A stretch of DNA of 64,000 bases from Pirellulimonas nuda (lineage in GTDB: Bacteria; Planctomycetota; Planctomycetia; Pirellulales; Lacipirellulaceae): the NCBI RefSeq assembly GCF_007750855.1, contig NZ_CP036291.1, positions 2,356,001-2,420,000 of the forward strand. The letters run 5' to 3'. Within the stretch, counting starts at the first letter, position 1, and each line of letters starts with the position of its first letter. Of this stretch, positions 1 to 64,000 are shown piece after piece. Position numbers and translations under genes: made by a program. A model generated the notes under the pieces. The model searched no databases, was not told the DNA's origin, and saw nothing but the letters and a program-made list of their open reading frames with translations.

Positions 1-1396
1 GCCCGATGCCGCTGTAGACATGGGCCTTGCCACCGGCGCCCGCGACGGTGCGCCGCGTCTCGCGAAACACATACTCCGGCGACATCCCGCGCGAGTCGAG
101 TTCGTCGAGCCCGGGCTCTCGCTGTCCGTCGTAGCCGAGCATCGCGTAGAGGGCTTGAAGGGTGTCGTCACGCGTGAAGTCAGCGAACACGCGGGCCTGC
201 ATCCGCTCGACGGCCCACCACCGCATCCGGCGGCCGAGGACGTCGTGGTACAGGATTGGTTTGATGTAGTCACAATTGTCGGCGATCTGTCCGTAGTCGA
301 CCGCGGCGCGGTAGATCGGGTCCCAGGAGCTCCGCTGATGGTCGATGTGCCGCCCGAACTGAGCGTTCGGCGCAAGCCCTTTCACCGCGCCGTAGAGCCG
401 GCGCCCGATCTCTTCGTCGGCCGCGAACCATTCGCGTTCCCAGGACAGCACCTCTGGGTACTGCATCAGGACGCGGAAGACGGAAACGAGCACGCCGTCC
501 GCGGGGGTTGCTCCACCCGCTTCGAGCCCTCGGATCAATTGTTGGAGCGCAGCAAACCCCGCCTTCGCTCGCTCGGCGTCGACTCCGCGCTGCTTGTTGC
601 GGGCGACGCAGTGCAGGCAGAAGCACTCCGGCGTGGCGCCGCTAAAGAGGACCCGAGAGAGGGGCCCCACGCGTTCGGCGCCAAACTGGAACCCGTCCAG
701 TGGGTAAGCCCTGAACAGTTCCGCGACCGTGGCGACCAGCCACTCGACGTAGGCGGGGTGATTCCAACAGGGCCCGCCCCCCGGCCGGCCATCGATCTTC
801 ACTGTCGCGACGCATTCGTATCCGGGCAGGCGGCCTTTGGCCTGCATGGACGCTTCGAGGATCCGGGCGTGCACCTTCATCCCGCGTCGCTGCGTCGCAG
901 AGACGATCTCTGCCAACGCGTCGCGGTCGCCGTACTCGAGCGTGCCGTCGATCTGTTGGTGACCGATGGTTTGTCCCTTGAAGGCCGCGTGGTCGTGCCG
1001 CACCCAGCGGCTGGGGAGCCGCCGTTCGCGGTTGCTGGCCATTGGCAGGCCGTGATCGGCCAGCACGTTGGCCGGCCCGACGCCGTTGAGGTGGTAGGTA
1101 TGGCTGTAGCAGAGCAGCGTGTTGATCGACGCGTCGGCCTGCAGCAGGTCGAGGCACCGCTCGATCCCCTCATCCAACAGATTCGCAGGAGCGATTTGCA
1201 CCGCGGCGAACATCCCCTGCGAGGACGAGCCTCGGCCCGGCTCTCCGCGCACGAGGCCCGGCGACAGGCCGCCGGCCAGCGCGGCGCTTGCCACCCGCGT
1301 TAGGAATGCGCGACGATCCGGGGGACCCGAAGCAGAGTGGCGGTCCGCTTGCTTTGGATCGAGTCGAGGCAGTGGAAACCCGGAGGGGTCAATCAT
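1..1396 (-). CDS. Tat-signal hypothetical protein, C-terminus beyond the window
   Basis: An open frame runs on the minus strand from an ATG at 1396 to the left edge without a stop, so about 465 residues are visible and the C-terminus is missing. Residues about 28-45 (RRAFLTRVASAALAGG) form a twin-arginine signal. The mature part reads like a TIM-barrel hydrolase or hypothetical glycosidase: segments such as YSHTYHLNGVG, the strand-like KVHARILEA, DGFQFGAERVG and YIKPILYHD resemble the beta strands of such barrels, but I cannot name a family. A CxxC pair (CFCLHC) could bind metal. It lies 155 bp downstream of the Nramp-like gene on the same strand and may be the last gene of that transcript. 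No strong ribosome binding site is seen. A long plus-strand frame covers this gene, but codon use and the signal peptide favour the minus strand. Confidence 0.7.
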   Translation of the reverse strand, partial: MIDPSGFPLPRLDPKQADRHSASGPPDRRAFLTRVASAALAGGLSPGLVRGEPGRGSSSQGMFAAVQIAPANLLDEGIERCLDLLQADASINTLLCYSHTYHLNGVGPANVLADHGLPMASNRERRLPSRWVRHDHAAFKGQTIGHQQIDGTLEYGDRDALAEIVSATQRRGMKVHARILEASMQAKGRLPGYECVATVKIDGRPGGGPCWNHPAYVEWLVATVAELFRAYPLDGFQFGAERVGPLSRVLFSGATPECFCLHCVARNKQRGVDAERAKAGFAALQQLIRGLEAGGATPADGVLVSVFRVLMQYPEVLSWEREWFAADEEIGRRLYGAVKGLAPNAQFGRHIDHQRSSWDPIYRAAVDYGQIADNCDYIKPILYHDVLGRRMRWWAVERMQARVFADFTRDDTLQALYAMLGYDGQREPGLDELDSRGMSPEYVFRETRRTVAGAGGKAHVYSGIG

Positions 1397-1551
1397 GTCA
1401 CGTCGCGTTCTGGAAAGGAGAGCATGGGAGAAGCAGGCCCCCCGCGCGGAGACAGGTTCGCTTATCGGGCCTGCGACGGCCCCCCTAGGTAGGAGGCTCG
1501 CCAGGGGCAAAGCGGGACGCCAAAAAGCGGGATTTGCCCACGATTCTGGCG

Positions 1552-3258
1552 TCACTGAGGCCGGACGAGCCCTCCGGCGCGGCCCTTCCGGCGCCACATG
1601 GCGGCCTGCCCGATCGCAACCAAGATCGCGAGCGCCGCGACCGCGTAGCTGCCGACCGGCACGCCGCCGAGCGTTAGGTTCCAAGCGGTCCACAGGGACG
1701 CGCTGCCGGTGATCAGCAACGCGGCGCCGAGCGCGAGGTTCCACAATATCCGTGTGAACCCCTGCGGGCGCAGGTCCCCCAAGAGGGCCTTGGAATTGAG
1801 CATCGCGGCAAACGTCACCAGGGCGATCGGCAGCAGCGTGTAGCCGACCGTCCCTACAATCACCGCCAAGTACGCCTTGGACGCGCCCCCCCAGACGATG
1901 GGCCACAGCACCCCGGTCGACGCAAGCAACATTCCCAGGCGAAACCATCGGCCCCCCCGCTCAACGCCCAGCGCTTCGCATAGGGCAAAGCCGGAGATGA
2001 GCATCAGCAACGAGATGGTGGAAACCGCCATCGCCAATACGCCCAGGCCAAAGACCGTCTTCGAGGCGCCGGTCTCCTTGAACAACGAGTCGAGCGCCGC
2101 GGCAAGCTCCGCGGTGTCGCGCGGAAGCAACATCGACGCGACCCTGGCCTCGGCGAAGGTGACCGGCGTCTCTTCCAAACCCGGCGCGTCGCGTCTGCGT
2201 TCCAGCATCGCTGCCAGTTCGTCCCTGCTTCTGCGCAGCCGAGCTGAAGCGCCTTCCTTGGGCAGGGTGACCTCGATAGAACCTTCCTTGCCGGCGGCAA
2301 TCGTCAGTCCCTCAAACGGCTTGGTGTAGAACTGCGACCCAGCGGCTAGTACGATGCACGCCGTCCCGATCGCGAAGGGCGCCAAGAGTCCGAGGCACAG
2401 GTCGAAGACGGCAAACCCGCGGTGGGTTGATGTCCATCCCTTGGCCAGGAGCGAGTAGGGCATCAGGAACGTCATGTTGATGCCAACCGCCGCGGAAGCG
2501 GCCGCGATCATCAGCGCCCGCTGTTCGTCAACAATCGTGGCCCTCCAATAGCTGCGCGCGGGCACGTCGGCGATGCCGGCAAGCGCCTCCTGGAATCCCG
2601 AGGTTGGTTCGAACAGGTGCCGGGGGTTCGGCGCCAGGGCCGCCAGGGCCGAGCCCCAGTCGATGGCCCCAACCAGCGTCAAGCGGACGACCACCGCCAA
2701 GAAGCAGGCCATGATCGCCCCGACCATCAGCTTCAGCGTCAGCTCGTAGATTCGCACCCCTTTTCCCGGTCGGTCGTACTGCATGGTCACGAAGGCGACC
2801 ACCAGCAGGATCGCCGCCGAGACGGCGAGCTTGCTTGTCAGCGAATCGGGGTAGGGCACAACGCCGGGCAGCAGATTCTCGGTCAACACCCCGTAGGCGA
2901 GCGCGTACTGGGGGAGCGCCCAGATCATGTTCGCCAACAGCGCGCCCAGCAACCACGACCAAGCCAGCACCGGATTGATGTGGCGCCGGATGCCGTCGAA
3001 CGGCGAGGACTCGATCGACAGCGTCACGTAGCTGATGGCGCTGAGCATGACGACCCCCAGCATGATTGCGAGGGGTTGGACCCACAGCAGTTCATTGCCG
3101 CCGATCACCCCCAAGTACAGCGCGCTGGCCAGCGAGCCCCCTCCCAGGGTCAGCGCACTCTGCAGCCATCCCGGACCCGACAAACGCAGGTAGGCTGCCA
3201 GTACGCTGAGGGGGCCCCGGCGTTTGGCTTCTTCGATCACTCGACCCGAGTCGTCCAT
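1552..3258 (-). CDS. Nramp-related membrane transporter with altered metal-site motifs
   Basis: A 568-residue polytopic membrane protein with roughly eleven hydrophobic segments, organised like the Nramp (natural resistance-associated macrophage protein) fold: the first helix pair begins SGPGWLQSALTLGGGSLA, and a later helix carries INMTFLMPYSLLAKGW. Canonical Nramp transporters use DPGN in helix 1 and MPH in helix 6 to bind divalent metals; here the positions read GPGW and MPY, so the substrate is uncertain. A charged insertion of about 90 residues (rich in RRSRDELAAMLERRRD) interrupts the hydrophobic segments two thirds along. I place the start at 3258 (MDDSGRV), 8 bp after the stop of the DUF6282 gene, rather than at an upstream start that would overlap it by 56 bp. 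It is probably co-transcribed with pdxA and the DUF6282 gene. Confidence 0.75.
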   Translation of the reverse strand: MDDSGRVIEEAKRRGPLSVLAAYLRLSGPGWLQSALTLGGGSLASALYLGVIGGNELLWVQPLAIMLGVVMLSAISYVTLSIESSPFDGIRRHINPVLAWSWLLGALLANMIWALPQYALAYGVLTENLLPGVVPYPDSLTSKLAVSAAILLVVAFVTMQYDRPGKGVRIYELTLKLMVGAIMACFLAVVVRLTLVGAIDWGSALAALAPNPRHLFEPTSGFQEALAGIADVPARSYWRATIVDEQRALMIAAASAAVGINMTFLMPYSLLAKGWTSTHRGFAVFDLCLGLLAPFAIGTACIVLAAGSQFYTKPFEGLTIAAGKEGSIEVTLPKEGASARLRRSRDELAAMLERRRDAPGLEETPVTFAEARVASMLLPRDTAELAAALDSLFKETGASKTVFGLGVLAMAVSTISLLMLISGFALCEALGVERGGRWFRLGMLLASTGVLWPIVWGGASKAYLAVIVGTVGYTLLPIALVTFAAMLNSKALLGDLRPQGFTRILWNLALGAALLITGSASLWTAWNLTLGGVPVGSYAVAALAILVAIGQAAMWRRKGRAGGLVRPQ

Positions 3259-3265
3259 CGAAACC

Positions 3266-4144
3266 CTAAAACTGCGAGCAGGGCGCCCTTCCCTCGCACA
3301 GCAGCGTGCGGGGGTTATCACAGATCAACGTGCGGATCTCCTGCGAAGAGAACCCCTCTTGAGCGAGCCGATCGAGGTAGTTTCCAAAGGCGTCGAGCGG
3401 GGCGCCGTTGGCCGGCTGCCCGAAATCGGAAGACAAGATGACGTGGTCGACCCCCACCAAGCGGATCTGGCGAGCGATCTCGCTAAGCTCGATCGTGCCG
3501 GGACAGCACTCGGTGGCCGCCAACAAGCAGTGCTCAATTCTGGCCCCCAGGCCGACGGCCTCACGTTGTTGGTCGACGCTCATGCACGGCACGATCTCCG
3601 ACGCGTGGGTGACAAGCATCCGTCGGGCGCCGCATTCGGCCCCCCGCTTCAGGATGGCCAGCGATTCGGCCGGGGAGAGGTGCCCCGTGGCCAGCACCGC
3701 GTCGTGCTCGACGATCAGATCGATGATCTCGATCACGTCAGCCTTGAGGAGCCCATCGCTGAGCGCTTCGAGTTGCTGCACGCCCCGTCGAGGGTGCGGG
3801 ACCGGCGATACTTCGGGGCCCAGCGTCTGCACGTGGTGGAGTGCCGAGTAGGTGGGGAAGTAGATCACGTCTGCACCCGCCTGAAGCGCCGCTTCCACCG
3901 CGGCGGGGTTCATACCACCCACGGGGGGATTGAGCACCAGTGAACTAAAGAACCGCGGCCCATTGGGGAACAGACGGTTCAGTGCAAAGCATCGCCCTAC
4001 GGTGCTGGTGACGTGGTCTTTGAGCCCAATGCCGGCCATCCCGAGGCGGCTAGCGTGTTGGGCTAGGTCCATAAAGTCCTGGGCCCTGGCGGTCACGTCG
4101 GGAGCGCAGTGCAAATGGATGTCAAACGCCCCAACCAGATTCAT
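3266..4144 (-). CDS. DUF6282-family metal-dependent hydrolase-like protein
   Basis: A 292-residue soluble protein with the layout of an amidohydrolase-like TIM barrel: FDIHLHCAPD at the N-terminus supplies the HxH metal pair, LATGHLSP and LVTHASE supply further histidines, and ILSSDFGQP supplies a late aspartate. These fit the DUF6282 family, whose reaction is unknown to me. The ATG at 4144 overlaps the stop of pdxA by 4 bp (ATGA), so the two are translationally coupled. In the wider family such genes often sit beside PdxA-like dehydrogenases, suggesting a catabolic role on a small hydroxy-acid or lactone (inference). No signal peptide is present, so it acts in the cytoplasm. Confidence 0.75.
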   Translation of the reverse strand: MNLVGAFDIHLHCAPDVTARAQDFMDLAQHASRLGMAGIGLKDHVTSTVGRCFALNRLFPNGPRFFSSLVLNPPVGGMNPAAVEAALQAGADVIYFPTYSALHHVQTLGPEVSPVPHPRRGVQQLEALSDGLLKADVIEIIDLIVEHDAVLATGHLSPAESLAILKRGAECGARRMLVTHASEIVPCMSVDQQREAVGLGARIEHCLLAATECCPGTIELSEIARQIRLVGVDHVILSSDFGQPANGAPLDAFGNYLDRLAQEGFSSQEIRTLICDNPRTLLCEGRAPCSQF

Positions 4145-5163
4145 CGAAGCGCCCCCTGAGCCGCCGCGGGCTCAGGCCGCCCGCAGAGTTTCGCCGCGAG
4201 GGTGATCGCTTGAACCATGCTGCTCGCATCGGCGACGCCGTGCCAGGCGATGTCCAACGCGGTGCCGTGGTCGACCGAAGTCCTGATGATCGGCAGCCCG
4301 AGGGTGATGTTCACGGCCAAGTCGAACGCCAGGGCCTTCAGGGGGATGTGGCCCTGATCGTGGTACATGCAAATGAAGCAATCCGTCGCTCGGCGCCGAG
4401 CAGGCAAGAACGCGGTGTCAGGAGGGAGCGGGCCAGCGACCTGGATGCCGCGCTGCTGGGCGTCCCGTATCGCGGGAATAATAAAGCGTTCCTCCTCGCG
4501 CTCGCCGAACAGCCCGTTCTCGCCGGCGTGCGGGTTGAGCCCGCACACGATCAGGCGCGGTTCGCGCCCCTGCATACGCCGGATCGCCTGATCGCTCAGC
4601 TCGATGACGTCGCGAACTCGGTCCTGGTTCAGCAAGCCCGGCACGTCGCGGTAGCCGACGTGCGTGGTCACAAAACTGCAGGTTAGCTCGGACGAGGTGA
4701 GCATCATGCAAACGCGGTCCGCCAGGGTTTTGGCGGCGAAGATCTCTGTGTGACCGGGGTAGGGCACCCCCGCCGCGTCGAGCGCCTCCTTGTGGATGGG
4801 GCCGGTCGTGACCGCGTCTACTTGGCCGCGCATCGCCGCATCGATCGCCGCCAGGATGTAGCCATACGACGCCGCGCCGGTCTCACGGCTCACTTCGCCC
4901 GGACGGAACTCAGCGGTCGACGCCATCGGAAGGTCGAGAATCGCGGGAGTCGGCGCGTCCGCTTGCGGCCACGCCTGGGCCCCGTAGACGTGCCGGGGAA
5001 CGGGCAGGCCGAGTTTCTCTCCTACGGCGCGCAAGATGCGGGCGTCGCCAAACAGGATTGGCCTACAGCACGACAGCACCGTTGCGTCGTGCGCAGCGCG
5101 CAGGGCCACCTCGGGGCCGATGCCCGCGGGGTCGCCGATCGTGATGGCTATGCGAGGAAGCAT
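4141..5163 (-). CDS. pdxA: 4-hydroxythreonine-4-phosphate dehydrogenase family (PdxA)
   Basis: A 340-residue cytoplasmic enzyme, full length for PdxA. The family oxidises 4-phosphohydroxy-L-threonine with NAD in vitamin B6 synthesis; PdxA2 relatives act on 4-phospho-D-erythronate or D-threonate in sugar-acid catabolism. Visible family motifs are AITIGDPAGIGPEV at the N-terminus, TTGPIHKEAL, the metal-binding YPGHTE, GLNPHAGE, CMYHDQGHIPLK and TSVDHGTALDIA. Three histidines of these segments are the expected zinc ligands. It overlaps the DUF6282 gene by 4 bp and lies 43 bp after the DUF1552 gene. The neighbourhood (no other B6 genes, a DUF6282 hydrolase and a transporter) makes the catabolic PdxA2-like role as likely as B6 synthesis. 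Confidence 0.9.
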   Translation of the reverse strand: MLPRIAITIGDPAGIGPEVALRAAHDATVLSCCRPILFGDARILRAVGEKLGLPVPRHVYGAQAWPQADAPTPAILDLPMASTAEFRPGEVSRETGAASYGYILAAIDAAMRGQVDAVTTGPIHKEALDAAGVPYPGHTEIFAAKTLADRVCMMLTSSELTCSFVTTHVGYRDVPGLLNQDRVRDVIELSDQAIRRMQGREPRLIVCGLNPHAGENGLFGEREEERFIIPAIRDAQQRGIQVAGPLPPDTAFLPARRRATDCFICMYHDQGHIPLKALAFDLAVNITLGLPIIRTSVDHGTALDIAWHGVADASSMVQAITLAAKLCGRPEPAAAQGALR

Positions 5164-5206
5164 GCGTCTCTAAGATGAGCAAGGTCGAGGGCCTGGGGCC
5201 GCCGAG

Positions 5207-6502
5207 CTACAGGCTTACCACGCCGGTGCTGTCAGCGAACTTCTTCTGCTCTATCCCCGCGACCTGAAGCACCGATAGCCAAAGGTTCGCCAGCGGCACC
5301 TTACCGCTGTACTTGTGGTGGTATCCGGTCCGCAGCCCGACCCCCGCCTTTCCGGCCGTGACGAGCGGCACGTCGTTGTAGTTGTGGATGCGGCCGTCAC
5401 CCATTCCCGAGCCAAGAAACACCAGCGAGTTGTCGAGCAGGTTGCCGTCCCCCTCCGGGGTCGCCTTGAGCCGCTTGACGAGGTGGGCGAACTGTTCGAC
5501 GTGGAAGCGGTCGATCTTGCGGAGCTTCTCCTTGGCTTCCTCTCCCTTGGTGTGCGTCAGGACGTGATGGTTTTCAGGGGAGTCAAACACGCCGTCGTAC
5601 ATCCGCGGGGTGTCCCAACGCTCCGGGTCGATTACCAGCGTCGCGACGCGCGTCAGGTCTTGCTGGAACGACAACGCGATGAGGTCTTCCATCAACCGGA
5701 TGTACGCCCCGCGTTCTTCAGGGACCCCGGTCGGCTCCTGGATGGGAGCGGCTTTGCCGTTGGCGGCCCGCCGTTCGGCCCGTTCGATCCTTACTTCGGC
5801 GCTCCGAACGGACTCGAGGTACTCGTCCAGCTTTCCCTGGTCGTCGGCGCCCAACTTGCGGCTCAAGCTCTGCGCGTCTTCCAGGATCACGTCGAGCACG
5901 CTCTTGGTAATCGGCTTAGGACGGCCGAACAGCCGGCGGAAGACCTCCCGGGGGTCTTTCTGGGGACCCGCCGCATAGCCCGGCCCGTGCCACGAGATCG
6001 TCTCAAAATACTTGGTCTCTTTCTGGTTGGCGTGATCGTTGCAGCTCAGCTCCAGCGAAGGAAGCAGTGTGGCCCCGCCAATCCGCCTCGCGATCATCTG
6101 GTCGACCGTGCGGTTGGTGCTGAAGCCGCCGTCCAGCGCCTCGGTGGGGGGCGAGCTAGTCAGCCAGCAACAGCCCGCTTGGGCGTGGACGCCGGTGCCG
6201 CCGCGGAACTCGCGGTCCAAGCCCGTGTAGATGTTGATGTCGTCGCGGAACTCGGCCAAGGGCTCCAGGCTGCGGGTCATTTCCCAGTCGCGGCCATCCC
6301 GCGTGGGGTGCCACGCGTCTTGGGCGACCCCGTTGGGGATATACACCCAAACGAAACGCTGCGGCCTAGCGGCCGCGGCGCCCCGCGCCAGGGCCGGCGA
6401 CATCGCTTCGAGCCAGGGCAACGCGAGGGAGACCCCCAGCCCGCGCAGCAGCGTCCGGCGGTCGAGCGGGCGGTTGGTGAGGCAGGCGGGGGCGTATTTC
6501 AT
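5207..6502 (-). CDS. DUF1552 domain protein with Tat signal
   Basis: About 431 residues. The N-terminus has a twin-arginine signal (DRRTLLRGLGVSLALPWLEA), so the protein is exported folded. The rest matches the planctomycete DUF1552 family: VWVYIPNGVAQDAWHP, YTGLDREFRGG, CCWLTSSPPT, LELSCNDHAN and FLGSGMGDGRIHN. Members are nearly always paired with a DUF1592/DUF1588 cytochrome-like protein, as here, and their biochemical role is unknown. The start is ambiguous: ATG at 6502 lies 5 bp after the upstream stop, while a GTG at 6511 would overlap that stop by 4 bp; I prefer the ATG because it begins MKYAPACLTNRPLDRR close to the twin-arginine motif. Confidence 0.85.
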   Translation of the reverse strand: MKYAPACLTNRPLDRRTLLRGLGVSLALPWLEAMSPALARGAAAARPQRFVWVYIPNGVAQDAWHPTRDGRDWEMTRSLEPLAEFRDDINIYTGLDREFRGGTGVHAQAGCCWLTSSPPTEALDGGFSTNRTVDQMIARRIGGATLLPSLELSCNDHANQKETKYFETISWHGPGYAAGPQKDPREVFRRLFGRPKPITKSVLDVILEDAQSLSRKLGADDQGKLDEYLESVRSAEVRIERAERRAANGKAAPIQEPTGVPEERGAYIRLMEDLIALSFQQDLTRVATLVIDPERWDTPRMYDGVFDSPENHHVLTHTKGEEAKEKLRKIDRFHVEQFAHLVKRLKATPEGDGNLLDNSLVFLGSGMGDGRIHNYNDVPLVTAGKAGVGLRTGYHHKYSGKVPLANLWLSVLQVAGIEQKKFADSTGVVSL

Positions 6503-6507
6503 CGGCG

Positions 6508-9396
6508 TCACTTGCTGGTGGTTAGCTGAAAGGCGTCGCTGTTGACGATCGCCGAGATCATCGCGCTCAGCTTGTAGTTGTTTGCTTCGGTCTGTGCTTG
6601 GACCTGATCAACCAGGGCCGTGTCGAAGTACTCCAGCTTGCGGGAAAGCGCGTAGCTCAGCAGATGCTCGGTGAAGCCCTGCACGAAGCGGTCGCGGTCT
6701 TCCAGCAGCAACTGCTTGAACTCGGCCGGGCCATCGAACGACCCTAGTCCGCGGATGCTGCCTGAGGGATCAATCTGCTCGTCCCCTTCTTGCTCGCGCC
6801 AACGACCGATAGCGTCGTAGCTCTCCATGGCGAACCCGGGTGGATCGATGCGGTTGTGGCACACAGCGCACGCAGGATCGGCTCGGTGCAGCTCCACCTT
6901 CTCGCGCAGAGTCAGCCGCTGGCCATCGACCTCCTGTTCTTCGATGTCCGGAACGGCGACCGTCGGCGGCGGCGGGGGGCGGTTGAGGATCGTCTCCAAG
7001 AACCACGCACCACGCTTGATCGGGCTGGTCCGCGTGGGAAACGATGTCAGGGTGAGCGTTGCGCCCATGGTGATGACGCCCCCCCGCCGCGCGTCGGGGA
7101 GCCGAACGCGTCGCCAGGTGTCGTCCGAGTTCAGCGAGCCCTTGCCGAGCACTTCGCCCGATCGGTACGAACGCAGCTCGGAACCGTCGAACCCGTACAG
7201 CCGAGCGACCCTGGCGTTCACGTAGGTGTAGTCCGAATGCAACAGGTCCAGGACGGGGCGGTCCTCCACCATCACGGTTTCTACCGCCAGCAACGCCTCG
7301 CCAAACAGGTCGCGTGCCGAGGTGCGCTTTCCCTGAGGGCCGCTGTAGAAGTCCCTGAAGGCCTTGCTGTCGGGCTGGCTCGACCACAGCTCGCGGAGGC
7401 GTAGCCACTCCACGAAGAAGCTCTCGGAAAGCTCCCGCACACGCTCGTCCCGCAGCATCCGCCGCACCTGTGCTTCCAACTGCTCCGGTTCCGAAAGGCG
7501 CCCGCTGTCGGCCAGCGCCAGCAGTTGGTCGTCCGGCATGGTGCTCCACAGAAAGTAGCTCAGGCGCGAGGCCAGCTCGTGGTCGGTGAGCCTCCGAACG
7601 CCTTCCGCGTCCGTTGGGTCGTCGGTTCGCCCGACGTGGATCAGGTACAGGAAACTAGGAGAGCAGAGCACGCCCTGGAGGGCGGCTCGCATGGCCTGCT
7701 CCTCATCCCCCCCGGCGTCCTGAGACGACTCGTACAGTGCGAAATATCGGTCGACTTCCGACGCCTCCACCGGGCGCCGGAACGCCCGGTGCATAAAGCG
7801 CGCCAGCCGCTCCTTGGGCGACAGGGACGACATGTCTTGCACGGCGACGACCGCATCCACCTTCGGCGGCTTCGCGGGGCGGCTCGGCGCCGCGGGGGGG
7901 TCGGGAAGCTCGCGCCCGGACACCTGAACGACTGGCTCCCCGCCGTCTTCAACGATGAACGCCAAGTCGTCAATCATCAGGTAGGGACCGTCGAGGCCGC
8001 TGCCATCGATGTCCAGCGACTGGATGCCGCTTCCGTCTGGAGCATCAAAAGCAACAAATGCGTTAGACTCTCCGGCCCCCGCCGCTAGATCGATCTCGAC
8101 GCGTTTGGTTTCGCCGTTGCTGAACCGCGCGGAAACAGCCACCGGGCCCGACTGCTCGTTGCGGCTGAGGAGCACAAGCCCCACCGAAACGGGGCCCTTC
8201 CATCCGTCCTCTGCGGAGCGATGGAACGATACCGAGAAGCTAGTCTCGCCCTGATTCTTGTTCGACAGCAGCGTCGAGCCAGACGATTCCGACACGGACG
8301 AGAACCCAACGGCCCACAGCTCGGAATCGAAGCGGAGTTCCAGAACGCGGTTTGCGTTCAGGCCGTAGGCCACGTTCAAGGACTGGTCACTTTGCTTGAA
8401 TTTCCGGTTTAGATGGTCTTCGAATCCCTCAACGCCCCCGGCGTCTAGTCGATAGGCCTCCTCCAAGCGTCGCTGAAATGTCGCGAGGTCGGTGCTGCTG
8501 CCGTCCGCAGTCACCAGGACATTCTCGTTTGGCGCCACCCTTCCGACAGAATTGACAATGGCTGGCTTGGGCCTCGGCGCCGCGACGGCGGTGGCTGGGG
8601 CCTGCGCCCTTTTCTTCGAGCGTGCCGAGGCGTTGGGGAACAGCTCATGGGCCCGAGTCGCTTCGGTCAACAGGTTGGGGTGAAAGGCAATCTCGTGCGC
8701 CAACTGCACATACTGGTCGAGTGTGCTCGCGGAGATGTCCTGAGCGTCGCCGCGGTTCGAAAAACCGTGGTCGGCGCGGCTGTCGGGTGGGAGTCCCGAA
8801 TCGGGCAGTAGGACGGGGTAGCGGGAGCCGTACTCCCGGCCCGTCATCGTCAGCGTATCGGGCATCTCGCCGCTGGCCGGATCAAAATACGACTTATCAA
8901 ACGGAAGCCGCTCGGAGAACATGAAGACATCGGTGCTGAGCCCTAGCAGGTCGCGCACCGTGTTGTTGTATTCCAGTCGGGTAAGCCTCCTGGCGGCGGC
9001 GCGCCCCGGGCGGCTCTCTGCGCCGGCCGCCTCCTTCGCCATCAGGGCCCGGATCGCATTGGTCATGGCCTGCCGCTCTTCGTCGCTGGGCTGGTCCATG
9101 TAGTCGGGGGGCATCTCGTACGCCTCAATGGCGTTTAGCGCCTTTTGCCAAGACGCCATCGACTCCGCCGTGCCCGACTGCTCGAACAGCTCCGTAAGGC
9201 TGAACCCCCCCTCGGGGCCATCGACGACGGGCCCGTGGCAGTCAATGCAGTAGGTCGAAGTTAGCGGCTGGAGAGACTGGATAGGATCGTCGGGGCCGGC
9301 GACCGCCGTAGCCTGGCCGCATGCCAAGGCCATCAGCCCGCACGCGACGGTGATGCTCTGTAGAGCCGCTTCGAGTTGGTTTCGTAACGCTTGCAT
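6508..9396 (-). CDS. DUF1587/1595/1592/1588/1585 multidomain c-type cytochrome-like protein
   Basis: A 962-residue secreted protein. The first 33 residues form a signal peptide. A heme-c motif, CIDCH, follows near residue 53, and a second, CAVCH (CAVCHNRIDPPGF), lies in the C-terminal DUF1588 part. In between are the usual planctomycete blocks: DUF1587 (RLTRLEYNNTVRDLLG), a long linker with a lectin-like beta-rich region around residues 330-500, DUF1595 (FMHRAFRRPVEASEVDRYF), DUF1592 (RLSYFLWSTMPDDQLL) and DUF1585 at the end (LLSYALSRKLEYFD). The protein probably carries electrons outside the cytoplasm together with its DUF1552 partner; the substrate is unknown. It starts the minus-strand run leading to pdxA, and 149 bp separate it from the FecR gene upstream. 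Confidence 0.88.
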   Translation of the reverse strand: MQALRNQLEAALQSITVACGLMALACGQATAVAGPDDPIQSLQPLTSTYCIDCHGPVVDGPEGGFSLTELFEQSGTAESMASWQKALNAIEAYEMPPDYMDQPSDEERQAMTNAIRALMAKEAAGAESRPGRAAARRLTRLEYNNTVRDLLGLSTDVFMFSERLPFDKSYFDPASGEMPDTLTMTGREYGSRYPVLLPDSGLPPDSRADHGFSNRGDAQDISASTLDQYVQLAHEIAFHPNLLTEATRAHELFPNASARSKKRAQAPATAVAAPRPKPAIVNSVGRVAPNENVLVTADGSSTDLATFQRRLEEAYRLDAGGVEGFEDHLNRKFKQSDQSLNVAYGLNANRVLELRFDSELWAVGFSSVSESSGSTLLSNKNQGETSFSVSFHRSAEDGWKGPVSVGLVLLSRNEQSGPVAVSARFSNGETKRVEIDLAAGAGESNAFVAFDAPDGSGIQSLDIDGSGLDGPYLMIDDLAFIVEDGGEPVVQVSGRELPDPPAAPSRPAKPPKVDAVVAVQDMSSLSPKERLARFMHRAFRRPVEASEVDRYFALYESSQDAGGDEEQAMRAALQGVLCSPSFLYLIHVGRTDDPTDAEGVRRLTDHELASRLSYFLWSTMPDDQLLALADSGRLSEPEQLEAQVRRMLRDERVRELSESFFVEWLRLRELWSSQPDSKAFRDFYSGPQGKRTSARDLFGEALLAVETVMVEDRPVLDLLHSDYTYVNARVARLYGFDGSELRSYRSGEVLGKGSLNSDDTWRRVRLPDARRGGVITMGATLTLTSFPTRTSPIKRGAWFLETILNRPPPPPTVAVPDIEEQEVDGQRLTLREKVELHRADPACAVCHNRIDPPGFAMESYDAIGRWREQEGDEQIDPSGSIRGLGSFDGPAEFKQLLLEDRDRFVQGFTEHLLSYALSRKLEYFDTALVDQVQAQTEANNYKLSAMISAIVNSDAFQLTTSK

Positions 9397-9545
9397 CGGC
9401 TGGGGTCGAAGAAAAGTGCGCTAGGTTGGTTCGGGTGAGTCTCGGATGAGCCGCTCGCCGGCGCTGAGCCTGTCCGGCTAGCGCGCGTCACGCCGGCACT
9501 GCCGGAGTGATGAAGGTTGTGAGCACCGGGTCGGTTCCGAACCGG

Positions 9546-11084
9546 CTACTCGACATCGGTCGTAACGGTCGGCTCGGTAACCGATGGATCTCGCGAGATC
9601 CACATCCGGTCGATCACCAGCCCCAAGTCCCGCTTCTGAGAGCTCACCATGACCATGTAGATCGGTCGGTCGAGCACCGGAGGAGTCATATCTCGCGCCT
9701 CAAAATCATCGCCCCCCTCGAACTCGCGGCCCGTCCGCTTGAACGCCGCAAGGGGGATGCTGAGCGTACGCCACTTGCCGGTCCAATCGGAACGCTGTCG
9801 ATGCGGTTCTTGATACTCGTAGTGCATGCGTCCGCGCATGAAGACGAGCACATGGTAGAAATCGTCTCGGCTGACCTTCATCCGCAGGTTCAGAACGCTG
9901 TCTTCATGGATCGACACCAGCCCCCGCTTCCAGATCTCCTGGTCGACGCCGGTGGCTACCCCGAAGTCGTCCCCGTCAAGACTCTTGCTCGCGGTGACGC
10001 CGCCGCTGGACCCATCGGGGAGCCCCTGGGAAACCCAGGAGCCGCTATTCCACTCCGACGGCAGCCCGTCTTCGAAGTCTTCGACCCACTGATCGGGGCA
10101 ACGGTCGAGGTCGAAGGCCCGATACTCGGGCGATCGGTCGCCGTTCTCCGGCGTCGAGGCGACGGCGTACTCACCCGCGTTCACCTCCACTAACTCGCCG
10201 TCGGTGCTCCGCCACATCCGCACTTGACCTCCCGAGACGCTCAGAGTTGTCGCGCTCGGGACCCGGCTGATCGCCAGCTCCGTACCCACCACCTCGATGG
10301 TTGCTTCTGCCGTCGTAATCTTAAGCGGCTTTCCGGCCGGTTGAGGCTTGACCGACGCGCTCACAAAACCCGCCTCCACGTCCACCAGCTTTTGGCCTCC
10401 GCGGAGCTCGAACGACGCGGTGCTCTCGCTGGCCAGCTCCACGATCGTGCCGTCGGCGTACCTCAGGCTCACCAGACCGCTCCCCCCTCCGGTGGCGACC
10501 ACAACGCCGTTGCGGAGCCACACCTCCTCCCCCGCATCCCAGCCGACCTTCTTGCCGTCGACCATCACCTGACCCGACCAGGCGACCGCCTGAATGCCGC
10601 GATCCGCTGCATCGAGTGCGTCGGCGTCCCGGGCGACGTGGGGTCGAAACGGCGCGTCGCCCCAGTGGCGTGAGGCGACGAATAGTCCCGCCAGCAGTGA
10701 TGCCGCCAACACCCCTAAGCCGCCGGCCAGCAGCGCGGCGTTCCAGCGGCCAGAACTTGCCCCCGCCTTCGCCGGCCGTCTCACCCCCGACCGCTTGGCA
10801 GGTGTTGCCCCGATCGCATCGCAAGGAACCCCGACAGCGGCCGCAAAAGCGGCTTCGATCGTGGCGGGGCTGTCCTGAACTCTGGCGTCCCCGTCCTCCG
10901 ACGAGAGACTCTGGAGCTCCCCGTAGTCGATCGAGTATCCGGCGAGCGTGGCGCAGAAGCGCGGGTCTTGCAGTAGCTGGAGGAACTCTGGCAAGGGGGC
11001 CTTCTCGCCACCTTCGAGGTAGTCCAGGCAGACCTTCCCCCAGTGGTCTGCCTCGGCCGTGCTTGGATTTTGGTTCTCGTTCAT
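9546..11084 (-). CDS. FecR-domain transmembrane sensor/anti-sigma protein with a carbohydrate-binding-like C-terminus
   Basis: 512 residues. The cytoplasmic N-terminus (about 110 residues) is followed by one membrane segment near residues 115-138 (NAALLAGGLGVLAASLLAG) and a FecR domain (residues about 165-310) with VWLRNGVVVATGGGSG, DVEAGFVSASVKP and VVGTELAISR. Residues about 330-500 form a beta-rich domain (DQWVEDFEDGLPSEW, ILVIDRMWIS-like end) resembling a lectin or carbohydrate-binding module. FecR proteins regulate ECF sigma factors by sensing an outside signal; the extra domain suggests the signal may be a polysaccharide (inference). Its ATG overlaps the stop of the sigma factor gene by 4 bp, so the two are coupled. 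Confidence 0.82.
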   Translation of the reverse strand: MNENQNPSTAEADHWGKVCLDYLEGGEKAPLPEFLQLLQDPRFCATLAGYSIDYGELQSLSSEDGDARVQDSPATIEAAFAAAVGVPCDAIGATPAKRSGVRRPAKAGASSGRWNAALLAGGLGVLAASLLAGLFVASRHWGDAPFRPHVARDADALDAADRGIQAVAWSGQVMVDGKKVGWDAGEEVWLRNGVVVATGGGSGLVSLRYADGTIVELASESTASFELRGGQKLVDVEAGFVSASVKPQPAGKPLKITTAEATIEVVGTELAISRVPSATTLSVSGGQVRMWRSTDGELVEVNAGEYAVASTPENGDRSPEYRAFDLDRCPDQWVEDFEDGLPSEWNSGSWVSQGLPDGSSGGVTASKSLDGDDFGVATGVDQEIWKRGLVSIHEDSVLNLRMKVSRDDFYHVLVFMRGRMHYEYQEPHRQRSDWTGKWRTLSIPLAAFKRTGREFEGGDDFEARDMTPPVLDRPIYMVMVSSQKRDLGLVIDRMWISRDPSVTEPTVTTDVE

Positions 11085-11701
11085 TCCTGAGCCCCTTTAC
11101 TGGCGAGGCGAAACTCAATGCACTTCCTAAGGGCCATCCGCGCCCGATAGAGCGACTTCCGGACCGTTTCTTGCTTACGCCCCATTTGAACAGCGAGATC
11201 GCCGAGGCTGATCCGCTTTGCGTAACGTTGTTCGATTAACTGACGCAGGGTCGGCTCGAGTTTCGCGAGACAGGTACGCAGCGCCTTGCGTTGCTCGATC
11301 GGGGCGGACTGTTCTTCGACCCGCCGGAACCCGTCGGAAACGTTCTGCAACAGCTCATCCGACAGCAGCGCCGGACGCGCGTCGCGTTGACGCCAATAGG
11401 CCAGAACTCGCCGGCGGGCGATCTCCCGGGCCCAGGCGCCGAAGTTGGTTCCCACTTGGAAACTGCCGCTGCTCTCGCACACCGCAACGGACACTTCCTG
11501 CAGCACTTCCTCCGCGGCGTCATGGTCGCGAACAGCCGCGAAAATGAACCCGAACAGCGAATTGCGATGCTCGATCAGCAAACGAAGGACGTCATGACGG
11601 TCGTTCTCCAATGGTTCACCCACCTCTTGAAATTGCTCGTAAGTGGGCGTGCTGCATGCAATTGCGCCTACGGCGGCGCCCATTTTTGGACTGCTTGGCA
11701 T
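11081..11701 (-). CDS. ECF-type RNA polymerase sigma factor (Rhodopirellula/Verrucomicrobium-like)
   Basis: 206 residues. Region 2 is visible as LLIEHRNSLFGFIFAAVRDHDAAEEVLQEVSVAVCE and NFGAWAREIARRRVLAYWR; region 4 as LRQLIEQRYAKRISLGDLA followed by GRKQETVRKSLYRARMALR, a helix-turn-helix that would read the -35 element. A start at 11701 is preferred over an in-frame upstream start because the sequence just before it (CCAGGAGGACTC) is an excellent ribosome binding site 6 bp from the ATG. It is coupled to the FecR-like gene downstream and faces away from the polysaccharide region, from which it is separated by 576 bp. It probably directs transcription in response to the FecR partner. Confidence 0.9.
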   Translation of the reverse strand: MPSSPKMGAAVGAIACSTPTYEQFQEVGEPLENDRHDVLRLLIEHRNSLFGFIFAAVRDHDAAEEVLQEVSVAVCESSGSFQVGTNFGAWAREIARRRVLAYWRQRDARPALLSDELLQNVSDGFRRVEEQSAPIEQRKALRTCLAKLEPTLRQLIEQRYAKRISLGDLAVQMGRKQETVRKSLYRARMALRKCIEFRLASKGAQE

Positions 11702-12277
11702 GAGTCCTCCTGGATAGTACAGAGGCGACGGGCGCCGTCTTCGGGACAGGGTATTTCCTGAGCGACCATTATTTAGCGGGGGGGCCGGATCGACCGGCCG
11801 GCCTGCCACGACATTCTAGGCGTCAGGTGCGCGAGGCCGCTGCGCGCACGGACGAGGTGGTTTTCGAGAATCGTTGGGCAGCCGCCCGAGATTTTTTGTC
11901 CCGTAAGCGGAGCGCGCCGCCTCTAACCTTGGCTGCGACACCGCAAGGTGCTTTGTGCCAACACGCGGGTCCAGCGGTGCGGTCCAGGAGGCAGGCGAGG
12001 CGGTCCCAAGGGCTAGCGAACGGGTCGCTGCTCCGTTGGCGCTGCCTACGGTTCGGCGCCGCAGCGTGCTGGCTCCGCGGGCCTGATAGGGGCCGGTCGA
12101 CTTTTCCATTGCTAATCGGTTGTCGTTCTTGACGTTGTCTTGCTGAACCTCGTGTTCTGGGTTGGACCTCATCCGGCATGGGCTGGTTGAAACCACGAAG
12201 GGCCCGCTTGAAACGACGTAGGGCCCGGCTGCTCCAGTGACTTTTGACTGCTTCTGAGACCCAAAAAGGTGCACACG
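11702..12277. other. Divergent intergenic region with a 21-bp direct repeat
   Basis: 576 bp between the sigma factor start and a plus-strand secreted protein start. No convincing gene is present; frames here are short, overlap on both strands and lack family features. It should hold both promoters. Near its right end two imperfect 21-bp copies lie head to tail (12186-12206 and 12207-12227), sharing TTGAAAC-ACG--GGGCCCG. A purine-rich ribosome binding site (AAAAAGG) precedes the ATG at 12278. Confidence 0.5.
12186..12227. repeat. Two tandem 21-bp imperfect direct repeats upstream of a secreted gene
   Basis: Copies at 12186-12206 and 12207-12227 differ at three positions (first base and two internal bases) and end in the same GGGCCCG. 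The 21-bp period equals two helical turns, which is a typical spacing for paired regulator sites. They lie 51-92 bp before the start codon at 12278. Function is unproven; they could also be a chance local duplication. Confidence 0.55.
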
Positions 12278-13264
12278 ATGAATGTAGCGTCCCGTTGGCT
12301 GTTGGGGGCACGTCGGGCCTGGGCCCCCGTGCTGAGTTTAGGGTTGTTGATCTCGGCGGTTCCGGTCGCCCACGCGGTGACAATTGTCAATGCGGCGGTC
12401 GCTCCACTGAGCGTCACGGACGTCGCTCTGCTCCCCGGCGATCCGGCCTTGGTTGGGGTGGGCAATGCTTCTTCTTTCACCTTTAACTTTCAAGCTGCCA
12501 ACACTAGCAGCTCCTATCTCGCGGTGGCCATCTACAAGGACGATGACGTCCAGGATATTGCTGGAATCACCTTCAATGGCTCCCCGGCGACGTGGATGCA
12601 GCAAGGCCGCTCCGCATACGCTTACGGCCCGGTGACCGATGGCGTTGTGGCGGTCGAGGTCACTACCGCGGCTGTGGGTCTGGTCTTTCCAGCCGATTAC
12701 AACAACGACCTCGCGACCGACGCGGCGGACTACACGGTTTGGAGAGACAACCTCGACGCAACCCTCGCTCCCTTTCCCGGTCAAAACCCCGCCGCGACGA
12801 CCCCAGGCGTCGTCGATCAAGAAGACTACGACTTTTGGAGCCAGAACTTCGGCAGCACCGGTGAAGACGTATTCGATACGGCGCCGTGGTCCGTCCTTGC
12901 CTACCAAGTGAACAACACTTCCGGCGTGGATGCAACCGTGGTGAAGTACGACCCCGCCGCCACGGTGCTGCCGGACCCGACCGACACTCAGATCACGACC
13001 ACGCAGACTTCCGCGATCCTGAGCGTGCTGTTCAACGACCGCACGAGCCAGTCGGCCACCGTGTTCGCTGGCGACGGGATTATCGAGCCCGGTTCGCAGA
13101 CGCTGCAATACAACGGCAACATCCAGTTCGTCTCGTCGACTGTCGGCACGGTCGGAGAGAACGGCGGGGTGGAGGCAGGTACGTACAACCTGTTCTGGGA
13201 CTTCCCGTTCACGAACCAGCGGCGTGTGGGGCAGATCGCGCTCGCCTTGCGGACGCGGCAGTAG
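12278..13264 (+). CDS. Secreted dockerin-like protein whose PEP-CTERM tail is out of frame
   Basis: 328 residues beginning MNVASRWLLGARRAWAPVL; a signal peptide ends after VPVAHA. The ATG at 12278 is chosen over a GTG at 12269 because AAAAAGG sits 8 bp before it. The mature protein is beta-rich, with a dockerin-like EF-hand segment in the middle (DYNNDLATDAADYTVWRDNL). The frame ends at RTRQ-stop (13262-13264), but the next frame continues with PPAATVPEPSAAALLAL, a standard PEP-CTERM sorting tail, up to a stop at 13365. So one base has probably been lost close to 13250-13265, or the sequence has an error. Without the tail the protein would be secreted but not anchored by the exosortase pathway. 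Confidence 0.75.
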   Translation: MNVASRWLLGARRAWAPVLSLGLLISAVPVAHAVTIVNAAVAPLSVTDVALLPGDPALVGVGNASSFTFNFQAANTSSSYLAVAIYKDDDVQDIAGITFNGSPATWMQQGRSAYAYGPVTDGVVAVEVTTAAVGLVFPADYNNDLATDAADYTVWRDNLDATLAPFPGQNPAATTPGVVDQEDYDFWSQNFGSTGEDVFDTAPWSVLAYQVNNTSGVDATVVKYDPAATVLPDPTDTQITTTQTSAILSVLFNDRTSQSATVFAGDGIIEPGSQTLQYNGNIQFVSSTVGTVGENGGVEAGTYNLFWDFPFTNQRRVGQIALALRTRQ

Positions 13265-13365
13265 TGGCCCCCCCAGCCGCCACGGTGCCGGAGCCCAGCG
13301 CCGCGGCGCTGCTGGCTTTGGCTTCTCTGGCGGCGGTTCGGGCGGCCAAGCTTTGCGGTCGGTAA
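13262..13365 (+). other. Detached PEP-CTERM sorting tail (other frame)
   Basis: In the frame shifted by minus one relative to the gene ending at 13264, the sequence reads PAATVPEPSAAALLALASL followed by AAVRAAKLCGR and a stop at 13363-13365. This has the three usual parts: the VPEP signature, a hydrophobic stretch and a short basic end. Such tails are cleaved by exosortases in bacteria with PEP-CTERM systems. It is not preceded by a start of its own. Confidence 0.7.
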
Positions 13366-13539
13366 TGTCGATTGTGCTTCGCGGGCTGACTCGCTTGGCC
13401 CGCCGGGAGGGACCGCAAGCGGTTCCAGGCTCAGGCCGGGTTCCTTAGGTGCGGGGCAGCGCCTAGGCGAGCAATCGGTGGAAGGCCTGCGAGCCGCTTG
13501 TGTTCCTATCTTTCCCCCAACACTGCAGAACGTTGCTTC

Positions 13540-16032
13540 ATGGCCCTGTTCCCCGACACCCTACGATCTCCCCGGCGGACAGGAGCGTCGTTCCCGTGGT
13601 TTGCGCCGCAGCGAACGCGGCTTGCCAGGGGCTTCCACGTAGCGGTTCTGTTGGCGCTCACCCTTGCCCATTCGCCCGCGATTGGCGGGGAGCGACTGCC
13701 GGCCACCGCAAGTGCTGGGGGACCCGTCATCGGGTCGCAGCAAGCCGTCACCGACTGGGCGTTTCAAGCCAAGGCCGACGCATTTACGCCCGATGCCTTG
13801 CTCGACCTCCGGCGATTGAATGAAGCCAACTCAGGGCAGTCGGGATTTGTGCGGCTCTCGGCCGATGGCTCGTCGTTCGTCTTGGGCGACGGCTCGCCGG
13901 TCCGGTTCTGGGCAATCGGTTCTGAAGCCCTTCGGCGCCCATCCGGAGCAGACGACGCCCGCTGGCAGGAGGCCCTGCAACGCCACTGCCGCTTCCTGGC
14001 GAAGCGAGGGGTCAACATGGTGCGACTGCACCTGACGATAGCGGATACGAGCGAGGGTGCGAGCATCGACGAAGTCGACTCCGAGACGCTCGAAGGAGTG
14101 TTTCGCTTTGTGGCGGCCGCCAAATCGAACGGCATCTATCTGACGATCTCTCCCTACTACGCAAACCACCGCACGCCGACGAGCTGGCGCCTTGATGGCT
14201 ATTCGAGAACGCATGGCGAGCCCTGGGGCGCCCTCTTCCTCGACCCGCGACTCCAAGACGCGTACCGCGTCTGGACACGCAAGCTCTACACCACTCGGAA
14301 CCCCTTCACCGGGCTTCCCATCGCCGAGGACCCCACCGTCGCGATCCTGCAGGTCCACAACGAAGACAGCGTGTTCTTCTGGACCTTCGGAGCTCTGCCG
14401 GATGAGCAAAAGACCCAAGCGGCGCAGCTCTTCGGAGATTGGCTTACCGAGCGGTACGGCTCGCTGCAAAAAGCGGCCGAACGTTGGCCGAACACAAGTT
14501 CGGAATTCGACGACTTCGACCGGGGTCGGGCCGGGCTGCTGGGCCCCTACGAGCAGTCACGCACGTGGGGCGACCAGCGCGACATCCGGCTCCGTGACGA
14601 AGTTGAGTTTTTGGCCGAACTTCAGCGAGACTTCTACGCGACCACGGGCCGATTCCTGCGCGATGAGCTGGGCTGCCGGCAACTGCTAAACGCGAGCAAC
14701 TGGCGCACCGCGAATGACGAACGTCTGAAAGCGATCGAACGCTGGACGTATGCTGCGCTGGACATCGACGCAGAGAACGAATACTTCGGCCTGGATGACC
14801 AGCACGTGGGCGAACACAGCAACTACCGTATCGACGCCGGTCACTTCCTGCAGAATCGATCGTGCCTATTCAGCCCGTTCGAGCACGTCTGCAACTACAA
14901 GAGCCAGCCGGGGCGACCCTTCCTCTTGACCGAGACGAGTTGGAAGAACCCCAACCTCTACCAAGCCGAGGGACCTTTCTTGGTGGCGCTGTACCAATCA
15001 CTCAGCTCGGTAGACGGCGTCTACTGGTTTACGGCCCTGGAGCCGGAGTGGTGCGTCGATCCGCGGAGGAAGATGTGGCCCTCCGGCGACAGCCTGGCGC
15101 ATCACAAGTGGAGCTGCTCCACACCGATGCTGTTGGGGATGTTCCCGGCGGCCGCGGTGACTTTCCGGAATGGTTACATCGCGGAAGGGAGCACCGTAGC
15201 TCGCATCGAACGCACTCTGGACTCGATCCTGAACCGTGACCCGCCCAAGATTGACGACAACGAGATCTACCAGCCCGACTGGACAGAGGCCGAGCTTGGC
15301 TCAGGGGCTCGTGAGGGGGGCCGGATCAGCCGCTCCGCGTTTCTCGTGGGCGCGGTTTCCGAGCGGCTCGGCGCGCCGAGCAACTCGACCGAAGTGGTTG
15401 ATTTTTCTTCTGCTATCGACCCAGACGCGGGAGCGATTGCGGCCTCCAACGGTCAGGCGGTTTGGAACTATCGTCTCGGCTTCTGCACGATGGACTGCGA
15501 GAGGGCCCAGGGCGTCGCCGGATTTCTGAAGGATGCGGGGGGCCAATTCCGTCTGCAAGATACGCTGATTGAGTCGCAGGACGAGTACGCTGCGGTGAGC
15601 GTGGTGTCGCTTGATGGGATGCCGCTGCGGACGTCGGGTGAGGTTTTAATCCAGATTGGCTCCACGGCCCGTCTGACGGGCTGGGAGTCGACGGCGTCGA
15701 CGTACGAGGTTAAGGGGAGATCGGTGACCGGCGAACAGATCGGCTCCACCGGCGAGCCCCCCTGGCGGGTCCGGTCGACTGGCGTGCGTATCCGCCTCGT
15801 CAACGATGCGGTGACACACGCCTACGCTTTGGACGCCAACGGCTACCCAACGGAGCGAGCGCCTCTGGTACGGGAGGGGTCGGAGGTGAGCCTGAAAGCG
15901 CCGCACGACTCGATGTATGTTGTGCTGACGCAAAGAAACGTCGAAGAAAGCGGGCCCGCGTCGCGCACGCGCGCCGCTTTGCGGGACAATCCCGCGGGGC
16001 TAGGGTCGATGCGCAACGGCGCCGGGGGTTAG
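13540..16032 (+). CDS. Secreted glycoside hydrolase-like protein (clan GH-A type barrel)
   Basis: 830 residues. The ATG at 13540 is preferred to a TTG at 13498. A signal peptide (GFHVAVLLALTLAHSPAIGG) is followed by a cellulase- or mannanase-like TIM barrel: KRGVNMVRLHLTI, GIYLTISPYYANH, VAILQVHNEDSVFFW with the Asn-Glu pair expected for the acid/base, and PFLLTETSW with the Glu expected for the nucleophile of clan GH-A enzymes. The last 200 residues are beta-rich, probably accessory domains. I cannot assign a CAZy family by eye. It lies between the frameshifted PEP-CTERM protein and a pseudopilin gene, on the same strand, in the polysaccharide region. Confidence 0.75.
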   Translation: MALFPDTLRSPRRTGASFPWFAPQRTRLARGFHVAVLLALTLAHSPAIGGERLPATASAGGPVIGSQQAVTDWAFQAKADAFTPDALLDLRRLNEANSGQSGFVRLSADGSSFVLGDGSPVRFWAIGSEALRRPSGADDARWQEALQRHCRFLAKRGVNMVRLHLTIADTSEGASIDEVDSETLEGVFRFVAAAKSNGIYLTISPYYANHRTPTSWRLDGYSRTHGEPWGALFLDPRLQDAYRVWTRKLYTTRNPFTGLPIAEDPTVAILQVHNEDSVFFWTFGALPDEQKTQAAQLFGDWLTERYGSLQKAAERWPNTSSEFDDFDRGRAGLLGPYEQSRTWGDQRDIRLRDEVEFLAELQRDFYATTGRFLRDELGCRQLLNASNWRTANDERLKAIERWTYAALDIDAENEYFGLDDQHVGEHSNYRIDAGHFLQNRSCLFSPFEHVCNYKSQPGRPFLLTETSWKNPNLYQAEGPFLVALYQSLSSVDGVYWFTALEPEWCVDPRRKMWPSGDSLAHHKWSCSTPMLLGMFPAAAVTFRNGYIAEGSTVARIERTLDSILNRDPPKIDDNEIYQPDWTEAELGSGAREGGRISRSAFLVGAVSERLGAPSNSTEVVDFSSAIDPDAGAIAASNGQAVWNYRLGFCTMDCERAQGVAGFLKDAGGQFRLQDTLIESQDEYAAVSVVSLDGMPLRTSGEVLIQIGSTARLTGWESTASTYEVKGRSVTGEQIGSTGEPPWRVRSTGVRIRLVNDAVTHAYALDANGYPTERAPLVREGSEVSLKAPHDSMYVVLTQRNVEESGPASRTRAALRDNPAGLGSMRNGAGG

Positions 16033-16104
16033 TTTGCTGCGCCAGCTACAAGTTACGCCGTTTTGGAGCGGCGAAGTTCATCTTCTCAAGAAGGAATTCC
16101 TGAC

Positions 16105-17073
16105 ATGAAATCGTCCCGCACTGGTTTCACCCTGGTCGAGTTGCTAGTTGTGATCGCGATTATTGGGGTGCTTGTCGCGATGCTTCTCCCGGCGGTTCAG
16201 GCGGCTCGCGAAGCGGCCCGGCGGAGTTCCTGCAACAACAACCTGCGTCAGATGGCTATCGCGCTGCACAACCACCACGACACGGTCGGCTACTTCCCGT
16301 CCGGGTGGAAGTTTGATCGCAAGAACCCGGACCGTGCGGGTTGGGGCTGGAACGTCGCGCTGTTTCCTTACATGGAGCAGCGGAATATCTTCGACGCCAT
16401 GGACGTCAGTAACAAAGACCTAGAAACGGTCAAGCTAGCGGCAACCGCGGCCGGTCAGAACAACCACGCGCTGCTCACGGTGATCCCGAACCTAAGGTGC
16501 CCCTCGGACACCGGCCCCGATATGAACGAAGATAAGAACATCAACAGCCTGCGGGTGCCGCTATCGAACTACGTCGCTTGCCACGGCTTGGCACAGCCCC
16601 TGGGAGAGTCCCGTGGGCTCGGCGATGAAGAAGGCGACGGCATTGGGGTATTCTACGGCAACAGCAAGACCAAGATGGAGCAGATCACCGACGGCACCAG
16701 CAAGACCTTGGCCCTTGGGGAACGCAGCTTTATCCTCAACGGCAAGGCAGCCGTCTGGGCCGGGGTCGGCAAACCGGCCGACGCCAGCTCTACTTTCGGC
16801 ACCCCCAACGTCGGCGGCGGCGTGTCGTTCCATTTGAACGGCGCCGAGTCTCGCGGCGGCTTCCGCAGCCTCCACCCCGGGGGCGCCCAGTTCGTGTTCG
16901 CCGACTGCTCGGTCCACTTCATCTCCGATGACATCGAATCGAACATCGACACCTGCAAAGAGTGGTACTGCAACAGCGCAAGCTGGAGCCCCAAGGCTTC
17001 CATCACCGAGCGGCTTGGCGTCTATCAGCGTCTCGGGATGATGAACGACGGCCTCGTGGTCGGCAGCTACTGA
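16105..17073 (+). CDS. DUF1559 / H-X9-DG type pseudopilin-like protein
   Basis: 322 residues. The N-terminus has the type II secretion prepilin cleavage and helix (GFTLVELLVVIAIIGVLVAM) followed by LLPAVQAAREAARR, the pattern of the very large planctomycete DUF1559 family. The C-terminal signature HPGGAQFVFADC matches the H-X9-D spacing, with Cys where Gly is usual. The function of the family is not known; they are presumed cell-surface or secretion-associated pseudopilins. The ATG at 16105 has AGAAGGA 12-18 bases before it; an earlier in-frame start at 16063 would put 14 hydrophilic residues before the helix. It probably leads an operon with the two small lipoproteins and the SGNH hydrolase. 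Confidence 0.88.
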   Translation: MKSSRTGFTLVELLVVIAIIGVLVAMLLPAVQAAREAARRSSCNNNLRQMAIALHNHHDTVGYFPSGWKFDRKNPDRAGWGWNVALFPYMEQRNIFDAMDVSNKDLETVKLAATAAGQNNHALLTVIPNLRCPSDTGPDMNEDKNINSLRVPLSNYVACHGLAQPLGESRGLGDEEGDGIGVFYGNSKTKMEQITDGTSKTLALGERSFILNGKAAVWAGVGKPADASSTFGTPNVGGGVSFHLNGAESRGGFRSLHPGGAQFVFADCSVHFISDDIESNIDTCKEWYCNSASWSPKASITERLGVYQRLGMMNDGLVVGSY

Positions 17074-17156
17074 TCCCTTGTTTCGAACCGCAATCACCCG
17101 ATCGGATGATCCGTTCCAGCGGCCACCCCGCAAAGCAACCAACAGCAGACCGAACC

Positions 17157-17549
17157 ATGAAGTTGCGTCACCGGAGGGCCGCCCTGCCCCAGAAGTTCGT
17201 GCTGATCTTCACGCTTGTCTGCTTCGCGGTGCCCGTTTGCCAAGGTTGCATGGGCCGGCCGAAGGAGGGGGATGTTTGGGACTACAGTGAAGCCCTCGAG
17301 AACTTGCAGACCTTGAGGAGCGCCACCGAATCGGCGCCGAAGAAGATGGCGGCAATGGTTGCCCAAGAGTTGAAGGAGTCGTTCAGCAATCACAGCCGCC
17401 GTGCATCGGGAGAAGCAGCCAGTGTGTTGGCCTCTTTGTCGGATCAGACAAGTGCATTCGTCGAGGCGACATCCAAGGAGGACAAGGCAAAGCTGCTCGA
17501 ACGCATCAAGGCGATGGAGCAAACCATACCCGCCCCCGCGGCTGGTTAG
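17157..17549 (+). CDS. Small lipoprotein-like protein, paralogue of the next gene
   Basis: 130 residues starting at ATG 17157. A signal sequence (KFVLIFTLVCFAVPVCQGC) ends in a cysteine that might be lipidated, though the lipobox is not canonical. The mature part is helical and charged. Its last third (SLSDQTSAFVEATSKEDKAK... ERIKAMEQTIP) aligns with the end of the following gene's product (SQMNAFTSAAYKEDAEGLEA...RIEAMRASLP), so the two arose by duplication. Family unknown. It follows the pseudopilin gene by 83 bp, as such small lipoproteins often do in planctomycetes. Confidence 0.65.
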   Translation: MKLRHRRAALPQKFVLIFTLVCFAVPVCQGCMGRPKEGDVWDYSEALENLQTLRSATESAPKKMAAMVAQELKESFSNHSRRASGEAASVLASLSDQTSAFVEATSKEDKAKLLERIKAMEQTIPAPAAG

Positions 17550-17578
17550 CTACCAGGAAGGTCGATCAACGCGTACCC

Positions 17579-17977
17579 ATGGACTCCCCCGGCCCCCCTG
17601 TCCCCCTCGGCGCTCGAAACGTGCTTTATCCCAACGCGAGTCTTTCTCGAGGCGCCGCTTGTTTGGTATGCGTAGTGGCCTCGGCCTTGGGGTGCTCTCC
17701 CAGCACCTCCGTCAACACCTTCCCGGAAGTGCGGCTGCGTTTGGAGAGTCTTCAAGCAGTTGCGTCTCGCGGGGACGAGGTGAGAACCGAGAAGCTCGCG
17801 GTCGACTTGTTGACCCAACTGGCTCGACAACGAGATACGTCCACGGGTGAGCGCAAAGAGATCTATGAGCAGCTTGCCTCGCAGATGAACGCCTTCACCA
17901 GCGCCGCCTACAAGGAAGACGCCGAGGGACTTGAGGCCCGCATCGAGGCGATGCGGGCGAGCCTCCCTAGCGAATAG
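17579..17977 (+). CDS. Small lipoprotein, paralogue of the preceding gene
   Basis: 132 residues. A clear lipobox (ASALGC) ends the signal peptide at about residue 39, so the protein is likely lipidated and anchored at a membrane face outside the cytoplasm. The mature part is predicted helical and contains two stretches of heptad-like Leu/Ala spacing. It shares its C-terminal pattern with the gene 30 bp upstream. The start at 17579 leaves a long n-region; a later start is possible but no ATG lies closer to the hydrophobic core. Role unknown. Confidence 0.65.
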   Translation: MDSPGPPVPLGARNVLYPNASLSRGAACLVCVVASALGCSPSTSVNTFPEVRLRLESLQAVASRGDEVRTEKLAVDLLTQLARQRDTSTGERKEIYEQLASQMNAFTSAAYKEDAEGLEARIEAMRASLPSE

Positions 17978-18061
17978 TTGGCGGCGTCGAAGGCGGACAT
18001 TCGGGGTCGCCTGCCGCCGCCCGACACATGTCATCAGCGCGACCCCTTGCGAGATCCAACG

Positions 18062-19012
18062 ATGCACATCAAGAAAGGCTGCTCACACGCCCTAGCTTCG
18101 GCGCTACTGCTATCGGGCTTGTGCATCGGATCCCCGTCGCGCGCCCAAGCGGAAGTGGCTGTTGCTCCGAGACGAATCTTGTTCGCCGGCTCGAGCAGCA
18201 CCTACTTCAACGACATGCCGCTTCAAGTGGCCGAACTGCTGAGCGCCCACGCGGGCATGCCCGCCAAGGCCATTCTTGCCGGGCGGAGCGGCAGCGGCAT
18301 CCACGTCTACCTGCGCGATGGGTACGACGACTACGAGTACGGCGTGCCGCGAGGAAGCACTTTTCTCGACGTGGTGCGGGACGGGGACTTCGATTACGTG
18401 GTTCTCATGGCGGTAGCCCAGTTCATTACGGGCGAAGATGGCGAGGAGCACGGCGCCGCGATCGACACGTATTGCCGCGCCGCGCGGGACGCCGGGAGCG
18501 AGCCGGTGATCTACGAAATGGGTTGGAGACGGAGCGATCGAGAAGAACTCGGCAGAAAGAAGATTTTGGAAGCCGCGGTTCGCAACGGGGTGCGGGTCTA
18601 CGTCCCGTGCTCCAGTGCGTGGGCGCGGGTGTACCGCGAGCGCCCCGACCTGCTGCTCCAGGACCCGCCGGATACTGCGCATCCGGGCGCCTTGGGCTGC
18701 TACCTGAATTTGTGCTGCTTCGTCCGCGCGTTCAGCGGAAAGTCGGCCGAGGGTCTTCCCGCCACGGTGCGCGACTGGGCGCCTATGGACGATGCAGCCA
18801 AGCAGCGGGTGGGAGAAGAGCGGAAGCGGAACCCCCCGAGCGATCCCTACGTGAAGGCCCTCCCAGGCTGGATGCAGACGCGATCAATGGGTTCGGAATC
18901 CATTGCTATCGACCCGGAAGTTGCCGCCTACCTGCAACAAGTCGCCGACCAAGCCTGCGACGACGCCGAGGCGGCGCTGAAGACGAAGGCGAAGCAGCAG
19001 GCGGAGCAATAG
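18062..19012 (+). CDS. SGNH/GDSL-type hydrolase, secreted
   Basis: 316 residues with a signal peptide ending near SRAQA. The start ATG at 18062 is chosen because an earlier in-frame start adds 28 residues without signal character. RRILFAGSSSTYFNDMP holds the block I nucleophile serine of the SGNH family; FDYVVLMAVAQF corresponds to the third block; and DTAHPGALGCYL supplies the Asp-x-x-His of the catalytic end. These enzymes usually remove acetyl or other acyl groups from polysaccharides, which fits the neighbouring sulfatases and glycosidases (inference). It converges on the sulfatase gene, 7 bp away. Confidence 0.78.
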   Translation: MHIKKGCSHALASALLLSGLCIGSPSRAQAEVAVAPRRILFAGSSSTYFNDMPLQVAELLSAHAGMPAKAILAGRSGSGIHVYLRDGYDDYEYGVPRGSTFLDVVRDGDFDYVVLMAVAQFITGEDGEEHGAAIDTYCRAARDAGSEPVIYEMGWRRSDREELGRKKILEAAVRNGVRVYVPCSSAWARVYRERPDLLLQDPPDTAHPGALGCYLNLCCFVRAFSGKSAEGLPATVRDWAPMDDAAKQRVGEERKRNPPSDPYVKALPGWMQTRSMGSESIAIDPEVAAYLQQVADQACDDAEAALKTKAKQQAEQ

Positions 19013-19019
19013 TCGCTGG

Positions 19020-20948
19020 CTATCGGTGCGTCGCTGATCGGTCAGTCGTGGACCGCCTCGGCCTCTCTGCGAGCAGTCGATTCGCCCAAACTGCGGCATA
19101 GCCGGTTGGGCTCGCCTGTGCGATGGTTCGAAGATCGTGCGTAGAGACGCGCGACGTCGCATCGAGCTGGTAGAGCGTATGGAACGCGAGTGTCGCAGAG
19201 GCGTCGTCCCGCGCGTGGATCGCCTCGTCGGCCAGCGTATTCAACCGCGACTGCGACGGCTCGATCCGGTAGAGGGCGTGCGCGGCGGTGATTCTGTTGG
19301 CGGCGTGTGGGTCTTCGAGCAACCTCTTCAACGAATTCGAGGCCGGCGCCGCGGCTCCGCCGAGTTCGAGGCAGCCCATCGCCCCCCAGTAGCGGAGGAC
19401 GGGGTGCTCGTCTTCCAAGCCTTGCTTCAAGCGACCCAGTTTGGACGGTGCCTGATCGCTAGCAGCAAAAGCAAGGTCGATGGCCTCCTCCCACGGGAAG
19501 TCGCCGTTGTTCGCGTAGTCGTAGATGGTCTGCCCAGCGGCCAGCTCTCCCCAAAACGCCTCGGGGATGACGCCCAGGTCTCGCGTTTCCAGCATGCGGG
19601 CCCGCAATACCGAGCGCATCGCCGCGGCTCGATCCCGATCGCGTTTGGGAGCCTTGTTGTCGATGATCAGGTCCACTGTTTCCCACGGGTCCACCGCAAC
19701 GCGAAACAGCTCGGCTGTGCGTTGGGGCGCCTTCCAGAACGGGGCAAGCGTGGCGTACAGCTCGCCACGTTTGGCCATGGCGCGCATCACCCGCCATGTC
19801 GCGATGCCGTAGGGGTATTCGTTTTGCAGGGTCCCGGGGAGGTGGGGGTAGAAGTTGTGCACATAGCGGTACTCGCCGTCGGTCAGCGCGCGGTGCATCC
19901 GCAGGGTTTCGTCGAATCGGTCGCCGTACAGAAAGGCGTAACGCCGCGGCTGAGCCCCCTCGCCGGCAAGCAGCGGCCGCCCCTGCATGTGTTCGGGGGG
20001 GGTGATCCCCGCCAGCGCGAGCGCCGTGGGGGCCAAGTCAACAAACTCCACCAGCGAGTCGATCTGGCTCCCGCCGGGGGGCGTGGCGTCGTTCGCGAAC
20101 TTTGGCGGGATTCGGAAGATCAGCGGAACATGGACGCCCGTGTGATAGACAAACCGCTTGCTCCTGGGGAGCACGCCGCCGTGGTCGGAGTAGTAAAACA
20201 CGATCGTGTCATTGGCCAAACCCGCGGCCTCGAGCTCGTCGAGAGCCAGGCCAACCTGCTGATCCATGGCCGTTATCACGTCGTGATAGACCGCGATATC
20301 GCGGCGGACGACGGGTGTGTCGGGGTAGATGGGCGGCACCTCGACCTGATCGAGATCGAGCCGAGGCGCAGGCGGGATCAGGCCCGATTGCCGGTACTGC
20401 GCGGTCTTCTCCGTGAACAGCGAGCTCTCGTGCGAGGTGGTGAAGTTGAGGACCGCGAAGAAAGGGGCGCCTTCGGGCCGGTTGCGGTAGTGGGCGGTTT
20501 CGCTGGAGTCGTCCCACCACGACTCGTCCTCGCCGAGAAAGTTATAGTCGGTCTTCCAGTTGTTGGTGCAGTAGTAGCCCGACTCGCGTAGGTAGCTCAC
20601 GTACGGACGAAAGCGGTCGGGTATCGCGTGCCGGCTACGCATGTGCTGTGTCCCCAGCGTCGTCGCGTAGACGCCGGTGAACAGCGTGGAGCGGGCCACC
20701 GCGCACACCGGGGCGTTCGAGAACGCGTTGCGGTACTGGACCCCCTCCGCGGCGAGTCGGTCGATCCGCGGGGTCTTGGCCAAAGCGTTGCCGTAGCAGC
20801 CAAGCCAAGACGCCGAGTTGTCTTCGGACGTGATCCAGAGAATGTTGGGACGGTCCGCTGGTTGTCCAATTGCGCTGGGAGTGAAACGCAGCCCGATCGA
20901 GAACGTCAGCGACAATGCGAGCGCGAACAGAACGTGGCGTCGAATCAT
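19020..20948 (-). CDS. Sulfatase with HEAT-like C-terminus and an atypical active-site sequence
   Basis: 642 residues with a signal peptide (ALALSLTFSIGLRF...AIG). The type I sulfatase core is clear: PNILWITSEDNSASWLGCYG, YYSDHGGVLPRSKRFVYH and VPLIFRIPPKF. The cysteine normally converted to formylglycine sits in NAPVCAVARSTLFTG: the C-x-P/A-x-R consensus reads C-A-V-A-R, so Pro/Ala is replaced by Val. The last 140 residues (VLRYWGAMGCLELGG, AANRITAAHALYRIE, ATLAFHTLYQLD) form HEAT-like repeats. The enzyme would desulfate a polysaccharide outside the cytoplasm. Its ATG overlaps by 4 bp the stop of the upstream beta-helix/rhamnosidase gene, so they are co-expressed. Confidence 0.87.
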   Translation of the reverse strand: MIRRHVLFALALSLTFSIGLRFTPSAIGQPADRPNILWITSEDNSASWLGCYGNALAKTPRIDRLAAEGVQYRNAFSNAPVCAVARSTLFTGVYATTLGTQHMRSRHAIPDRFRPYVSYLRESGYYCTNNWKTDYNFLGEDESWWDDSSETAHYRNRPEGAPFFAVLNFTTSHESSLFTEKTAQYRQSGLIPPAPRLDLDQVEVPPIYPDTPVVRRDIAVYHDVITAMDQQVGLALDELEAAGLANDTIVFYYSDHGGVLPRSKRFVYHTGVHVPLIFRIPPKFANDATPPGGSQIDSLVEFVDLAPTALALAGITPPEHMQGRPLLAGEGAQPRRYAFLYGDRFDETLRMHRALTDGEYRYVHNFYPHLPGTLQNEYPYGIATWRVMRAMAKRGELYATLAPFWKAPQRTAELFRVAVDPWETVDLIIDNKAPKRDRDRAAAMRSVLRARMLETRDLGVIPEAFWGELAAGQTIYDYANNGDFPWEEAIDLAFAASDQAPSKLGRLKQGLEDEHPVLRYWGAMGCLELGGAAAPASNSLKRLLEDPHAANRITAAHALYRIEPSQSRLNTLADEAIHARDDASATLAFHTLYQLDATSRVSTHDLRTIAQASPTGYAAVWANRLLAERPRRSTTDRSATHR

Positions 20949-23900
20949 GGTAGGGATGTCGCTTGTGGCTTTTCGGCGGAACGAACGTTCAGGTCGGCTA
21001 GCGGCACGACGAAGTCATATTCGCCCGAGCCGATCGTGATTTTCATCTGCCCGTCGCTAGGGGTTCGCTGTGTGATCCAACCCCCTTCGATGGTCGTTCC
21101 GCCTTCAGTAATCCGCGCAGCGTGGGCGATAGGGAGACACAAAGTGGCGGAGGTGTTGGGGGGCGCCGTGACCCGGAGCCTCAGTTCACCGTGAATCTTC
21201 TCCCAGGCGACACGGATCTCGCCGTAGGGTGAGTCGTACGACGCCCTGACCCAAGTGATCGAGTCGCTTGCGTCCAGGCCGGGCCGCACGAAGAAGTGCT
21301 TGTAGCCCGCGTGCTGATCGTCTGGCACGATGCCGGCGAGGCCCTCCATGAACCATGGGCCCACATGGAGGTACGAGCTGTGGAGGCGCGACTTGTGACC
21401 CTCCCAGCTCTCCCACAGGGTGGTTGCCCCCTGACGCATCATGTTCCCCCAGCCCGGGTAATCCGGCTTTGAGACCATCGTGTAGGCGAGATCGTTGCGT
21501 CCGCTCTGCAGCAGGTGGCCGAAGATAAAGTAGCCCCCGGTGATGCCGCCCCAGAAGTGACCGTCGCGGTGGATCAGAACTTCGTCCACGAACCTATGCT
21601 CGACCCGCGGGCGGACCTCGCTGGGGGGGACGTCGACCATCAGGGCGATCGCCAGGCAGGCCTGCAAGTTGCTGACGTAGCCGCCGCTCTGCTCGTCAAA
21701 GAACTCGCGGTGGATCGCTTGCCGCACTTGCTCGGCGCGGCCTGCGTATTGGGCCGCTTGCTCGGGACGGTCCAGGGCCGCGGCGACCTTGGCGGCGGTC
21801 TCCAGGTTGTGGACCCAGAAGCAGTTGTTGAGGAACAGGCTTTCCCGCGTGTCTCCGTTGATCCCCGACGCGCCAGGCCAGAGCCAGTCGCCGAGGAAGT
21901 CCCACTGCCCGCCGAAGCGTAGCAAGAGATCGTCTTCCGATTTCGAATCGAGGTAGGCCAGCCACTTCTGCATCATGGGGAAGTTGTCTTCGAGCACCGC
22001 TTGATCCCCGTAATGTCGATAGGCGAGCCACGGCAGAGTGATGCAGATTCCGCTCCAGATCGGGCCGCCCCCTCCCCAGTAGGTCGGAGCTGTGTAGGGC
22101 AACGCCCCCTCGTCGGGCGCAGGCCGAGTCTTGGCGTCTTCGCCCAAGCCCCAAGAAGGGAGATGGCCCTGCACGTCCCGCCAGTCCTCGCACCATTTCG
22201 AGTAGAACGCGGCCAGGCCGTAGGTGTTCACGGCCATCTGCGTCGTTGCGTGCGCATCGCCCCCATAGCCCATCCGTTCGCGTTGCGGGCAGTCGACGAC
22301 GTACCCGCCAAGGCTCAGGTTCTCGAACGTCCAGCAGGTCGTGTCGTAGATCTTGTTCAGCAGCGGATCGGAGCACTCAAAGCGGCCCACCCGGGGGAAG
22401 TCGCTCCGCACCAAGTAGCCGCGTGCGTCGGACAGTTTCGGAGGGGTGCGTAGCCCGCCGATGGTGATCCACCTCCCCGATCCGTAGTTGAAGCGGTTCT
22501 GGAAGGTCCCCTTGCCGGTCGGACCGATCCGGAAGGCGCTATGGATGTTGTGGGTCCGGCGTTCGTCGGGGTGTTCCGACCAATCCAGCGTCACCAAGTC
22601 GCCCGGTTGGCCGGTTAGGTCGATCTCAAACAGCCCCGCGTAGTTGACGCCCATGTCGATGCGGTATTGATTCTCGCCCCGCTCCTCAATCGCCTGCGGT
22701 TCGATCTTGGTCACACGGCGGTTGGGCTCGAGCGCCGCAGCAGTGACCTTCAGTTCCAGCGGGCAGATCCGCACGGTGTTCCACGCCGAGTCGTCGAAGG
22801 GCGTATCGCACCAACCGGGCGCCTCGCGGCCGGCGTCGTAGAACTCGCCGCCGTAGTTCCTGAACCACCACTCGCCCAGCAGCACGTTGGGGCTTGGGTG
22901 GGTCTTCCAGGCGCCATCGGTCGCGATGCGGATGGTCTCGCCCGACGGGAACTTGAGGTCCGCCTGGGCGAGCACCAGCGGGGTGTCTGGCCGGCCAGGA
23001 GTTTGGTACGGGCGAAAGATCGACCACGATGTCCCGAGCCAGAACCCGATCACGTTCTTGCCGGGGCGCAGGGCGCCAGCGATGTCGTAGGCGACGTACC
23101 TGGCCCGCTGGGAGTGATCGGAAACGCAAGGCTCTAGCACCGTGTCGCCGATCTTGGTCCCGTTCACGTACAGCTCATGGTAGCCAATGGATGCGACGTA
23201 GATGACCGCTTCGGTCGGTTTGTCCGGCAGGTCGAACTCCTCCCGAACCCATGGGTCCGCGAAGAACTCCCCCTCAAGCGGGGCGTCATTCACCACCACA
23301 TGAGACTTCGGCGATCCGATCCACTCGGCCGACCAGTCTCCGCGGTTCATCGGCCCCATCGACCAACTCGCGGTCCCGCTCCAAGGGGTCCACTGGCCAT
23401 CGGCGAGGCGGACTTTCACTTTCCAGTAGCAGCGAGCCCCGTACCGCAGCGCAGCGCCTGCATAAGGAATCGAAATTGAACGATCCGACTGCACAACGCC
23501 AGAGTCCCACAGATCTCCCTCGCCGCGATCGAGCGTTTCGGGCGAGCTCGCGACGAGGACGTGGTAGGCTGTTTGCTGCACACCGCGCTGCGTCGGGGAC
23601 GCCTCGAGCCGCCACGCGAGACGCGGCTCGGCCCGGTCGATGCCGCGGGGGTTCTCGAGGCTGTCGCATCGCAGGTGAGTCACCTTAACCGATCCCCCTT
23701 GCTTCGAGCCCTCGGTGGCCCAAGTGGCGTCGGGGCAGGCCGCCTGGAACGCGAGCATGCAAAGCGCCAGCAGCCACGCCCCGGCACGCCGGCCAGACGC
23801 AGTCGCAAGCCAGCGGTGTCGGCCTGCAAACCGCGCGGCCAAGAGCAGCACCGCAAGATGGATGGCGCGAGGCTCGGGCGTCGCCAAGGACTGGGAAGTG

Positions 23901-26065
23901 GCGCCCTGCTGGCCGGTGCGTCCGAAGTTCGACCGCCACTGGTCGTATTGCTCGGTCCCGATGGGGCCGAGGTTCTGGTCGCCGTAGGGGTCGTTCGTCA
24001 GGGGGGCTTGGCCCCCGTAGTGGTCGCGCCAGACGGAGTAGTCGGCGGCATCGACTTGTCCGTCGTTGTTGTAGTCGCCTGCCAAGATGGTTGTCACGGT
24101 GTCGCCTCGGAGTTGAAAGTACTCGATGAACCAGACTTCGCTCGGCTGGCTCGCGTGTGTGATGAGCCGGACTTGCAGGTTGGCGTTGTCGTCCGCGGTG
24201 GAAGGGAGATCGATAAAGCCGGTCGATAGGTTGAAGTTGCTCCCTGGTTGGCCGCTCCATCCGGAGGCGCCCGGCTCGTTCTGTCCATTCCACTGGCCGT
24301 GGTCCAGCAGCACGGTCTCCCAGACGCCGCCGGTGTTGATTTGCAACTCGAAGTAGTCGCCCCAGTCGGGCGATTTGTTCACCACGTTCTCCAGCGTCTC
24401 GTAGCTGGCTGATTCGTCTTGCATCACGAACAGCTCGATCGCGACGTTGTGGTAGCCTTCGGTGGAAATAGCACGGGTCAGCGATCCGCTGAGCCCCCGG
24501 GCAACGGATCGGACCACGCCTTGGGCGTCTGGCTCGGCAGAGTTGGTCCAGGCGCCGGACTCGGCCCAGCCGTTGGTGGGGAGGGGGGCGGCGCCCCCCC
24601 GTCCCACGGGGCCGGGCGCCAAGGGGTCGAGGATGAAGTCGTCCGCGAACAGTAGCACCGCGGGCTCGTAGCCCGGATCGGCGCCGCCGGGACCGACGGG
24701 GTCGTTCAGGTCCCAGGGGTGCGGCGGGGCGCCTTGGTCCCAACCCGCCCCGAGCCAGTAGTCCCAACTCGTGTTCGTCTGGCCAAGGTAAAAGGCGCCG
24801 ATGTCGTTGCGCGAACCGTCTGGGTCGTTGTAGGCCGGGTCGGGGTTGCCGGCGTCGATCGCGCTCGAACCGGGGGCCAAGCGGTAATCGTCGGACGACG
24901 CGTTGGCGAAAGTGGGGTTGGCGTTCAGCAGGTTGTAATCGATTGTCCGGCCCGTTCCGCTGGAATCGTCCTTAAGGATCTGGAACCGGATGTTGTTAAG
25001 GATGTTGTTCTCGATGGTGATGTCTTGCAGGTTGCCGGTCAGCAGCACGCCGTGATCCGCATCCAGCCCGGTGTTGTTCCAGATCTTCACGTTGGAAGTT
25101 AGCGGGCTGCCGTTGACGTGGAAGATGCGTCGCTTGATGTTGTAGCCCAGGTTGTGGTGCACCCGGACGTTGTCGACCGTCTGGTTGTCTTCTGAGTTGA
25201 TGGAGACAAGACCGCTGAGGCCGCTGCTGTACGAGTCGTGCACGATGTTGTTGTGGATCTCGATGTCCTCGATGCCGCTGGTCCACGCATCGACGTAGAT
25301 CCCCACGCGGGGTAGGTCGTGGACGTAGTTGTGGTGGATCACGCCCCGCTTGTTGGGCCCCTTGGAGTCGATCCCTTCTTTCTGACCCCCCCACACCTCG
25401 TTGTAAGCGACCTCGAAGTCTTCTACGCGGCCCAGGGAGATGCCTTCGTGCGGCGGGTGGTTGGGAGCGGGGTTGGGGTGTTCGCCGGGGGCGTCCCAGG
25501 AGTTGGGCTTTTCTACTTTGTTGTTCCAAACCGTGATGTACTGGCTGGGGGCTTGGGCGCCGGCGTCACCCCACACCCCGATCCCCGGTCCGTAGGTGTT
25601 GTAGGTGTGGTTGTTCTGAATCACGACATGCTTTGACTTCCAGACCGAGATGCCCTGGTCCTTGGAGTTCTGCAGCCGCAGGTTCTCGATCTTGACGTAG
25701 TTCTGCCCGCGCACTTCGAGAATCGAGTCGTCGTCCCGCGCAGACAGGGCGCCGTCGAGCACCGCGGTTTCGCCCGGCGCGCTGGCGATCGTAATCCAGT
25801 TGTCTGGGCTCCCCGACTTGGAGAGCGTCAGCGGGCCATTCAGCGAGTAGAGCCCTTCGCGGAAGTAGAGTGTGTCGCCCGGCTGCAGAGCGTTCAGCGC
25901 TATCTGGGCGTTCCTTTTGGGCTGATCAAAAGCGCCCGGGTTGGCGTCGTCGCCCCACGGCGCTACGTAGACCGTGGCGGCCGGGGCGTGACCAACCCCC
26001 TGCAGGCAAACGCACGCTAGCAGCAGGGCCAGGCGACGCCCCGAGCGGGAGGAGACCAATTCCAT
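20945..26065 (-). CDS. Fused beta-helix/PEP-CTERM protein and alpha-L-rhamnosidase (GH78-like)
   Basis: A single 1706-residue frame that looks like two proteins. Part 1 (residues 1 to about 755): signal peptide, DUF1565/parallel beta-helix (YVAPWGDDANPGAFDQPKRN, repeated N-N segments such as HHNYVHDLPRVG), a jelly-roll-like region, a dockerin-like repeat (GDYNNDGQVDAADYSVWRD, residues about 662-683), then a PEP-CTERM-like tail at about residue 728 (ATPEPRAIHLAVLLLAARF followed by basic residues). Part 2 (from about residue 765): a second signal-like stretch (AGAWLLALCMLAFQAACPD) and an alpha-L-rhamnosidase with fibronectin-like N-domain, VDCPQRERMGYGGDA of the GH78 catalytic domain at about residue 1260, and a Greek-key C-domain. 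Sorting tails belong at the C-terminus, so loss of a stop codon or an indel probably merged neighbours; ATG 26065 is the most credible start. Confidence 0.8.
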   Translation of the reverse strand: MELVSSRSGRRLALLLACVCLQGVGHAPAATVYVAPWGDDANPGAFDQPKRNAQIALNALQPGDTLYFREGLYSLNGPLTLSKSGSPDNWITIASAPGETAVLDGALSARDDDSILEVRGQNYVKIENLRLQNSKDQGISVWKSKHVVIQNNHTYNTYGPGIGVWGDAGAQAPSQYITVWNNKVEKPNSWDAPGEHPNPAPNHPPHEGISLGRVEDFEVAYNEVWGGQKEGIDSKGPNKRGVIHHNYVHDLPRVGIYVDAWTSGIEDIEIHNNIVHDSYSSGLSGLVSINSEDNQTVDNVRVHHNLGYNIKRRIFHVNGSPLTSNVKIWNNTGLDADHGVLLTGNLQDITIENNILNNIRFQILKDDSSGTGRTIDYNLLNANPTFANASSDDYRLAPGSSAIDAGNPDPAYNDPDGSRNDIGAFYLGQTNTSWDYWLGAGWDQGAPPHPWDLNDPVGPGGADPGYEPAVLLFADDFILDPLAPGPVGRGGAAPLPTNGWAESGAWTNSAEPDAQGVVRSVARGLSGSLTRAISTEGYHNVAIELFVMQDESASYETLENVVNKSPDWGDYFELQINTGGVWETVLLDHGQWNGQNEPGASGWSGQPGSNFNLSTGFIDLPSTADDNANLQVRLITHASQPSEVWFIEYFQLRGDTVTTILAGDYNNDGQVDAADYSVWRDHYGGQAPLTNDPYGDQNLGPIGTEQYDQWRSNFGRTGQQGATSQSLATPEPRAIHLAVLLLAARFAGRHRWLATASGRRAGAWLLALCMLAFQAACPDATWATEGSKQGGSVKVTHLRCDSLENPRGIDRAEPRLAWRLEASPTQRGVQQTAYHVLVASSPETLDRGEGDLWDSGVVQSDRSISIPYAGAALRYGARCYWKVKVRLADGQWTPWSGTASWSMGPMNRGDWSAEWIGSPKSHVVVNDAPLEGEFFADPWVREEFDLPDKPTEAVIYVASIGYHELYVNGTKIGDTVLEPCVSDHSQRARYVAYDIAGALRPGKNVIGFWLGTSWSIFRPYQTPGRPDTPLVLAQADLKFPSGETIRIATDGAWKTHPSPNVLLGEWWFRNYGGEFYDAGREAPGWCDTPFDDSAWNTVRICPLELKVTAAALEPNRRVTKIEPQAIEERGENQYRIDMGVNYAGLFEIDLTGQPGDLVTLDWSEHPDERRTHNIHSAFRIGPTGKGTFQNRFNYGSGRWITIGGLRTPPKLSDARGYLVRSDFPRVGRFECSDPLLNKIYDTTCWTFENLSLGGYVVDCPQRERMGYGGDAHATTQMAVNTYGLAAFYSKWCEDWRDVQGHLPSWGLGEDAKTRPAPDEGALPYTAPTYWGGGGPIWSGICITLPWLAYRHYGDQAVLEDNFPMMQKWLAYLDSKSEDDLLLRFGGQWDFLGDWLWPGASGINGDTRESLFLNNCFWVHNLETAAKVAAALDRPEQAAQYAGRAEQVRQAIHREFFDEQSGGYVSNLQACLAIALMVDVPPSEVRPRVEHRFVDEVLIHRDGHFWGGITGGYFIFGHLLQSGRNDLAYTMVSKPDYPGWGNMMRQGATTLWESWEGHKSRLHSSYLHVGPWFMEGLAGIVPDDQHAGYKHFFVRPGLDASDSITWVRASYDSPYGEIRVAWEKIHGELRLRVTAPPNTSATLCLPIAHAARITEGGTTIEGGWITQRTPSDGQMKITIGSGEYDFVVPLADLNVRSAEKPQATSLP

Positions 26066-26636
26066 CGTGGATTGTGGATTTGAGGCAGGGCTGCGAATGC
26101 ATACGACGCAGGCCTCCTGCGTCGCGATCGACAAGGCGGGAGCGCCTCTGGTCGGGCCGCCCACTCGTAGGGAGTCGGGCAGCCGAGACGCGCTCACCTG
26201 CGCCTAGCCCGCGGGCTGCGCGGCACGGTTGCGAAGTAGAAGGCGTCTCGGGCCAGAAGCGGGACATGCGTTTTGCACCCGCGGTGCACCGCACGCTTCG
26301 GTGGCGATCCCCCGCCGGGATTTTTGCCGGTTTCTGATGGCGAGGGTGTCCCGGTTAGGCCGGTCGAGTCCTTTCGTGTGTGGGGCATGCAAGCGCTCCG
26401 CAGGCAGCTCCGCGCCTGCCGAGCCCATGCACTGCCCCGATCGAGATCCATCGCACTAGTCAACGGCATTTGCGGACAGTAGTCCCATCCTCGTCTGCGT
26501 TGTTTATCGCCAGCACCGATCCTCGCCTGCGCCTTGAAGCGTGCGCGGAATCGTCACCGTCCTCGTGCGTCGCACGGATCGGGTCTTCGACGGGCCGAGC
26601 CTGCTTCCGAGAGAACCCCGAGGGAAGCCCAGAGCG
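26066..26636. other. Divergent intergenic region
   Basis: 571 bp between the start of the minus-strand beta-helix gene and a plus-strand PEP-CTERM gene. No gene-like frame with family features was seen; overlapping short frames occur on both strands as expected in high-GC DNA. It should contain both promoters. A weak ribosome binding site (AGGGAAG) lies 11-17 bases before the ATG at 26637. No repeat or hairpin stood out except a small one (GCAGGC...GCCTGC) near 26400. Confidence 0.4.
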
Positions 26637-29060
26637 ATGACGCACCGAATCTCTAGCCCCTGGTTGCTGACGCTGGCCTTATGCTGCGTCGAAACGCTGG
26701 GGCAGACAACTAGGGTTCCCGTCGGGCTCAATCTGACCGGCGTCAACTATTACTCCAGAGAGCTCCCCTTTATCGACTTGATGAAGGGGGCTGGGTGGAA
26801 CAACGGCACCCCTTTCAACTACGACGGCAATATGGTGGTCCGGGACGACGGCTACCCGGCCCAGATCAATTCTGGCTCCGCCTACCGACTCTTCGACAAG
26901 CCGATCGGTGTCGCCGGGGGCGAGTACGTGTTGCTCTACGACGGGGTCGGCAGTGTCAGCATTACCGACGGCTACAACGCGAGCAGCGGGCGTATCCATG
27001 CGCCCATTGTTGGGGCCGACCAGAAGAAACGCTACACGATACGGATCAACGCCACCTCGCCGAGCGATCCGGTGCGAAACCTGCGGTTGGTTCCGGCCGC
27101 GCTGGAGTCGTCGTACCAAGCAGGCGAACCCTCCAACCCTTTCCGCCAAGAGTTTCTCGACTCGTGGTCGATGATGGATGGCTTTCGATTCATGGACTGG
27201 CAGGACACCAACGGCAATCCCATCAGCGCGTGGTCGGAGCGTACGCTTACGACAGACAGCACGCAGGCCAGCGACAACGGCGTAGCGATTGAGTATCAGA
27301 TCGCTCTGGCCAACCAGGCCGGGATCAATCCATGGTTCAACGTCCCTCACCTAGCAGACGACAACTTCGTCCGCAGCATGGCGGAGACGATCCGCGATCA
27401 GGCCAACCCCGCGCTGAACATCCGTGTCGAACTCTCTAACGAGGTGTGGAATGGGCAGTTCCAGCAGGCGCAGTACGCCATCCAGCAGGGGCTAGTCATG
27501 GAGCCCAGCCAGGAGCCGTGGATTGCCGGTCAGCACTGGTACGCCAAGCGCTCCGCCGAGGTATTCCAGATCTTCGAGGAGGTCTTCACCCGGGGAGGGG
27601 CTGACCCTCAGGGGATGCAACGCCTTACCCGGGTGATCGGCAGCCAGGCCGGGAACAGCTCCATGATCGATCGGATCATGGAGTACGGCGACATTGCCGA
27701 GAACGTGGACGCCATCGCGATCGCGCCGTATGTGCAGGGGGTCATCCGGACAAGCTCGACCAATCCGGACGCGGCCCAAATCAAGGCATGGACCTCCGAG
27801 CAACGCTGGGAGTGGTTTCGAGGCCAGTTCGACGACGCGGTGGCGCGCATGGAGCGCTACGCGGCCAAAGCCCAGACCTACGGGGTAGACCTGTTTGCGT
27901 ACGAGGGTGGGCAACATCTCGTCGCGCACGGAGTGCTCAACCAAGATCAACAGCTCGTCGACATCTTCAGCGAAATGAATCGCGAGCCCGAGATGCGCGA
28001 CCTCTATCGACAGATGCTGGAAGAGTGGCAGCGCGTTGGCGGGAAAGACTTCATGCTGTTCTCCTCAACGAGTGCTTTCGGCGGCTTCGGCAGTTGGGGG
28101 CTCAAGGAGTACGAGAACCAATCCATCTTCGACACGCCGAAGCTGCAGGGGGTGCTCGACTACCTCGCCGGCACCACGCCCGAGCCGCCCCCCGCCCCCA
28201 GCGGCGTGGTGTTCTCAGACAACTTTGAGCTTGATCCCGGCGCGTCGGGTGGCGGCGGCCGAGTCGGTTCCGCCGGCGCCTGGCTGCAATCCGACCCATC
28301 GGCGTGGAGCGCCGCGACGGTTGCCGGCAACACGGTTGCGCTCTCTTCTAGCAACCAGCCCACGAGCTTGACGCGCACCGTCGATACGACCGGCATGCAC
28401 GAGATCGCCGTTCAATTGACGGCGTTCCAGGAGGGCGCGGAAACGTACGAGACGCTAGAAGACCTGAGCGGGCTGGCGCCTAATTGGTCCGATTATCTGC
28501 AGATCCGCTTCGACCTAGCGGATGGCAACGGCTGGCAACGCTTGCTGCTGGACCACGGGGCTTGGCAAGGGCAGGACCAGCCGGCCTCCGCGGCATGGGC
28601 CAGCGAGGCGGGCGCCGCGGCCCCGGTTTCTACGGCAGTGCTCGCGCTCCCAAGCGGGGCGGAGAACAACGCGAACCTGCGTGTACAGATTGAGGTTTAT
28701 GGTTCGAAGGTCAGCGAGGTGTGGCGCATCGACCAGGTGACGGTGTTCGGCCAGCCGATCGTCGCCATCGCGGGCGACTACAACGGCGACGGCGCGGTCG
28801 ATGCGGCCGACTACACCGTGTGGCGCGACACGCTGGGCGCCTCCCTGACCCCGGGGACCGGCGCCGACGGCGACGCCGACGGCCAAATCGGCCCGGGTGA
28901 CTATCAGGTTTGGCGGCAGAGCATCGGGGCGGCAGCCGCCGCGCCCGCCCAAGCAGTGCAAGCTCCGGAGCCGGCCACCTGGTCGATGCTCGCGGCGTTC
29001 GCGCTGCTGGCGTGGCCCGGCTTGCGGTCAGTCGTGGTGCGCCCGCGCATCCGGACGTAA
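26637..29060 (+). CDS. Secreted GH-A-like protein with dockerin-like repeat and PEP-CTERM tail
   Basis: 807 residues. After a signal peptide (WLLTLALCCVETLG) come a catalytic-type barrel: VPVGLNLTGVNYYS, GINPWFNVPHLADDNF, VRVELSNEVWNGQFQ-like IRVELSNEVWNGQF with the Asn-Glu acid/base pair, and LFAYEGGQHLV with the probable nucleophile Glu. A beta-sandwich (residues about 520-690) follows, then a dockerin-like pair (GDYNGDGAVDAADYTVWRD) and a C-terminal PEP-CTERM tail (APEPATWSMLAAFALLAW then RSVVVRPRIRT). The beta-sandwich resembles the one in the beta-helix gene across the divergent promoter (compare ETYETLEDLSGLAPNWSDY with ASYETLENVVNKSPDWGDY). Likely cell-surface or matrix polysaccharide hydrolase; exact substrate unknown. 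Confidence 0.82.
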   Translation: MTHRISSPWLLTLALCCVETLGQTTRVPVGLNLTGVNYYSRELPFIDLMKGAGWNNGTPFNYDGNMVVRDDGYPAQINSGSAYRLFDKPIGVAGGEYVLLYDGVGSVSITDGYNASSGRIHAPIVGADQKKRYTIRINATSPSDPVRNLRLVPAALESSYQAGEPSNPFRQEFLDSWSMMDGFRFMDWQDTNGNPISAWSERTLTTDSTQASDNGVAIEYQIALANQAGINPWFNVPHLADDNFVRSMAETIRDQANPALNIRVELSNEVWNGQFQQAQYAIQQGLVMEPSQEPWIAGQHWYAKRSAEVFQIFEEVFTRGGADPQGMQRLTRVIGSQAGNSSMIDRIMEYGDIAENVDAIAIAPYVQGVIRTSSTNPDAAQIKAWTSEQRWEWFRGQFDDAVARMERYAAKAQTYGVDLFAYEGGQHLVAHGVLNQDQQLVDIFSEMNREPEMRDLYRQMLEEWQRVGGKDFMLFSSTSAFGGFGSWGLKEYENQSIFDTPKLQGVLDYLAGTTPEPPPAPSGVVFSDNFELDPGASGGGGRVGSAGAWLQSDPSAWSAATVAGNTVALSSSNQPTSLTRTVDTTGMHEIAVQLTAFQEGAETYETLEDLSGLAPNWSDYLQIRFDLADGNGWQRLLLDHGAWQGQDQPASAAWASEAGAAAPVSTAVLALPSGAENNANLRVQIEVYGSKVSEVWRIDQVTVFGQPIVAIAGDYNGDGAVDAADYTVWRDTLGASLTPGTGADGDADGQIGPGDYQVWRQSIGAAAAAPAQAVQAPEPATWSMLAAFALLAWPGLRSVVVRPRIRT

Positions 29061-29089
29061 CCAACGCGCCAACCGACGCCACAGCCTTG

Positions 29090-30532
29090 ATGATGCGACT
29101 ACTTGCAAGCGGAACGGCTTCGATCCTTCTAGCGATGGCAGGGGGGGCGCCCGCCCAGGCTGAAGGGCCGTCTCATGGCCAGCCCAACGTGTTGCTGCTA
29201 ATCATCGACGATCTGGGTTACGGAGAACTAGGTTGCCAGGGGAACCCTGAGATTCCGACTCCGAATATCGATTCGCTGGCCGCCTCCGGGGTCCGTTGCA
29301 CCCAGGCCTACGTGACCGCTCCGAACTGCAGCCCCTCGCGTGCAGGAATCTTCAGCGGGCGGGTCCCCACGCGTTTCGGCTACGAGTTCAACCCGACTGG
29401 AGCGCAGAACGAAGAGCCGAAAACCGGCCTACCCAACGCCGAACTGACGCTGCCGGAGTTCATGCGGTCTGCCGGCTACGTTACCGGGCTTGTTGGAAAG
29501 TGGCACCTGGGGGGTGCGCCCCCATTTCACCCGCTACGACATGGTTTCGATGAGTTCTTCGGATTCCTGCACGAAGGGCACTTCTATGTCCCGCCCCCCT
29601 ACCTGGACGCCTACACCATGCTCCGCCGCGCCGTTCTGCCCGCGGGGAACGGCGATCGATATCATGCCTCCGACACGCTTGTGCTCTCAACCCATACGGC
29701 ACGCGACGAGCCCCCCTACGACGCCAACAATCCTATCCTACGCGGGGGACAGCCGGTCGTTGAGCGGCGTTACCTGACCGACGCCTTTACTGACGAGGCG
29801 ATCGATTTTTTGGAGCGTAACCGGCGCGTGCCCTTTTTCTTGACGGTGTCCTACAACGCGGTGCACAGCCCATTGCAAGCCAAGTCCGAGACGTTCGCCA
29901 CGATGGCCTCGATCGAGGGGCTGCAACGACGGGTGTTTGCGGCCATGCTCGCCGATGTAGACACCAGCGTTGGCCGCATCGTGGAGCGTCTTGCGCAACT
30001 GGGGCTGGCGGAGGATACGCTGGTTGTGTTGCTCAGCGACAACGGCGGACCGACGCAGGAACTGACTTCGAGCAATCTGCCGCTCCGGGGCGGGAAAGGG
30101 GAGATGTACGAAGGTGGGTTGCGGGTCCCGTTCCTTGTGAGCTGGCCCGGAAGGGCGCCGGCGGGGCAGGTGTGTGACAAGATCGTGAGCTCGCTCGACA
30201 TCTACGCGACCGCGGCGCGGCTGAGCGGGCGACCGCTCCCGTCACGGCTTGAAGGGCAAGACCTGTTGCCGGTGATTGCTGATCGCGGCGCCGCCTCTTC
30301 GCATGAGACACTTTATTGGCGCCAAGGCCACCTCGCCGCGTTGCGGCACGGCGACTGGAAGATCGTTGCCGCGAGCGACACGAAGGAGCCCCGGGAGTGG
30401 GAGCTCTACCATGTCGCGAAGGACATTGATGAATCAGAGAATTTCGCCGGGAGCCGCCCGGAGGTGCTCGCCGAGCTGGAGACGATTTGGTCGGCGATGG
30501 ATCGCCAGATGTCCCGCCCGCTGTTTCAGTAG
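29090..30532 (+). CDS. Type I sulfatase, secreted
   Basis: 480 residues from the first of two adjacent ATGs (29090, 29093). A signal peptide ends after APAQA. PNVLLLIIDDLGYGELGC supplies the two metal-binding aspartates; the formylglycine motif is canonical CSPSR (TAPNCSPSRAGIFSGR); GKWHLGG carries the conserved Lys/His; LLSDNGG supplies the later metal ligands. It is therefore a type I sulfatase needing formylglycine modification by a maturase, which is not in the window. It acts on a sulfated polysaccharide outside the cytoplasm. It starts 29 bp after the PEP-CTERM hydrolase and 19 bp before the DUF1593 gene, so the three are one transcription unit. Confidence 0.92.
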   Translation: MMRLLASGTASILLAMAGGAPAQAEGPSHGQPNVLLLIIDDLGYGELGCQGNPEIPTPNIDSLAASGVRCTQAYVTAPNCSPSRAGIFSGRVPTRFGYEFNPTGAQNEEPKTGLPNAELTLPEFMRSAGYVTGLVGKWHLGGAPPFHPLRHGFDEFFGFLHEGHFYVPPPYLDAYTMLRRAVLPAGNGDRYHASDTLVLSTHTARDEPPYDANNPILRGGQPVVERRYLTDAFTDEAIDFLERNRRVPFFLTVSYNAVHSPLQAKSETFATMASIEGLQRRVFAAMLADVDTSVGRIVERLAQLGLAEDTLVVLLSDNGGPTQELTSSNLPLRGGKGEMYEGGLRVPFLVSWPGRAPAGQVCDKIVSSLDIYATAARLSGRPLPSRLEGQDLLPVIADRGAASSHETLYWRQGHLAALRHGDWKIVAASDTKEPREWELYHVAKDIDESENFAGSRPEVLAELETIWSAMDRQMSRPLFQ

Positions 30533-30551
30533 CCAACCAACCGAGACTACG

Positions 30552-31970
30552 ATGACGCTACGGCCGAGAACGACTAAACGCGCAGCGCTGCTCTGTGGAC
30601 GACCCCTCGGACCGCGCTTGCTTTGCGCGGTCCTAGCGATTGCCGCGGCGCCCCCAACGGACGCGAGTCCCGCCTCTCAGGGGTCCGACGCCAGGCCGCG
30701 TCTAGTCGTCACCAGCGACATTGGCGGCGACCCAGATGATATTCAGTCCCTGGTGCGGCTGCTGGTCTACGCGAACGAGTTTGAGATCGAAGGCCTAGTG
30801 GCTTCTGCCTCGGGCACGCCGAACGAACTGAGCAGCAAGGTCACGCGTCCAGACCTGATCCACCAAGCGATCAACGCATACGAGCAGGTCTTGCCGCGAC
30901 TACGCCTGCACGATGTCCGCTTCCCAGAGGCCGACGACTTGCGACGTCGGGTTGTCTCTGGCAACCCAGAACGCGGGTGGGGCGCCATCGGCGAGTCTAA
31001 GCATACAGCGGGTTCCCAACTCCTTGTCGAAGCGCTGCTACGCTTCGACGCCGGGCCATTGAATGTGGCGATCTGGGGGGGACAGACCGACCTCGCCCAG
31101 GCGCTGTGGGACGTGAAGCATCAGCACGGCGACGCGGCGCTACGGCAGTGCCTCAGCAGGCTGCGTGTGCACGACATCCAGGATCAGGATGGGATTTTTG
31201 AGCAGCTCGCGTCGCGCTACGACTTCTCGTGCTACGTGCTTAGCAAGTCCGCTAAGGGAAGAGACAATCGCGAGTCGGCGTTTCGCGGCATGTACCTCGG
31301 CGGCGATGAAAGCCTGACTTCACGCGACTGGCTTAGTCGCCATGTCATCGCGGACCACGGCCCGCTGGGCGCGCTCTACCCGACCAAGACATGGACAGCG
31401 CCCAACCCGCACGCGGCGATGAAGGAGGGAGACACGCCCTCTTGGTTCTACTTCCTCCCGAGCGGACTGCACGACCCCGATCACCCCGATTGGGGGGGCT
31501 GGGGCGGGCGGTTCTTTGAGAGTTCCCCGGGCGTCTGGCGAAATGCCCCGGGGCCCGCCGCCACGCAGACCGTGTCTCGCTGGCGCCCCTACTTTCAGGC
31601 CGAGTTTGCAGCTCGCATGGACTGGTGCGTCACGGACCCCGACCAGGCGAATCACCCGCCGCGGGTGCAGATTAACGGCGACGCGGCGCTCCGGCCGTTG
31701 CTCGTTCATGGGCGACCAGGCGGCCCCGTGAAGCTGGACGCGAGCGGATCGTCCGACCCCGACGCAGGCCCGCTTGAGTTCCGATGGTGGATCGATGTCG
31801 AAGCGGGTGGCGAAGCAACGATCACACCTACGGGCAACAAGAATGAAGTGGTCTCCGTTGATCCGCTGCACGACGGCGCCCCCAAGGACGTACACGTGAT
31901 CCTCGAGGTGGTCGACTCGGGTTCCCCAACCCTGACATCGCTTCGCCGAGTTGTAGTCAACTTCGACTAA
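30552..31970 (+). CDS. DUF1593 (Sde182-type nucleoside-hydrolase-like) protein
   Basis: 472 residues. The N-terminus to about residue 40 is a signal peptide. RLVVTSDIGGDPDDIQSLVR is the calcium-binding D-x-D-x-D-D-like loop of the nucleoside hydrolase fold used by DUF1593; NVAIWGGQTDLAQALW and SWFYFLPSGLHDPDHPDWGGWGG are family signatures. A C-terminal Ig-like domain (KLDASGSSDPDAGPLEFRWW) is typical of the Sde182 C-domain. Members are found with polysaccharide-degrading genes and one was described as cellulose-binding, but the reaction is not established. The start at 30552 is chosen because an upstream in-frame start would overlap the sulfatase by 257 bp. Confidence 0.85.
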   Translation: MTLRPRTTKRAALLCGRPLGPRLLCAVLAIAAAPPTDASPASQGSDARPRLVVTSDIGGDPDDIQSLVRLLVYANEFEIEGLVASASGTPNELSSKVTRPDLIHQAINAYEQVLPRLRLHDVRFPEADDLRRRVVSGNPERGWGAIGESKHTAGSQLLVEALLRFDAGPLNVAIWGGQTDLAQALWDVKHQHGDAALRQCLSRLRVHDIQDQDGIFEQLASRYDFSCYVLSKSAKGRDNRESAFRGMYLGGDESLTSRDWLSRHVIADHGPLGALYPTKTWTAPNPHAAMKEGDTPSWFYFLPSGLHDPDHPDWGGWGGRFFESSPGVWRNAPGPAATQTVSRWRPYFQAEFAARMDWCVTDPDQANHPPRVQINGDAALRPLLVHGRPGGPVKLDASGSSDPDAGPLEFRWWIDVEAGGEATITPTGNKNEVVSVDPLHDGAPKDVHVILEVVDSGSPTLTSLRRVVVNFD

Positions 31971-32143
31971 CCTTGGACTGCGAATACTCCCTGTCCCGAT
32001 TTCTCCGTCTGTCGTTATCCTAGCTCCCAGCGATAGTCGGCACGCTCGTCCTCTAGCGCGTGTCATGAGGGTCGCTCAGCCCCGCGTCTGCATTGCTCGA
32101 CCAAGTCCTCTCTTTGCGATCCAAAAGCACCCAGAAACCCCCA

Positions 32144-33916
32144 ATGCCAGTATTGAAGTTGGCCCTCGGGCATCGCTGCTTTAGCGCGTACGTGGTGTTC
32201 GTTTGCGGCGTGCTCGCTGCCTGGCTTGGTACGCATCAAGTGTGCGCGGAAGGCGGAGCAGACGAAGGCCGTGGCGCGCTCCATCGCTCGAACATCCGAC
32301 TAACTGTTGAACGCAACTGCATCATCGAATGGTCTTGTTACTCTGAAATCGAGTACCGCGATGCGTTCGCAGACGTCGAGTTGAATGCCGTCCTGACCGA
32401 TGCGGATGGGGCGGAGTTCAGGTTGCCCGCCTTCTGGGCGGGCGGCAATGAGTGGAGGTTCCGGTTTAGCTCGCCTCACCTCGGGGAGTACCAGTTTAGG
32501 ACGGCATGCAACGACGTTTCGAACGAGCGACTCCATGCGCGGCGGGGCCGTATTTCCGTCATCGAGTACACAGGAGGGAACGATCTGCTCGCGCACGGGC
32601 CCTTGAAACTATATCAGGAAGGCCGCCTATTTCGGCACCAGGACGGTCACCCCTTCCTGTGGCTTGCGGATTCGTGGTGGCATGGAATGACGTCACGGCT
32701 CGACTGGCCCGACGGGTTCCAGTTGCTCACGGCCGACAGAAAGGAAAAGGGCTTCAGTGTGATCCAACTAGCGATCGCCTTCCCGTGCGACATCCAGTCG
32801 TTCGATCCTCGCGGCGCCAACGCCGCGGGCCACGCATGGACACCCGGTTATCAGACCATCAACCCAGAGTACTTCGATTTAGTCGATCAGCGCATCGCAT
32901 GGCTCGTACGAGAGGGGTTGGTTCCCAATATCGTGGGGGCATGGGGGTACTACCTGCCGGAGATGGGGGTTGAGAAGATGAAGCGGCACTGGCGCTACTT
33001 GATCGCCCGCTACGGCGCCTACCCTGTCACCTGGACGCTGTGTGGGGAAGCGGTGCTCCCGTGGTACCTGCTGGACAACCAAGCAGCAGCGTCCGCGCGG
33101 CAGTCGCAGCGCGAGGGTTGGGGAGAGGTTGCGAGCTACGTGCGCGCAATCGACCCATATCAGAGACTTCGGTCGGTGCACCCGGGCCCCGCTTCTGGCG
33201 GGCTCAGGCCCTTGGCGGACATGGATGCCTTGGATTTTGTGATGATCCAACCCGGGCACAAGGATGCGTCCGTAGCGACTGCTGCCGATCACCTTGACGC
33301 GGCGCGTAAGCTCTACCCAGGGCGACCCGTCTTAATCGGAGAGGCGTGCTTCGAAGGGATGAACGGGGAGTGCAAGGAAAAGATCCAGCGAATCTTGTTC
33401 TGGAGCTCGATGCTCACAGGCGCGCCTGGGTTCTCCTATGGCGCCGATGGTATCTGGCAGTTTAATTGCCGCGACAACCCCTTCGGACCTTCGCCGGGCG
33501 GTCAGACGTGGGGCAACGCCGCGTGGGATGACGCCTACCGATGGCCTGGCTCCGCGCACGTGGGGGCAGGCCGCAGGATCTTGCTGGGATACTCCTGGGA
33601 GAAACTCACTTCCAACCCAGAGTGGATTTCCAATCCGGCTACGATCGACGAACCACGCGGAGCGTATGCCGCCGGGATTGGGGACCGAATGAGGATGATC
33701 TATTTCCCCAACGGCGTGGCGCCGTGGCGTGTGCCCCCCGTGGTTCGGCAACTAGCGCCCAACACAAGTTTCCAGGCCAGATATATCGACCCGATGTCGA
33801 CCCAAGTGTTCCCGTTGGGGGAGATAACCACGGACGCCCAAGGCGGATGGGAGGCGCCCCCGACGCCTGTGCTGCACGACTGGCTGTTGGTGCTGACTGG
33901 CGCCGAAAGGGGCTAG
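32144..33916 (+). CDS. DUF5060/DUF4038 apiosidase-like glycoside hydrolase (GH140-like)
   Basis: 590 residues. ATG at 32144 is preferred to a TTG at 32093. After a hydrophobic signal (AYVVFVCGVLAAWLG) comes a DUF5060-like beta domain (VERNCIIEWSCYSEIEYRD, GNEWRFRFSSPHLGEYQF), then the DUF4038 apiosidase-like barrel starting HPFLWLADSWWHGMTSRLDW. Probable acid residues are WTLCGEAVLPW and VLIGEACFEGMNG. The family includes GH140 apiosidases acting on pectin (RG-II), but close relatives have other substrates. It is the most downstream hydrolase of the plus-strand block, 173 bp after the DUF1593 gene. Confidence 0.83.
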   Translation: MPVLKLALGHRCFSAYVVFVCGVLAAWLGTHQVCAEGGADEGRGALHRSNIRLTVERNCIIEWSCYSEIEYRDAFADVELNAVLTDADGAEFRLPAFWAGGNEWRFRFSSPHLGEYQFRTACNDVSNERLHARRGRISVIEYTGGNDLLAHGPLKLYQEGRLFRHQDGHPFLWLADSWWHGMTSRLDWPDGFQLLTADRKEKGFSVIQLAIAFPCDIQSFDPRGANAAGHAWTPGYQTINPEYFDLVDQRIAWLVREGLVPNIVGAWGYYLPEMGVEKMKRHWRYLIARYGAYPVTWTLCGEAVLPWYLLDNQAAASARQSQREGWGEVASYVRAIDPYQRLRSVHPGPASGGLRPLADMDALDFVMIQPGHKDASVATAADHLDAARKLYPGRPVLIGEACFEGMNGECKEKIQRILFWSSMLTGAPGFSYGADGIWQFNCRDNPFGPSPGGQTWGNAAWDDAYRWPGSAHVGAGRRILLGYSWEKLTSNPEWISNPATIDEPRGAYAAGIGDRMRMIYFPNGVAPWRVPPVVRQLAPNTSFQARYIDPMSTQVFPLGEITTDAQGGWEAPPTPVLHDWLLVLTGAERG

Positions 33917-34460
33917 CCTCCCGTACGGCGACGGCGTCAGCCTGAAAAACTCAACGGCCGCCAACAGGGGGTGGCCCGGCGGGGAGTTGCAAGTCGGCCC
34001 GCGGCGCCGCGAGCAGTGTTGACGTCCTCTGCTCATGCCATCGACGCAACGCGCTCTCGCACTTGCCTTAGGATTGCGCTCTAGCAGGGGGGGGCCGAGG
34101 GCCAGACCCGCTAGAAGCCAGGATGCGCCGCAGAAGTGGACCATTTTTTCAGTTTCTTTGTCCCGTAGCGCCGCCCGCCGACCTATCACTCTGCCGAGAG
34201 TTCCGCGGCCGGTGGTTCGATCTGCTTGGTTGAACCGCCTGCGGTGGAAGATTCGGTCGACGATCGCCCTTCCGGCGCCGGCCGGGCGTTTGGGCGAGAC
34301 TTTTCATCGGAAGCCTTTTCACGAGTCCTCGGTTCTTGCACCCCTCGTCAGGGAGGCCAGCTACGCCGGAGGGTCCTACTGGTCGTGCATGCACGGGCGG
34401 CCGGCCGTCCTTTGTTTGTTCCGAATAACTTCTCTAGTTCTTTTCTGGGAGGGAGCTGTG
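33917..34460. other. Intergenic region, no gene recognised
   Basis: 544 bp between the apiosidase-like gene and a PEP-CTERM gene. In-frame upstream extension of the downstream gene is open but lacks any signal or family feature, and the ATG at 34461 has a strong ribosome binding site (GGGAGGGA, 4-12 bases before). The region probably carries the promoter of that gene. An A/T-rich stretch (CCATTTTTTCAGTTTCTTTG, 34140-34159) stands out from the GC-rich surroundings. Confidence 0.4.
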
Positions 34461-35732
34461 ATGCTGCATTTTCTTCGAGGTTGCTCGATCTTGGCATGTG
34501 CCATGCTTCTGGCGGGCGAGCCAGCAAACGGTCAAAACGTGCTTTACATCGGCGACCAGGTGAACGGGTTACCCGTGGATCAGTCGGACCCCAACACTGC
34601 GATTATCGGCAACTACCATGGGCTGCTGACCGACACGCTGGGCCTGACCGTCACCTACGACACGCAGGCCGCTCAACTCACTGTGGCAGCGGTGGAGGCG
34701 TGGGCCGGCGCGTACGACCTTGTGATTTTTGGCAACCGCCCCGACGGCAGCGGGCCGTTCAACAACGCCGCGCTCCGCACCGCGGTGGACGCGACCACCG
34801 TGCCCATCCTGTCGCACCACACGTTTGCCGTACGGGCAGACCGCTTCCGCTGGTTCGAGCAGACACACGCAAACGCGCTGTTGATGGCTACCACGGTGCG
34901 GACCGAGGCAAGCGAATCGCGTCTCCGGGCCGACATCGATCAAGACGTACGCGACGCGCTATTCCAGGGCATCACCCTCGATAACGATGGCACGGATGAT
35001 TACTTCGATTTTCTCGGATCGGTCCCCGAACGGGTCGTGCTGGGCGCCAACCCCGCGGGTGACTTTAATGCGGACAACACGGTTAACGCCGCCGACTATA
35101 CCGTGTGGCGCGACAACGTCGGCAACCCCACCGGCACGCTGATGAATGACACCACCGACCCAGTCCTGACGCCGACGATCGGCCCCGAGCAGTACACGCT
35201 GTGGTCGGGTAACTTCGGGCTATCTGGCTTCACGGTCGCTGCGGAGAGCTTCACTGGACCGTACGCGCAACGTCCGCAGGACAACCTCGGCCCCGAGGAC
35301 CCAGAGAATCCCGGGGTCTTCCTTGGTGGGACCATCCTTACCACCACCGAGATTGGGAGTAACGGCGTCAACGGCGGCGCCCCCGATAATTACATCACCT
35401 CCGCCATCTGGGCGCCGGGCGATCGACTGCTGCCGACCACCGAAGACCCGCGCGTGAACGCGGGTTGGCGGATGTACATGAGCGCCCGTCATTTCGGTGG
35501 GAACGATGCGTTAGTCAATTACACCGACGATGGCATGGCCTACCTGACGAACGCGATCAACCTGCTGCTGAATCCGCCGATGATCGTCGATCCGCCGATC
35601 GAGGGGTCCTCACTTGGATCAACCGTCCCCGAGCCCAGCTCGCTGGCGATGGTGGGGAGTTGCCTTGTGCTGTTCGGCCTCGTTCGCTACCGCCGTGTGG
35701 CCTGTTGGCGGACGACTCGAACCACAGGGTGA
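34461..35732 (+). CDS. PEP-CTERM protein with internal dockerin-like repeat
   Basis: 423 residues starting at an ATG with a strong GGGAGGGA ribosome site. A signal peptide ends near PANG. The first 180 residues (QNVLYIGDQVNGLPV, AYDLVIFGNRPDGSG, PILSHHTFAVRADRF) have alternating beta-alpha character like a ThuA/amidotransferase-type fold. A dockerin-like repeat (GDFNADNTVNAADYTVWRD) sits in the centre instead of near the end, and ITSAIWAPGDR follows. The C-terminus is a PEP-CTERM tail (STVPEPSSLAMVGSCLVLF then VRYRRVACWR). It is probably exported and anchored by the exosortase route. Function unknown. Confidence 0.78.
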   Translation: MLHFLRGCSILACAMLLAGEPANGQNVLYIGDQVNGLPVDQSDPNTAIIGNYHGLLTDTLGLTVTYDTQAAQLTVAAVEAWAGAYDLVIFGNRPDGSGPFNNAALRTAVDATTVPILSHHTFAVRADRFRWFEQTHANALLMATTVRTEASESRLRADIDQDVRDALFQGITLDNDGTDDYFDFLGSVPERVVLGANPAGDFNADNTVNAADYTVWRDNVGNPTGTLMNDTTDPVLTPTIGPEQYTLWSGNFGLSGFTVAAESFTGPYAQRPQDNLGPEDPENPGVFLGGTILTTTEIGSNGVNGGAPDNYITSAIWAPGDRLLPTTEDPRVNAGWRMYMSARHFGGNDALVNYTDDGMAYLTNAINLLLNPPMIVDPPIEGSSLGSTVPEPSSLAMVGSCLVLFGLVRYRRVACWRTTRTTG

Positions 35733-35873
35733 GGCGGGTAGCCCCCGTACGACTCGACATCCGCCAAGATTTGCTGCAGAACTGAGGAGGGTGATATGCC
35801 TTGCCTTCGCTGGCCTATGCAACGAGATTGAGATACGGAACGACGAGTAACCTCATACCTTTGTGGGGGTGCG

Positions 35874-37380
35874 CTAGCAGCCCGTTGAAAAATACCACTC
35901 CCCCGCACCAACTCTTGGCGCTAAACTGCCTCACCGACGAAAGGGTCACTTGAGCAGGAGCGAAGTGATGGGGATGGGAAGGCGAGAGCGGGACCGGCAG
36001 GACGTGTTGTTCGTGACGGCAGAGCAGCTGCCCAAGAGTCAGGGGCACGCGTTCTACGAGCGGCTCAATAGGCTGCTTTCCGAGGCGGGCTTCGACCGCG
36101 AGGTCGAGGAACTGTGCGAGCCGTACTACCAGCCGACCGGCACGCGTGGGCGGCCGTCGATCCCGCCGGGTGTCTACTTCCGGATGCTGATGGTGGGCTA
36201 CTTCGAGGGGATCGGTTCGCAGCGCGGCATCGCGTGGCGGTGCGCCGACAGCCTCAGCCTGCGGGAGTTTTGGGCGTTCCGCTGACCGAGGCGACCCCCG
36301 ATCACTCGACGCTTAGCCGGGTCCGCGACCGCCTGCCGCTGGAAGTCCATCAGGCAGTATTCCGGCTGGTGCTGCAACTGGCGGCGCAGCAGGGGCTGCT
36401 CAAAGGCAAGACGGTGGCGGTCGACTCGACCACGTAGGAAGCCGATGCGGCGATGAAGAGTATCGTGCGACGCGACACCGGAGAGGACTGGAAGGCGTAC
36501 GTCGTCGGCTTGATGAAGAAGGAAGAAGTGATCGAGGAGGGAGACGAGCCGACCGACGACGAGGTCCGCCGTTTCGACAAGAAGCGGAAGAACAAGAAGG
36601 TCTCGAACGCCGACTGGGTCAGCACGACCGACCCGAGCGCGCGGATCACCAAGCTCAAGGACGGCCGCACGCATTTGGCGTACAAGGCGGAGCACGTGGT
36701 CGATATCGAGACGGAACTGATCTTGGCGGCAGAGGTCTATCACGGCGACCACAGCGACACGAAGACCCTCTGCGACAGCGTGATGGAGGCGCAGACGCAC
36801 CTGTCAGAGGCTGGGCTGGAAGCGCAGATCGAAGAAGCGGTTGCCGACAAGGGCTACCACGCTGCCGAGCAGCTGGAACTAGTCACGTCGGTCGGGGTGC
36901 GGACGTATGTGCCGGAGCCCAAGCGCCGCGGCGAGTCGCGTCTGAGCGCCAAGCCAGTCGAGCAGCAGCGCGCGGTGAAGGGGAACCGCCGGCGGACCAA
37001 GACCGCCAAGAACAAACGGCTCCAGCGGCTGAGGAGTGAACGGGTCGAGCGCAGCTTCGCCCACGTGTGCGACACCGGCGGGTCACGCCGCACATGGCTG
37101 CGGGGGATCGACAAGGTGAGGAAGCGGTTACTGACGTCGGCGCTGGTGCGGAACCTGGGCCTGGTAATGCGGAAGCTGTTCGGGATCGGCACGCCGAGGG
37201 GCCTGCCGGGCGAAGGTGGCTCCGCCGGGCTTATGCAGCTCGCCTGGCTTCTCATCGCGGCGCTGCTCAGCTCGTGGGACGCGCCATCGACTCGATCAAC
37301 CCGCGGTATAAACTTTTGCGGCCGCCGGCCACGCCGTCGGCGGGCCGCAGAAATATGTGTTTAGATCAACGGGCTGCTAG
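35874..37380 (+). mobile_element. IS1182-like insertion sequence with inverted ends and broken transposase
   Basis: The ends are a perfect 15-bp inverted repeat: CTAGCAGCCCGTTGA at 35874-35888 and its complement at 37366-37380. Because CTAG is a palindrome at the outermost position of both ends, it can equally be read as a 4-bp target duplication, leaving an 11-bp inverted repeat and an element of about 1.5 kb. The element encodes a single DDE transposase on the plus strand. Its coding frame is broken twice, so it cannot move by itself. The right end directly abuts an IS701-type transposase remnant. Confidence 0.75.
35968..37364 (+). pseudogene. IS1182-like DDE transposase, frameshifted and interrupted by a stop
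   Basis: The reading starts at ATG 35968 with CAGGAG 9-14 bases before it. The first part (ARTYY-like CEPYYQPTGTRGRPSIPPG and FRMLMVGYFEGIGSQRGIAWR) is the DUF772 N-domain. At about 36272-36280 one T is missing in a T run (expected EFLGVPLTEATPDHS), which shifts the frame. Further on, KTVAVDSTT is followed by TAG at 36435-36437 where relatives have Leu, giving DSTT-stop-EADAAMKS. The rest (AYKAEHVVDIETELILAAEV, ADKGYHAAEQL, GVRTYVPEP, RLRSERVERSFAHVC) is the intact-looking DDE domain. Two lesions indicate an inactive copy. Confidence 0.85.
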
Positions 37381-37384
37381 CGGT

Positions 37385-37805
37385 GATTTCCACTACCTGA
37401 TCGACGGCGACTTGTTCCCGCTTGAGAGCTGGTCGAGAGGACCGCGGGCGCTGCTGAGAGGCCGGCATCCCCGACGAAGTCGTCTACCGATCGAGGTAAC
37501 GGATGGCGTTGGGGCTCTACGACTGCGCACGGCAGAACGGCGTGCGGTTCGACTGGCTGGCGTTCGACAGGGGGTACGGCTCAAAGCCGTTGTATTTGCA
37601 GCGCCCGAGCGATCATGAGCACCCGTTCGTCAACGAGGTCCCCACCACGTTTTCTTGCTGGCTTGGGGCGCCGCCGGTCACCAACCGCCCCTACCGCCAT
37701 AGCGGCGGGGGCCGACCCAAGAAGCCCCTCCGGCTGCGATCGGACGTCACTCGGCAGCGTGCGGGAGCTGATGAAGTACGACCGCGTGCTGCGCGTCCAG
37801 GGCCG
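37385..37805 (+). pseudogene. IS701-like transposase remnant (C-terminal half)
   Basis: Immediately right of the IS1182-like end the plus strand reads DFHYLIDGDLFPLESW, then after a frameshift GIPDEVVYRP-like residues, then from 37503 MALGLYDCARQNGVRFDWLAFDRGYG and FVNEVPTTFSCWL. These are the DDE_5/IS701 patterns (xHYLIDGDLFLPESW, WLxFDxxYGxKPxFL). At about 37750-37800 another frame (GSVRELMKYDRVLRVQGRS) continues the family. At least two frameshifts and loss of the N-terminal half show it is dead. It stops where the cas3 remnant begins on the other strand. Confidence 0.7.
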
Positions 37806-38487
37806 AAGCAATTCCAGCGGGAGTGTGTGGGCCGCGTCGAGAATTTTCACGCTGCCGGCCAAGCGGTGCAGCTTGCGGCAGGGATCGTTCGGCAGGCGAA
37901 CAGCGAGTCGAAGTGCTGCACGTTGGTGGTGACGATCCGTGGCGCGTCCCAGTCTTCGGCCGCTAGGCGGTTGAGACGCGATTTCTTGGATGGGTCAAGG
38001 TTGGATTGGTGCTCAATGACTACGCCGTCCCCAAGGTAATTCAATTTGCACAGCTCGGAAGTAGCGACAGCGTCAACGGTCGCTGCGTCTCGCCATGGCT
38101 CGACGGTTTTGTTCAGCCGGTCGCCCAGTTGTTGGCTGTCCGCCAGGCCAGCGTGATGCCAAGCGAGGGCGTACGCCAATCGGCGGCCCCACCGGAGTAC
38201 TGATTCGGCGGCGTGCTGGGTGTCGGCCGTGGAATGATCGCCCCGCCCAGTGACCCCTTAGATGTGGGCATCAACGCCCTCCGCTTCCTCGAGAATTACT
38301 TGAAATTCGGCAGGGTTTCCCCAGGTCATGCCAACGGCCAAGCGTTCTGCCCCACTCGGCAACGCCTGGCGCTCCAGCAAAAAGGCCGGAGCCAATTTGC
38401 CGCCAGTTCCTCCACCAAGCGCAGGTGCTCTTCGAGTGGCTCCCATGCGTCGGGCCCGCGGTCGGGGAGCATGTGGGCGTAGTGCAT
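37806..38487 (-). pseudogene. Decayed cas3 (CRISPR helicase-nuclease) fragment
   Basis: On the minus strand, pieces in different frames spell Cas3 in the right order. From 38487: MHYAHMLPDRGPDAWEPLEE; then, two frames on, GVAEWGRTLGRWHDLGK, the HD-nuclease motif; then NPAEFQVILEEAEGVDAHI and a stop; then GVTGRGDHSTADTQHAAESV and RRLAYALAWHHAGLADSQQ, further HD motifs; then VIEHQSNLDPSKKSRL and DWDAPRIVTTNVQHFDSLF; finally PCRKLHRLAGSVKILDAAH with TLPLELLRPW, the region of the helicase DEAD box (DEAQ is now DAAH). The Walker A segment between HHAGL and VIEHQSN is missing. At least four frame changes, one stop and truncation at the IS701 remnant show a pseudogene. No CRISPR repeats or other cas genes are seen. 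Confidence 0.78.
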
Positions 38488-39151
38488 CGGCGGATGATGG
38501 GTCAGGGGATGGCGCATCGTTGTCCAGGGGAGCCGTTCTGGACCTCAAGGTGACGGGATTTCGAGCCACCAGTGCGCGATCCACCATCGTCCCCGATGTC
38601 GTCGTCGCTATGAGGTTATCTCGTGACGCCTGGGCGGCAATAAGCGGCCGTTCGCCGCCGTTGGCGACGGCCGAGTTCTCGGCGCCCTGCCCTCCCGCCC
38701 GATGGACATCCGGACGATGCGGAGCACCGTTCAGACCGACATAGCGGCAGGCCCACACCAGCCGAAGCATCAAATCGTCGCGTTTTCCGCTTGTATTTGG
38801 CTGATAATCGAAACAAGGAATCGGCGGCGTCCTCGACTGAGAGCGCGGGCAATTCCTGGGTGCGGTTGTCAACGCCCGGGCTCGCGTATCGCACACGGAT
38901 GAGGTCGGGCGACGCAGGTCAGTGTCCGGATATCAGGGACTGCAACTGCAACCGATCTACCGATCGCTAACCACTAAATTTTTGCAGTTTTTGCGTCATA
39001 AGTACTTGAAGGGGTTTAGCCCCGCGAGGCTTGTTGGAGGTGCTGACTCGACTTGCTGGAGCAGCCTTGCCCGCTTCCACTCGGCACGGCCATGAAGCAC
39101 GGATACTTATTATGCCGCGTGTAATTTCGATTCGCTTGACCGGCGAAGTAC
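38488..39151. other. Degraded accessory DNA without a recognisable gene
   Basis: 664 bp between the cas3 remnant and the two-HTH gene. Several frames are open on both strands but none gives a recognisable product. The minus-strand stretch VRYASPGVDNRTQELPALS near 38890-38830 might be part of a further decayed gene, unidentified. An A/T-rich patch (TAAATTTTTGCAGTTTTTGCGT) at about 38976-38998 differs from the surroundings. No CRISPR-like repeat with spacers was found here. Confidence 0.4.
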
Positions 39152-40627
39152 TCAAACCTGCTCCAGTTCCGAAAACAACTGCTCTCCGATTTCGCCATGC
39201 CGCTGGCGCAGCCGCGTTACTGTGCTCACGTCAATCCCTAGCTCCTCGGCGATCTGCTCCGCGGACTTGTCGGTCCCGAGTGACGCCAAGATCCCCTTAA
39301 TTAGCTCGTCGAGTTCCATGTCAGTGGATGGGTCGCAGTTTTCCGACTGCTCCGTGAAGACTGGGGTCACGCCGTCGAACGATTGCTTCGTCAAGCGGCT
39401 TTCAGGCACGTCTAGAACGCTGCGAGCAATTAGGTTGCGGCGGAAGCCGCGTTTCCGAAATTTGCTAGAATCCGTTACCAGAGACAGCTTGTAGCGAGCG
39501 ACGATATCCAGCCACAGTTCGAGCTTCAAGTCAAGGCCCGTGACTAGCTTGAACCCGCTCGCGTACTTGCTGAACACGGTAGAGACCGACTCATGATTCG
39601 CCTGGGCGACTTGCTTGAACGTCTTCTCTGTTCCGGGATGGTAGACGCCGTCCGACCAGCCTTCGCACGCATCCCAGACTTTCAGGTATTCTCGCTGTTT
39701 GGCTGCGTGGACCCGGGTCTCGGGGAGTTCGTACTTGCCTTTGAGGAGCTTGGCCTGGCCTTCGATGTCTTCCAAGATTTGCCGAAGCGACGGCCTCGGA
39801 TCAACGTGGAAAATGGTTTCGCTCGGGACAAGGTCCAGCCAATGGTCGTTCCTGTCTTCGAGCAGCGACAGCGCGAACTGTCGCTGTATGTCGCGGCGCG
39901 ACGTGTCTCCTGGAATCGCTGCTTGATCCGCACCGGCTCGCCAGAGAAGAATCGCAAGTTCGACAACGCTCTTCGACGGAAGCACACAAAGTAAAACCCT
40001 CGCGTAGTGCCGTACCGTCACTGGAGTCACCGACGCGAAGAGGAACATCGTACTCGGTGTTTCATCGTCGAGCTTATCGAACTCGAAGGCTGGGTTCGGC
40101 GCAAGGCGCCCTACGCGAATCGCATGCAGCATGCGGATTGCGCGATCGCGGAGAGCTAGTGCGCGAGCTCGCTCGGCGTCGTCCTGCCCTCTGGGTACGG
40201 CTGTGAGGCCCCAAGACATCGCGCTCTGAATCGCAGCTTCTCGCAGCTCTTCAGGCGACTGACCCGCAGGGTCATCGGTTTGAGCCGACTTCTTCGCACC
40301 CTCGTGCTCGTCGTTGTTCAAGACCTTCCAAAACTCAGCGTAGTACGGGTGGCGTCGCGTCACCTCCCACCGCATCGATGCATCGAGTCCGGACAGCGCG
40401 TCTTCCGGGCGCAGGTAAATCTTCCGCACATCCGGCTCCGCGTTGGCAGCCTTCGCCGTCATTACTCTCTCTGCCTTTCGAAGATTCCTTAGCCACGCAC
40501 GTTGGTCCTCGTCGAATTCTTTTGCGTCCCGATGCCTTGCTAGAGCTCGAACGGCGCGAAAGCCCGCCCTTCTCGACTTCAGCTGGAACTGGCGTTGGGC
40601 CAGCGCCTCCAAAAATTTATGGGGCAT
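39152..40627 (-). CDS. Unknown protein with two helix-turn-helix-like segments
   Basis: 491 residues, ATG at 40627. I do not recognise the family. A middle segment (YLKVWDACEGWSDGVYHPG then EKTFKQVAQANHESVSTVF) looks like a helix-turn-helix with a preceding sigma-like helix. Near the C-terminus GTDKSAEQIAEELGIDVST then VTRLRQRHGEIGEQ is a second, clearer helix-turn-helix. The N-terminus is basic and helical (RQFQLKSRRAGFRAVRALAR). No membrane segment or enzyme motif was found. It sits between the cas3/IS graveyard and the excisionase/integrase pair and is divergent from them, which suggests an element-borne regulator or replication protein. GC content is visibly lower than in the flanking genes. 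Confidence 0.6.
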   Translation of the reverse strand: MPHKFLEALAQRQFQLKSRRAGFRAVRALARHRDAKEFDEDQRAWLRNLRKAERVMTAKAANAEPDVRKIYLRPEDALSGLDASMRWEVTRRHPYYAEFWKVLNNDEHEGAKKSAQTDDPAGQSPEELREAAIQSAMSWGLTAVPRGQDDAERARALALRDRAIRMLHAIRVGRLAPNPAFEFDKLDDETPSTMFLFASVTPVTVRHYARVLLCVLPSKSVVELAILLWRAGADQAAIPGDTSRRDIQRQFALSLLEDRNDHWLDLVPSETIFHVDPRPSLRQILEDIEGQAKLLKGKYELPETRVHAAKQREYLKVWDACEGWSDGVYHPGTEKTFKQVAQANHESVSTVFSKYASGFKLVTGLDLKLELWLDIVARYKLSLVTDSSKFRKRGFRRNLIARSVLDVPESRLTKQSFDGVTPVFTEQSENCDPSTDMELDELIKGILASLGTDKSAEQIAEELGIDVSTVTRLRQRHGEIGEQLFSELEQV

Positions 40628-40796
40628 CGTTAGTCGCAAGTCTTTTTCAGATAGGTGTTTGTGTCAATCTGGACCGTTGTGCGCGTCTTGCTCACCCATC
40701 TTAGAACCGGGAAGGGCAAAGTTAACGTCCACGTAATTTCGGATGAGGAAGCTTCCAGAGGGTGAATGAATCTAGGTCGATCTCTGGACTGCTTCG

Positions 40797-41117
40797 ATGG
40801 CCACACACCAACCACAGTCAACTCAATCCCAACCCGGCGATCAAGAGCCAGAGCGCGGCTTTGAGTCGGTCGACGACTGCGCCCGCCGCGCCGGCGTCTC
40901 ATCGACAGCGGTTCGTCGCTGGATCCGGCGGGGCCAGATTGACTTCGCCCAGCCGGGCGGCCCCGGTTCGAGGCTGCTCATTCCGCTCGATGCCTTGGAC
41001 GGCCTGATTTCGCGTGCCCCAGCCGCATCGACGTCCGCCGCCTCACCCGCTTCCGAACACAAGTCCACGCCAGCCGGCCCTAGGCCGGCGTGGCGAACTG
41101 CCAACAAGTTCCTCTAA
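40797..41117 (+). CDS. Small excisionase-like helix-turn-helix protein
   Basis: 106 residues. Residues about 22-65 (FESVDDCARRAGVSSTAV, RRWIRRGQIDFAQPGG, RLLIPLDALDGLI) match the winged helix-turn-helix of MerR/excisionase-type proteins that read a target and often an arginine-rich turn. The C-terminal tail is Ala/Ser/Pro-rich and low complexity. It lies 15 bp before the integrase gene and is probably co-transcribed with it; small basic HTH proteins next to integrases often act as recombination directionality factors. Regulation of the integrase is equally possible. Confidence 0.72.
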   Translation: MATHQPQSTQSQPGDQEPERGFESVDDCARRAGVSSTAVRRWIRRGQIDFAQPGGPGSRLLIPLDALDGLISRAPAASTSAASPASEHKSTPAGPRPAWRTANKFL

Positions 41118-41132
41118 CAGAGTTCAGCAACC

Positions 41133-42398
41133 ATGCCTGCAAAAAGCAATACTCCCGAAATCCAGTGTGCATTCTACTCCTGGCGATTGTTCCGGCGAAA
41201 CGGCGTCTATTTTGCCGACGGCCGCTCGCACTCCGACCGTCCTGGGCGCCGTTCGCTCGGCACAAAGGATGAGGCCGAGGCCCGTCGCCTCCTGGTCGAC
41301 CTCGACCGCTTGAAGGCCGAAGCGTGCGGACTTGCCCCACGCCGCTCGGCATCGACCGAGTCGGTGGCGGCGCCGTTGCTACTCCTCGATGGCCGCAAAC
41401 TGTTTGAGGCCCACCTTGCCCGTTCGCCGGTCACCGGCGGTATCCAGCCCTCAACACAAAAGCGTTATCGTGCGATTCTCGACAAGTTCCTGACATTCTG
41501 CGCCACAAGCCGCATCGGTAGCTGGAACGACGTCGACGCGTCGGTGTTAGAACGGTACTCGGCGTTCCTGCAGCCCAATTATGCGGCCAAGACGATCCAT
41601 GCCGAGCTGACGCTTTGCAAGCAGATTGTCAAATGGCTGATCGACCGCGGGCACTTGCAGGGCCGGGAGCCGATCCGTCTTGCGATGCGCAAAGCCCAGA
41701 GCCAGGCAGCTTATTGCTGGCGACCAGAAGAAGTCGACGCGATGCTGGCACTTTGCCTAGAGAGCCCTGAACTGGGTTGGCTCCACGACGTCATCTTAAC
41801 GCTGGCCACAACCGGCCTACGCATCGCGGAGCTCGCTGGCCTGCGTTGGTCCGACATCTGCCTTGACGACAAGATGCTATCGCTTAGCGATGAGACCGGC
41901 GTGTCGCCCACAAGAAAGTCTGAGGATCGGCGCCGACTGAAAAGTGGGCGCGGACGGTCACTTCCCATTCACGATGACCTTCTGCTAGTGCTTCAGCGAT
42001 TGCCGCAGAGGACAGGGTTGGTGCTCCGGGGCCCTCGCGGTGGCAAGCTCAAGCCGGACACCGTACGCCGAATTCTGGTGCGCGACGTGCTGACGCCCCT
42101 CGGCCCGCGTTTTCCGAGCCCGTCGGGTGGGCAGGGGTTCAGCGACGGTCGACTGCACAGCTTCCGCCATTATTTCTGTTCGACATGCGCTAACTCGCGC
42201 GTCCCGGAGCCGATGTTGATGCCCTGGCTTGGGCACGCCGACAGCGCCATGGTGCGTCGCTATTATCACCTGCACGACGCCGACGCGCGACAGAAACTTT
42301 GTGCTGTCCGCTTCGTGGGCGTTAATGCGGCGGGTCGTCCCGCTGCCGTCCACGACAGCGATTCCGTTGTTGACCAGGAGGCGCCGAAGCCCACCTGA
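41133..42398 (+). CDS. Tyrosine-type site-specific recombinase (integrase)
   Basis: 421 residues. The core-binding domain lies at about residues 75-185 ([17 protein letters not shown]), and the catalytic domain follows. Active-site residues visible are the first Arg in [14 protein letters not shown], the H-x-x-R of LHSFRHYF, the His of WLGHADSAM and the Tyr of VRRYYHLHD, giving the complete R-H-R-H-Y set. An N-terminal arm-type domain is likely at [17 protein letters not shown]. It points at a tRNA-Ser gene whose end lies 127 bp downstream, the usual arrangement for an integrase that inserts its element at the tRNA 3' end. Confidence 0.93.
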
Positions 42399-42439
42399 GC
42401 GGGCGACCAACTGCCGTCGGAGCGGCTGATTGACCCAGT

Positions 42440-42465
42440 GATTGCCCCAGTTGACTGGGGCAATC
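42440..42465. terminator. Perfect 10-bp stem hairpin after the integrase
   Basis: GATTGCCCCA at 42440-42449 is complementary to TGGGGCAATC at 42456-42465, with a 6-base loop. It lies 42 bp after the integrase stop and before the tRNA gene. There is no run of T after it, so it is not a textbook intrinsic terminator; it might end transcripts in both directions or protect an RNA end. Confidence 0.45.
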
Positions 42466-42524
42466 GATTGCCTCGCCGTAAGTCGTTCATAAATAACGCC
42501 TTACCAAGAGGCCTGGGACCTAAG

Positions 42525-42607
42525 CGGAGGGCACGGGACTCGAACCCGCAACCCCTTGCGGGGCACCTGAATTCCAATCAGGCCGCTAGCCAATTCGCCT
42601 ACCCTCC
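42525..42607 (-). tRNA. tRNA-Ser (anticodon GGA)
   Basis: Read on the minus strand from 42607, GGAGGGT pairs with GCCCTCC to form the acceptor stem. CCTGA-TTGGAAT-TCAGG is the anticodon arm, with anticodon GGA (serine). A long variable arm TGCCCCGCAAGGGGT follows, as required of serine tRNAs, then GCGGG-TTCGAGT-CCCGT as the T arm. The discriminator is G and CCA is not encoded. It lies 127 bp downstream of the integrase and is likely the island's insertion site. Confidence 0.92.
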
Positions 42608-42697
42608 GAAGATCTGCGACGCACAAACTATAGCTTGCCCGGGGGGGAGTCGGGAAGTGATGGGGCGAAGTTTTGCCGGACGGGCCGGGCCCGCGGG

Positions 42698-44056
42698 TTA
42701 GTCCATCGCCTTGGCGCCCTGGATGAGCTGGATAAATTCCTTGTTCGACTTGAACTTGGCCAGCTTGCTGGTGAGCTGCTCCATCGCATCGACGTGGTGC
42801 ATGCTCGAGAGGGTCCGCCGCAGCATGGTGGCGGCGTGCAGCGTCTCCGACGGGAGCAGCTTTTCCTCGCGACGCGTGCCCGATTGCTCGATGTCGATCG
42901 CGGGGTAGACACGGCGGTCGGAGAGCTTGCGGTCGAGCACCAGCTCCATGTTGCCCGTGCCTTTGAACTCCTGAAAGATCAGGTCGTCCATGCGGCTGCC
43001 GGTCTCGATCAGGGCGGTGCCGACGATGGTCAGTGATCCCCCTTCTTCGAACGCGCGGGCCGTGGCGAAGAGTTTCTTGGGGATGTCCATCGCCTTGATG
43101 TCGACGCCGCCGCTCATGGTGCGGCCGGTGTTGCCGACCCACTTGTTGAACGCGCGGGCGAGGCGGGTGATAGAGTCCATCAGCAAGAAGACGTCTTTGC
43201 CCATCTCGGCGAGCCGGCGGCAACGTTCGATCGTCAACTGGGAGAGCCTGACGTGGCTCTCGACGTCGCAATCGAGGCTGCTCGCGAAGACCTCGCCCTG
43301 GACGTTCCGCTTCATGTCGGTTACTTCTTCGGGCCGCTCATCGATCAACATCACCATGACGGCGACGTCGGGATGGTTGGTCGAGATCGAGTGGCTGATC
43401 TGCTGCATCAACACCGTCTTGCCGGTGCGTGGCGGCGCCACGATCAGGGCGCGTTGCCCCTTGCCGAGCGGGGTGAGCAGGTCCATCACCCGGGTGCTGA
43501 GCGGCTCGGGGCCCGTCTCGAGCCGGAGCCACTCCTCGGGGGTAATCGGGGTTAGCTCGTCGAAGTTCTTGACGCCCAAGTAGTCGTCGGGCGCCACGCC
43601 TTCCACGTCGAGCAGCTCGCGGAGCCGGGGCCCCTGCCCTCGCCGCTGGTGTTGCACCAGGCCCCCCAGCAGCAACCCTTCGCGGAGCCCGTACCTCTCG
43701 ATCATCGTCCCGGGGACGAAGGGGTCGGTGCGTTCCCGGGTGAAGTTGGTCGACGGGTCGCGGAGGAACCCGTAGCCATTGGGGTGCATCTCGAGCACGC
43801 CCGAGCCGGGGGTCAACGTGGTTGTGTCGACCGGTTCGTCGGAGAAGTTCTCGCGACGGTTCTCGTATCCGTTTTGCCCCTGGCCTTGGCCTTGACCTTG
43901 GCCGGGGTTGCGTCGGCGACCGCCGCGCGAACCGTTGTTTCGGTAGCCTGCGCGGCCCTGGGTGTTGCCTTGGCTGCCGCCTTGGCCGCCACCCTGCCCA
44001 CCGCCCTGATTGTTGCGTCCGCGTGAGCGTCCGCCGGCCCTGTTTCCTCTTGCCAT
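42698..44056 (-). CDS. rho: Transcription termination factor Rho
   Basis: 452 residues, ATG at 44056. Rho is an RNA-dependent ATPase hexamer that ends transcription. The N-terminus (to about residue 70) is rich in Gly, Gln, Arg and Asn (GGGQGGGQGGSQ, GQGQGQGQGQ), an extension typical of some Rho proteins. Then come the RNA-binding cold-shock-like domain (GSGVLEMHPNGYGFLRDP) and the ATPase domain with Walker A APPRTGKT, IDERPEEVTDM, DSITRLARAFN, TGRTMSGGVDIKAMDIPKK and QEFKGTGNMELVLDR. The core is intact. It lies next to the tRNA-Ser and divides the mobile region from the chromosome backbone. Confidence 0.96.
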   Translation of the reverse strand: MARGNRAGGRSRGRNNQGGGQGGGQGGSQGNTQGRAGYRNNGSRGGRRRNPGQGQGQGQGQNGYENRRENFSDEPVDTTTLTPGSGVLEMHPNGYGFLRDPSTNFTRERTDPFVPGTMIERYGLREGLLLGGLVQHQRRGQGPRLRELLDVEGVAPDDYLGVKNFDELTPITPEEWLRLETGPEPLSTRVMDLLTPLGKGQRALIVAPPRTGKTVLMQQISHSISTNHPDVAVMVMLIDERPEEVTDMKRNVQGEVFASSLDCDVESHVRLSQLTIERCRRLAEMGKDVFLLMDSITRLARAFNKWVGNTGRTMSGGVDIKAMDIPKKLFATARAFEEGGSLTIVGTALIETGSRMDDLIFQEFKGTGNMELVLDRKLSDRRVYPAIDIEQSGTRREEKLLPSETLHAATMLRRTLSSMHHVDAMEQLTSKLAKFKSNKEFIQLIQGAKAMD

Positions 44057-44989
44057 GCCTCTACAAACCTCAAAAAACCTAGATGTGAATCCCAGCTTTC
44101 GGCCGCGCCGAGGGCTGGATGACCGGCGAATCATCTCGCGTCGGTCGGTTCCCGAAAGGACAATCCCTCCGCCGTACGGGACCTTGGCGGAGACGCGCGT
44201 GTGACGGTGTCACTCGTGCTGCGAATCTCAAAAAAACTGGCTGCCAGCGTTGGATGGGCTCTACGGTAGGGCCAGGCACCCTGGGGACGGCCTCGACGCA
44301 GGCGAATGGGATTCGCTCATCGGGCGGTCGCTCGACCGGCTAGCGAAAGGCGATGTGCCTATCGCGGAAGTGAAGCGCCTTGAAGTGAAGCGTCAAAGTT
44401 TGCTGAATCGGTACGCGTGCCGAGGGGGCATTCTCGCCCAACAGGAGAGTCCGCTGTTCACAAGAAGCCAAGCTGGCGCGCCACTCGACCAGGCCGCTTG
44501 GGCCACCGAGAACACGCAACCTTTGAGTCCGTCTGGCGGGCGTCGGACAATCAGCAGATCACGCCCACCGCTCTGCCTGCCCGGCCCCAACCTACACAAG
44601 CCTCTGGGCACGCCGAATGAACGTAACTCTACTGACGAGTGCCTCGCGGTAAACGGGCCATCGCGAAAAACGGCTTCCAGTGAAAGGGAATCTTTCCGCG
44701 AACACACTTCGCAGAAACCGAATCCACCCTCGAGAAAACCTGTGCAGAACGACAGGTTTGTTTCACCGCGTGTAGTATTCGCCACTGCGGAATACCTGTC
44801 AATAGAGCATCTAGAAACTTCCTGCCCGCCGGCCAGCCCCGCCGCGGCCCGAAATTCCGGTCGGATCCCCCCAGATTGCCTCATCCGGGGCTTTCTCCCA
44901 GCCGATACCACCACTACGGGGCGGCTCCGGATAGTCCCCCGCGCCGCTCGCTGCGCCAGCCGGTCCACCTGATCGAAAGGGTACTCACG
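44057..44989. other. Long intergenic region, no gene supported
   Basis: 933 bp between the divergent rho and thioredoxin-family genes. Open frames of up to 240 codons exist on both strands but contain no signal, domain or family pattern and look like high-GC artefacts. Rho leaders are often long and autoregulated, so part of this may be the rho 5' leader (inference). A C/A-rich tract lies at about 44700-44800. The downstream ATG at 44990 has AAAGG 11-15 bases before it. Confidence 0.4.
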
Positions 44990-46180
44990 ATGCTTGCCAT
45001 TCGCTCCTGTTCTGCCTTAACGCTGTTGTTTGCAAGCGCCCTCGCGGTCGCGCAGTCGCCCACCGGCGGCATCCCTTGGGCGAAGAATATCGAGGACGCA
45101 CGCGCCGCGGCCAAGTCCTCCGGCAAGCCCGTGCTGGTCCACTTCTGGACGCCCACGTGCGGGCCCTGCAAGGTGCTGGACAAGAACGTGTTTGCGATCC
45201 CGCAGGTCGGACAGGCCGTCGGCCAGATGGTTGTGCCGGTCAAGGTGAACGCCAGCGAAGAGATGGGCCTTGCCGAACAGTACGGCGTCACACGTGTGCC
45301 CACTGACGTGTTGGTCTCACCGGACGGCGCGGTGATCGAACGCTTCGTGAGTCCCGCGACTCCCATGGACTATGTCGGCAAGATCACCCAGGCCGTGGGC
45401 GCTTACCGCACGCAGGCGGGCGCCGCCTACCAGGCCGCGGCCAATCAGTCGCCCTACGGCGGCGTGGTGAACGAGGCGTACGCCCAGCTCCAGGTGCCGG
45501 CGCCCAAGATGGCCGCCGTGGCTGCGGAGGCCGATCGCTACGCGACACAGGCGCAGGGCGCGGCCGCCAATCCTTACGCCGCTTGGCAGACGGGCGCCGG
45601 GGCGCCGAGCGCGTCGGGTCCGGCGCCGGCGGCCGCCCAGGCCGCCCCCGCTGCGGCTGTAGCCGCGGCTCCGCAGCAGAACTTCGCCGGGCAGCCGGCG
45701 CCGGCCGTTGTGGTCAACGCCGCCGCCAACCCGGTCGCTCAGGCGCCGGCCGCCGAGGCGCCCACGACGGCGCCGACGCAGGTGGCCGCGGTGCAGTTGC
45801 CGCCCGGCTCGCCCCCGTTGGGATTCGATGGATTCTGCCCGGTCACGATGAAGCGTGACTGGAAGTGGGTCCCCGGCGACGTGCAGTTCGGCGCCATCCA
45901 CCGCGGTCGGACCTACCTGTTTTCCAACGGCGCCGCCCGCGACGAGTTCCTCCGCCAGCCGGACACCTACAGCCCGGCGATGTCCGGCATGGACCCGGTG
46001 CTAGCCATCGATAACGGCCAAGCGGTCCCCGGGGTGCGTAAGCACGCGTTGGAGTACGCCGGCAGCTTCTACTGGTTCTCGAGCGAAGAGACGCTCAACC
46101 AGTTCTGGAACAACGCCCCGCGTTACTCCGAAGGGGTGCGTCAGGCGATGACGGCCAGCCAAGACCGCGTCACGCGATAA
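44990..46180 (+). CDS. Secreted thioredoxin-like protein fused to a YHS-like domain
   Basis: 396 residues with a signal peptide ending near VAQS. Residues about 25-130 are a thioredoxin fold: KPVLVHFWTPTCGPCKVLD carries a CGPC active site and VTRVPTDVLVSPDG the cis-proline loop. A 120-residue linker rich in Ala, Pro, Gln and Val follows. Residues about 280-396 (LGFDGFCPVTMKRDWKWV, HRGRTYLFSNGAARDEFL, FYWFSSEETLNQFW) form one or two YHS-like metal-binding folds. The protein may reduce or handle thiols outside the cytoplasm and bind a metal; its partner is unknown. It reads away from rho. Confidence 0.78.
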   Translation: MLAIRSCSALTLLFASALAVAQSPTGGIPWAKNIEDARAAAKSSGKPVLVHFWTPTCGPCKVLDKNVFAIPQVGQAVGQMVVPVKVNASEEMGLAEQYGVTRVPTDVLVSPDGAVIERFVSPATPMDYVGKITQAVGAYRTQAGAAYQAAANQSPYGGVVNEAYAQLQVPAPKMAAVAAEADRYATQAQGAAANPYAAWQTGAGAPSASGPAPAAAQAAPAAAVAAAPQQNFAGQPAPAVVVNAAANPVAQAPAAEAPTTAPTQVAAVQLPPGSPPLGFDGFCPVTMKRDWKWVPGDVQFGAIHRGRTYLFSNGAARDEFLRQPDTYSPAMSGMDPVLAIDNGQAVPGVRKHALEYAGSFYWFSSEETLNQFWNNAPRYSEGVRQAMTASQDRVTR

Positions 46181-46216
46181 GCAAGACGGCGTCACGCGGT
46201 AACGCAGACGCGCGGC

Positions 46217-47020
46217 CTATTCGTCGCGGATGGCGCGTTGGAGCTGAATCACCTGGGCACGGACTTCCTCCATGCCGGGGTTCAGCCGCAGGGCCCGTCG
46301 GAAGGCCTCCAACGCCGCCATCGGGTTGTCGATGCGGAGATAGCACTGCCCCATGCCGGCCGCCGCGGTGAAGTGGTAGGGATTGATCTCGAGCCCTTGA
46401 TGGCAATCGCGGATCGCGGCCTCGTACTGCCCTTGGTGGTAGTAGGCCGCACCGCGTTGCGCCCAGGCCTCGGCGATCCAGGGCGAATCGTGGATCAGAC
46501 GCGTGGCGGTATCGACTGCCTGATCGTGCCGCTTGCCCATGTTGAGGCGAACGATCTGCCGCAACGCGCTACGCTGGTCTCGGCTGCCGACGCGCAGCCA
46601 GACCTCTTGGATGCTGGTTTCGGCGATCGCACGCACGCCACGATCTCGGTCGGTCAGGGCCCGTCCCATGACCTCGTTGGAGGTGTACTCGCCCATGTAG
46701 CCGAGCGCCAGCACCGAGGCGCGGCGGTCGTAGCGTTCGCCGCTGACAGCGAGCCTTTCAAGCGTGGCGCAGCCGTACCGGATCGCGACCCGTTGGATGA
46801 ACGAGGCCGCGTCTTGGCTCTCTAGGTAATCGCGGTAGTGCTGCGTGAGCAGCGGTTCGCGGCGGGTTGATGGTTTCACGCGGCCGAACTCCCAGTAAGA
46901 CGAAGCCGCGACCACTCCCTGTCGAGGCTCGATCAAATCTTGATGCCGACGCGGTTGCCTTGCGACGGCTCGATGGCTTAAATCAGGGGAGCGTCCCGTG
47001 GTTCTTCGCCTCTCTACCAT
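46217..47020 (-). CDS. HEAT/TPR-repeat protein
   Basis: 267 residues from ATG 47020; the true start may be later because residues 1-38 have no clear fold and a GTG near residue 36 (VVAASSYWEF) is possible. The middle contains HEAT-like helical repeats (YDRRASVLALGYMGEYTS, DRGVRAIAETSIQEVW), and the end contains two or three TPR repeats (AEAWAQRGAAYYHQGQYEAA, TAAAGMGQCYLRIDNPMAA, ALEAFRRALRLNPGMEEVR). Such proteins scaffold complexes; the partner is unknown. There is no signal peptide or membrane segment. It converges on the thioredoxin/YHS gene and lies back to back with the secretin-like gene. Confidence 0.75.
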   Translation of the reverse strand: MVERRRTTGRSPDLSHRAVARQPRRHQDLIEPRQGVVAASSYWEFGRVKPSTRREPLLTQHYRDYLESQDAASFIQRVAIRYGCATLERLAVSGERYDRRASVLALGYMGEYTSNEVMGRALTDRDRGVRAIAETSIQEVWLRVGSRDQRSALRQIVRLNMGKRHDQAVDTATRLIHDSPWIAEAWAQRGAAYYHQGQYEAAIRDCHQGLEINPYHFTAAAGMGQCYLRIDNPMAALEAFRRALRLNPGMEEVRAQVIQLQRAIRDE

Positions 47021-47035
47021 CGAGTCTAATCACGC

Positions 47036-48094
47036 TTGCGAAGCGCACAACGAAAAAGCGATTGTGTCGGTCGAGTCGGTGGTGCGCTGCTTGACAAGCG
47101 ACGTGCGGCAAGCACGGTTTCGGGCGCCGGCGGCTCGGTCTGTGCAGGGTGGCGGTTGCGTTTGGCATTGGTTGGTGCGCTAAGCGTTGCCGCGGCTGCG
47201 GCGCCGGGCGCCGCGGTTGCGGACGACCGACGAGAGAGGCTCGCGCAGCCGATTTCTGCCGTTTGGCGAGAAGCGCCGGGGCGCACGATGTTCGCGCGGC
47301 TGTCGACCACCGCGGGGGTTCCGGTGATGCTCGACCGCCGGATCGACCCCACGTCTCCCAGGACCCTGGAGGCCCGGGGCCAGTCGGTCCGCGAGGTCAT
47401 CGACCGAGCGGCCCAAGCCGTGGGCGGATCGCCCTACTTCTTTCCGGGACTGATCTACATCGTGCCAGCCGAAAAGGTCGGCGAGTTGGAGAGCTTGGCC
47501 GCGCGTGATCAGGCGGCGATCGCCAGACGCGACTCGACGCTCGACGCGCCGATCACGCTTTCTTGGCCGGCACTGTCCTCGCCGAGCGAGCTGGTAACGC
47601 GGGCGCTGGAGGGCAGCGGGTGGCGGGTCGCGAACCCGGGCGCCATCCCGTTTGATCTGTGGCCGCCGATGGACGGAGGACGTCTTTCAAGACGCGAGTG
47701 GCTCACCGTCCTGCTGTTCGGCTTCGGCCTCACCTTCGAAGAGTCTGGCGCCGGCGTGCTGACGGTCGCCGAGATCCCTCCGCAGGCCAAGCAGGGGGTC
47801 GCGGCGCCGCGGCCCGCCGCGCGGGGGAGGGCCCCCGCCCGTGTATCTATCGAGGAGCAACGCGTGACCTTTGTCGTGCGCGGCGAGCAGGCGGGGCGAG
47901 TGCTTCAAAGCCTGGCGTCGAGCTTTGACCTCACGCTGAAGGTGTCGCCGGAAGCAGAAGCTCGGCTGAAGACGCCCGTTACGATCGAGGCGCGCCAGCG
48001 AACGCTGGACGCCGTGCTGGCGTTGCTCGGAGAGGCCGCCGGGCTACGCCTGACGCGCGCCGCGCGGCAGGTCGCCGTTGACGCGCAGCCGTGA
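47036..48094 (+). CDS. Exported protein with secretin/TonB short-domain-like repeats
   Basis: 352 residues from a TTG at 47036; the start is uncertain and may be a TTG just before the hydrophobic core (LRLALVGALSVAAAAAPGAA). Two copies of a beta-alpha pattern typical of STN domains in secretins and TonB receptors are seen: MFARLSTTAGVPVMLDRRI with LEARGQSVREVIDRAAQA, and VLQSLASSFDLTLKVSPEA with TIEARQRTLDAVLALLGE. It is probably periplasmic. It overlaps the convergent subtilase gene at the 3' end by 51 bp. Role unknown. Confidence 0.62.
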   Translation: MRSAQRKSDCVGRVGGALLDKRRAASTVSGAGGSVCAGWRLRLALVGALSVAAAAAPGAAVADDRRERLAQPISAVWREAPGRTMFARLSTTAGVPVMLDRRIDPTSPRTLEARGQSVREVIDRAAQAVGGSPYFFPGLIYIVPAEKVGELESLAARDQAAIARRDSTLDAPITLSWPALSSPSELVTRALEGSGWRVANPGAIPFDLWPPMDGGRLSRREWLTVLLFGFGLTFEESGAGVLTVAEIPPQAKQGVAAPRPAARGRAPARVSIEEQRVTFVVRGEQAGRVLQSLASSFDLTLKVSPEAEARLKTPVTIEARQRTLDAVLALLGEAAGLRLTRAARQVAVDAQP

Positions 48095-49624
48095 GCGGGA
48101 GGCGCGCAGCCGTGAGCGGGAGCGGCGTGCCGCGGCTAGCACCAGCAGCAGGCCTGCGATGGTCACGGCGGACGGTTCGGGGACGGACGAGGGGCCTAGC
48201 GCGGCGGCGCCCTGCATCGCGGCGCGCCAGACCGCTAGGTCGGATCCGTCGATCCGCCTGTCTCGGTTCGCGTCTGCGTTGAGCTGGGTCGTCGAGCCGA
48301 GGGTGTCGCGCCACACGGTGTAGTCGGCGGCGTTGATCGCCCCGTCACCGTTAAAATCGCCCGGCAGCGCAGCGACGGCGCTGCCGGCAAACGCGTTCTT
48401 CCACACCTGGTAGTCTTGCTGAGAATACTTGGTTCCGAGCCCGTCGCGCCAAGTGGTGTAGTCTGCCGCGTCGACCGAGCCGTCGCGGTTGAAGTCGCCG
48501 GGGACGGCTTCGTATGCGGCTGCGGAGAACGCGCTGCGCCAGACGTCGAGGTCGCCCTGGGTATACCGCACGCCGAGCCCGTCGCGCCAAGCCGTGTAGT
48601 CCGCGGCGTCGACGAACCCGTCGTGGTTCAGGTCGCCCGCAATGGGCGCAGCAACGGACTGGATCGCGGCTTCGAGATTGATGTGCTGATAGGTCTTCTG
48701 GGTGGCCGGGTCGAAGAAGGGGTCGGCCGTCGATCGCAAGGTGTCGTAGATGTGGGCGGGCGTCACCGACAACGGGTCCGAGCCCCCCATCGCTTCGCGG
48801 ATCAGCATGCTGGCGCCCGCGACGTAGGGGGCGGCCATGCTGGTGCCCGACTTGTAAGCCCAATCGTCGTCAAGGCCGTTGCCGTTGCCCATGTAGTCCG
48901 GCGCCGGCCCCAAGATGTGGGCGCCCGGCGCGGCGATCGCTTGCTGGCTCCGTTGGCTGTAGTTGGCCAGCCCGCTTGTCTGCCACGCCATGGCCGCGGT
49001 GACCGAGGGGCTGGACGACGGGTAGTTCAGGCCGGCGACGCCAAACGAGGCGAACTCGTTTCCCGCCGAGGCCGCTACAAAGACGCCCGCCTTACGCAGG
49101 TCGGCCAGCTCGTCCTCAAGCATGCCCCATTGCGGTGGGGAATTTGCGTTCCAGGAGGACCCGATCGATAGGTTCACCGTCGTGATCGGGTTTCGATAGG
49201 TATGCAGGTTGTCTCGCACCCATCGCAGCGCCTTCTCTACCCAACTGAAGTAGACGGCGCCCTGGTCGTCGAATACCCGCAGACTCACGATATCGGCGCC
49301 CGGCGCAACGCCCGGGTTGGTTAAAGAGCCGCTGGCGGCGACCCCCGTTACGTGCGTTCCGTGTGATCCGCGGTCGCCCAGGCCCACGCTCTTTTCGTCG
49401 TACGGGTCGGCGTCGTTCTCGGCGAAGTCCCAGCCGCCAACGTACCTGCCCGCGAACGCGGGGTGGTTGTACGCCAGGCCGCTGTCGATCACTACCAGCG
49501 TCTGACCGGCGCCGCTTAGGCCTAGAGGAGCGCCGGTGGAGTGCGCGCCGTGGCTAGCGCACACCGCGACGCCCAGGATCAAGCAAAGGTGCGTTGAACA
49601 GGTTTCTCTACGACCGTAGGGCAT
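48044..49624 (-). CDS. Subtilisin-like serine protease with three dockerin-like repeats and PEP-CTERM tail
   Basis: 526 residues from ATG 49624, which begins a signal peptide (CLILGVAVCASHGAHS). The S8 catalytic triad is visible: Asp in TLVVIDSGLAYNHPAF, His in GDRGSHGTHVTGVAASGS and Ser in KSGTSMAAPYVAGAS, with the oxyanion Asn in AASAGNEFASF. Residues about 345-480 hold three dockerin-like repeats (GDLNHDGFVDAADYTAWRD, GDFNRDGSVDAADYTTWRD, GDFNGDGAINAADYTVWRD). The tail SSVPEPSAVTIAGLLLVLA plus basic residues is PEP-CTERM. It is an exported, anchored protease. The last residues come from a 21-bp tandem duplication shared with the convergent gene. Confidence 0.9.
   Translation of the reverse strand: MPYGRRETCSTHLCLILGVAVCASHGAHSTGAPLGLSGAGQTLVVIDSGLAYNHPAFAGRYVGGWDFAENDADPYDEKSVGLGDRGSHGTHVTGVAASGSLTNPGVAPGADIVSLRVFDDQGAVYFSWVEKALRWVRDNLHTYRNPITTVNLSIGSSWNANSPPQWGMLEDELADLRKAGVFVAASAGNEFASFGVAGLNYPSSSPSVTAAMAWQTSGLANYSQRSQQAIAAPGAHILGPAPDYMGNGNGLDDDWAYKSGTSMAAPYVAGASMLIREAMGGSDPLSVTPAHIYDTLRSTADPFFDPATQKTYQHINLEAAIQSVAAPIAGDLNHDGFVDAADYTAWRDGLGVRYTQGDLDVWRSAFSAAAYEAVPGDFNRDGSVDAADYTTWRDGLGTKYSQQDYQVWKNAFAGSAVAALPGDFNGDGAINAADYTVWRDTLGSTTQLNADANRDRRIDGSDLAVWRAAMQGAAALGPSSVPEPSAVTIAGLLLVLAAARRSRSRLRASRSRLRVNGDLPRGARQA
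48082..48123. repeat. Tandem 21-bp duplication at the 3' overlap of two genes
   Basis: Copies at 48082-48102 and 48103-48123 differ only in the last base. The period of 21 preserves both frames: on the minus strand it adds SRSRLRA/V twice to the subtilase tail; on the plus strand the first copy contains the TGA stop of the secretin-like gene. It looks like a recent slippage event. Confidence 0.8.
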
Positions 49625-50113
49625 CGACCTTCCGCCGGATATGTCCGGCAACACAACGGAAGCGGCGCGCCAGTGGCGAGCCGATAGGGACTTGGAAATA
49701 GGCCCGCAGCCTCGCAAGGGGCAGACGCTCCAAGCCTGAGAATGCTGGGCGCTGCGGTTGGCGACTGAGGAGACCAGAACTCTCGCGGAGGATTCTAGGT
49801 GTGTCAATGGCAAACCGGTAGAGAAAAGAAAAAACGCAAGATCGAGCTCCCCTTGCGTACGACTTCCGACCGATCTTGCAGCGGGGAAAGTAGCAACGGA
49901 AAGGTCGCCGATCGTCTGGTCATCCTGGTTAACGCTCACGCGCACTGGGCCCGGCAATCGTCGGCGTAGGTCGAGCAGCGGCGATCCGCTCCGCGCCCCC
50001 TGATCGTCCAACGGCCAGGGGGGTGATGGCGGACGGGGGTTTAGCTGGTAGTATTCTGGCACCAGCGGGCGTCGCCCGCAGTTCGCGAAGCGCTTCTCCC
50101 GGCGAGACACCTG
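49625..50113. other. Divergent intergenic region with an inverted repeat
   Basis: 489 bp between the subtilase start and the STAS gene start. No gene is recognised. A 9-bp inverted repeat (GCAAGATCG at 49836-49844, CGATCTTGC at 49871-49879) flanks a 26-base loop, and a shorter ACGCAAG/CTTGCGT pair lies within it. These could be a regulator site or a stem in an mRNA leader. An A-rich stretch (AGAAAAGAAAAAACG) lies just left of it. Confidence 0.45.
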
Positions 50114-50476
50114 ATGGGCATCGAAACGAACGCCAAGGACGGGATCCTCACGATCCGGATCCGAGACCAACGGATGGTGGACGAAGCGCTGCTTGAGCAG
50201 CTAGAACGCGACGTGACCGCGATGCTCGATAAGTCGACCGAGGAACGCGTGATCCTCGACTTCGAGAGCGTGCAGTTCATGTCCTCGTCGATGCTCGGCA
50301 AGCTTGTCAAGATTCACAAGCAGTGCCAGGGGTTCAAGGTGAAGCTCAAGCTCAGCGGCGTCTCGCCAGAGATCCGCGAGGTCTTCAAGATCACCCGCCT
50401 CGACAAGCTGTTCGACCTCGAGAAAGACGAGGCGGCCGCACGCAAGGCGTTCCTGAAACGCGGCATCTTCGGCTAG
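50114..50476 (+). CDS. STAS-domain anti-sigma factor antagonist-like protein
   Basis: 120 residues, a single STAS domain. The N-terminal beta strands GILTIRIRDQRM and the strand-loop VILDFESVQFMSSSMLGKL are typical; the serine-rich loop SSSML is the usual phosphorylation site (SpoIIAA-like). VKLKLSGVSPEIREVFKI and RLDKLFDLEKDE complete the fold. Such proteins switch an anti-sigma factor or a phosphatase through serine phosphorylation. It converges on the FHA-EAL gene, 64 bp away, and is not obviously in the kinase operon. Its partner kinase could be the kinase-tubulin protein nearby (inference). Confidence 0.88.
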   Translation: MGIETNAKDGILTIRIRDQRMVDEALLEQLERDVTAMLDKSTEERVILDFESVQFMSSSMLGKLVKIHKQCQGFKVKLKLSGVSPEIREVFKITRLDKLFDLEKDEAAARKAFLKRGIFG

Positions 50477-50540
50477 ATGCGCCCCGCCGCATAACGCCGG
50501 GACGAGTCCCGGCGGAACGGGGGCTCGCTAGGGTTTCGGC

Positions 50541-51683
50541 TCACCGTACGCCCGCGAGGGGCGCCGGCTGCCCGCATTGGCTGGGCGCCTGCGACGAGCG
50601 GCTCAACGGCTGCGGCCGGCCGTACAGGAAGCCTTGGGCGCATGAGAACCCGAGTTCAGCGCAGACCTCATGGTCGGCGGTCTGCTCGATCCCCTCCGCC
50701 AAGGGCACGATCCCCAGCTCGCTGGTCATCTGCACGAGCCGCTCGACCATCTTCTGGCGTTCAAGCGACGCCGAGGAGATGCCTTGGACCAGCTTCATGT
50801 CAAACTTGAGGTAGTCCGGCGGAACCTCGACCAGCTCGACCAAGCGGGCCTGTCCGGCGCCGAAGTCGTCGTACGCGAGGCCGATACAGAGCTCGTCGAG
50901 CACCGAACGCAGTTCGCGCATCTGATTCGACTGGGTCGCGGTCGCCTCGTGGATCTCCAGCACCATCGGGCGGTGCGGATCGAGCTCGCGGAGCTCGCGC
51001 AGCGAGAACTCGAGGACCCCCAGGTCCTCGATCTCCGCGGGGTGCGTGTTGAAGAACAAGAGCTGCCCGCCCGGGATCCCCTGCCCCACGCGGACCCCCT
51101 CGTCGCGCAGGATCCGGCTCAGCTCTGCCTCGAGGTTCAGCACCGCGGCGGCCTTGAACATCATCGCGGGGTCGGTAAGCCCGAACAGCTTGCTGCGCCC
51201 GAGGATCTCAAACCCGAACGTCTGCTGCGTACCCATCGCAACAATCGGCTGGAAGTGCGGCGACACCGCACGCTCGGTCATCAGCTTGTCGAACTGGATG
51301 AGCGCCAGCGCGCGATCGGCGGAGTCTTCTTGGATGGTTTTCAGGTTGGGGGTCGAGTCCTCCAGCGTGGCGCGAAATACGATCTGTGCAAACTGCACCA
51401 GGTCGCCCCGGTGCACGGCGCAGTCGTCGGTCACACGCACGCCGTTCACAAAGGTGCCGTTCGTGCTGCCCAGGTCGCGGACCCGCAGGAGGTCGTCCTC
51501 CAGAAGGATCTCTGCGTGACGACCCGACACGGTTGGGCTGGGGATCGACAGCGATTGATCGGCGCGGCGCCCCACGGTGAAGGGGGAGCAGTCGACCGAG
51601 ATCCTGCGCATCGGTTCGTCGTCCGTCAGTTGACCGCTCAGCAGCCAACGCGTCTGACTCGAGGTGGTGAGGCAATCTAGCAT
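50541..51683 (-). CDS. FHA-EAL two-domain signalling protein
   Basis: 380 residues without membrane segments. Residues about 25-105 form a forkhead-associated domain: GRR at 38-40, SGRHAEI at 53-59 and STNGTF at 73-78, the phosphothreonine-binding loops. Residues about 125-355 form an EAL cyclic-di-GMP phosphodiesterase domain. The signature reads E159-I-L; other expected catalytic residues are N212, E243, D272-D273 (YDDFGAG), K297, E330 (LAEGIE) and Q350 (CAQGFLYGRP), so activity is plausible. It lies 46 bp after the kinase-tubulin gene on the same strand, so it would be co-expressed with a kinase able to make its phosphopeptide ligand. Confidence 0.9.
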   Translation of the reverse strand: MLDCLTTSSQTRWLLSGQLTDDEPMRRISVDCSPFTVGRRADQSLSIPSPTVSGRHAEILLEDDLLRVRDLGSTNGTFVNGVRVTDDCAVHRGDLVQFAQIVFRATLEDSTPNLKTIQEDSADRALALIQFDKLMTERAVSPHFQPIVAMGTQQTFGFEILGRSKLFGLTDPAMMFKAAAVLNLEAELSRILRDEGVRVGQGIPGGQLLFFNTHPAEIEDLGVLEFSLRELRELDPHRPMVLEIHEATATQSNQMRELRSVLDELCIGLAYDDFGAGQARLVELVEVPPDYLKFDMKLVQGISSASLERQKMVERLVQMTSELGIVPLAEGIEQTADHEVCAELGFSCAQGFLYGRPQPLSRSSQAPSQCGQPAPLAGVR

Positions 51684-51729
51684 GAGGATCGAGACGGATG
51701 GTGCGGTAGGAGTTTCGTTCTACGAGTCT

Positions 51730-54700
51730 TCAGAAGGCTGGCGCCGGCGTGCTTACGAGCATCGTCGCGTCCACCGGTCGGTCGAAGGCGTCCGCGTCCA
51801 GAGCGCTTTCGGCGGGTGTGCAGGCGGGGGGAGAATCGAGGTCTAGGAGCGGCTCCCAATCGATGTCTCGGCGTGAGTGGACCCGCTCGGCGAATCGCGC
51901 GTAGTCCTGCCGATGGCCGACCACGTGCGCGGCGAGGTGGGGGATCGAGATCCCCTCGCACTCCACAACCGTGACGGAGGCCGAACCCGCCGGCCTGCCC
52001 GCGAAAGTCTCCGCGGTTAGCCGACGTTCGATCCCGCCAAAGCCGGTCGGATCAACGCCCTGCGACAGTTGCTGCGCGTGGGGGCCTTCGATCGCTCCGT
52101 CGCTGACCACGCCTTGCGGCAGCACAAACCGCCGGGCGATCTCCTGGACCGCGGCCTTCAGCCCCGCGTGAAGGCCTGGGTCCGACAGCACCCGGGCGGC
52201 GCCCCCGCTGGGGGCGAAGTACTCGGACTGAAGCCAACCGTCCAGGCTAACCGCCAGCTCGGTCAAGGCCTCGCAGGGGGCTTCCAGCGGGATGGTGGGA
52301 TCACTGCGCAACGCCGAGCTGATGGTTCGGATCCTTGCGTCCATCGACGCCACCGCTGCGCGCACCCGCCGTGCGGCCAACGCCGCCTCTTGGACGATCT
52401 CGGCGTGGTCGGTTGTCATGTTCGTCAGGTCGCGTTCAACGCAAGCCAAGTGGTCCGTCATCCACCGTACGGCCTGGCTCGCGTCGCGGAGCCGTGGTCC
52501 GGGCGCGTCCATTTTCTCTGCGATCCAGCCCCCGATCGCGGCGATGATCGTCTGCACGACCCCCCCGGCGGCGTCGGCGCCGCGGGTTCGCGCCCCGCGG
52601 GTCGTCGCCAGCAGCCCGGTGGCGTCGATCTTGTGCCGGGCGACAAACTGGGCGGCCCCGTGAACCAGCGGGTTGGTGCCCCCCACGTTCACGTCGTGCG
52701 TGTCGTCTTCCCACTCGTCGCCCATCCACAGCTCGAACAGGCGTCGCTGCAGAAGCTCGGCGTCTGCTATCCCGCTTGGCGAGAGGGTCTCCTCCACGCG
52801 GAAGCTGCGGACGCGGTCCGGGTCGCCGGCTGCGTCGCGGAGTCGGTCGAGTTGCTTCTGGGTCGGGGTAAGGGCGTCGAGGAACAGATAGTCAACGATA
52901 GCGGTCCGGGCGCTGACGCCATGCGGGTCCTCTGCGCTGGCGCCGAAATCGAGCAGGTAGCTGGCGTCAAACGGCGGCGACTCTGCCGACGCCGCGGGCA
53001 AGCCGCAGCCGGCTTCTCCGGGGTAGGCCACGTCGGGCCGCGACAGGTGACGCAGCTCCGTCAGGGCGCTGAACGCGTTGACGCGCGCCAGCTCGCCCCG
53101 TTCTTTGTCACGCGTGGTTGAGTAGGTCAGCAGCCCGATGATCTTTGCTTCGGAGATCCCCGCACGCTCCAGGATGGCCCGAGTAGCGTACGCCACGTCC
53201 AACGCCATCCCGCCCCCTGCCCCGCCGCTGATCGATGCGACAACGTAGACCCGGAACGCGCCCGGCCGGAACGTCGTGCCGGAAGCCGCTTCCGATTCCG
53301 CCACCGATTCCGGAGAGGTCGCCTCGATCACGGAGCGACGGACCCGCTGCAACGCTTGGCGCGCGTGGTCGATCAAAGCCAGGCGGCCCAAGGGCCGGAT
53401 GCCCTCGGTGCGCGCCGACCGTGGGATGTTGTAGAGCCAACGCCGGCCAAGCCAGCCGAGCAGTTGTTCAGACTTGGCGCGGTACTGCTGCGGACGCTTG
53501 AGCGGCAGGGAAACCGTTTCTGTGGCAAGCAATCCGGCGCCCTTCTCGGCGCCGTGCGTGGCTTGCGAGAGGGAGGTTTGATCGACGTCCATCAGCAGGA
53601 AGGGCATCGCCGGCAGCGGGCCGTTCAGGCCGAGCTCGGCAGACATCCGCTGGCGCAGCATGCGGAGCACACGCGCGCTGCTGCCGCCGAGCCCTAGGAA
53701 GAGCGTCGGGGTCAGGGCGAAGGGTTCTGAGTCCTCCTGCACCGGCGCCTGCTCGGCCCTGACGGCGTACGGGGTCGGCGGGTCTAGGTTGAACAAGATC
53801 GGCGCCGCCGGCCCGTTCCACGCCGTCTCGTCCAGCGCGTCGAACACCTGGGTGGCGCCGGCCGTCGAGGTGCGGCTGATGATCGCCGCGGCCGCGGTTG
53901 CAGAACGCGCGGCGGCGGGCTGCTCGCAGGCGTTGGGGAGGCCGTCCGCCAGCATCTGCACAAACTCTGCGCAGCTGCTGAACCGGTACTCGGGCCGCTT
54001 GGCCAGGGCACGCGACACGACGAATCGATCCGATTCCGACAGCGACGCCAGGTCGGGCTCTTCGTTCAGGTGTTGGAGCGTCAGCTCGGCCGGCGAGCCG
54101 CCGAGGAACGGCACGGTTCCGGTGAGCAGCTCCTGGTACACGATCGCTAGGCTGTACTGGTCGCTCGAGCCCGTGGGCGAGCCGCGGAACACCTCGGGCG
54201 CCGCGTACGTGGGGGTCATGCCCCCCACGATCGATTCCGAGACCCCGGCGTCCAGGCTCTTTACAAGGCCGAAGTCGGCCACCTTCACGTGCCCGGACAG
54301 CAGCAGGATGTTCTCCGGCTTGATGTCGAGGTGCTGAAGCGAGTGGTGGTCGCGTAGGTAGTCGAGCGCGTCAGCCGCTTCGCGCAGGTAGCGCAGCAGC
54401 TCAACGCGGGGTATGCCCAGGGCCCCCCCGTCGAGGCGTTCGAGCAGCCGATCGCGGAGGCTCCCGTCGGCGAGCTCGGTGACGACGACCATCCGGCCTT
54501 CGACGACCTCGATCCGCTCAAGCGAGAGCAGGAACGGGTGCCGGACCTCGCGGATCCGCTCGAGCGCCTTGAGCTCGCGAACGGCGCGGGCGCCGTCCTG
54601 TCGGCCAAAGATGAACTTGACCGCCTTGGTCAGTCCGCCCGGCGCTTCGGCGCGCCAGACTTCGCCGTAGCCCCCTTGGCCCAGGCGATCGAGCAGCCGG

Positions 54701-54744
54701 TACCCGGGCAGGCTTTCGAGCGGGGGAGATGTGTTGTTGCTCAT
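51730..54744 (-). CDS. Ser/Thr protein kinase fused to a tubulin-like domain
   Basis: 1004 residues. Residues 14-270 are a complete protein kinase: Gly-loop GQGGYGEVW (22-30), ATP lysine K43, catalytic H138-L-D140 in HLDIKPEN, magnesium D157 in DFG, and YAAPEVF. A linker (about 270-340) rich in Ala/Ser follows. From about residue 345 is a tubulin-like (Tubulin_2/FtsZ-like) region: TLFLGLGGSSARVLRML is the first nucleotide-binding loop, and VVASISGGAGGGMALDVAY (about 500-519) is the glycine-rich signature loop. The rest of the protein (to 1004) is helical and Ala/Arg-rich. No membrane segment is present. The ATG at 54744 overlaps the AAA gene's stop by 4 bp. It may couple phosphorylation to a polymer or a GTPase switch. 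Confidence 0.88.
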   Translation of the reverse strand: MSNNTSPPLESLPGYRLLDRLGQGGYGEVWRAEAPGGLTKAVKFIFGRQDGARAVRELKALERIREVRHPFLLSLERIEVVEGRMVVVTELADGSLRDRLLERLDGGALGIPRVELLRYLREAADALDYLRDHHSLQHLDIKPENILLLSGHVKVADFGLVKSLDAGVSESIVGGMTPTYAAPEVFRGSPTGSSDQYSLAIVYQELLTGTVPFLGGSPAELTLQHLNEEPDLASLSESDRFVVSRALAKRPEYRFSSCAEFVQMLADGLPNACEQPAAARSATAAAAIISRTSTAGATQVFDALDETAWNGPAAPILFNLDPPTPYAVRAEQAPVQEDSEPFALTPTLFLGLGGSSARVLRMLRQRMSAELGLNGPLPAMPFLLMDVDQTSLSQATHGAEKGAGLLATETVSLPLKRPQQYRAKSEQLLGWLGRRWLYNIPRSARTEGIRPLGRLALIDHARQALQRVRRSVIEATSPESVAESEAASGTTFRPGAFRVYVVASISGGAGGGMALDVAYATRAILERAGISEAKIIGLLTYSTTRDKERGELARVNAFSALTELRHLSRPDVAYPGEAGCGLPAASAESPPFDASYLLDFGASAEDPHGVSARTAIVDYLFLDALTPTQKQLDRLRDAAGDPDRVRSFRVEETLSPSGIADAELLQRRLFELWMGDEWEDDTHDVNVGGTNPLVHGAAQFVARHKIDATGLLATTRGARTRGADAAGGVVQTIIAAIGGWIAEKMDAPGPRLRDASQAVRWMTDHLACVERDLTNMTTDHAEIVQEAALAARRVRAAVASMDARIRTISSALRSDPTIPLEAPCEALTELAVSLDGWLQSEYFAPSGGAARVLSDPGLHAGLKAAVQEIARRFVLPQGVVSDGAIEGPHAQQLSQGVDPTGFGGIERRLTAETFAGRPAGSASVTVVECEGISIPHLAAHVVGHRQDYARFAERVHSRRDIDWEPLLDLDSPPACTPAESALDADAFDRPVDATMLVSTPAPAF

Positions 54745-56096
54745 GGATCGCTCCCGGGGGTCGCGATCGACGCTGGCGCCGGCATCGTGGTGAAGTAGGC
54801 GCCCACGGCGCGGTCGAGGTAGTCGGGGCGCAGTTCCAGGGCGACGCCCCGGTAAACGCAGTAGTTGCGGACCTGGCTCAGCAGGTCGCGTGCGTGGCAC
54901 CGCCGCAGGCAGCGGCCCAGCGGGCGGTAGTGCTTCTGAACCAAATAGTCGACCGCCTCGGGGCGGTAGCCGAACCCGAGCGTCCGGCAGCCGACCTCAA
55001 AGAGTGTTCGGAACTCGTCGAGCGACGGGTCGCCCACCTCTACCTTGTACGGGATGCGTCGCAGGAAGGCCTCGTCCGTGAGCTCGTGCGGCTCCAGGTT
55101 GGTGGAGAAAATAATCAACTGATCGAACGGCACCTGGATCTTCTTTCCGCTGGGGAGCGTGAGGAAGTCGTACCGGTTCTCCAGCGGGATGATCCAGCGA
55201 TTGAGCAGCTCCGTCGGCTCGATCCGCTGCCGACCGAAGTCGTCGATCAACAAGCACCCGCAGTTGCTCTTGAGTTGGAGCGAGGCCTCGCACACGTTGG
55301 AGATCGGGTCGTGCCGGATCTCGAGGCTGTCCATCGTCAGCTCGCCCCCGACGATCACCGTCGGCCGACGCACGTTGACCCATCGCGGGTCGTGCCCGGT
55401 CCCCGAGAGCAGCGAGCCCTCTTGCTCCTCGGGCCGCTCGTGGTAGGCCGCGTCGAACACCTTGATGATGAAGCCGTCGTCGATCACCGCGTGGGGGAGC
55501 CAGATGTTGCGTCCGAAGCAACGCGTGATGCGCCTAGCGAGCGTCGTCTTGCCGTTGCCCGGCGCCCCGTAGAGGAACATCCCGGCGCCGGAGTTCACGG
55601 CCGGCCCCAGCACCTCCAGCAGCGAAGCGTCGATCGAGATATCCTCGAAGGCCTCCAACAGTTGTTCGCGCTGCGCCGCTTCGGCACGGATAGTTTGCGC
55701 CTCGACCGACAGCACGTACTCGTCCAGCGGCACCGGCGCCGGCCCGACGTAGCTGCAGGCCTGCATCGCCGCGCGGGCGCGATCCAGCCCCTGGTCGGTG
55801 AGCGCGTAGTAGTAGTCCCCCAACGCCGCTTGGCCCTGGTGGAAGACGATCTGCCGGGAACGCAGGCTCCCGAACAGGTCTTCCAGCGTGCCGAACGGCA
55901 GGCAGAGCCGTCGCGCGACGTCACGCCCCGCGGCCGAGCCAACCTGCAGCAGGTACTTACATACCAGCCCCTCGACCAAGACGGGCGAGACGCCCGTTTC
56001 GCGCAGCGTCTTCGGCTCGGTAGGCAGGAAGACATCGTCGCTCAGCAAGGCGCCGAGCCCGTCGATGGCGTCGTAGTCTGATGGGGCTGAGGTCAT
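54741..56096 (-). CDS. AAA+ ATPase with winged-helix-like N-terminus
   Basis: 451 residues. Residues about 30-110 are helical with a winged-helix pattern (VLVEGLVCKYLLQVGS, DVARRLCLPFGTLEDLF). The AAA+ core follows: Walker A GAPGNGKT at 177-184, Walker B CLLIDDF at 281-287, sensor 1 IIFSTN at 328-333 and a possible arginine finger FLRRIPYK at 344-351. The C-terminus (FGYRPEAVDYLVQKHYRPL, RCHARDLLSQVRNYCVYRG) is the helical lid. AAA+ proteins remodel protein complexes or DNA; its substrate here is unknown, but the 4-bp overlap with the kinase-tubulin gene suggests a joint function. Confidence 0.88.
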   Translation of the reverse strand: MTSAPSDYDAIDGLGALLSDDVFLPTEPKTLRETGVSPVLVEGLVCKYLLQVGSAAGRDVARRLCLPFGTLEDLFGSLRSRQIVFHQGQAALGDYYYALTDQGLDRARAAMQACSYVGPAPVPLDEYVLSVEAQTIRAEAAQREQLLEAFEDISIDASLLEVLGPAVNSGAGMFLYGAPGNGKTTLARRITRCFGRNIWLPHAVIDDGFIIKVFDAAYHERPEEQEGSLLSGTGHDPRWVNVRRPTVIVGGELTMDSLEIRHDPISNVCEASLQLKSNCGCLLIDDFGRQRIEPTELLNRWIIPLENRYDFLTLPSGKKIQVPFDQLIIFSTNLEPHELTDEAFLRRIPYKVEVGDPSLDEFRTLFEVGCRTLGFGYRPEAVDYLVQKHYRPLGRCLRRCHARDLLSQVRNYCVYRGVALELRPDYLDRAVGAYFTTMPAPASIATPGSDP

Positions 56097-56210
56097 CGGC
56101 GTAGCGGAGGGCGGGGCAAAGATTCCTGATAGAACCTAGGTCGCTCGCCACGCAACGCGCCGCAGATTCGCGGCGCCCCGCACTGCCTGCCGTCGTAACC
56201 GGCACGATCG

Positions 56211-57770
56211 TTACCTTTGTTCCGCCGTGACGCCCGGCCAATCATCGGTCCGGAACGGCGTAACCGGCAGCCACGCCGAGTTGTAGAGGTTCACGCGAGG
56301 GTTGTCCGCCCAGGCGTAGCGGACCGCCACGGGTTCGCGCACCTCGGCCGACGACAGCCGGACGGTGTTCTTGCCGGTGATCTTGGCGTCGGCCCAATGA
56401 AACTGCTGGTCTGACCCGGCGATGGCGAACCCCTGCGGCGGGACGCCGTCAAAGGTCCGCAGCCCCCCCTCGCAATCGGTTAGCGTAAGCTGCGCGGCGT
56501 CGTCTGCGAACTCGCATTCCTCGAGCCGGGGGCTCCTGGCCGGCATCTTGCTGCCGTACACGTCCGCCAACGCAAGCCTGGCGAGCCGCGAGGCGACGGA
56601 CTGCTTGTTCTTGGGGTGGATGTCGTTTGCCTCGCCCAGGTCGATCGCGAGGGCTTGCCCCACGTTCTCTAGCCGGTCGAGCGTCATGGTCTGCGCCTCG
56701 CGCAGCTCCGCCCAGTCGCTCGGTGCGGGGGCGGGCTTCTCCGGCTTGAAATCCGCTAGCTGCACCCAGTAGAAGGGCAGGTCGGCCTGCCCCCACGCGT
56801 CGCGCCAGGCCCCGATCATCGTCGGAAACAGCTCCCGGTACTGGTAGGCGCGTCCCGCGTTCGACTCTCCCTGGTACCAGATTACTCCGGTGATCGGAAA
56901 GTCGCGGATCGGTTCGACACGGGCCGCAAACAGGTTGCCCGGTCGCTGATTGCCGAAGAGCGGGGCGTTGATCCAGGGCCGGCCCGGGGCCGAGCGTCCT
57001 TCGGCGAGCGCCTTTTCCCGTTGCTCCCGCCACTGCGTCAGCTTTTCTGCATAGTCGCGGCGCAGCGACGCCTCATCACTGTTGGCCTCGATCTCGGACC
57101 AACGCTTCCGGAGCGGGCCGTACATCGCCTCATCCGCGAGGGCCGCGGGCGGGACCCACGCCTCGCAGGCGGAACCCCCCCAAGAGTTGTCGATCAGCCC
57201 GATCGGAACGCCCAACGCCTCTTGGAGTTGGCGCCCAAAGAAGTACCCCACGCCAGAGAACGAGCCCGCCTCCTTCGGAGAGGAGACACGCCACTGGGTG
57301 TCGATCTGCTCGGTCGGATCTTGGGACCCGATGGTGTCGATCCTCATCAGACGCAGCATCGGCTCGTCTGCCGCGGCGATGGCTAGTTCTGCGTCCCTCG
57401 ATTGGTCGAGCCGCCACTGCATGTTCGATTGCCCAGAGCAGACCCAGACATCGCCGATCAGCACGTCCTGGGCGACCACCTCTTCGTCGCCGGAAGCTAC
57501 CTTCAGCGTGTAGGGCCCGCCGGCGGGTCGCGCGGCTAGCTCCGCTTGCCACTTGCCGGATTCGTCGGCTGTGGCGGTCGCCTTCTCGTCGGCAAGCGAG
57601 AGTTCCACCTTGCCTCCCGGCTGACAACGCCCCCAGACCCGGATCGGTTGATCCCGTTGCAGCACCGCGTGGTCGCTGAACAGGTCGGAGAGCCACAGGG
57701 ACGGTTCTGCCGAAGCCACGTTGGCCAAAACCAAGGCGGCGAGGGTTGCCGCGGTCGTGAGAAGTCGCAT
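56211..57770 (-). CDS. Sialate O-acetylesterase-like SGNH hydrolase (SASA domain)
   Basis: 519 residues, ATG at 57770 with TGAGG just before it. A signal peptide ends near NVASA. A beta domain (residues 20-105) is followed by the SASA-type hydrolase: DVWVCSGQSNMQWRLD holds the nucleophile serine, GLIDNSWGGSACEAWVP the oxyanion Gly and Asn region, GVIWYQGESNAG block III and DLGEANDIHPKNKQ the catalytic Asp-x-x-His. A C-terminal beta domain follows. It removes acetyl groups from sialic acid or other sugars outside the cytoplasm. Confidence 0.92.
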   Translation of the reverse strand: MRLLTTAATLAALVLANVASAEPSLWLSDLFSDHAVLQRDQPIRVWGRCQPGGKVELSLADEKATATADESGKWQAELAARPAGGPYTLKVASGDEEVVAQDVLIGDVWVCSGQSNMQWRLDQSRDAELAIAAADEPMLRLMRIDTIGSQDPTEQIDTQWRVSSPKEAGSFSGVGYFFGRQLQEALGVPIGLIDNSWGGSACEAWVPPAALADEAMYGPLRKRWSEIEANSDEASLRRDYAEKLTQWREQREKALAEGRSAPGRPWINAPLFGNQRPGNLFAARVEPIRDFPITGVIWYQGESNAGRAYQYRELFPTMIGAWRDAWGQADLPFYWVQLADFKPEKPAPAPSDWAELREAQTMTLDRLENVGQALAIDLGEANDIHPKNKQSVASRLARLALADVYGSKMPARSPRLEECEFADDAAQLTLTDCEGGLRTFDGVPPQGFAIAGSDQQFHWADAKITGKNTVRLSSAEVREPVAVRYAWADNPRVNLYNSAWLPVTPFRTDDWPGVTAEQR

Positions 57771-57804
57771 GGGGAGCCTCAAGGTGTGGTAAAGACAAGT
57801 AGCG

Positions 57805-58908
57805 CTAGAAGCGCGACGCGGCCAGATCTACGAACGGTGGTTCAAGCGTCTTGCCCTCGATCGTACCGCACACGAGTTCCGCGGTCGAAGGCGCCAAGTG
57901 CAGCCCGGCGCGGAAGTGCCCGCCGCCGATGTACGCGTTCTCGTAGCCCGCTATTCTCCCCAGAATGGGCAGCCCGTCGCAAGACGCGGGGCGGAGCCCC
58001 GCCCAACACGACTCCAGCTCGGTTTGCCGCAGGGCCGGCGCTAAGCGATGGGCATGCCCGACCAGTGCCGAAATCGCGTCTGCTTCGGTTGTTTTGTCAA
58101 AACCAACATCCTCAACCGTCGAACCGACCACCACGCGCCCATCCGCACGTGGAGTGAGATAAAAGTCCCCGTCGTGAACGACGTGCGGGAGCAAGCCCAC
58201 CGGCCCACGCAGCAGGGCGATCTGCCCCTTGATCGGCCTGACGGGCGCCCGCATCCCGAGCCGTTCGGCAAGCGGGCCGGACCAGCATCCCGCCGCCAGG
58301 CAGACGGCGCCACAGCACAGCTCGCCGCGGTCGACGACAACGCTCGCCACGCGGCTGCCCTTGAGCCTCAGCGAACGGGCCTCGACGCCGGCCTCAACGG
58401 ACACACCCGCCAGCTCACACAGCCGGACCAGGGCCTTGAGCCGACGCGGGTTGCGCACCGACGCCTCGGCGGGGACCCAGTGCGCGGCGCGCTGCGGCGG
58501 GACGGCCAGTCCCGAGAGATGACTCGGCGTGGCGGGCTCAACGACCGCCCCGCGCGCCCGCCAACGCATCAGCGTCTCAGACTCGCCATCGCTCGGTTCG
58601 GAGGTTGTCATATATATGGCGCCGCAACGGACGTACCCGTCGTCGATCCCCGTCTCCTCGCGGAGCCGGCCTGAGAGCCGCGGGTGGAGCACGTTGCTAC
58701 GCGCCGCCATCGCTTCGAGAGCCGGGTGGCCGCTGTAGCCGGACCCCGGCGGCAGGATCCCGGCGCCGGCCCAAGAGGCCTCGCGGCCCGGCTCGCCCCG
58801 GTCGATCAGCTTGACCTTTGCGCCGCGGTCCGCCAGCTCGAGCGCGATCGACAGGCCAATGATCCCGCCGCCGACAACCAACACGTCGGGCCGGCTAGCG
58901 TGGGTCAT
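57805..58908 (-). CDS. thiO: FAD-dependent amino acid oxidase, glycine oxidase (ThiO)-like
   Basis: 367 residues from ATG 58908 (a GTG at 58917 is also possible). DVLVVGGGIIGLSIALELADRG is the N-terminal dinucleotide fold of DAO-family oxidases; GYVRCGAIYMT, DFYLTPRADGRVVVGST and GLRPASCDGLPILGR then YENAYIGGGHFRAGLHLAP are the conserved blocks of ThiO. ThiO oxidises glycine to an imine for thiazole synthesis in thiamine biosynthesis. No other thi genes are in the window, so a different amine substrate cannot be excluded. It overlaps the TIGR04282 gene by 14 bp and is coupled to it. Confidence 0.85.
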   Translation of the reverse strand: MTHASRPDVLVVGGGIIGLSIALELADRGAKVKLIDRGEPGREASWAGAGILPPGSGYSGHPALEAMAARSNVLHPRLSGRLREETGIDDGYVRCGAIYMTTSEPSDGESETLMRWRARGAVVEPATPSHLSGLAVPPQRAAHWVPAEASVRNPRRLKALVRLCELAGVSVEAGVEARSLRLKGSRVASVVVDRGELCCGAVCLAAGCWSGPLAERLGMRAPVRPIKGQIALLRGPVGLLPHVVHDGDFYLTPRADGRVVVGSTVEDVGFDKTTEADAISALVGHAHRLAPALRQTELESCWAGLRPASCDGLPILGRIAGYENAYIGGGHFRAGLHLAPSTAELVCGTIEGKTLEPPFVDLAASRF

Positions 58909-59599
58909 CGCGATCACCGTCGGCGGACAAGTAGGGTTCGATGGCGGCGCGGAGCCGCACGAGGCTGGGCTGGGATGCTCCCCGCAGGTCGCGGCTCAGT
59001 TCGCGGAGGTCGTCCATCTCATCCACGTCGTACCAGGACGGCAGCACCGCGAAGCGGTCGGCGCCCCAGCCGGCGCTCGCCAAACGGTTGAGGGTCGCCT
59101 GGAATAGTGCGTCCTGCCCCCAAGGCATCCCGCGGAAGATGGGGGGCGTGCCGCCGCGGGCGCCCACGAGATAGTAACCTCCGTCACGCGCGGGGCCAAG
59201 CACGAGGTCGCGCTGCCGCAGCTCGGCGAACGCCTCGACCACGAGCCGCAGTTCAAGGTTCGGGCTATCGGCCCCGAGGACGACGACGCGCTGGTAGCCG
59301 GCGGCGAACGAACGATCGAAGAAGTCTTCCAAACGTTCTCCCAGGTCCCCCGCGGACTGCTCGCACAGCTCCCAGCCCCGCGCTGCGAACGGGGCGAAGG
59401 CGTCACGCTGATCCGCGGGCGCGTAGCAAAGCGCGCGCTGTGCTTCCAATGTGCTCAAGCGCTCGGTCAGCGTTGCGAGGAACGCGCGATGCAAGTGCGC
59501 GGCGCCGTGTTGGCCGATCGAAACCGAGAGCCGTGTCTTCACGAGACCGGGGGTCCAATGCTTCGCGAAGAGCGCCACGCGCTGGAGAGAATGGGTCAT
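58895..59599 (-). CDS. TIGR04282 family glycosyltransferase-like protein (DUF2064)
   Basis: 234 residues, ATG at 59599. VALFAKHWTPGLVKTRLSV is the N-terminal nucleotide-binding segment of the CofC/GT-A-like family; RVVVLGADSPNLELRL, DLVLGPARDGGYYLVGARG and LPSWYDVDEMDDLREL are family signatures. TIGR04282 members are found with ArsS-type radical SAM proteins and are thought to act in arsenosugar or related natural-product pathways. An ArsS homologue lies 3.1 kb to the right. Soluble and cytoplasmic. The upstream in-frame extension to 59899 has no conserved sequence, so the later start is chosen. Confidence 0.85.
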   Translation of the reverse strand: MTHSLQRVALFAKHWTPGLVKTRLSVSIGQHGAAHLHRAFLATLTERLSTLEAQRALCYAPADQRDAFAPFAARGWELCEQSAGDLGERLEDFFDRSFAAGYQRVVVLGADSPNLELRLVVEAFAELRQRDLVLGPARDGGYYLVGARGGTPPIFRGMPWGQDALFQATLNRLASAGWGADRFAVLPSWYDVDEMDDLRELSRDLRGASQPSLVRLRAAIEPYLSADGDRDDPR

Positions 59600-59963
59600 G
59601 CGAAACAGTGTTTTGCGAGGGAAAGGTACGGGGCTCGCGGCGTGTAGGTGGGGCAATTTGTGCCGATGGCGCACCCCTCTGCCGGGGGGTAATTCTCGGT
59701 GGGTTCGGGCCGCCGCAGGCGGGTGTCCGAGCCGTAACTTGTTGCTGATGTACCCGTTAGCGATTCCGTTTGCCTGCCGCCGCGGCAGCAGCCTAGGATG
59801 AATTCGGGCAGCCCCCGCGGGCTGCTCAGCGACCAAACCCGGCGGCAAGAAGCTCCGCCGTTTGCTACGTCCCCCTTTGTTGGTGGGCGTCTCTCTCAAG
59901 GACGACGGGAGGAACTTCTCGGCAAATCAGCTCGGTCTGAAACCGCGGGTAACGGAGCGAACC
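59600..59963. other. Divergent intergenic region with a small hairpin
   Basis: 364 bp between the TIGR04282 gene and the metalloprotease-like gene. No gene is recognised. A 7-bp stem (GCAGCCC at 59808-59814, GGGCTGC at 59819-59825) with a 4-base loop lies in the middle. It probably holds both promoters. A ribosome binding site (GGAG) precedes the ATG at 59964. Confidence 0.4.
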
Positions 59964-60674
59964 ATGTCGGCAAGCCGTCGTCAGCAGTTCAAGTGGCAGG
60001 TCCGTCAGGCTGGGCGACGCAATCCGGCCGTTGCCGCAAATCTCACCCAGCGCGATCACCCCAAGTCGCGTCGTGGCGTGGGCACACGCGATATGCGTGA
60101 ACCGTTTGCCCCCCCCGAAGACTGGTACGAGCCCCGCGAGCAGGGCCGCTCTTACCGCATCATCGTCCAACCCCCGGGCGTCGGCTACCGGCACGTCGTC
60201 ACCCCGGCCGAGGTGCGTGAGCGGCTGGCCGAGTTCCCGGCCGAGTTCATCCGCGACTTGGATGTCGTGCAGTTTGCCCGCATGACGCGGAAAAAGCAAA
60301 GCTTCCCTTGCTACGGCATGCAGTGGGGCACAACGCTCTACCTCTACCCGATCGAGGACACACTCACCGAACACTTCGGCCAGCCTCCGTCGCCGCTGGT
60401 GATGAACGAGTCGCGGATGTTCGGCGGACGCTGGACCGACCACGGCCAGGGGCAGTGGACCCTGACGTGGACCAAGGCCGCGATCCGCGACTTCTACCTA
60501 AACAATATCCTCATCCACGAGCTGGGCCACCTGCTCGACGACCGCAACTCGTCCTACACCGACCGGGAACGGTACGCCGAGTGGTTTGCGATCCACTTCG
60601 GCTACTCGCGCTCCGGCGGCCAGGCCGCGCGGCGGAAGAACGCGAAGGTCCGCCGCCGCCACCACGCCACCTGA
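59964..60674 (+). CDS. Zinc-metalloprotease-like protein (HELGH)
   Basis: 236 residues, ATG at 59964 with GGAG 9-12 bases before it. The N-terminus is strongly basic (MSASRRQQFKWQVRQAGRR). Residues about 110-205 hold beta strands (FPCYGMQWGTTLYLYPIE, WTLTWTKAAIRDFYLNN) followed by ILIHELGHLLDDRN, a zinc-binding H-E-x-x-H motif, and ERYAEWFAIHFGY, which may provide the third ligand Glu. The C-terminus is Arg/Lys-rich (RRKNAKVRRRHH). It lacks a signal peptide, so the protein is probably cytoplasmic, and its basic ends suggest binding to nucleic acid (inference). The family is not known to me. Confidence 0.75.
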   Translation: MSASRRQQFKWQVRQAGRRNPAVAANLTQRDHPKSRRGVGTRDMREPFAPPEDWYEPREQGRSYRIIVQPPGVGYRHVVTPAEVRERLAEFPAEFIRDLDVVQFARMTRKKQSFPCYGMQWGTTLYLYPIEDTLTEHFGQPPSPLVMNESRMFGGRWTDHGQGQWTLTWTKAAIRDFYLNNILIHELGHLLDDRNSSYTDRERYAEWFAIHFGYSRSGGQAARRKNAKVRRRHHAT

Positions 60675-60772
60675 GGTCCAGACGGGCCCAGAGCCCAGTT
60701 TTGCAGCGGGCTGGCCGGTCCCCTAGAATGGACCGTCCCAGCCCGCTCTGCTTTCCCGAGGTCTCTTCCGCG

Positions 60773-62641
60773 ATGTCCCGCCTGCTCCAAGCGCTCGCCG
60801 TAGCGAGCCTGCTCGCCGCCCCGACGCTGGCCGACAACGCCAGCGAGAACCGAAACGACCTGCGACGCTTCTCGACCCAGGCGCGGGCCGCCGAGCGGTT
60901 TGCGGCGGCAGGAAGGGGCGACGACGCGGTTGCCGCGTTTGAGGAACTCCAAAAGCTTGTCGCTGGTGTGGCGGAGCGCGGGGTCGACCCGCGTTCGGAG
61001 TCGGCCTTCAAGCGCGCCATGGATCGCCTCACCGAGTTCCATGGCGAGCTCACCGCCGCCGGGTTCAACCCCCCTCCCCTGGCCAAGATCGCCCCGGCGA
61101 CGCCCCCGGCGGGCGGCGGCGACGGCGACGTGAGCTTTACCTCACAAGTGGCGCCGATGCTGGCGGCCCGCTGCGGGGGGTGTCACGTCGACGGCTCGCG
61201 AGGGGGTTTCAGCCTAGCCACCTACAGCGCCCTGATGCGCGGCGCCGACCCGGGCGGGACGGTGCTCGTGCCCGGCGACGGGGCGGGGAGCCTGATCGTC
61301 GAGCTGATCGTCTCGGGCGACATGCCGCGCGGGGGCGGCCGGGTAACGCCCGCAGAGACCCAGATGTTGGTGAGCTGGATCAACCAGGGCGCCCGCTTCG
61401 ACGGCGCCGACGCCAGCGCGAACCTCCGCGACCTGAAGCCCGGCCAGGGGGCGCCGATGCAGCCCAAGCCCGCGTCGCCGCCGATGAAGGTCACGCGCCC
61501 CAAGGGGGGCGAGACGGTCAGCTTTGCGATCGACGTCGCGCCGATCATCGACGCGAAGTGCCGCAATTGTCACGGCGCCGGGCAGCAGCAAGGGGGGCTC
61601 GACATGGGGAGCTTCGCGGCCCTGCTCAAGGGAGGGGACGGGGGGCCGGTGATCGCGGGCGGCAAGCCGGACGAGAGCCCGCTGCTCCGCCGCGTGCGCG
61701 GCGACGATCCCCCGCAGATGCCGCTGCGGCAGACGCCGCTGTCTGCCCAAGAGATCGAGACGATCGCCACCTGGATCCGCGAAGGGGCGTCGTTTGACGG
61801 CAAGGACGCGGCAACGGGTTTGGCGCTGCTAATCGCCACCGAGCGGGCCGATCGCTTCTCGGGCCCGCAACTAAGCAAGTTCCGCAGCGCGGACGCCGCC
61901 GACCGCTGGCGGCTAGCGGTGCCTGACGAGCCGGCCCGGCAGCTCGAGACGCCGCGGTTCTTGGTGATCGGCAACGCGAACGACGACCTGCGCGATCGCA
62001 CCGGCGCCGCGCTCGAAGGGGCCGCCGACGACGTGCTCAGCTACTTCCGCCAACCGCCGGACGGGCTCGGCAAGGCCCGCGTCACCGCGTTCGTGTTCGA
62101 CGGCGCCATCGACTACGGCGAGTTTGGACTAATGGTTGAGAAGCGTCAGCTCCCCGCGACGCAGCGTCGGCACTGGCGGCACGACGCGCTGACCCCCTAC
62201 CTGTGCGTTGTGCCCGCCGCGGCAGACGACGACCTGCTCCGCGCAGAGCTCGCCCAACAAGTTGCGGCGCTCTACTTGTCTGCACGCACCAGCGGAGAGC
62301 TCCCCGGCTGGCTGGCCGAGGGCGCCGCCCGCGCCGTGCGGGCCAAGCTCTACCCACGCGACCCAGAGGTGGCCGAGTGGGAGGGGAAAGTCCCTGAGCT
62401 CGCGGCCCGGATGCCCTCGCCGGACGCGTTCATGACCGGCCGCATCGATCCGCAGGTCGGCGGTGTGGTGGCTTACGGGTTCGCGGGGGCGATGCTCCGC
62501 GGCTCGTCGTTCAACAAGCTGCTGGACGCGATGGCCGCCGGGAAGCCCTTCGCCGAGGCGTTCCAAGGCGTTTACCGCGTCACGCCGAAACAGGCCGCCG
62601 AGTCGTGGCAGAAGAGCGTCGCCGCCAAGCGGGGACGCTAG
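60773..62641 (+). CDS. Exported protein with two planctomycete cytochrome c-like domains and a peptidase MA-like end
   Basis: 622 residues, ATG at 60773; signal peptide ends near LADN. A helical segment (to about residue 100) precedes two PSCyt-type heme domains: APMLAARCGGCHVDG then GDMPRGGGRVTPAETQMLV, and DAKCRNCHGAG then PPQMPLRQTPLSAQEIETI, both with CxxCH and a Met after it that may be the axial ligand. The last 300 residues have the layout of DUF1570/peptidase MA-like proteins (ELPGWLAEGAARAV) but lack a HExxH at the expected place. It could transfer electrons outside the cytoplasm. Confidence 0.78.
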   Translation: MSRLLQALAVASLLAAPTLADNASENRNDLRRFSTQARAAERFAAAGRGDDAVAAFEELQKLVAGVAERGVDPRSESAFKRAMDRLTEFHGELTAAGFNPPPLAKIAPATPPAGGGDGDVSFTSQVAPMLAARCGGCHVDGSRGGFSLATYSALMRGADPGGTVLVPGDGAGSLIVELIVSGDMPRGGGRVTPAETQMLVSWINQGARFDGADASANLRDLKPGQGAPMQPKPASPPMKVTRPKGGETVSFAIDVAPIIDAKCRNCHGAGQQQGGLDMGSFAALLKGGDGGPVIAGGKPDESPLLRRVRGDDPPQMPLRQTPLSAQEIETIATWIREGASFDGKDAATGLALLIATERADRFSGPQLSKFRSADAADRWRLAVPDEPARQLETPRFLVIGNANDDLRDRTGAALEGAADDVLSYFRQPPDGLGKARVTAFVFDGAIDYGEFGLMVEKRQLPATQRRHWRHDALTPYLCVVPAAADDDLLRAELAQQVAALYLSARTSGELPGWLAEGAARAVRAKLYPRDPEVAEWEGKVPELAARMPSPDAFMTGRIDPQVGGVVAYGFAGAMLRGSSFNKLLDAMAAGKPFAEAFQGVYRVTPKQAAESWQKSVAAKRGR

Positions 62642-62668
62642 GCTTTTCCTTACCACCACGGACGGCGG

Positions 62669-63634
62669 ATGAACCGGTTCGACCAGAAACTCGCGGCGCC
62701 GCTGCGCTCGGCCCCGCGGATCCAGACGCTGCAGGTCAACCTGGGGCGGGTCTGCAACCTCGCCTGCAAGCATTGCCACGTCGAGTCGTCGCCGGCGCGC
62801 GACGGCGATCAAGAGAATATGTCGGCGCCGACCGCCGAGAAGATCCTCGCGTGGCTCGCTCGCTACCCGCAGGTCCGCACGGTCGACCTCACCGGCGGCA
62901 GCCCGGAGATGAACCCCAACTTCCGCCGCATCGTGGCGGAGTGCCACCGGCTCGGCCGGCGGGTGATCGACCGCTGCAACCCCACGATCCTGCTGCACGA
63001 CGAGCCCAGCTTCGCCTGGGTTCCAAGTTTCCTCGCGGAGCACCGGGTCGAAGTCGTGGCCTCGCTCCCCTGCTACCTAGAAGAGAACGTCAACGCCCAG
63101 CGGGGCCGGGGCGCCTACAACGCCTCGATCGAGGGGCTGCTGAGGCTCAACGCCGTGGGGTACGGCGTCGACCCCGCGTTGCGGCTGAACCTGGTCTACA
63201 ACCCCACCGGCCCGCGGCTCCCGCCGGCGCAAGACGCGCTGGCGGAAGATTACCACCGGGAACTGCGGCAGCGGTTCGGGCTGGTCTTCAACGAACTGTG
63301 GACCATCACCAACATGCCCATCACCCGCTGGCGCGCGGCCCTAGAGCGTGGCGGCACGCTCGACGGCTACCTCGACCTTCTCGATACGACCTACAACCCG
63401 GCGAGCGTTGAGAGGCTGATGTGCCGCTCGCAGGTGCACGTTGACAGCCAAGGGGCCCTGCACGACTGCGACTTCAACTTTGCGACGGGGCTGCCGATGC
63501 CGGGGTTCGAGACGCAGCGGCTGTGGGACATCGAGCTGAGCGAGGCCCAGGGGCGCCCCATCGCCACCGCCGACCACTGCCTGGGCTGCACGGCCGGCGC
63601 GGGGAGCAGTTGCGGCGGAGCGATCGTGCCGTAG
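62669..63634 (+). CDS. arsS: ArsS-type radical SAM protein (arsenosugar biosynthesis family)
   Basis: 321 residues. The radical SAM cluster motif is CNLACKHC (residues 31-38, Cys-x3-Cys-x2-Cys), with TVDLTGGSPEMNPNF carrying the GGEP-like SAM-binding segment. The family-specific C-terminus has CRSQVHVDSQGALHDCDFN and CLGCTAGAGSSCGGAIV, cysteines for auxiliary cluster or modification. ArsS-type enzymes join the adenosyl group of SAM to arsenic or selenium-containing substrates in arsenosugar synthesis. An ArsM methyltransferase is not seen in the window. It begins 27 bp after the cytochrome gene and shares context with the TIGR04282 gene. Confidence 0.9.
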   Translation: MNRFDQKLAAPLRSAPRIQTLQVNLGRVCNLACKHCHVESSPARDGDQENMSAPTAEKILAWLARYPQVRTVDLTGGSPEMNPNFRRIVAECHRLGRRVIDRCNPTILLHDEPSFAWVPSFLAEHRVEVVASLPCYLEENVNAQRGRGAYNASIEGLLRLNAVGYGVDPALRLNLVYNPTGPRLPPAQDALAEDYHRELRQRFGLVFNELWTITNMPITRWRAALERGGTLDGYLDLLDTTYNPASVERLMCRSQVHVDSQGALHDCDFNFATGLPMPGFETQRLWDIELSEAQGRPIATADHCLGCTAGAGSSCGGAIVP

Positions 63635-63691
63635 CGAGTGCTTGGAGGGCGACCGAGGGTCATGGACTCCACCCCCCCCGCCCCGCAACAC

Positions 63692-63747
63692 GCCTGCCTC
63701 AGGGGAGGCCTGCCTCAGTGCCTGCCCGAGGGCGGTGCCTCAGGGGA
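63692..63747. repeat. Short direct repeats next to the IS110-type gene
   Basis: GCCTGCCTCAG occurs at 63692-63702 and 63708-63718, and TGCCTCAGGGGA occurs at 63695-63706 and 63736-63747. They lie between the ArsS gene and the IS110-type transposase end, where the element's end is expected. They may mark the insertion end, but IS110 elements usually lack inverted repeats, so this is only suggestive. Confidence 0.4.
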
Positions 63748-63758
63748 CATCGGCTGTC

Positions 63759-64000
63759 TTAATTGTTGTCAATAGCGAGTGACGGCTCGCTCCATGTTTC
63801 GTTGTTTCGGACCATCAGGTTCAACGTGACGACCAGCTTGCGCATGACTGCCACCAGGGCGGACTTCTTCGCTTTCCCCTTGGCCAGCAGCCGTTGGTAG
63901 AACGCCTGCATGCGGGCGTTGTAACGGGTGGCGACCAGGGCGGCCATGTACAGGACCTTGCGGACCATCGACCTCCCCGCGTAAGTCTTGCGTTGCCCCT
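63759..64000 (-). CDS. IS110-type transposase, C-terminal part only
   Basis: The frame is open from the right edge of the window to a stop at 63759, so only the last 80 residues are seen. RKTYAGRSMVRKVLYMAALVATRYNAR and FYQRLLAKGKAKKSALVAVM are the C-terminal signature of IS110/IS116/IS902 transposases. The N-terminal RuvC-like domain lies beyond the window. Whether the element is intact cannot be judged. The last residues (SEPSLAIDNN) are probably element-specific. Confidence 0.82.
   Translation of the reverse strand, partial: GQRKTYAGRSMVRKVLYMAALVATRYNARMQAFYQRLLAKGKAKKSALVAVMRKLVVTLNLMVRNNETWSEPSLAIDNN

What the first reader, a model, noticed from the sequence alone, without database searches (positions are those of the whole stretch)
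50541..56096. Three-gene operon: AAA+ ATPase, kinase-tubulin fusion, FHA-EAL protein
Seen: on the minus strand the AAA+ gene overlaps the kinase-tubulin gene by 4 bp, and the FHA-EAL gene follows after 46 bp. Known: FHA domains bind phosphothreonine peptides, Ser/Thr kinases create them, EAL domains degrade cyclic-di-GMP, tubulin-like GTPases polymerise or switch with GTP. Inferred: the kinase phosphorylates itself, the AAA protein or the FHA-EAL protein; binding by FHA controls cyclic-di-GMP turnover; the AAA protein remodels the tubulin-like polymer. A cytoskeletal switch on second-messenger signalling has, as far as I know, not been described as one operon.
Basis: partly seen in the sequence, partly recalled or inferred. 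Interest (0 to 1): 0.78.

Follow-up and report, generated by a model that had tools for sequence, protein, structure and literature searches.

The report
Kinase-tubulin genes paired with c-di-GMP enzyme
In a group of budding bacteria in which no ordinary cell-division tubulin was found, a tubulin-like protein fused to a protein kinase is nearly always encoded beside a phosphopeptide-binding c-di-GMP enzyme and usually beside an ATPase, which points to an undescribed link between an internal scaffold and a signalling molecule.

Summary
The three genes are real and exactly placed, and are no chance neighbourhood. An FHA-EAL gene lies beside the kinase-tubulin (KT) gene in 63 of 67 Pirellulales loci and in 44 of 49 further loci from a second collection, although gene order and strand differ between lineages. 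A long or contig-cut AAA+ gene is seen in 54 of 67. Two sister versions exist. In the window's version the EAL keeps all nine catalytic residues in 29 of 32 loci; in the other none of 29 does, and a GGDEF-CBS gene without the GGDEF signature joins it. This genome carries both. The tubulin part belongs to the known FtsZl1/Tubulin_2 family; its model is a complete tubulin fold with a helical insert. PF00091 (FtsZ/tubulin) was absent from 19 of 19 relatives searched. Kinase fusions of this family were known, and a referee noted one EAL neighbour in 2010; I found no paper on the conserved module. Proposed: the kinase phosphorylates threonines in its own linker, the FHA domain docks, and c-di-GMP breakdown is positioned or gated by the tubulin scaffold. 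Coupling and AAA+ role are inferred.

The parts
54741..56096 (-). AAA+ ATPase gene (451 aa): predicted N-terminal helical/winged-helix-like part (about aa 20-115) and AAA+ core (about aa 133-437) with Walker A GAPGNGKT and Walker B LLIDDFGRQ
   Evidence: found in 54 of 67 KT loci
51730..54744 (-). kinase-tubulin fusion gene KT (1004 aa)
53977..54702 (-). Ser/Thr kinase domain of KT (aa 15-256); HLDxKPxN catalytic loop (non-RD), found in 67 of 67 KT proteins; DFG in 66 of 67
53842..53853 (-). candidate FHA-docking motif TQVF (aa 298-301) in the kinase-tubulin linker
   Evidence: weaker in a second set; inference
52759..53703 (-). Tubulin_2 (FtsZl1) GTPase domain as matched by Pfam (aa 348-662)
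53197..53235 (-). T4 GTP-binding loop SISGGAGGGMALD (aa 504-516)
52051..52722 (-). predicted helical insert inside the C-terminal tubulin domain (about aa 675-898); limits approximate, read from the model's secondary structure and the aligned span
   Evidence: inference
50541..51683 (-). FHA-EAL gene (380 aa)
51390..51578 (-). FHA domain (aa 36-98); nearest solved FHA sequences are GarA/Rv1827
50613..51278 (-). EAL domain (aa 136-357) with all nine catalytic positions (E N E E D D K E Q)
50114..50476 (+). STAS-domain gene (120 aa), convergent with FHA-EAL; conserved there in 8 of the 18 loci with the same layout; possible accessory, not part of the core

Best explanation
A conserved gene module of Pirellulales (and at least one family of another order of the class) that couples a tubulin-family scaffold to phospho-dependent recruitment of an FHA-EAL protein. 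Shown: KT is one polypeptide with an apparently active Ser/Thr kinase, a disordered linker and a tubulin/FtsZ-type GTPase fold; its partner is almost always an FHA-EAL protein, and usually a dedicated AAA+ ATPase. Inferred mechanism for the window's version: GTP-dependent oligomers of the tubulin part bring kinase domains together; the kinases phosphorylate threonines in their own linkers (TQVF-like sites here); the FHA domain binds them, so that the c-di-GMP phosphodiesterase is positioned or switched at the scaffold and c-di-GMP falls locally or at a chosen time; the AAA+ protein takes the assembly apart or resets it. In the sister version the EAL and its GGDEF-CBS partner have lost catalysis and would act as binding or sensing adapters on the same kind of scaffold.
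For: Adjacency of FHA-EAL and KT in 63 of 67 loci and 44 of 49 more, through at least four arrangements; also FHA-EAL, AAA, KT in a row in L173 of another family. Both KT copies of this genome have the partners. AAA-KT spacing in the AAA-KT-FHA-EAL loci and L148 is -4 to +61 bp. Kinase HLDxKPxN 67 of 67, DFG 66 of 67; FHA GR and S..H 32 of 32 and 29 of 29 in the two versions; EAL nine residues 29 of 32 in the window's version. Tubulin model pLDDT 88.2; CetZ Z 24.3 over 272 residues, BtubA Z 24.1 over 301. Linker T[QE]x[FLIM] in 29 of 67 against 5.7 in shuffles, same pattern with S, N or A in place of T not clearly enriched (12 against 7.0; 3 against 1.8; 7 against 9.4). FHA nearest in the PDB by sequence to GarA/Rv1827, whose own ligand site is TSVF-like (recalled).
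Against: No binding, phosphorylation, polymerisation or phosphodiesterase data. In a second set of 47 linkers T[QE]x[FLIM] is in 10 (shuffles 3.5) while T[GAP]x[FLIM] is in 22 (9.9) and T[VILM]x[FLIM] in 16 (7.4), so the exact motif is not general; shuffles ignore relatedness and several rows are near-copies. 1 of 7 other kinases of this genome also shows the motif downstream. The T7 GTPase acid could not be placed. EAL is degenerate in 29 of 29 loci of the sister version. KT is missing at the threshold used in 152 of 246 order genomes, so it is not essential in the order. The STAS and other neighbours give no functional lead.
Confidence: 0.5

Rival explanations
1. The conserved core is a kinase-tubulin/FHA adapter complex in which the EAL domain is a protein or nucleotide-binding module; c-di-GMP hydrolysis is an extra of one version. 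The FHA-EAL protein reads c-di-GMP or simply bridges KT to another partner.
For: EAL and GGDEF catalytic signatures are lost in all 29 loci of the sister version while FHA, kinase and tubulin signatures stay; in the FHA-EAL tree the intact proteins form one side of a branch with SH-aLRT 100.
Against: In the window's version nine of nine catalytic residues are kept in 29 of 32 loci over long divergence, which needs selection for catalysis or for exact nucleotide binding.
Confidence: 0.3
2. Ordinary FtsZl1 membrane-remodelling machinery (Makarova and Koonin 2010) with planctomycete-specific regulators; c-di-GMP and kinase parts only tune it.
For: Tubulin_2 membership; FtsZl1 genes without a kinase lie beside genes with vWA-like DTSGSM/DVSGSM/DRSESM starts in five other loci of the phylum (L172, L174, L176 not clear, L177, L178, read from sequence).
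Against: No vWA, OmpA or predicted GTPase among the eight window proteins scanned; partner set replaced by AAA+, FHA-EAL and GGDEF-CBS.
Confidence: 0.3
3. A conflict or anti-phage system built on an NTPase scaffold, as the tubulin-containing systems of Kaur et al. 2020.
For: Analogy: tubulin plus GTPase/HSP70 systems exist (passages); kinase matches mad6 and PD-T4-6 models.
Against: Kinase matches cover only the generic kinase domain, AAA+ matches IetA over 28 residues, FHA-EAL and GGDEF-CBS match nothing in PADLOC; no toxin-like effector was recognised next to the module in the window; vertical-looking spread within a family.
Confidence: 0.07
4. Chance or operon-hitchhiking neighbourhood.
For: None beyond adjacency in one genome.
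Against: this genome has only three EAL domains in 6.6 Mb and two of them lie beside its two KT genes.
Confidence: 0.01

Closest known systems
FtsZl1 / Tubulin_2 (PF13809) family and its operons (Makarova and Koonin 2010, PMC2875224; parts 1-3 of 5 and passages read)
   Same: Same tubulin family; the paper reports 4 planctomycete members with an N-terminal kinase domain, and a referee names a diguanylate phosphodiesterase gene (Psta_0487) beside FtsZl1 in Pirellula staleyi.
   Different: The paper's conserved partners are vWA, GTPase, OmpA and kinases; the authors set such single-genome neighbours aside as not conserved. AAA+ and FHA-EAL as conserved partners, the GGDEF-CBS version and the C-terminal tubulin domain (not recognised there) are new here.
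Kinases with a tubulin-like domain in Planctomycetota (PMC11032199, PMC9871819; passages read)
   Same: Same domain fusion; tubulin-like is called the commonest associated domain among solely cytoplasmic kinases.
   Different: No gene-neighbour analysis of AAA+ or FHA-EAL in the passages seen.
Tubulin-containing NTPase conflict systems (PMC7159879; passages read)
   Same: Tubulin-family protein in a conserved multi-gene system.
   Different: There with TRAFAC GTPases, HSP70, vWA and effectors; no FHA-EAL or kinase-tubulin fusion in the passages seen.
Mycobacterial PknB/PknG-GarA type kinase-FHA signalling (recalled)
   Same: Hanks-type kinase plus FHA reader; closest solved FHA by sequence is GarA/Rv1827.
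   Different: Here the FHA carries an EAL phosphodiesterase and the kinase carries a tubulin.
EAL phosphodiesterases such as RocR and PA3825
   Same: Catalytic residues kept in the window's version.
   Different: Regulatory domain is FHA; the sister version is catalytically degenerate.

Membership tests
Tubulin_2 / FtsZl1 | Pfam profile over curated cut-off | tested here: met
   127.7 bits against 27
Tubulin_2 / FtsZl1 | GTP-binding loop T4 GG[TAS]G[SGA]G | tested here: met
   57 of 67 by strict pattern; glycine columns 54-58 of 58; the window's own is GGAGGG
Tubulin_2 / FtsZl1 | tubulin/FtsZ fold | tested here: met
   predicted model only: CetZ Z 24.3, 272 residues, rmsd 3.1
Tubulin_2 / FtsZl1 | T7 catalytic acid for GTP hydrolysis | tested here: inconclusive
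   no invariant acid in the presumed T7; nearest D/E at aa 633 in 47 of 58
Tubulin_2 / FtsZl1 | polymerisation | not testable with these tools
   -
FtsZl1 vWA operons | vWA-protein gene in the operon | tested here: not met
   none among eight window proteins scanned with Pfam; other loci were not scanned for vWA
Hanks-type Ser/Thr kinase | Lys, HxDxKPxN, DFG | tested here: met
   67, 67 and 66 of 67
FHA domain | GR, S..H, NG binding residues | tested here: met
   32/32/31 of 32 and 29/29/29 of 29
EAL phosphodiesterase | nine catalytic residues | tested here: met
   window and 28 of 31 others of its version; 1 has D to N, 2 are truncated; none of 29 of the sister version
EAL phosphodiesterase | c-di-GMP hydrolysis | not testable with these tools
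   -
AAA+ ATPase | P-loop and AAA+ fold | tested here: met
   GxPGNGK invariant in 48 aligned; model Z 17.1 to 8p49_F over 252 residues; Pfam itself stays below cut-off
MoxR-like AAA+ | membership by profile or clear fold preference | tested here: inconclusive
   bpMoxR 10.9 bits against 27 for the sister protein; CbbQ and NorQ rank among many AAA+
GGDEF diguanylate cyclase (sister version) | GG[DE]EF signature | tested here: not met
   0 of 29
anti-phage defence | specific full-length PADLOC model | tested here: inconclusive
   only kinase-domain and 28-residue P-loop matches

The most novel reading that the evidence does not exclude
A tubulin-family scaffold with its own kinase that writes phosphothreonine docking sites on itself and thereby places c-di-GMP hydrolysis in space or time: a cytoskeletal switch of second-messenger signalling in bacteria in which no FtsZ was found, with a sister system in which both the EAL and the GGDEF partner became dead adapters.
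Probability: 0.33. Interest if true: 0.88.

Novelty: new variant of a known kind. Interest (0 to 1): 0.72.

Why it matters
FtsZl1 proteins have been known since 2010 without, as far as my searches showed, an assigned function. A conserved partner set with recognisable biochemistry (kinase, phosphopeptide reader, c-di-GMP phosphodiesterase, AAA+ motor) makes the function testable with purified proteins. It would also be a tubulin-family system in budding bacteria in which PF00091 was not found (19 of 19 searched), and a route by which eukaryote-like kinases control c-di-GMP. In this genome all three EAL domains detected are FHA-EAL proteins, each next to or just after a Ser/Thr kinase gene.

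Tried and rejected
Defence-system reading: PADLOC and NCBIfam matches were generic, rejected as main reading. Operon as the conserved unit: rejected, since order and strand vary. TQVF as a universal docking motif: it holds in the window's family but not well in the second set. Phylogeny of the two versions: FHA-EAL tree separates intact from degenerate proteins, but in the KT tree the versions are interleaved (B needs 7 changes, at least 5 forced by starred branches; quick method, several long branches) and in the AAA tree 2-3, so the number of origins, or partner swapping, is left open. Other AAA paralogs of this genome (L125, L126) show none of the module's other proteins in the 20 kb around them and gave no functional lead. 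T7 loop: not resolved. Closest PDB sequences to the tubulin region by profile are coiled coils and helical bundles, i.e. chance matches to the helical insert. Promoter/terminator scan uninformative beyond absence. PF13809 over the phylum: 11 of 294 genomes, an underestimate, since the kinase-tubulin proteins found by protein search include many that the profile scores low or misses. Selection of loci: 28 of 29 non-window KT loci of the family (L035, a 4-kb contig, left out) and 38 loci from 38 of the 67 other KT-positive order genomes were taken before their neighbours were known; L143 counts an AAA hit of 92 aa that I do not count as AAA.
Full report
Observation. The three minus-strand genes are at the stated coordinates with the stated 4-bp overlap and 46-bp gap. 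Domains: Pkinase and Tubulin_2 in the 1004-aa protein (KT), FHA and EAL in the 380-aa protein; the 451-aa protein has a P-loop but no Pfam family above cut-off. No promoter-like site and no terminator-like site were predicted between the genes; the scan is crude.

Conservation. KT is in 27 of 43 family genomes (E <= 1e-40) and 94 of 246 order genomes (E <= 1e-60). The window's genome has two KT genes. I fetched 66 further KT loci: 28 of the 29 listed in the family and 38 from 38 of the 67 other KT-positive order genomes. Of 67 loci with the window, 63 have an FHA-EAL gene beside KT. The four without are L138, L145 and L155, where a contig end is near, and L160, where nothing was found in 20 kb. 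AAA+ is in 54 (53 long, one cut by a contig end). Arrangements: AAA, KT, FHA-EAL on one strand 18; FHA-EAL divergent from AAA-KT 13; FHA-EAL, AAA, KT 1; and 29 with a GGDEF-CBS gene divergent from FHA-EAL-KT, 20 of them with AAA upstream; 2 show only FHA-EAL and KT. A scan of a second collection found 176 relatives and kept 80; 28 were already analysed; of the other 52, 49 show the kinase end of KT, and 44 of these have FHA-EAL. Of the five without, four have a contig end 0.4-1.9 kb from KT; L261 has 3.6 kb and no partner. Several of these are near-copies (for example L253-L257), so 49 is not 49 independent events. Named carriers are Botrimarina colliarenosi, Botrimarina hoheduenensis, Lacipirellula limnantheis and Adhaeretor mobilis. 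Outside the order, L173 has FHA-EAL, AAA, KT in a row on one strand, and L287, titled uncultured Schlesneria, has the divergent form. In L172, L174, L177 and L178 FtsZl1 proteins without a kinase lie by genes whose sequences start like vWA proteins (read by eye, no profile run).

Two versions. Nine EAL catalytic positions (recalled from RocR-type enzymes) were read from an alignment. In 32 loci with AAA and without GGDEF-CBS, 29 keep all nine, one has D to N and two are truncated. In 29 loci with GGDEF-CBS, each keeps 0-5 of nine. The accompanying protein has GGDEF and CBS matches in Pfam (three scanned) but no GG[DE]EF signature in 29 of 29. FHA residues are kept in both. The FHA-EAL tree puts the intact proteins, with L173 and the third FHA-EAL of this genome, on one side of a branch with SH-aLRT 100. 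The KT tree does not separate the versions cleanly.

Structures. The tubulin part (aa 343-1004) was predicted at mean pLDDT 88.2. VIA-align gives CetZ Z 24.3 (272 residues), BtubA Z 24.1 (301 residues), spanning model residues 2-626. Makarova and Koonin could not recognise the T6-H7 region or a known C-terminal domain. The model suggests that the C-terminal tubulin domain is there, interrupted by a helical insert of about 220 residues. The T7 acid needed for GTP hydrolysis in FtsZ could not be assigned. The AAA+ model (pLDDT 86.5) is closest to 8p49 (Z 17.1) and then to many AAA+ proteins (ComM, Lon, sigma-54 activators, CbbQ, RuvB, MCM), so its family is not settled.

Coupling evidence. The linker between kinase and tubulin varies strongly but holds T[QE]x[FLIM] in 29 of 67 proteins; shuffles of each linker give 5.7 (0 of 1000 as high); with S, N or A in place of T it is 12 (7.0), 3 (1.8) and 7 (9.4). 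In 47 second-set linkers it is 10 (3.5; 1 of 1000), but T[GAP]x[FLIM] is 22 (9.9) and T[VILM]x[FLIM] 16 (7.4). So a threonine followed by a hydrophobic residue at +3 is common, the exact motif is not, and relatedness is uncorrected. One of seven other kinases of the genome shows the motif in the 100 residues examined. The FHA domain is closest among solved structures to GarA/Rv1827; that its ligand site reads TSVF-like is recalled.

c-di-GMP context. This genome has three EAL and seven GGDEF domain matches. All three EAL proteins carry an FHA motif. Two are beside KT genes; the third follows a kinase-DUF5939-cyclase-like gene with overlapping reading frames. In 97 order genomes EAL is found in 44; by comparing places, in 18 of these 44 the only EAL match is the one beside KT. 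HD-GYP phosphodiesterases were not searched. Of 30 EAL loci fetched with the three of this genome re-listed, the larger multi-domain EAL proteins lacked the FHA motif by regular expression while most small ones had it (one locus could not be read, and the expression is rough).

FtsZ. PF00091 found nothing in 19 of 19 relatives, the window's genome among them, and rang in 13 of 14 control genomes.

Prior work. Makarova and Koonin 2010 (parts 1-3 of 5 and passages): four planctomycete FtsZl1 proteins with a kinase domain; referee Jekely names Psta_0487, a diguanylate phosphodiesterase, beside FtsZl1 in Pirellula staleyi; the authors answer that such neighbours occur in one or a few related organisms. 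PMC9871819 and PMC11032199 (passages) mention the kinase-tubulin architecture. PMC7159879 (passages) describes other tubulin-containing systems. PMC5147048, PMC4672568 and PMC10936438 (passages) do not describe the module. Searches listed no paper on it; only open-licence papers are held, and Jogler et al. 2012 is not.

Conclusion. The module is real and conserved; its components make a phosphorylation-dependent link between a tubulin-family scaffold and an EAL protein the most likely reading. Enzyme activity, docking, polymerisation and the AAA+ role are inferred.

Noticed in passing
L171:4349-9170 (same genome): A third FHA-EAL gene (8055-9170, EAL E 6e-43) overlaps the end of a kinase gene whose protein also matches DUF5939 and, weakly, a nucleotide cyclase (0.0055), so FHA-EAL next to a kinase recurs without a tubulin.
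   Followed up: partly
50114-50476: STAS-domain (anti-sigma antagonist-like) gene converging on FHA-EAL; kept there in 8 of 18 loci with the same layout.
   Followed up: partly
L125:9680-11233 and L126:8873-10261: Two further AAA+ paralogs of this genome without KT or FHA-EAL nearby; the AAA+ family is in 162 of 246 order genomes, more than KT (94 of 246).
   Followed up: partly
L039:4193-5593 and relatives: GGDEF-like protein with a receiver-like start and CBS match, catalytic signature lost in 29 of 29, always with the degenerate FHA-EAL in the loci examined.
   Followed up: yes
L160: A KT gene with no AAA+, FHA-EAL or GGDEF-CBS found in the 20 kb examined.
   Followed up: no
L172, L174, L177, L178: FtsZl1 proteins without a kinase beside genes that read like vWA proteins, in the same class or phylum: the older FtsZl1 arrangement.
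   Followed up: no
48044-50170: Subtilase with dockerin type I repeats and a weak PEP-CTERM match beside the module.
   Followed up: no
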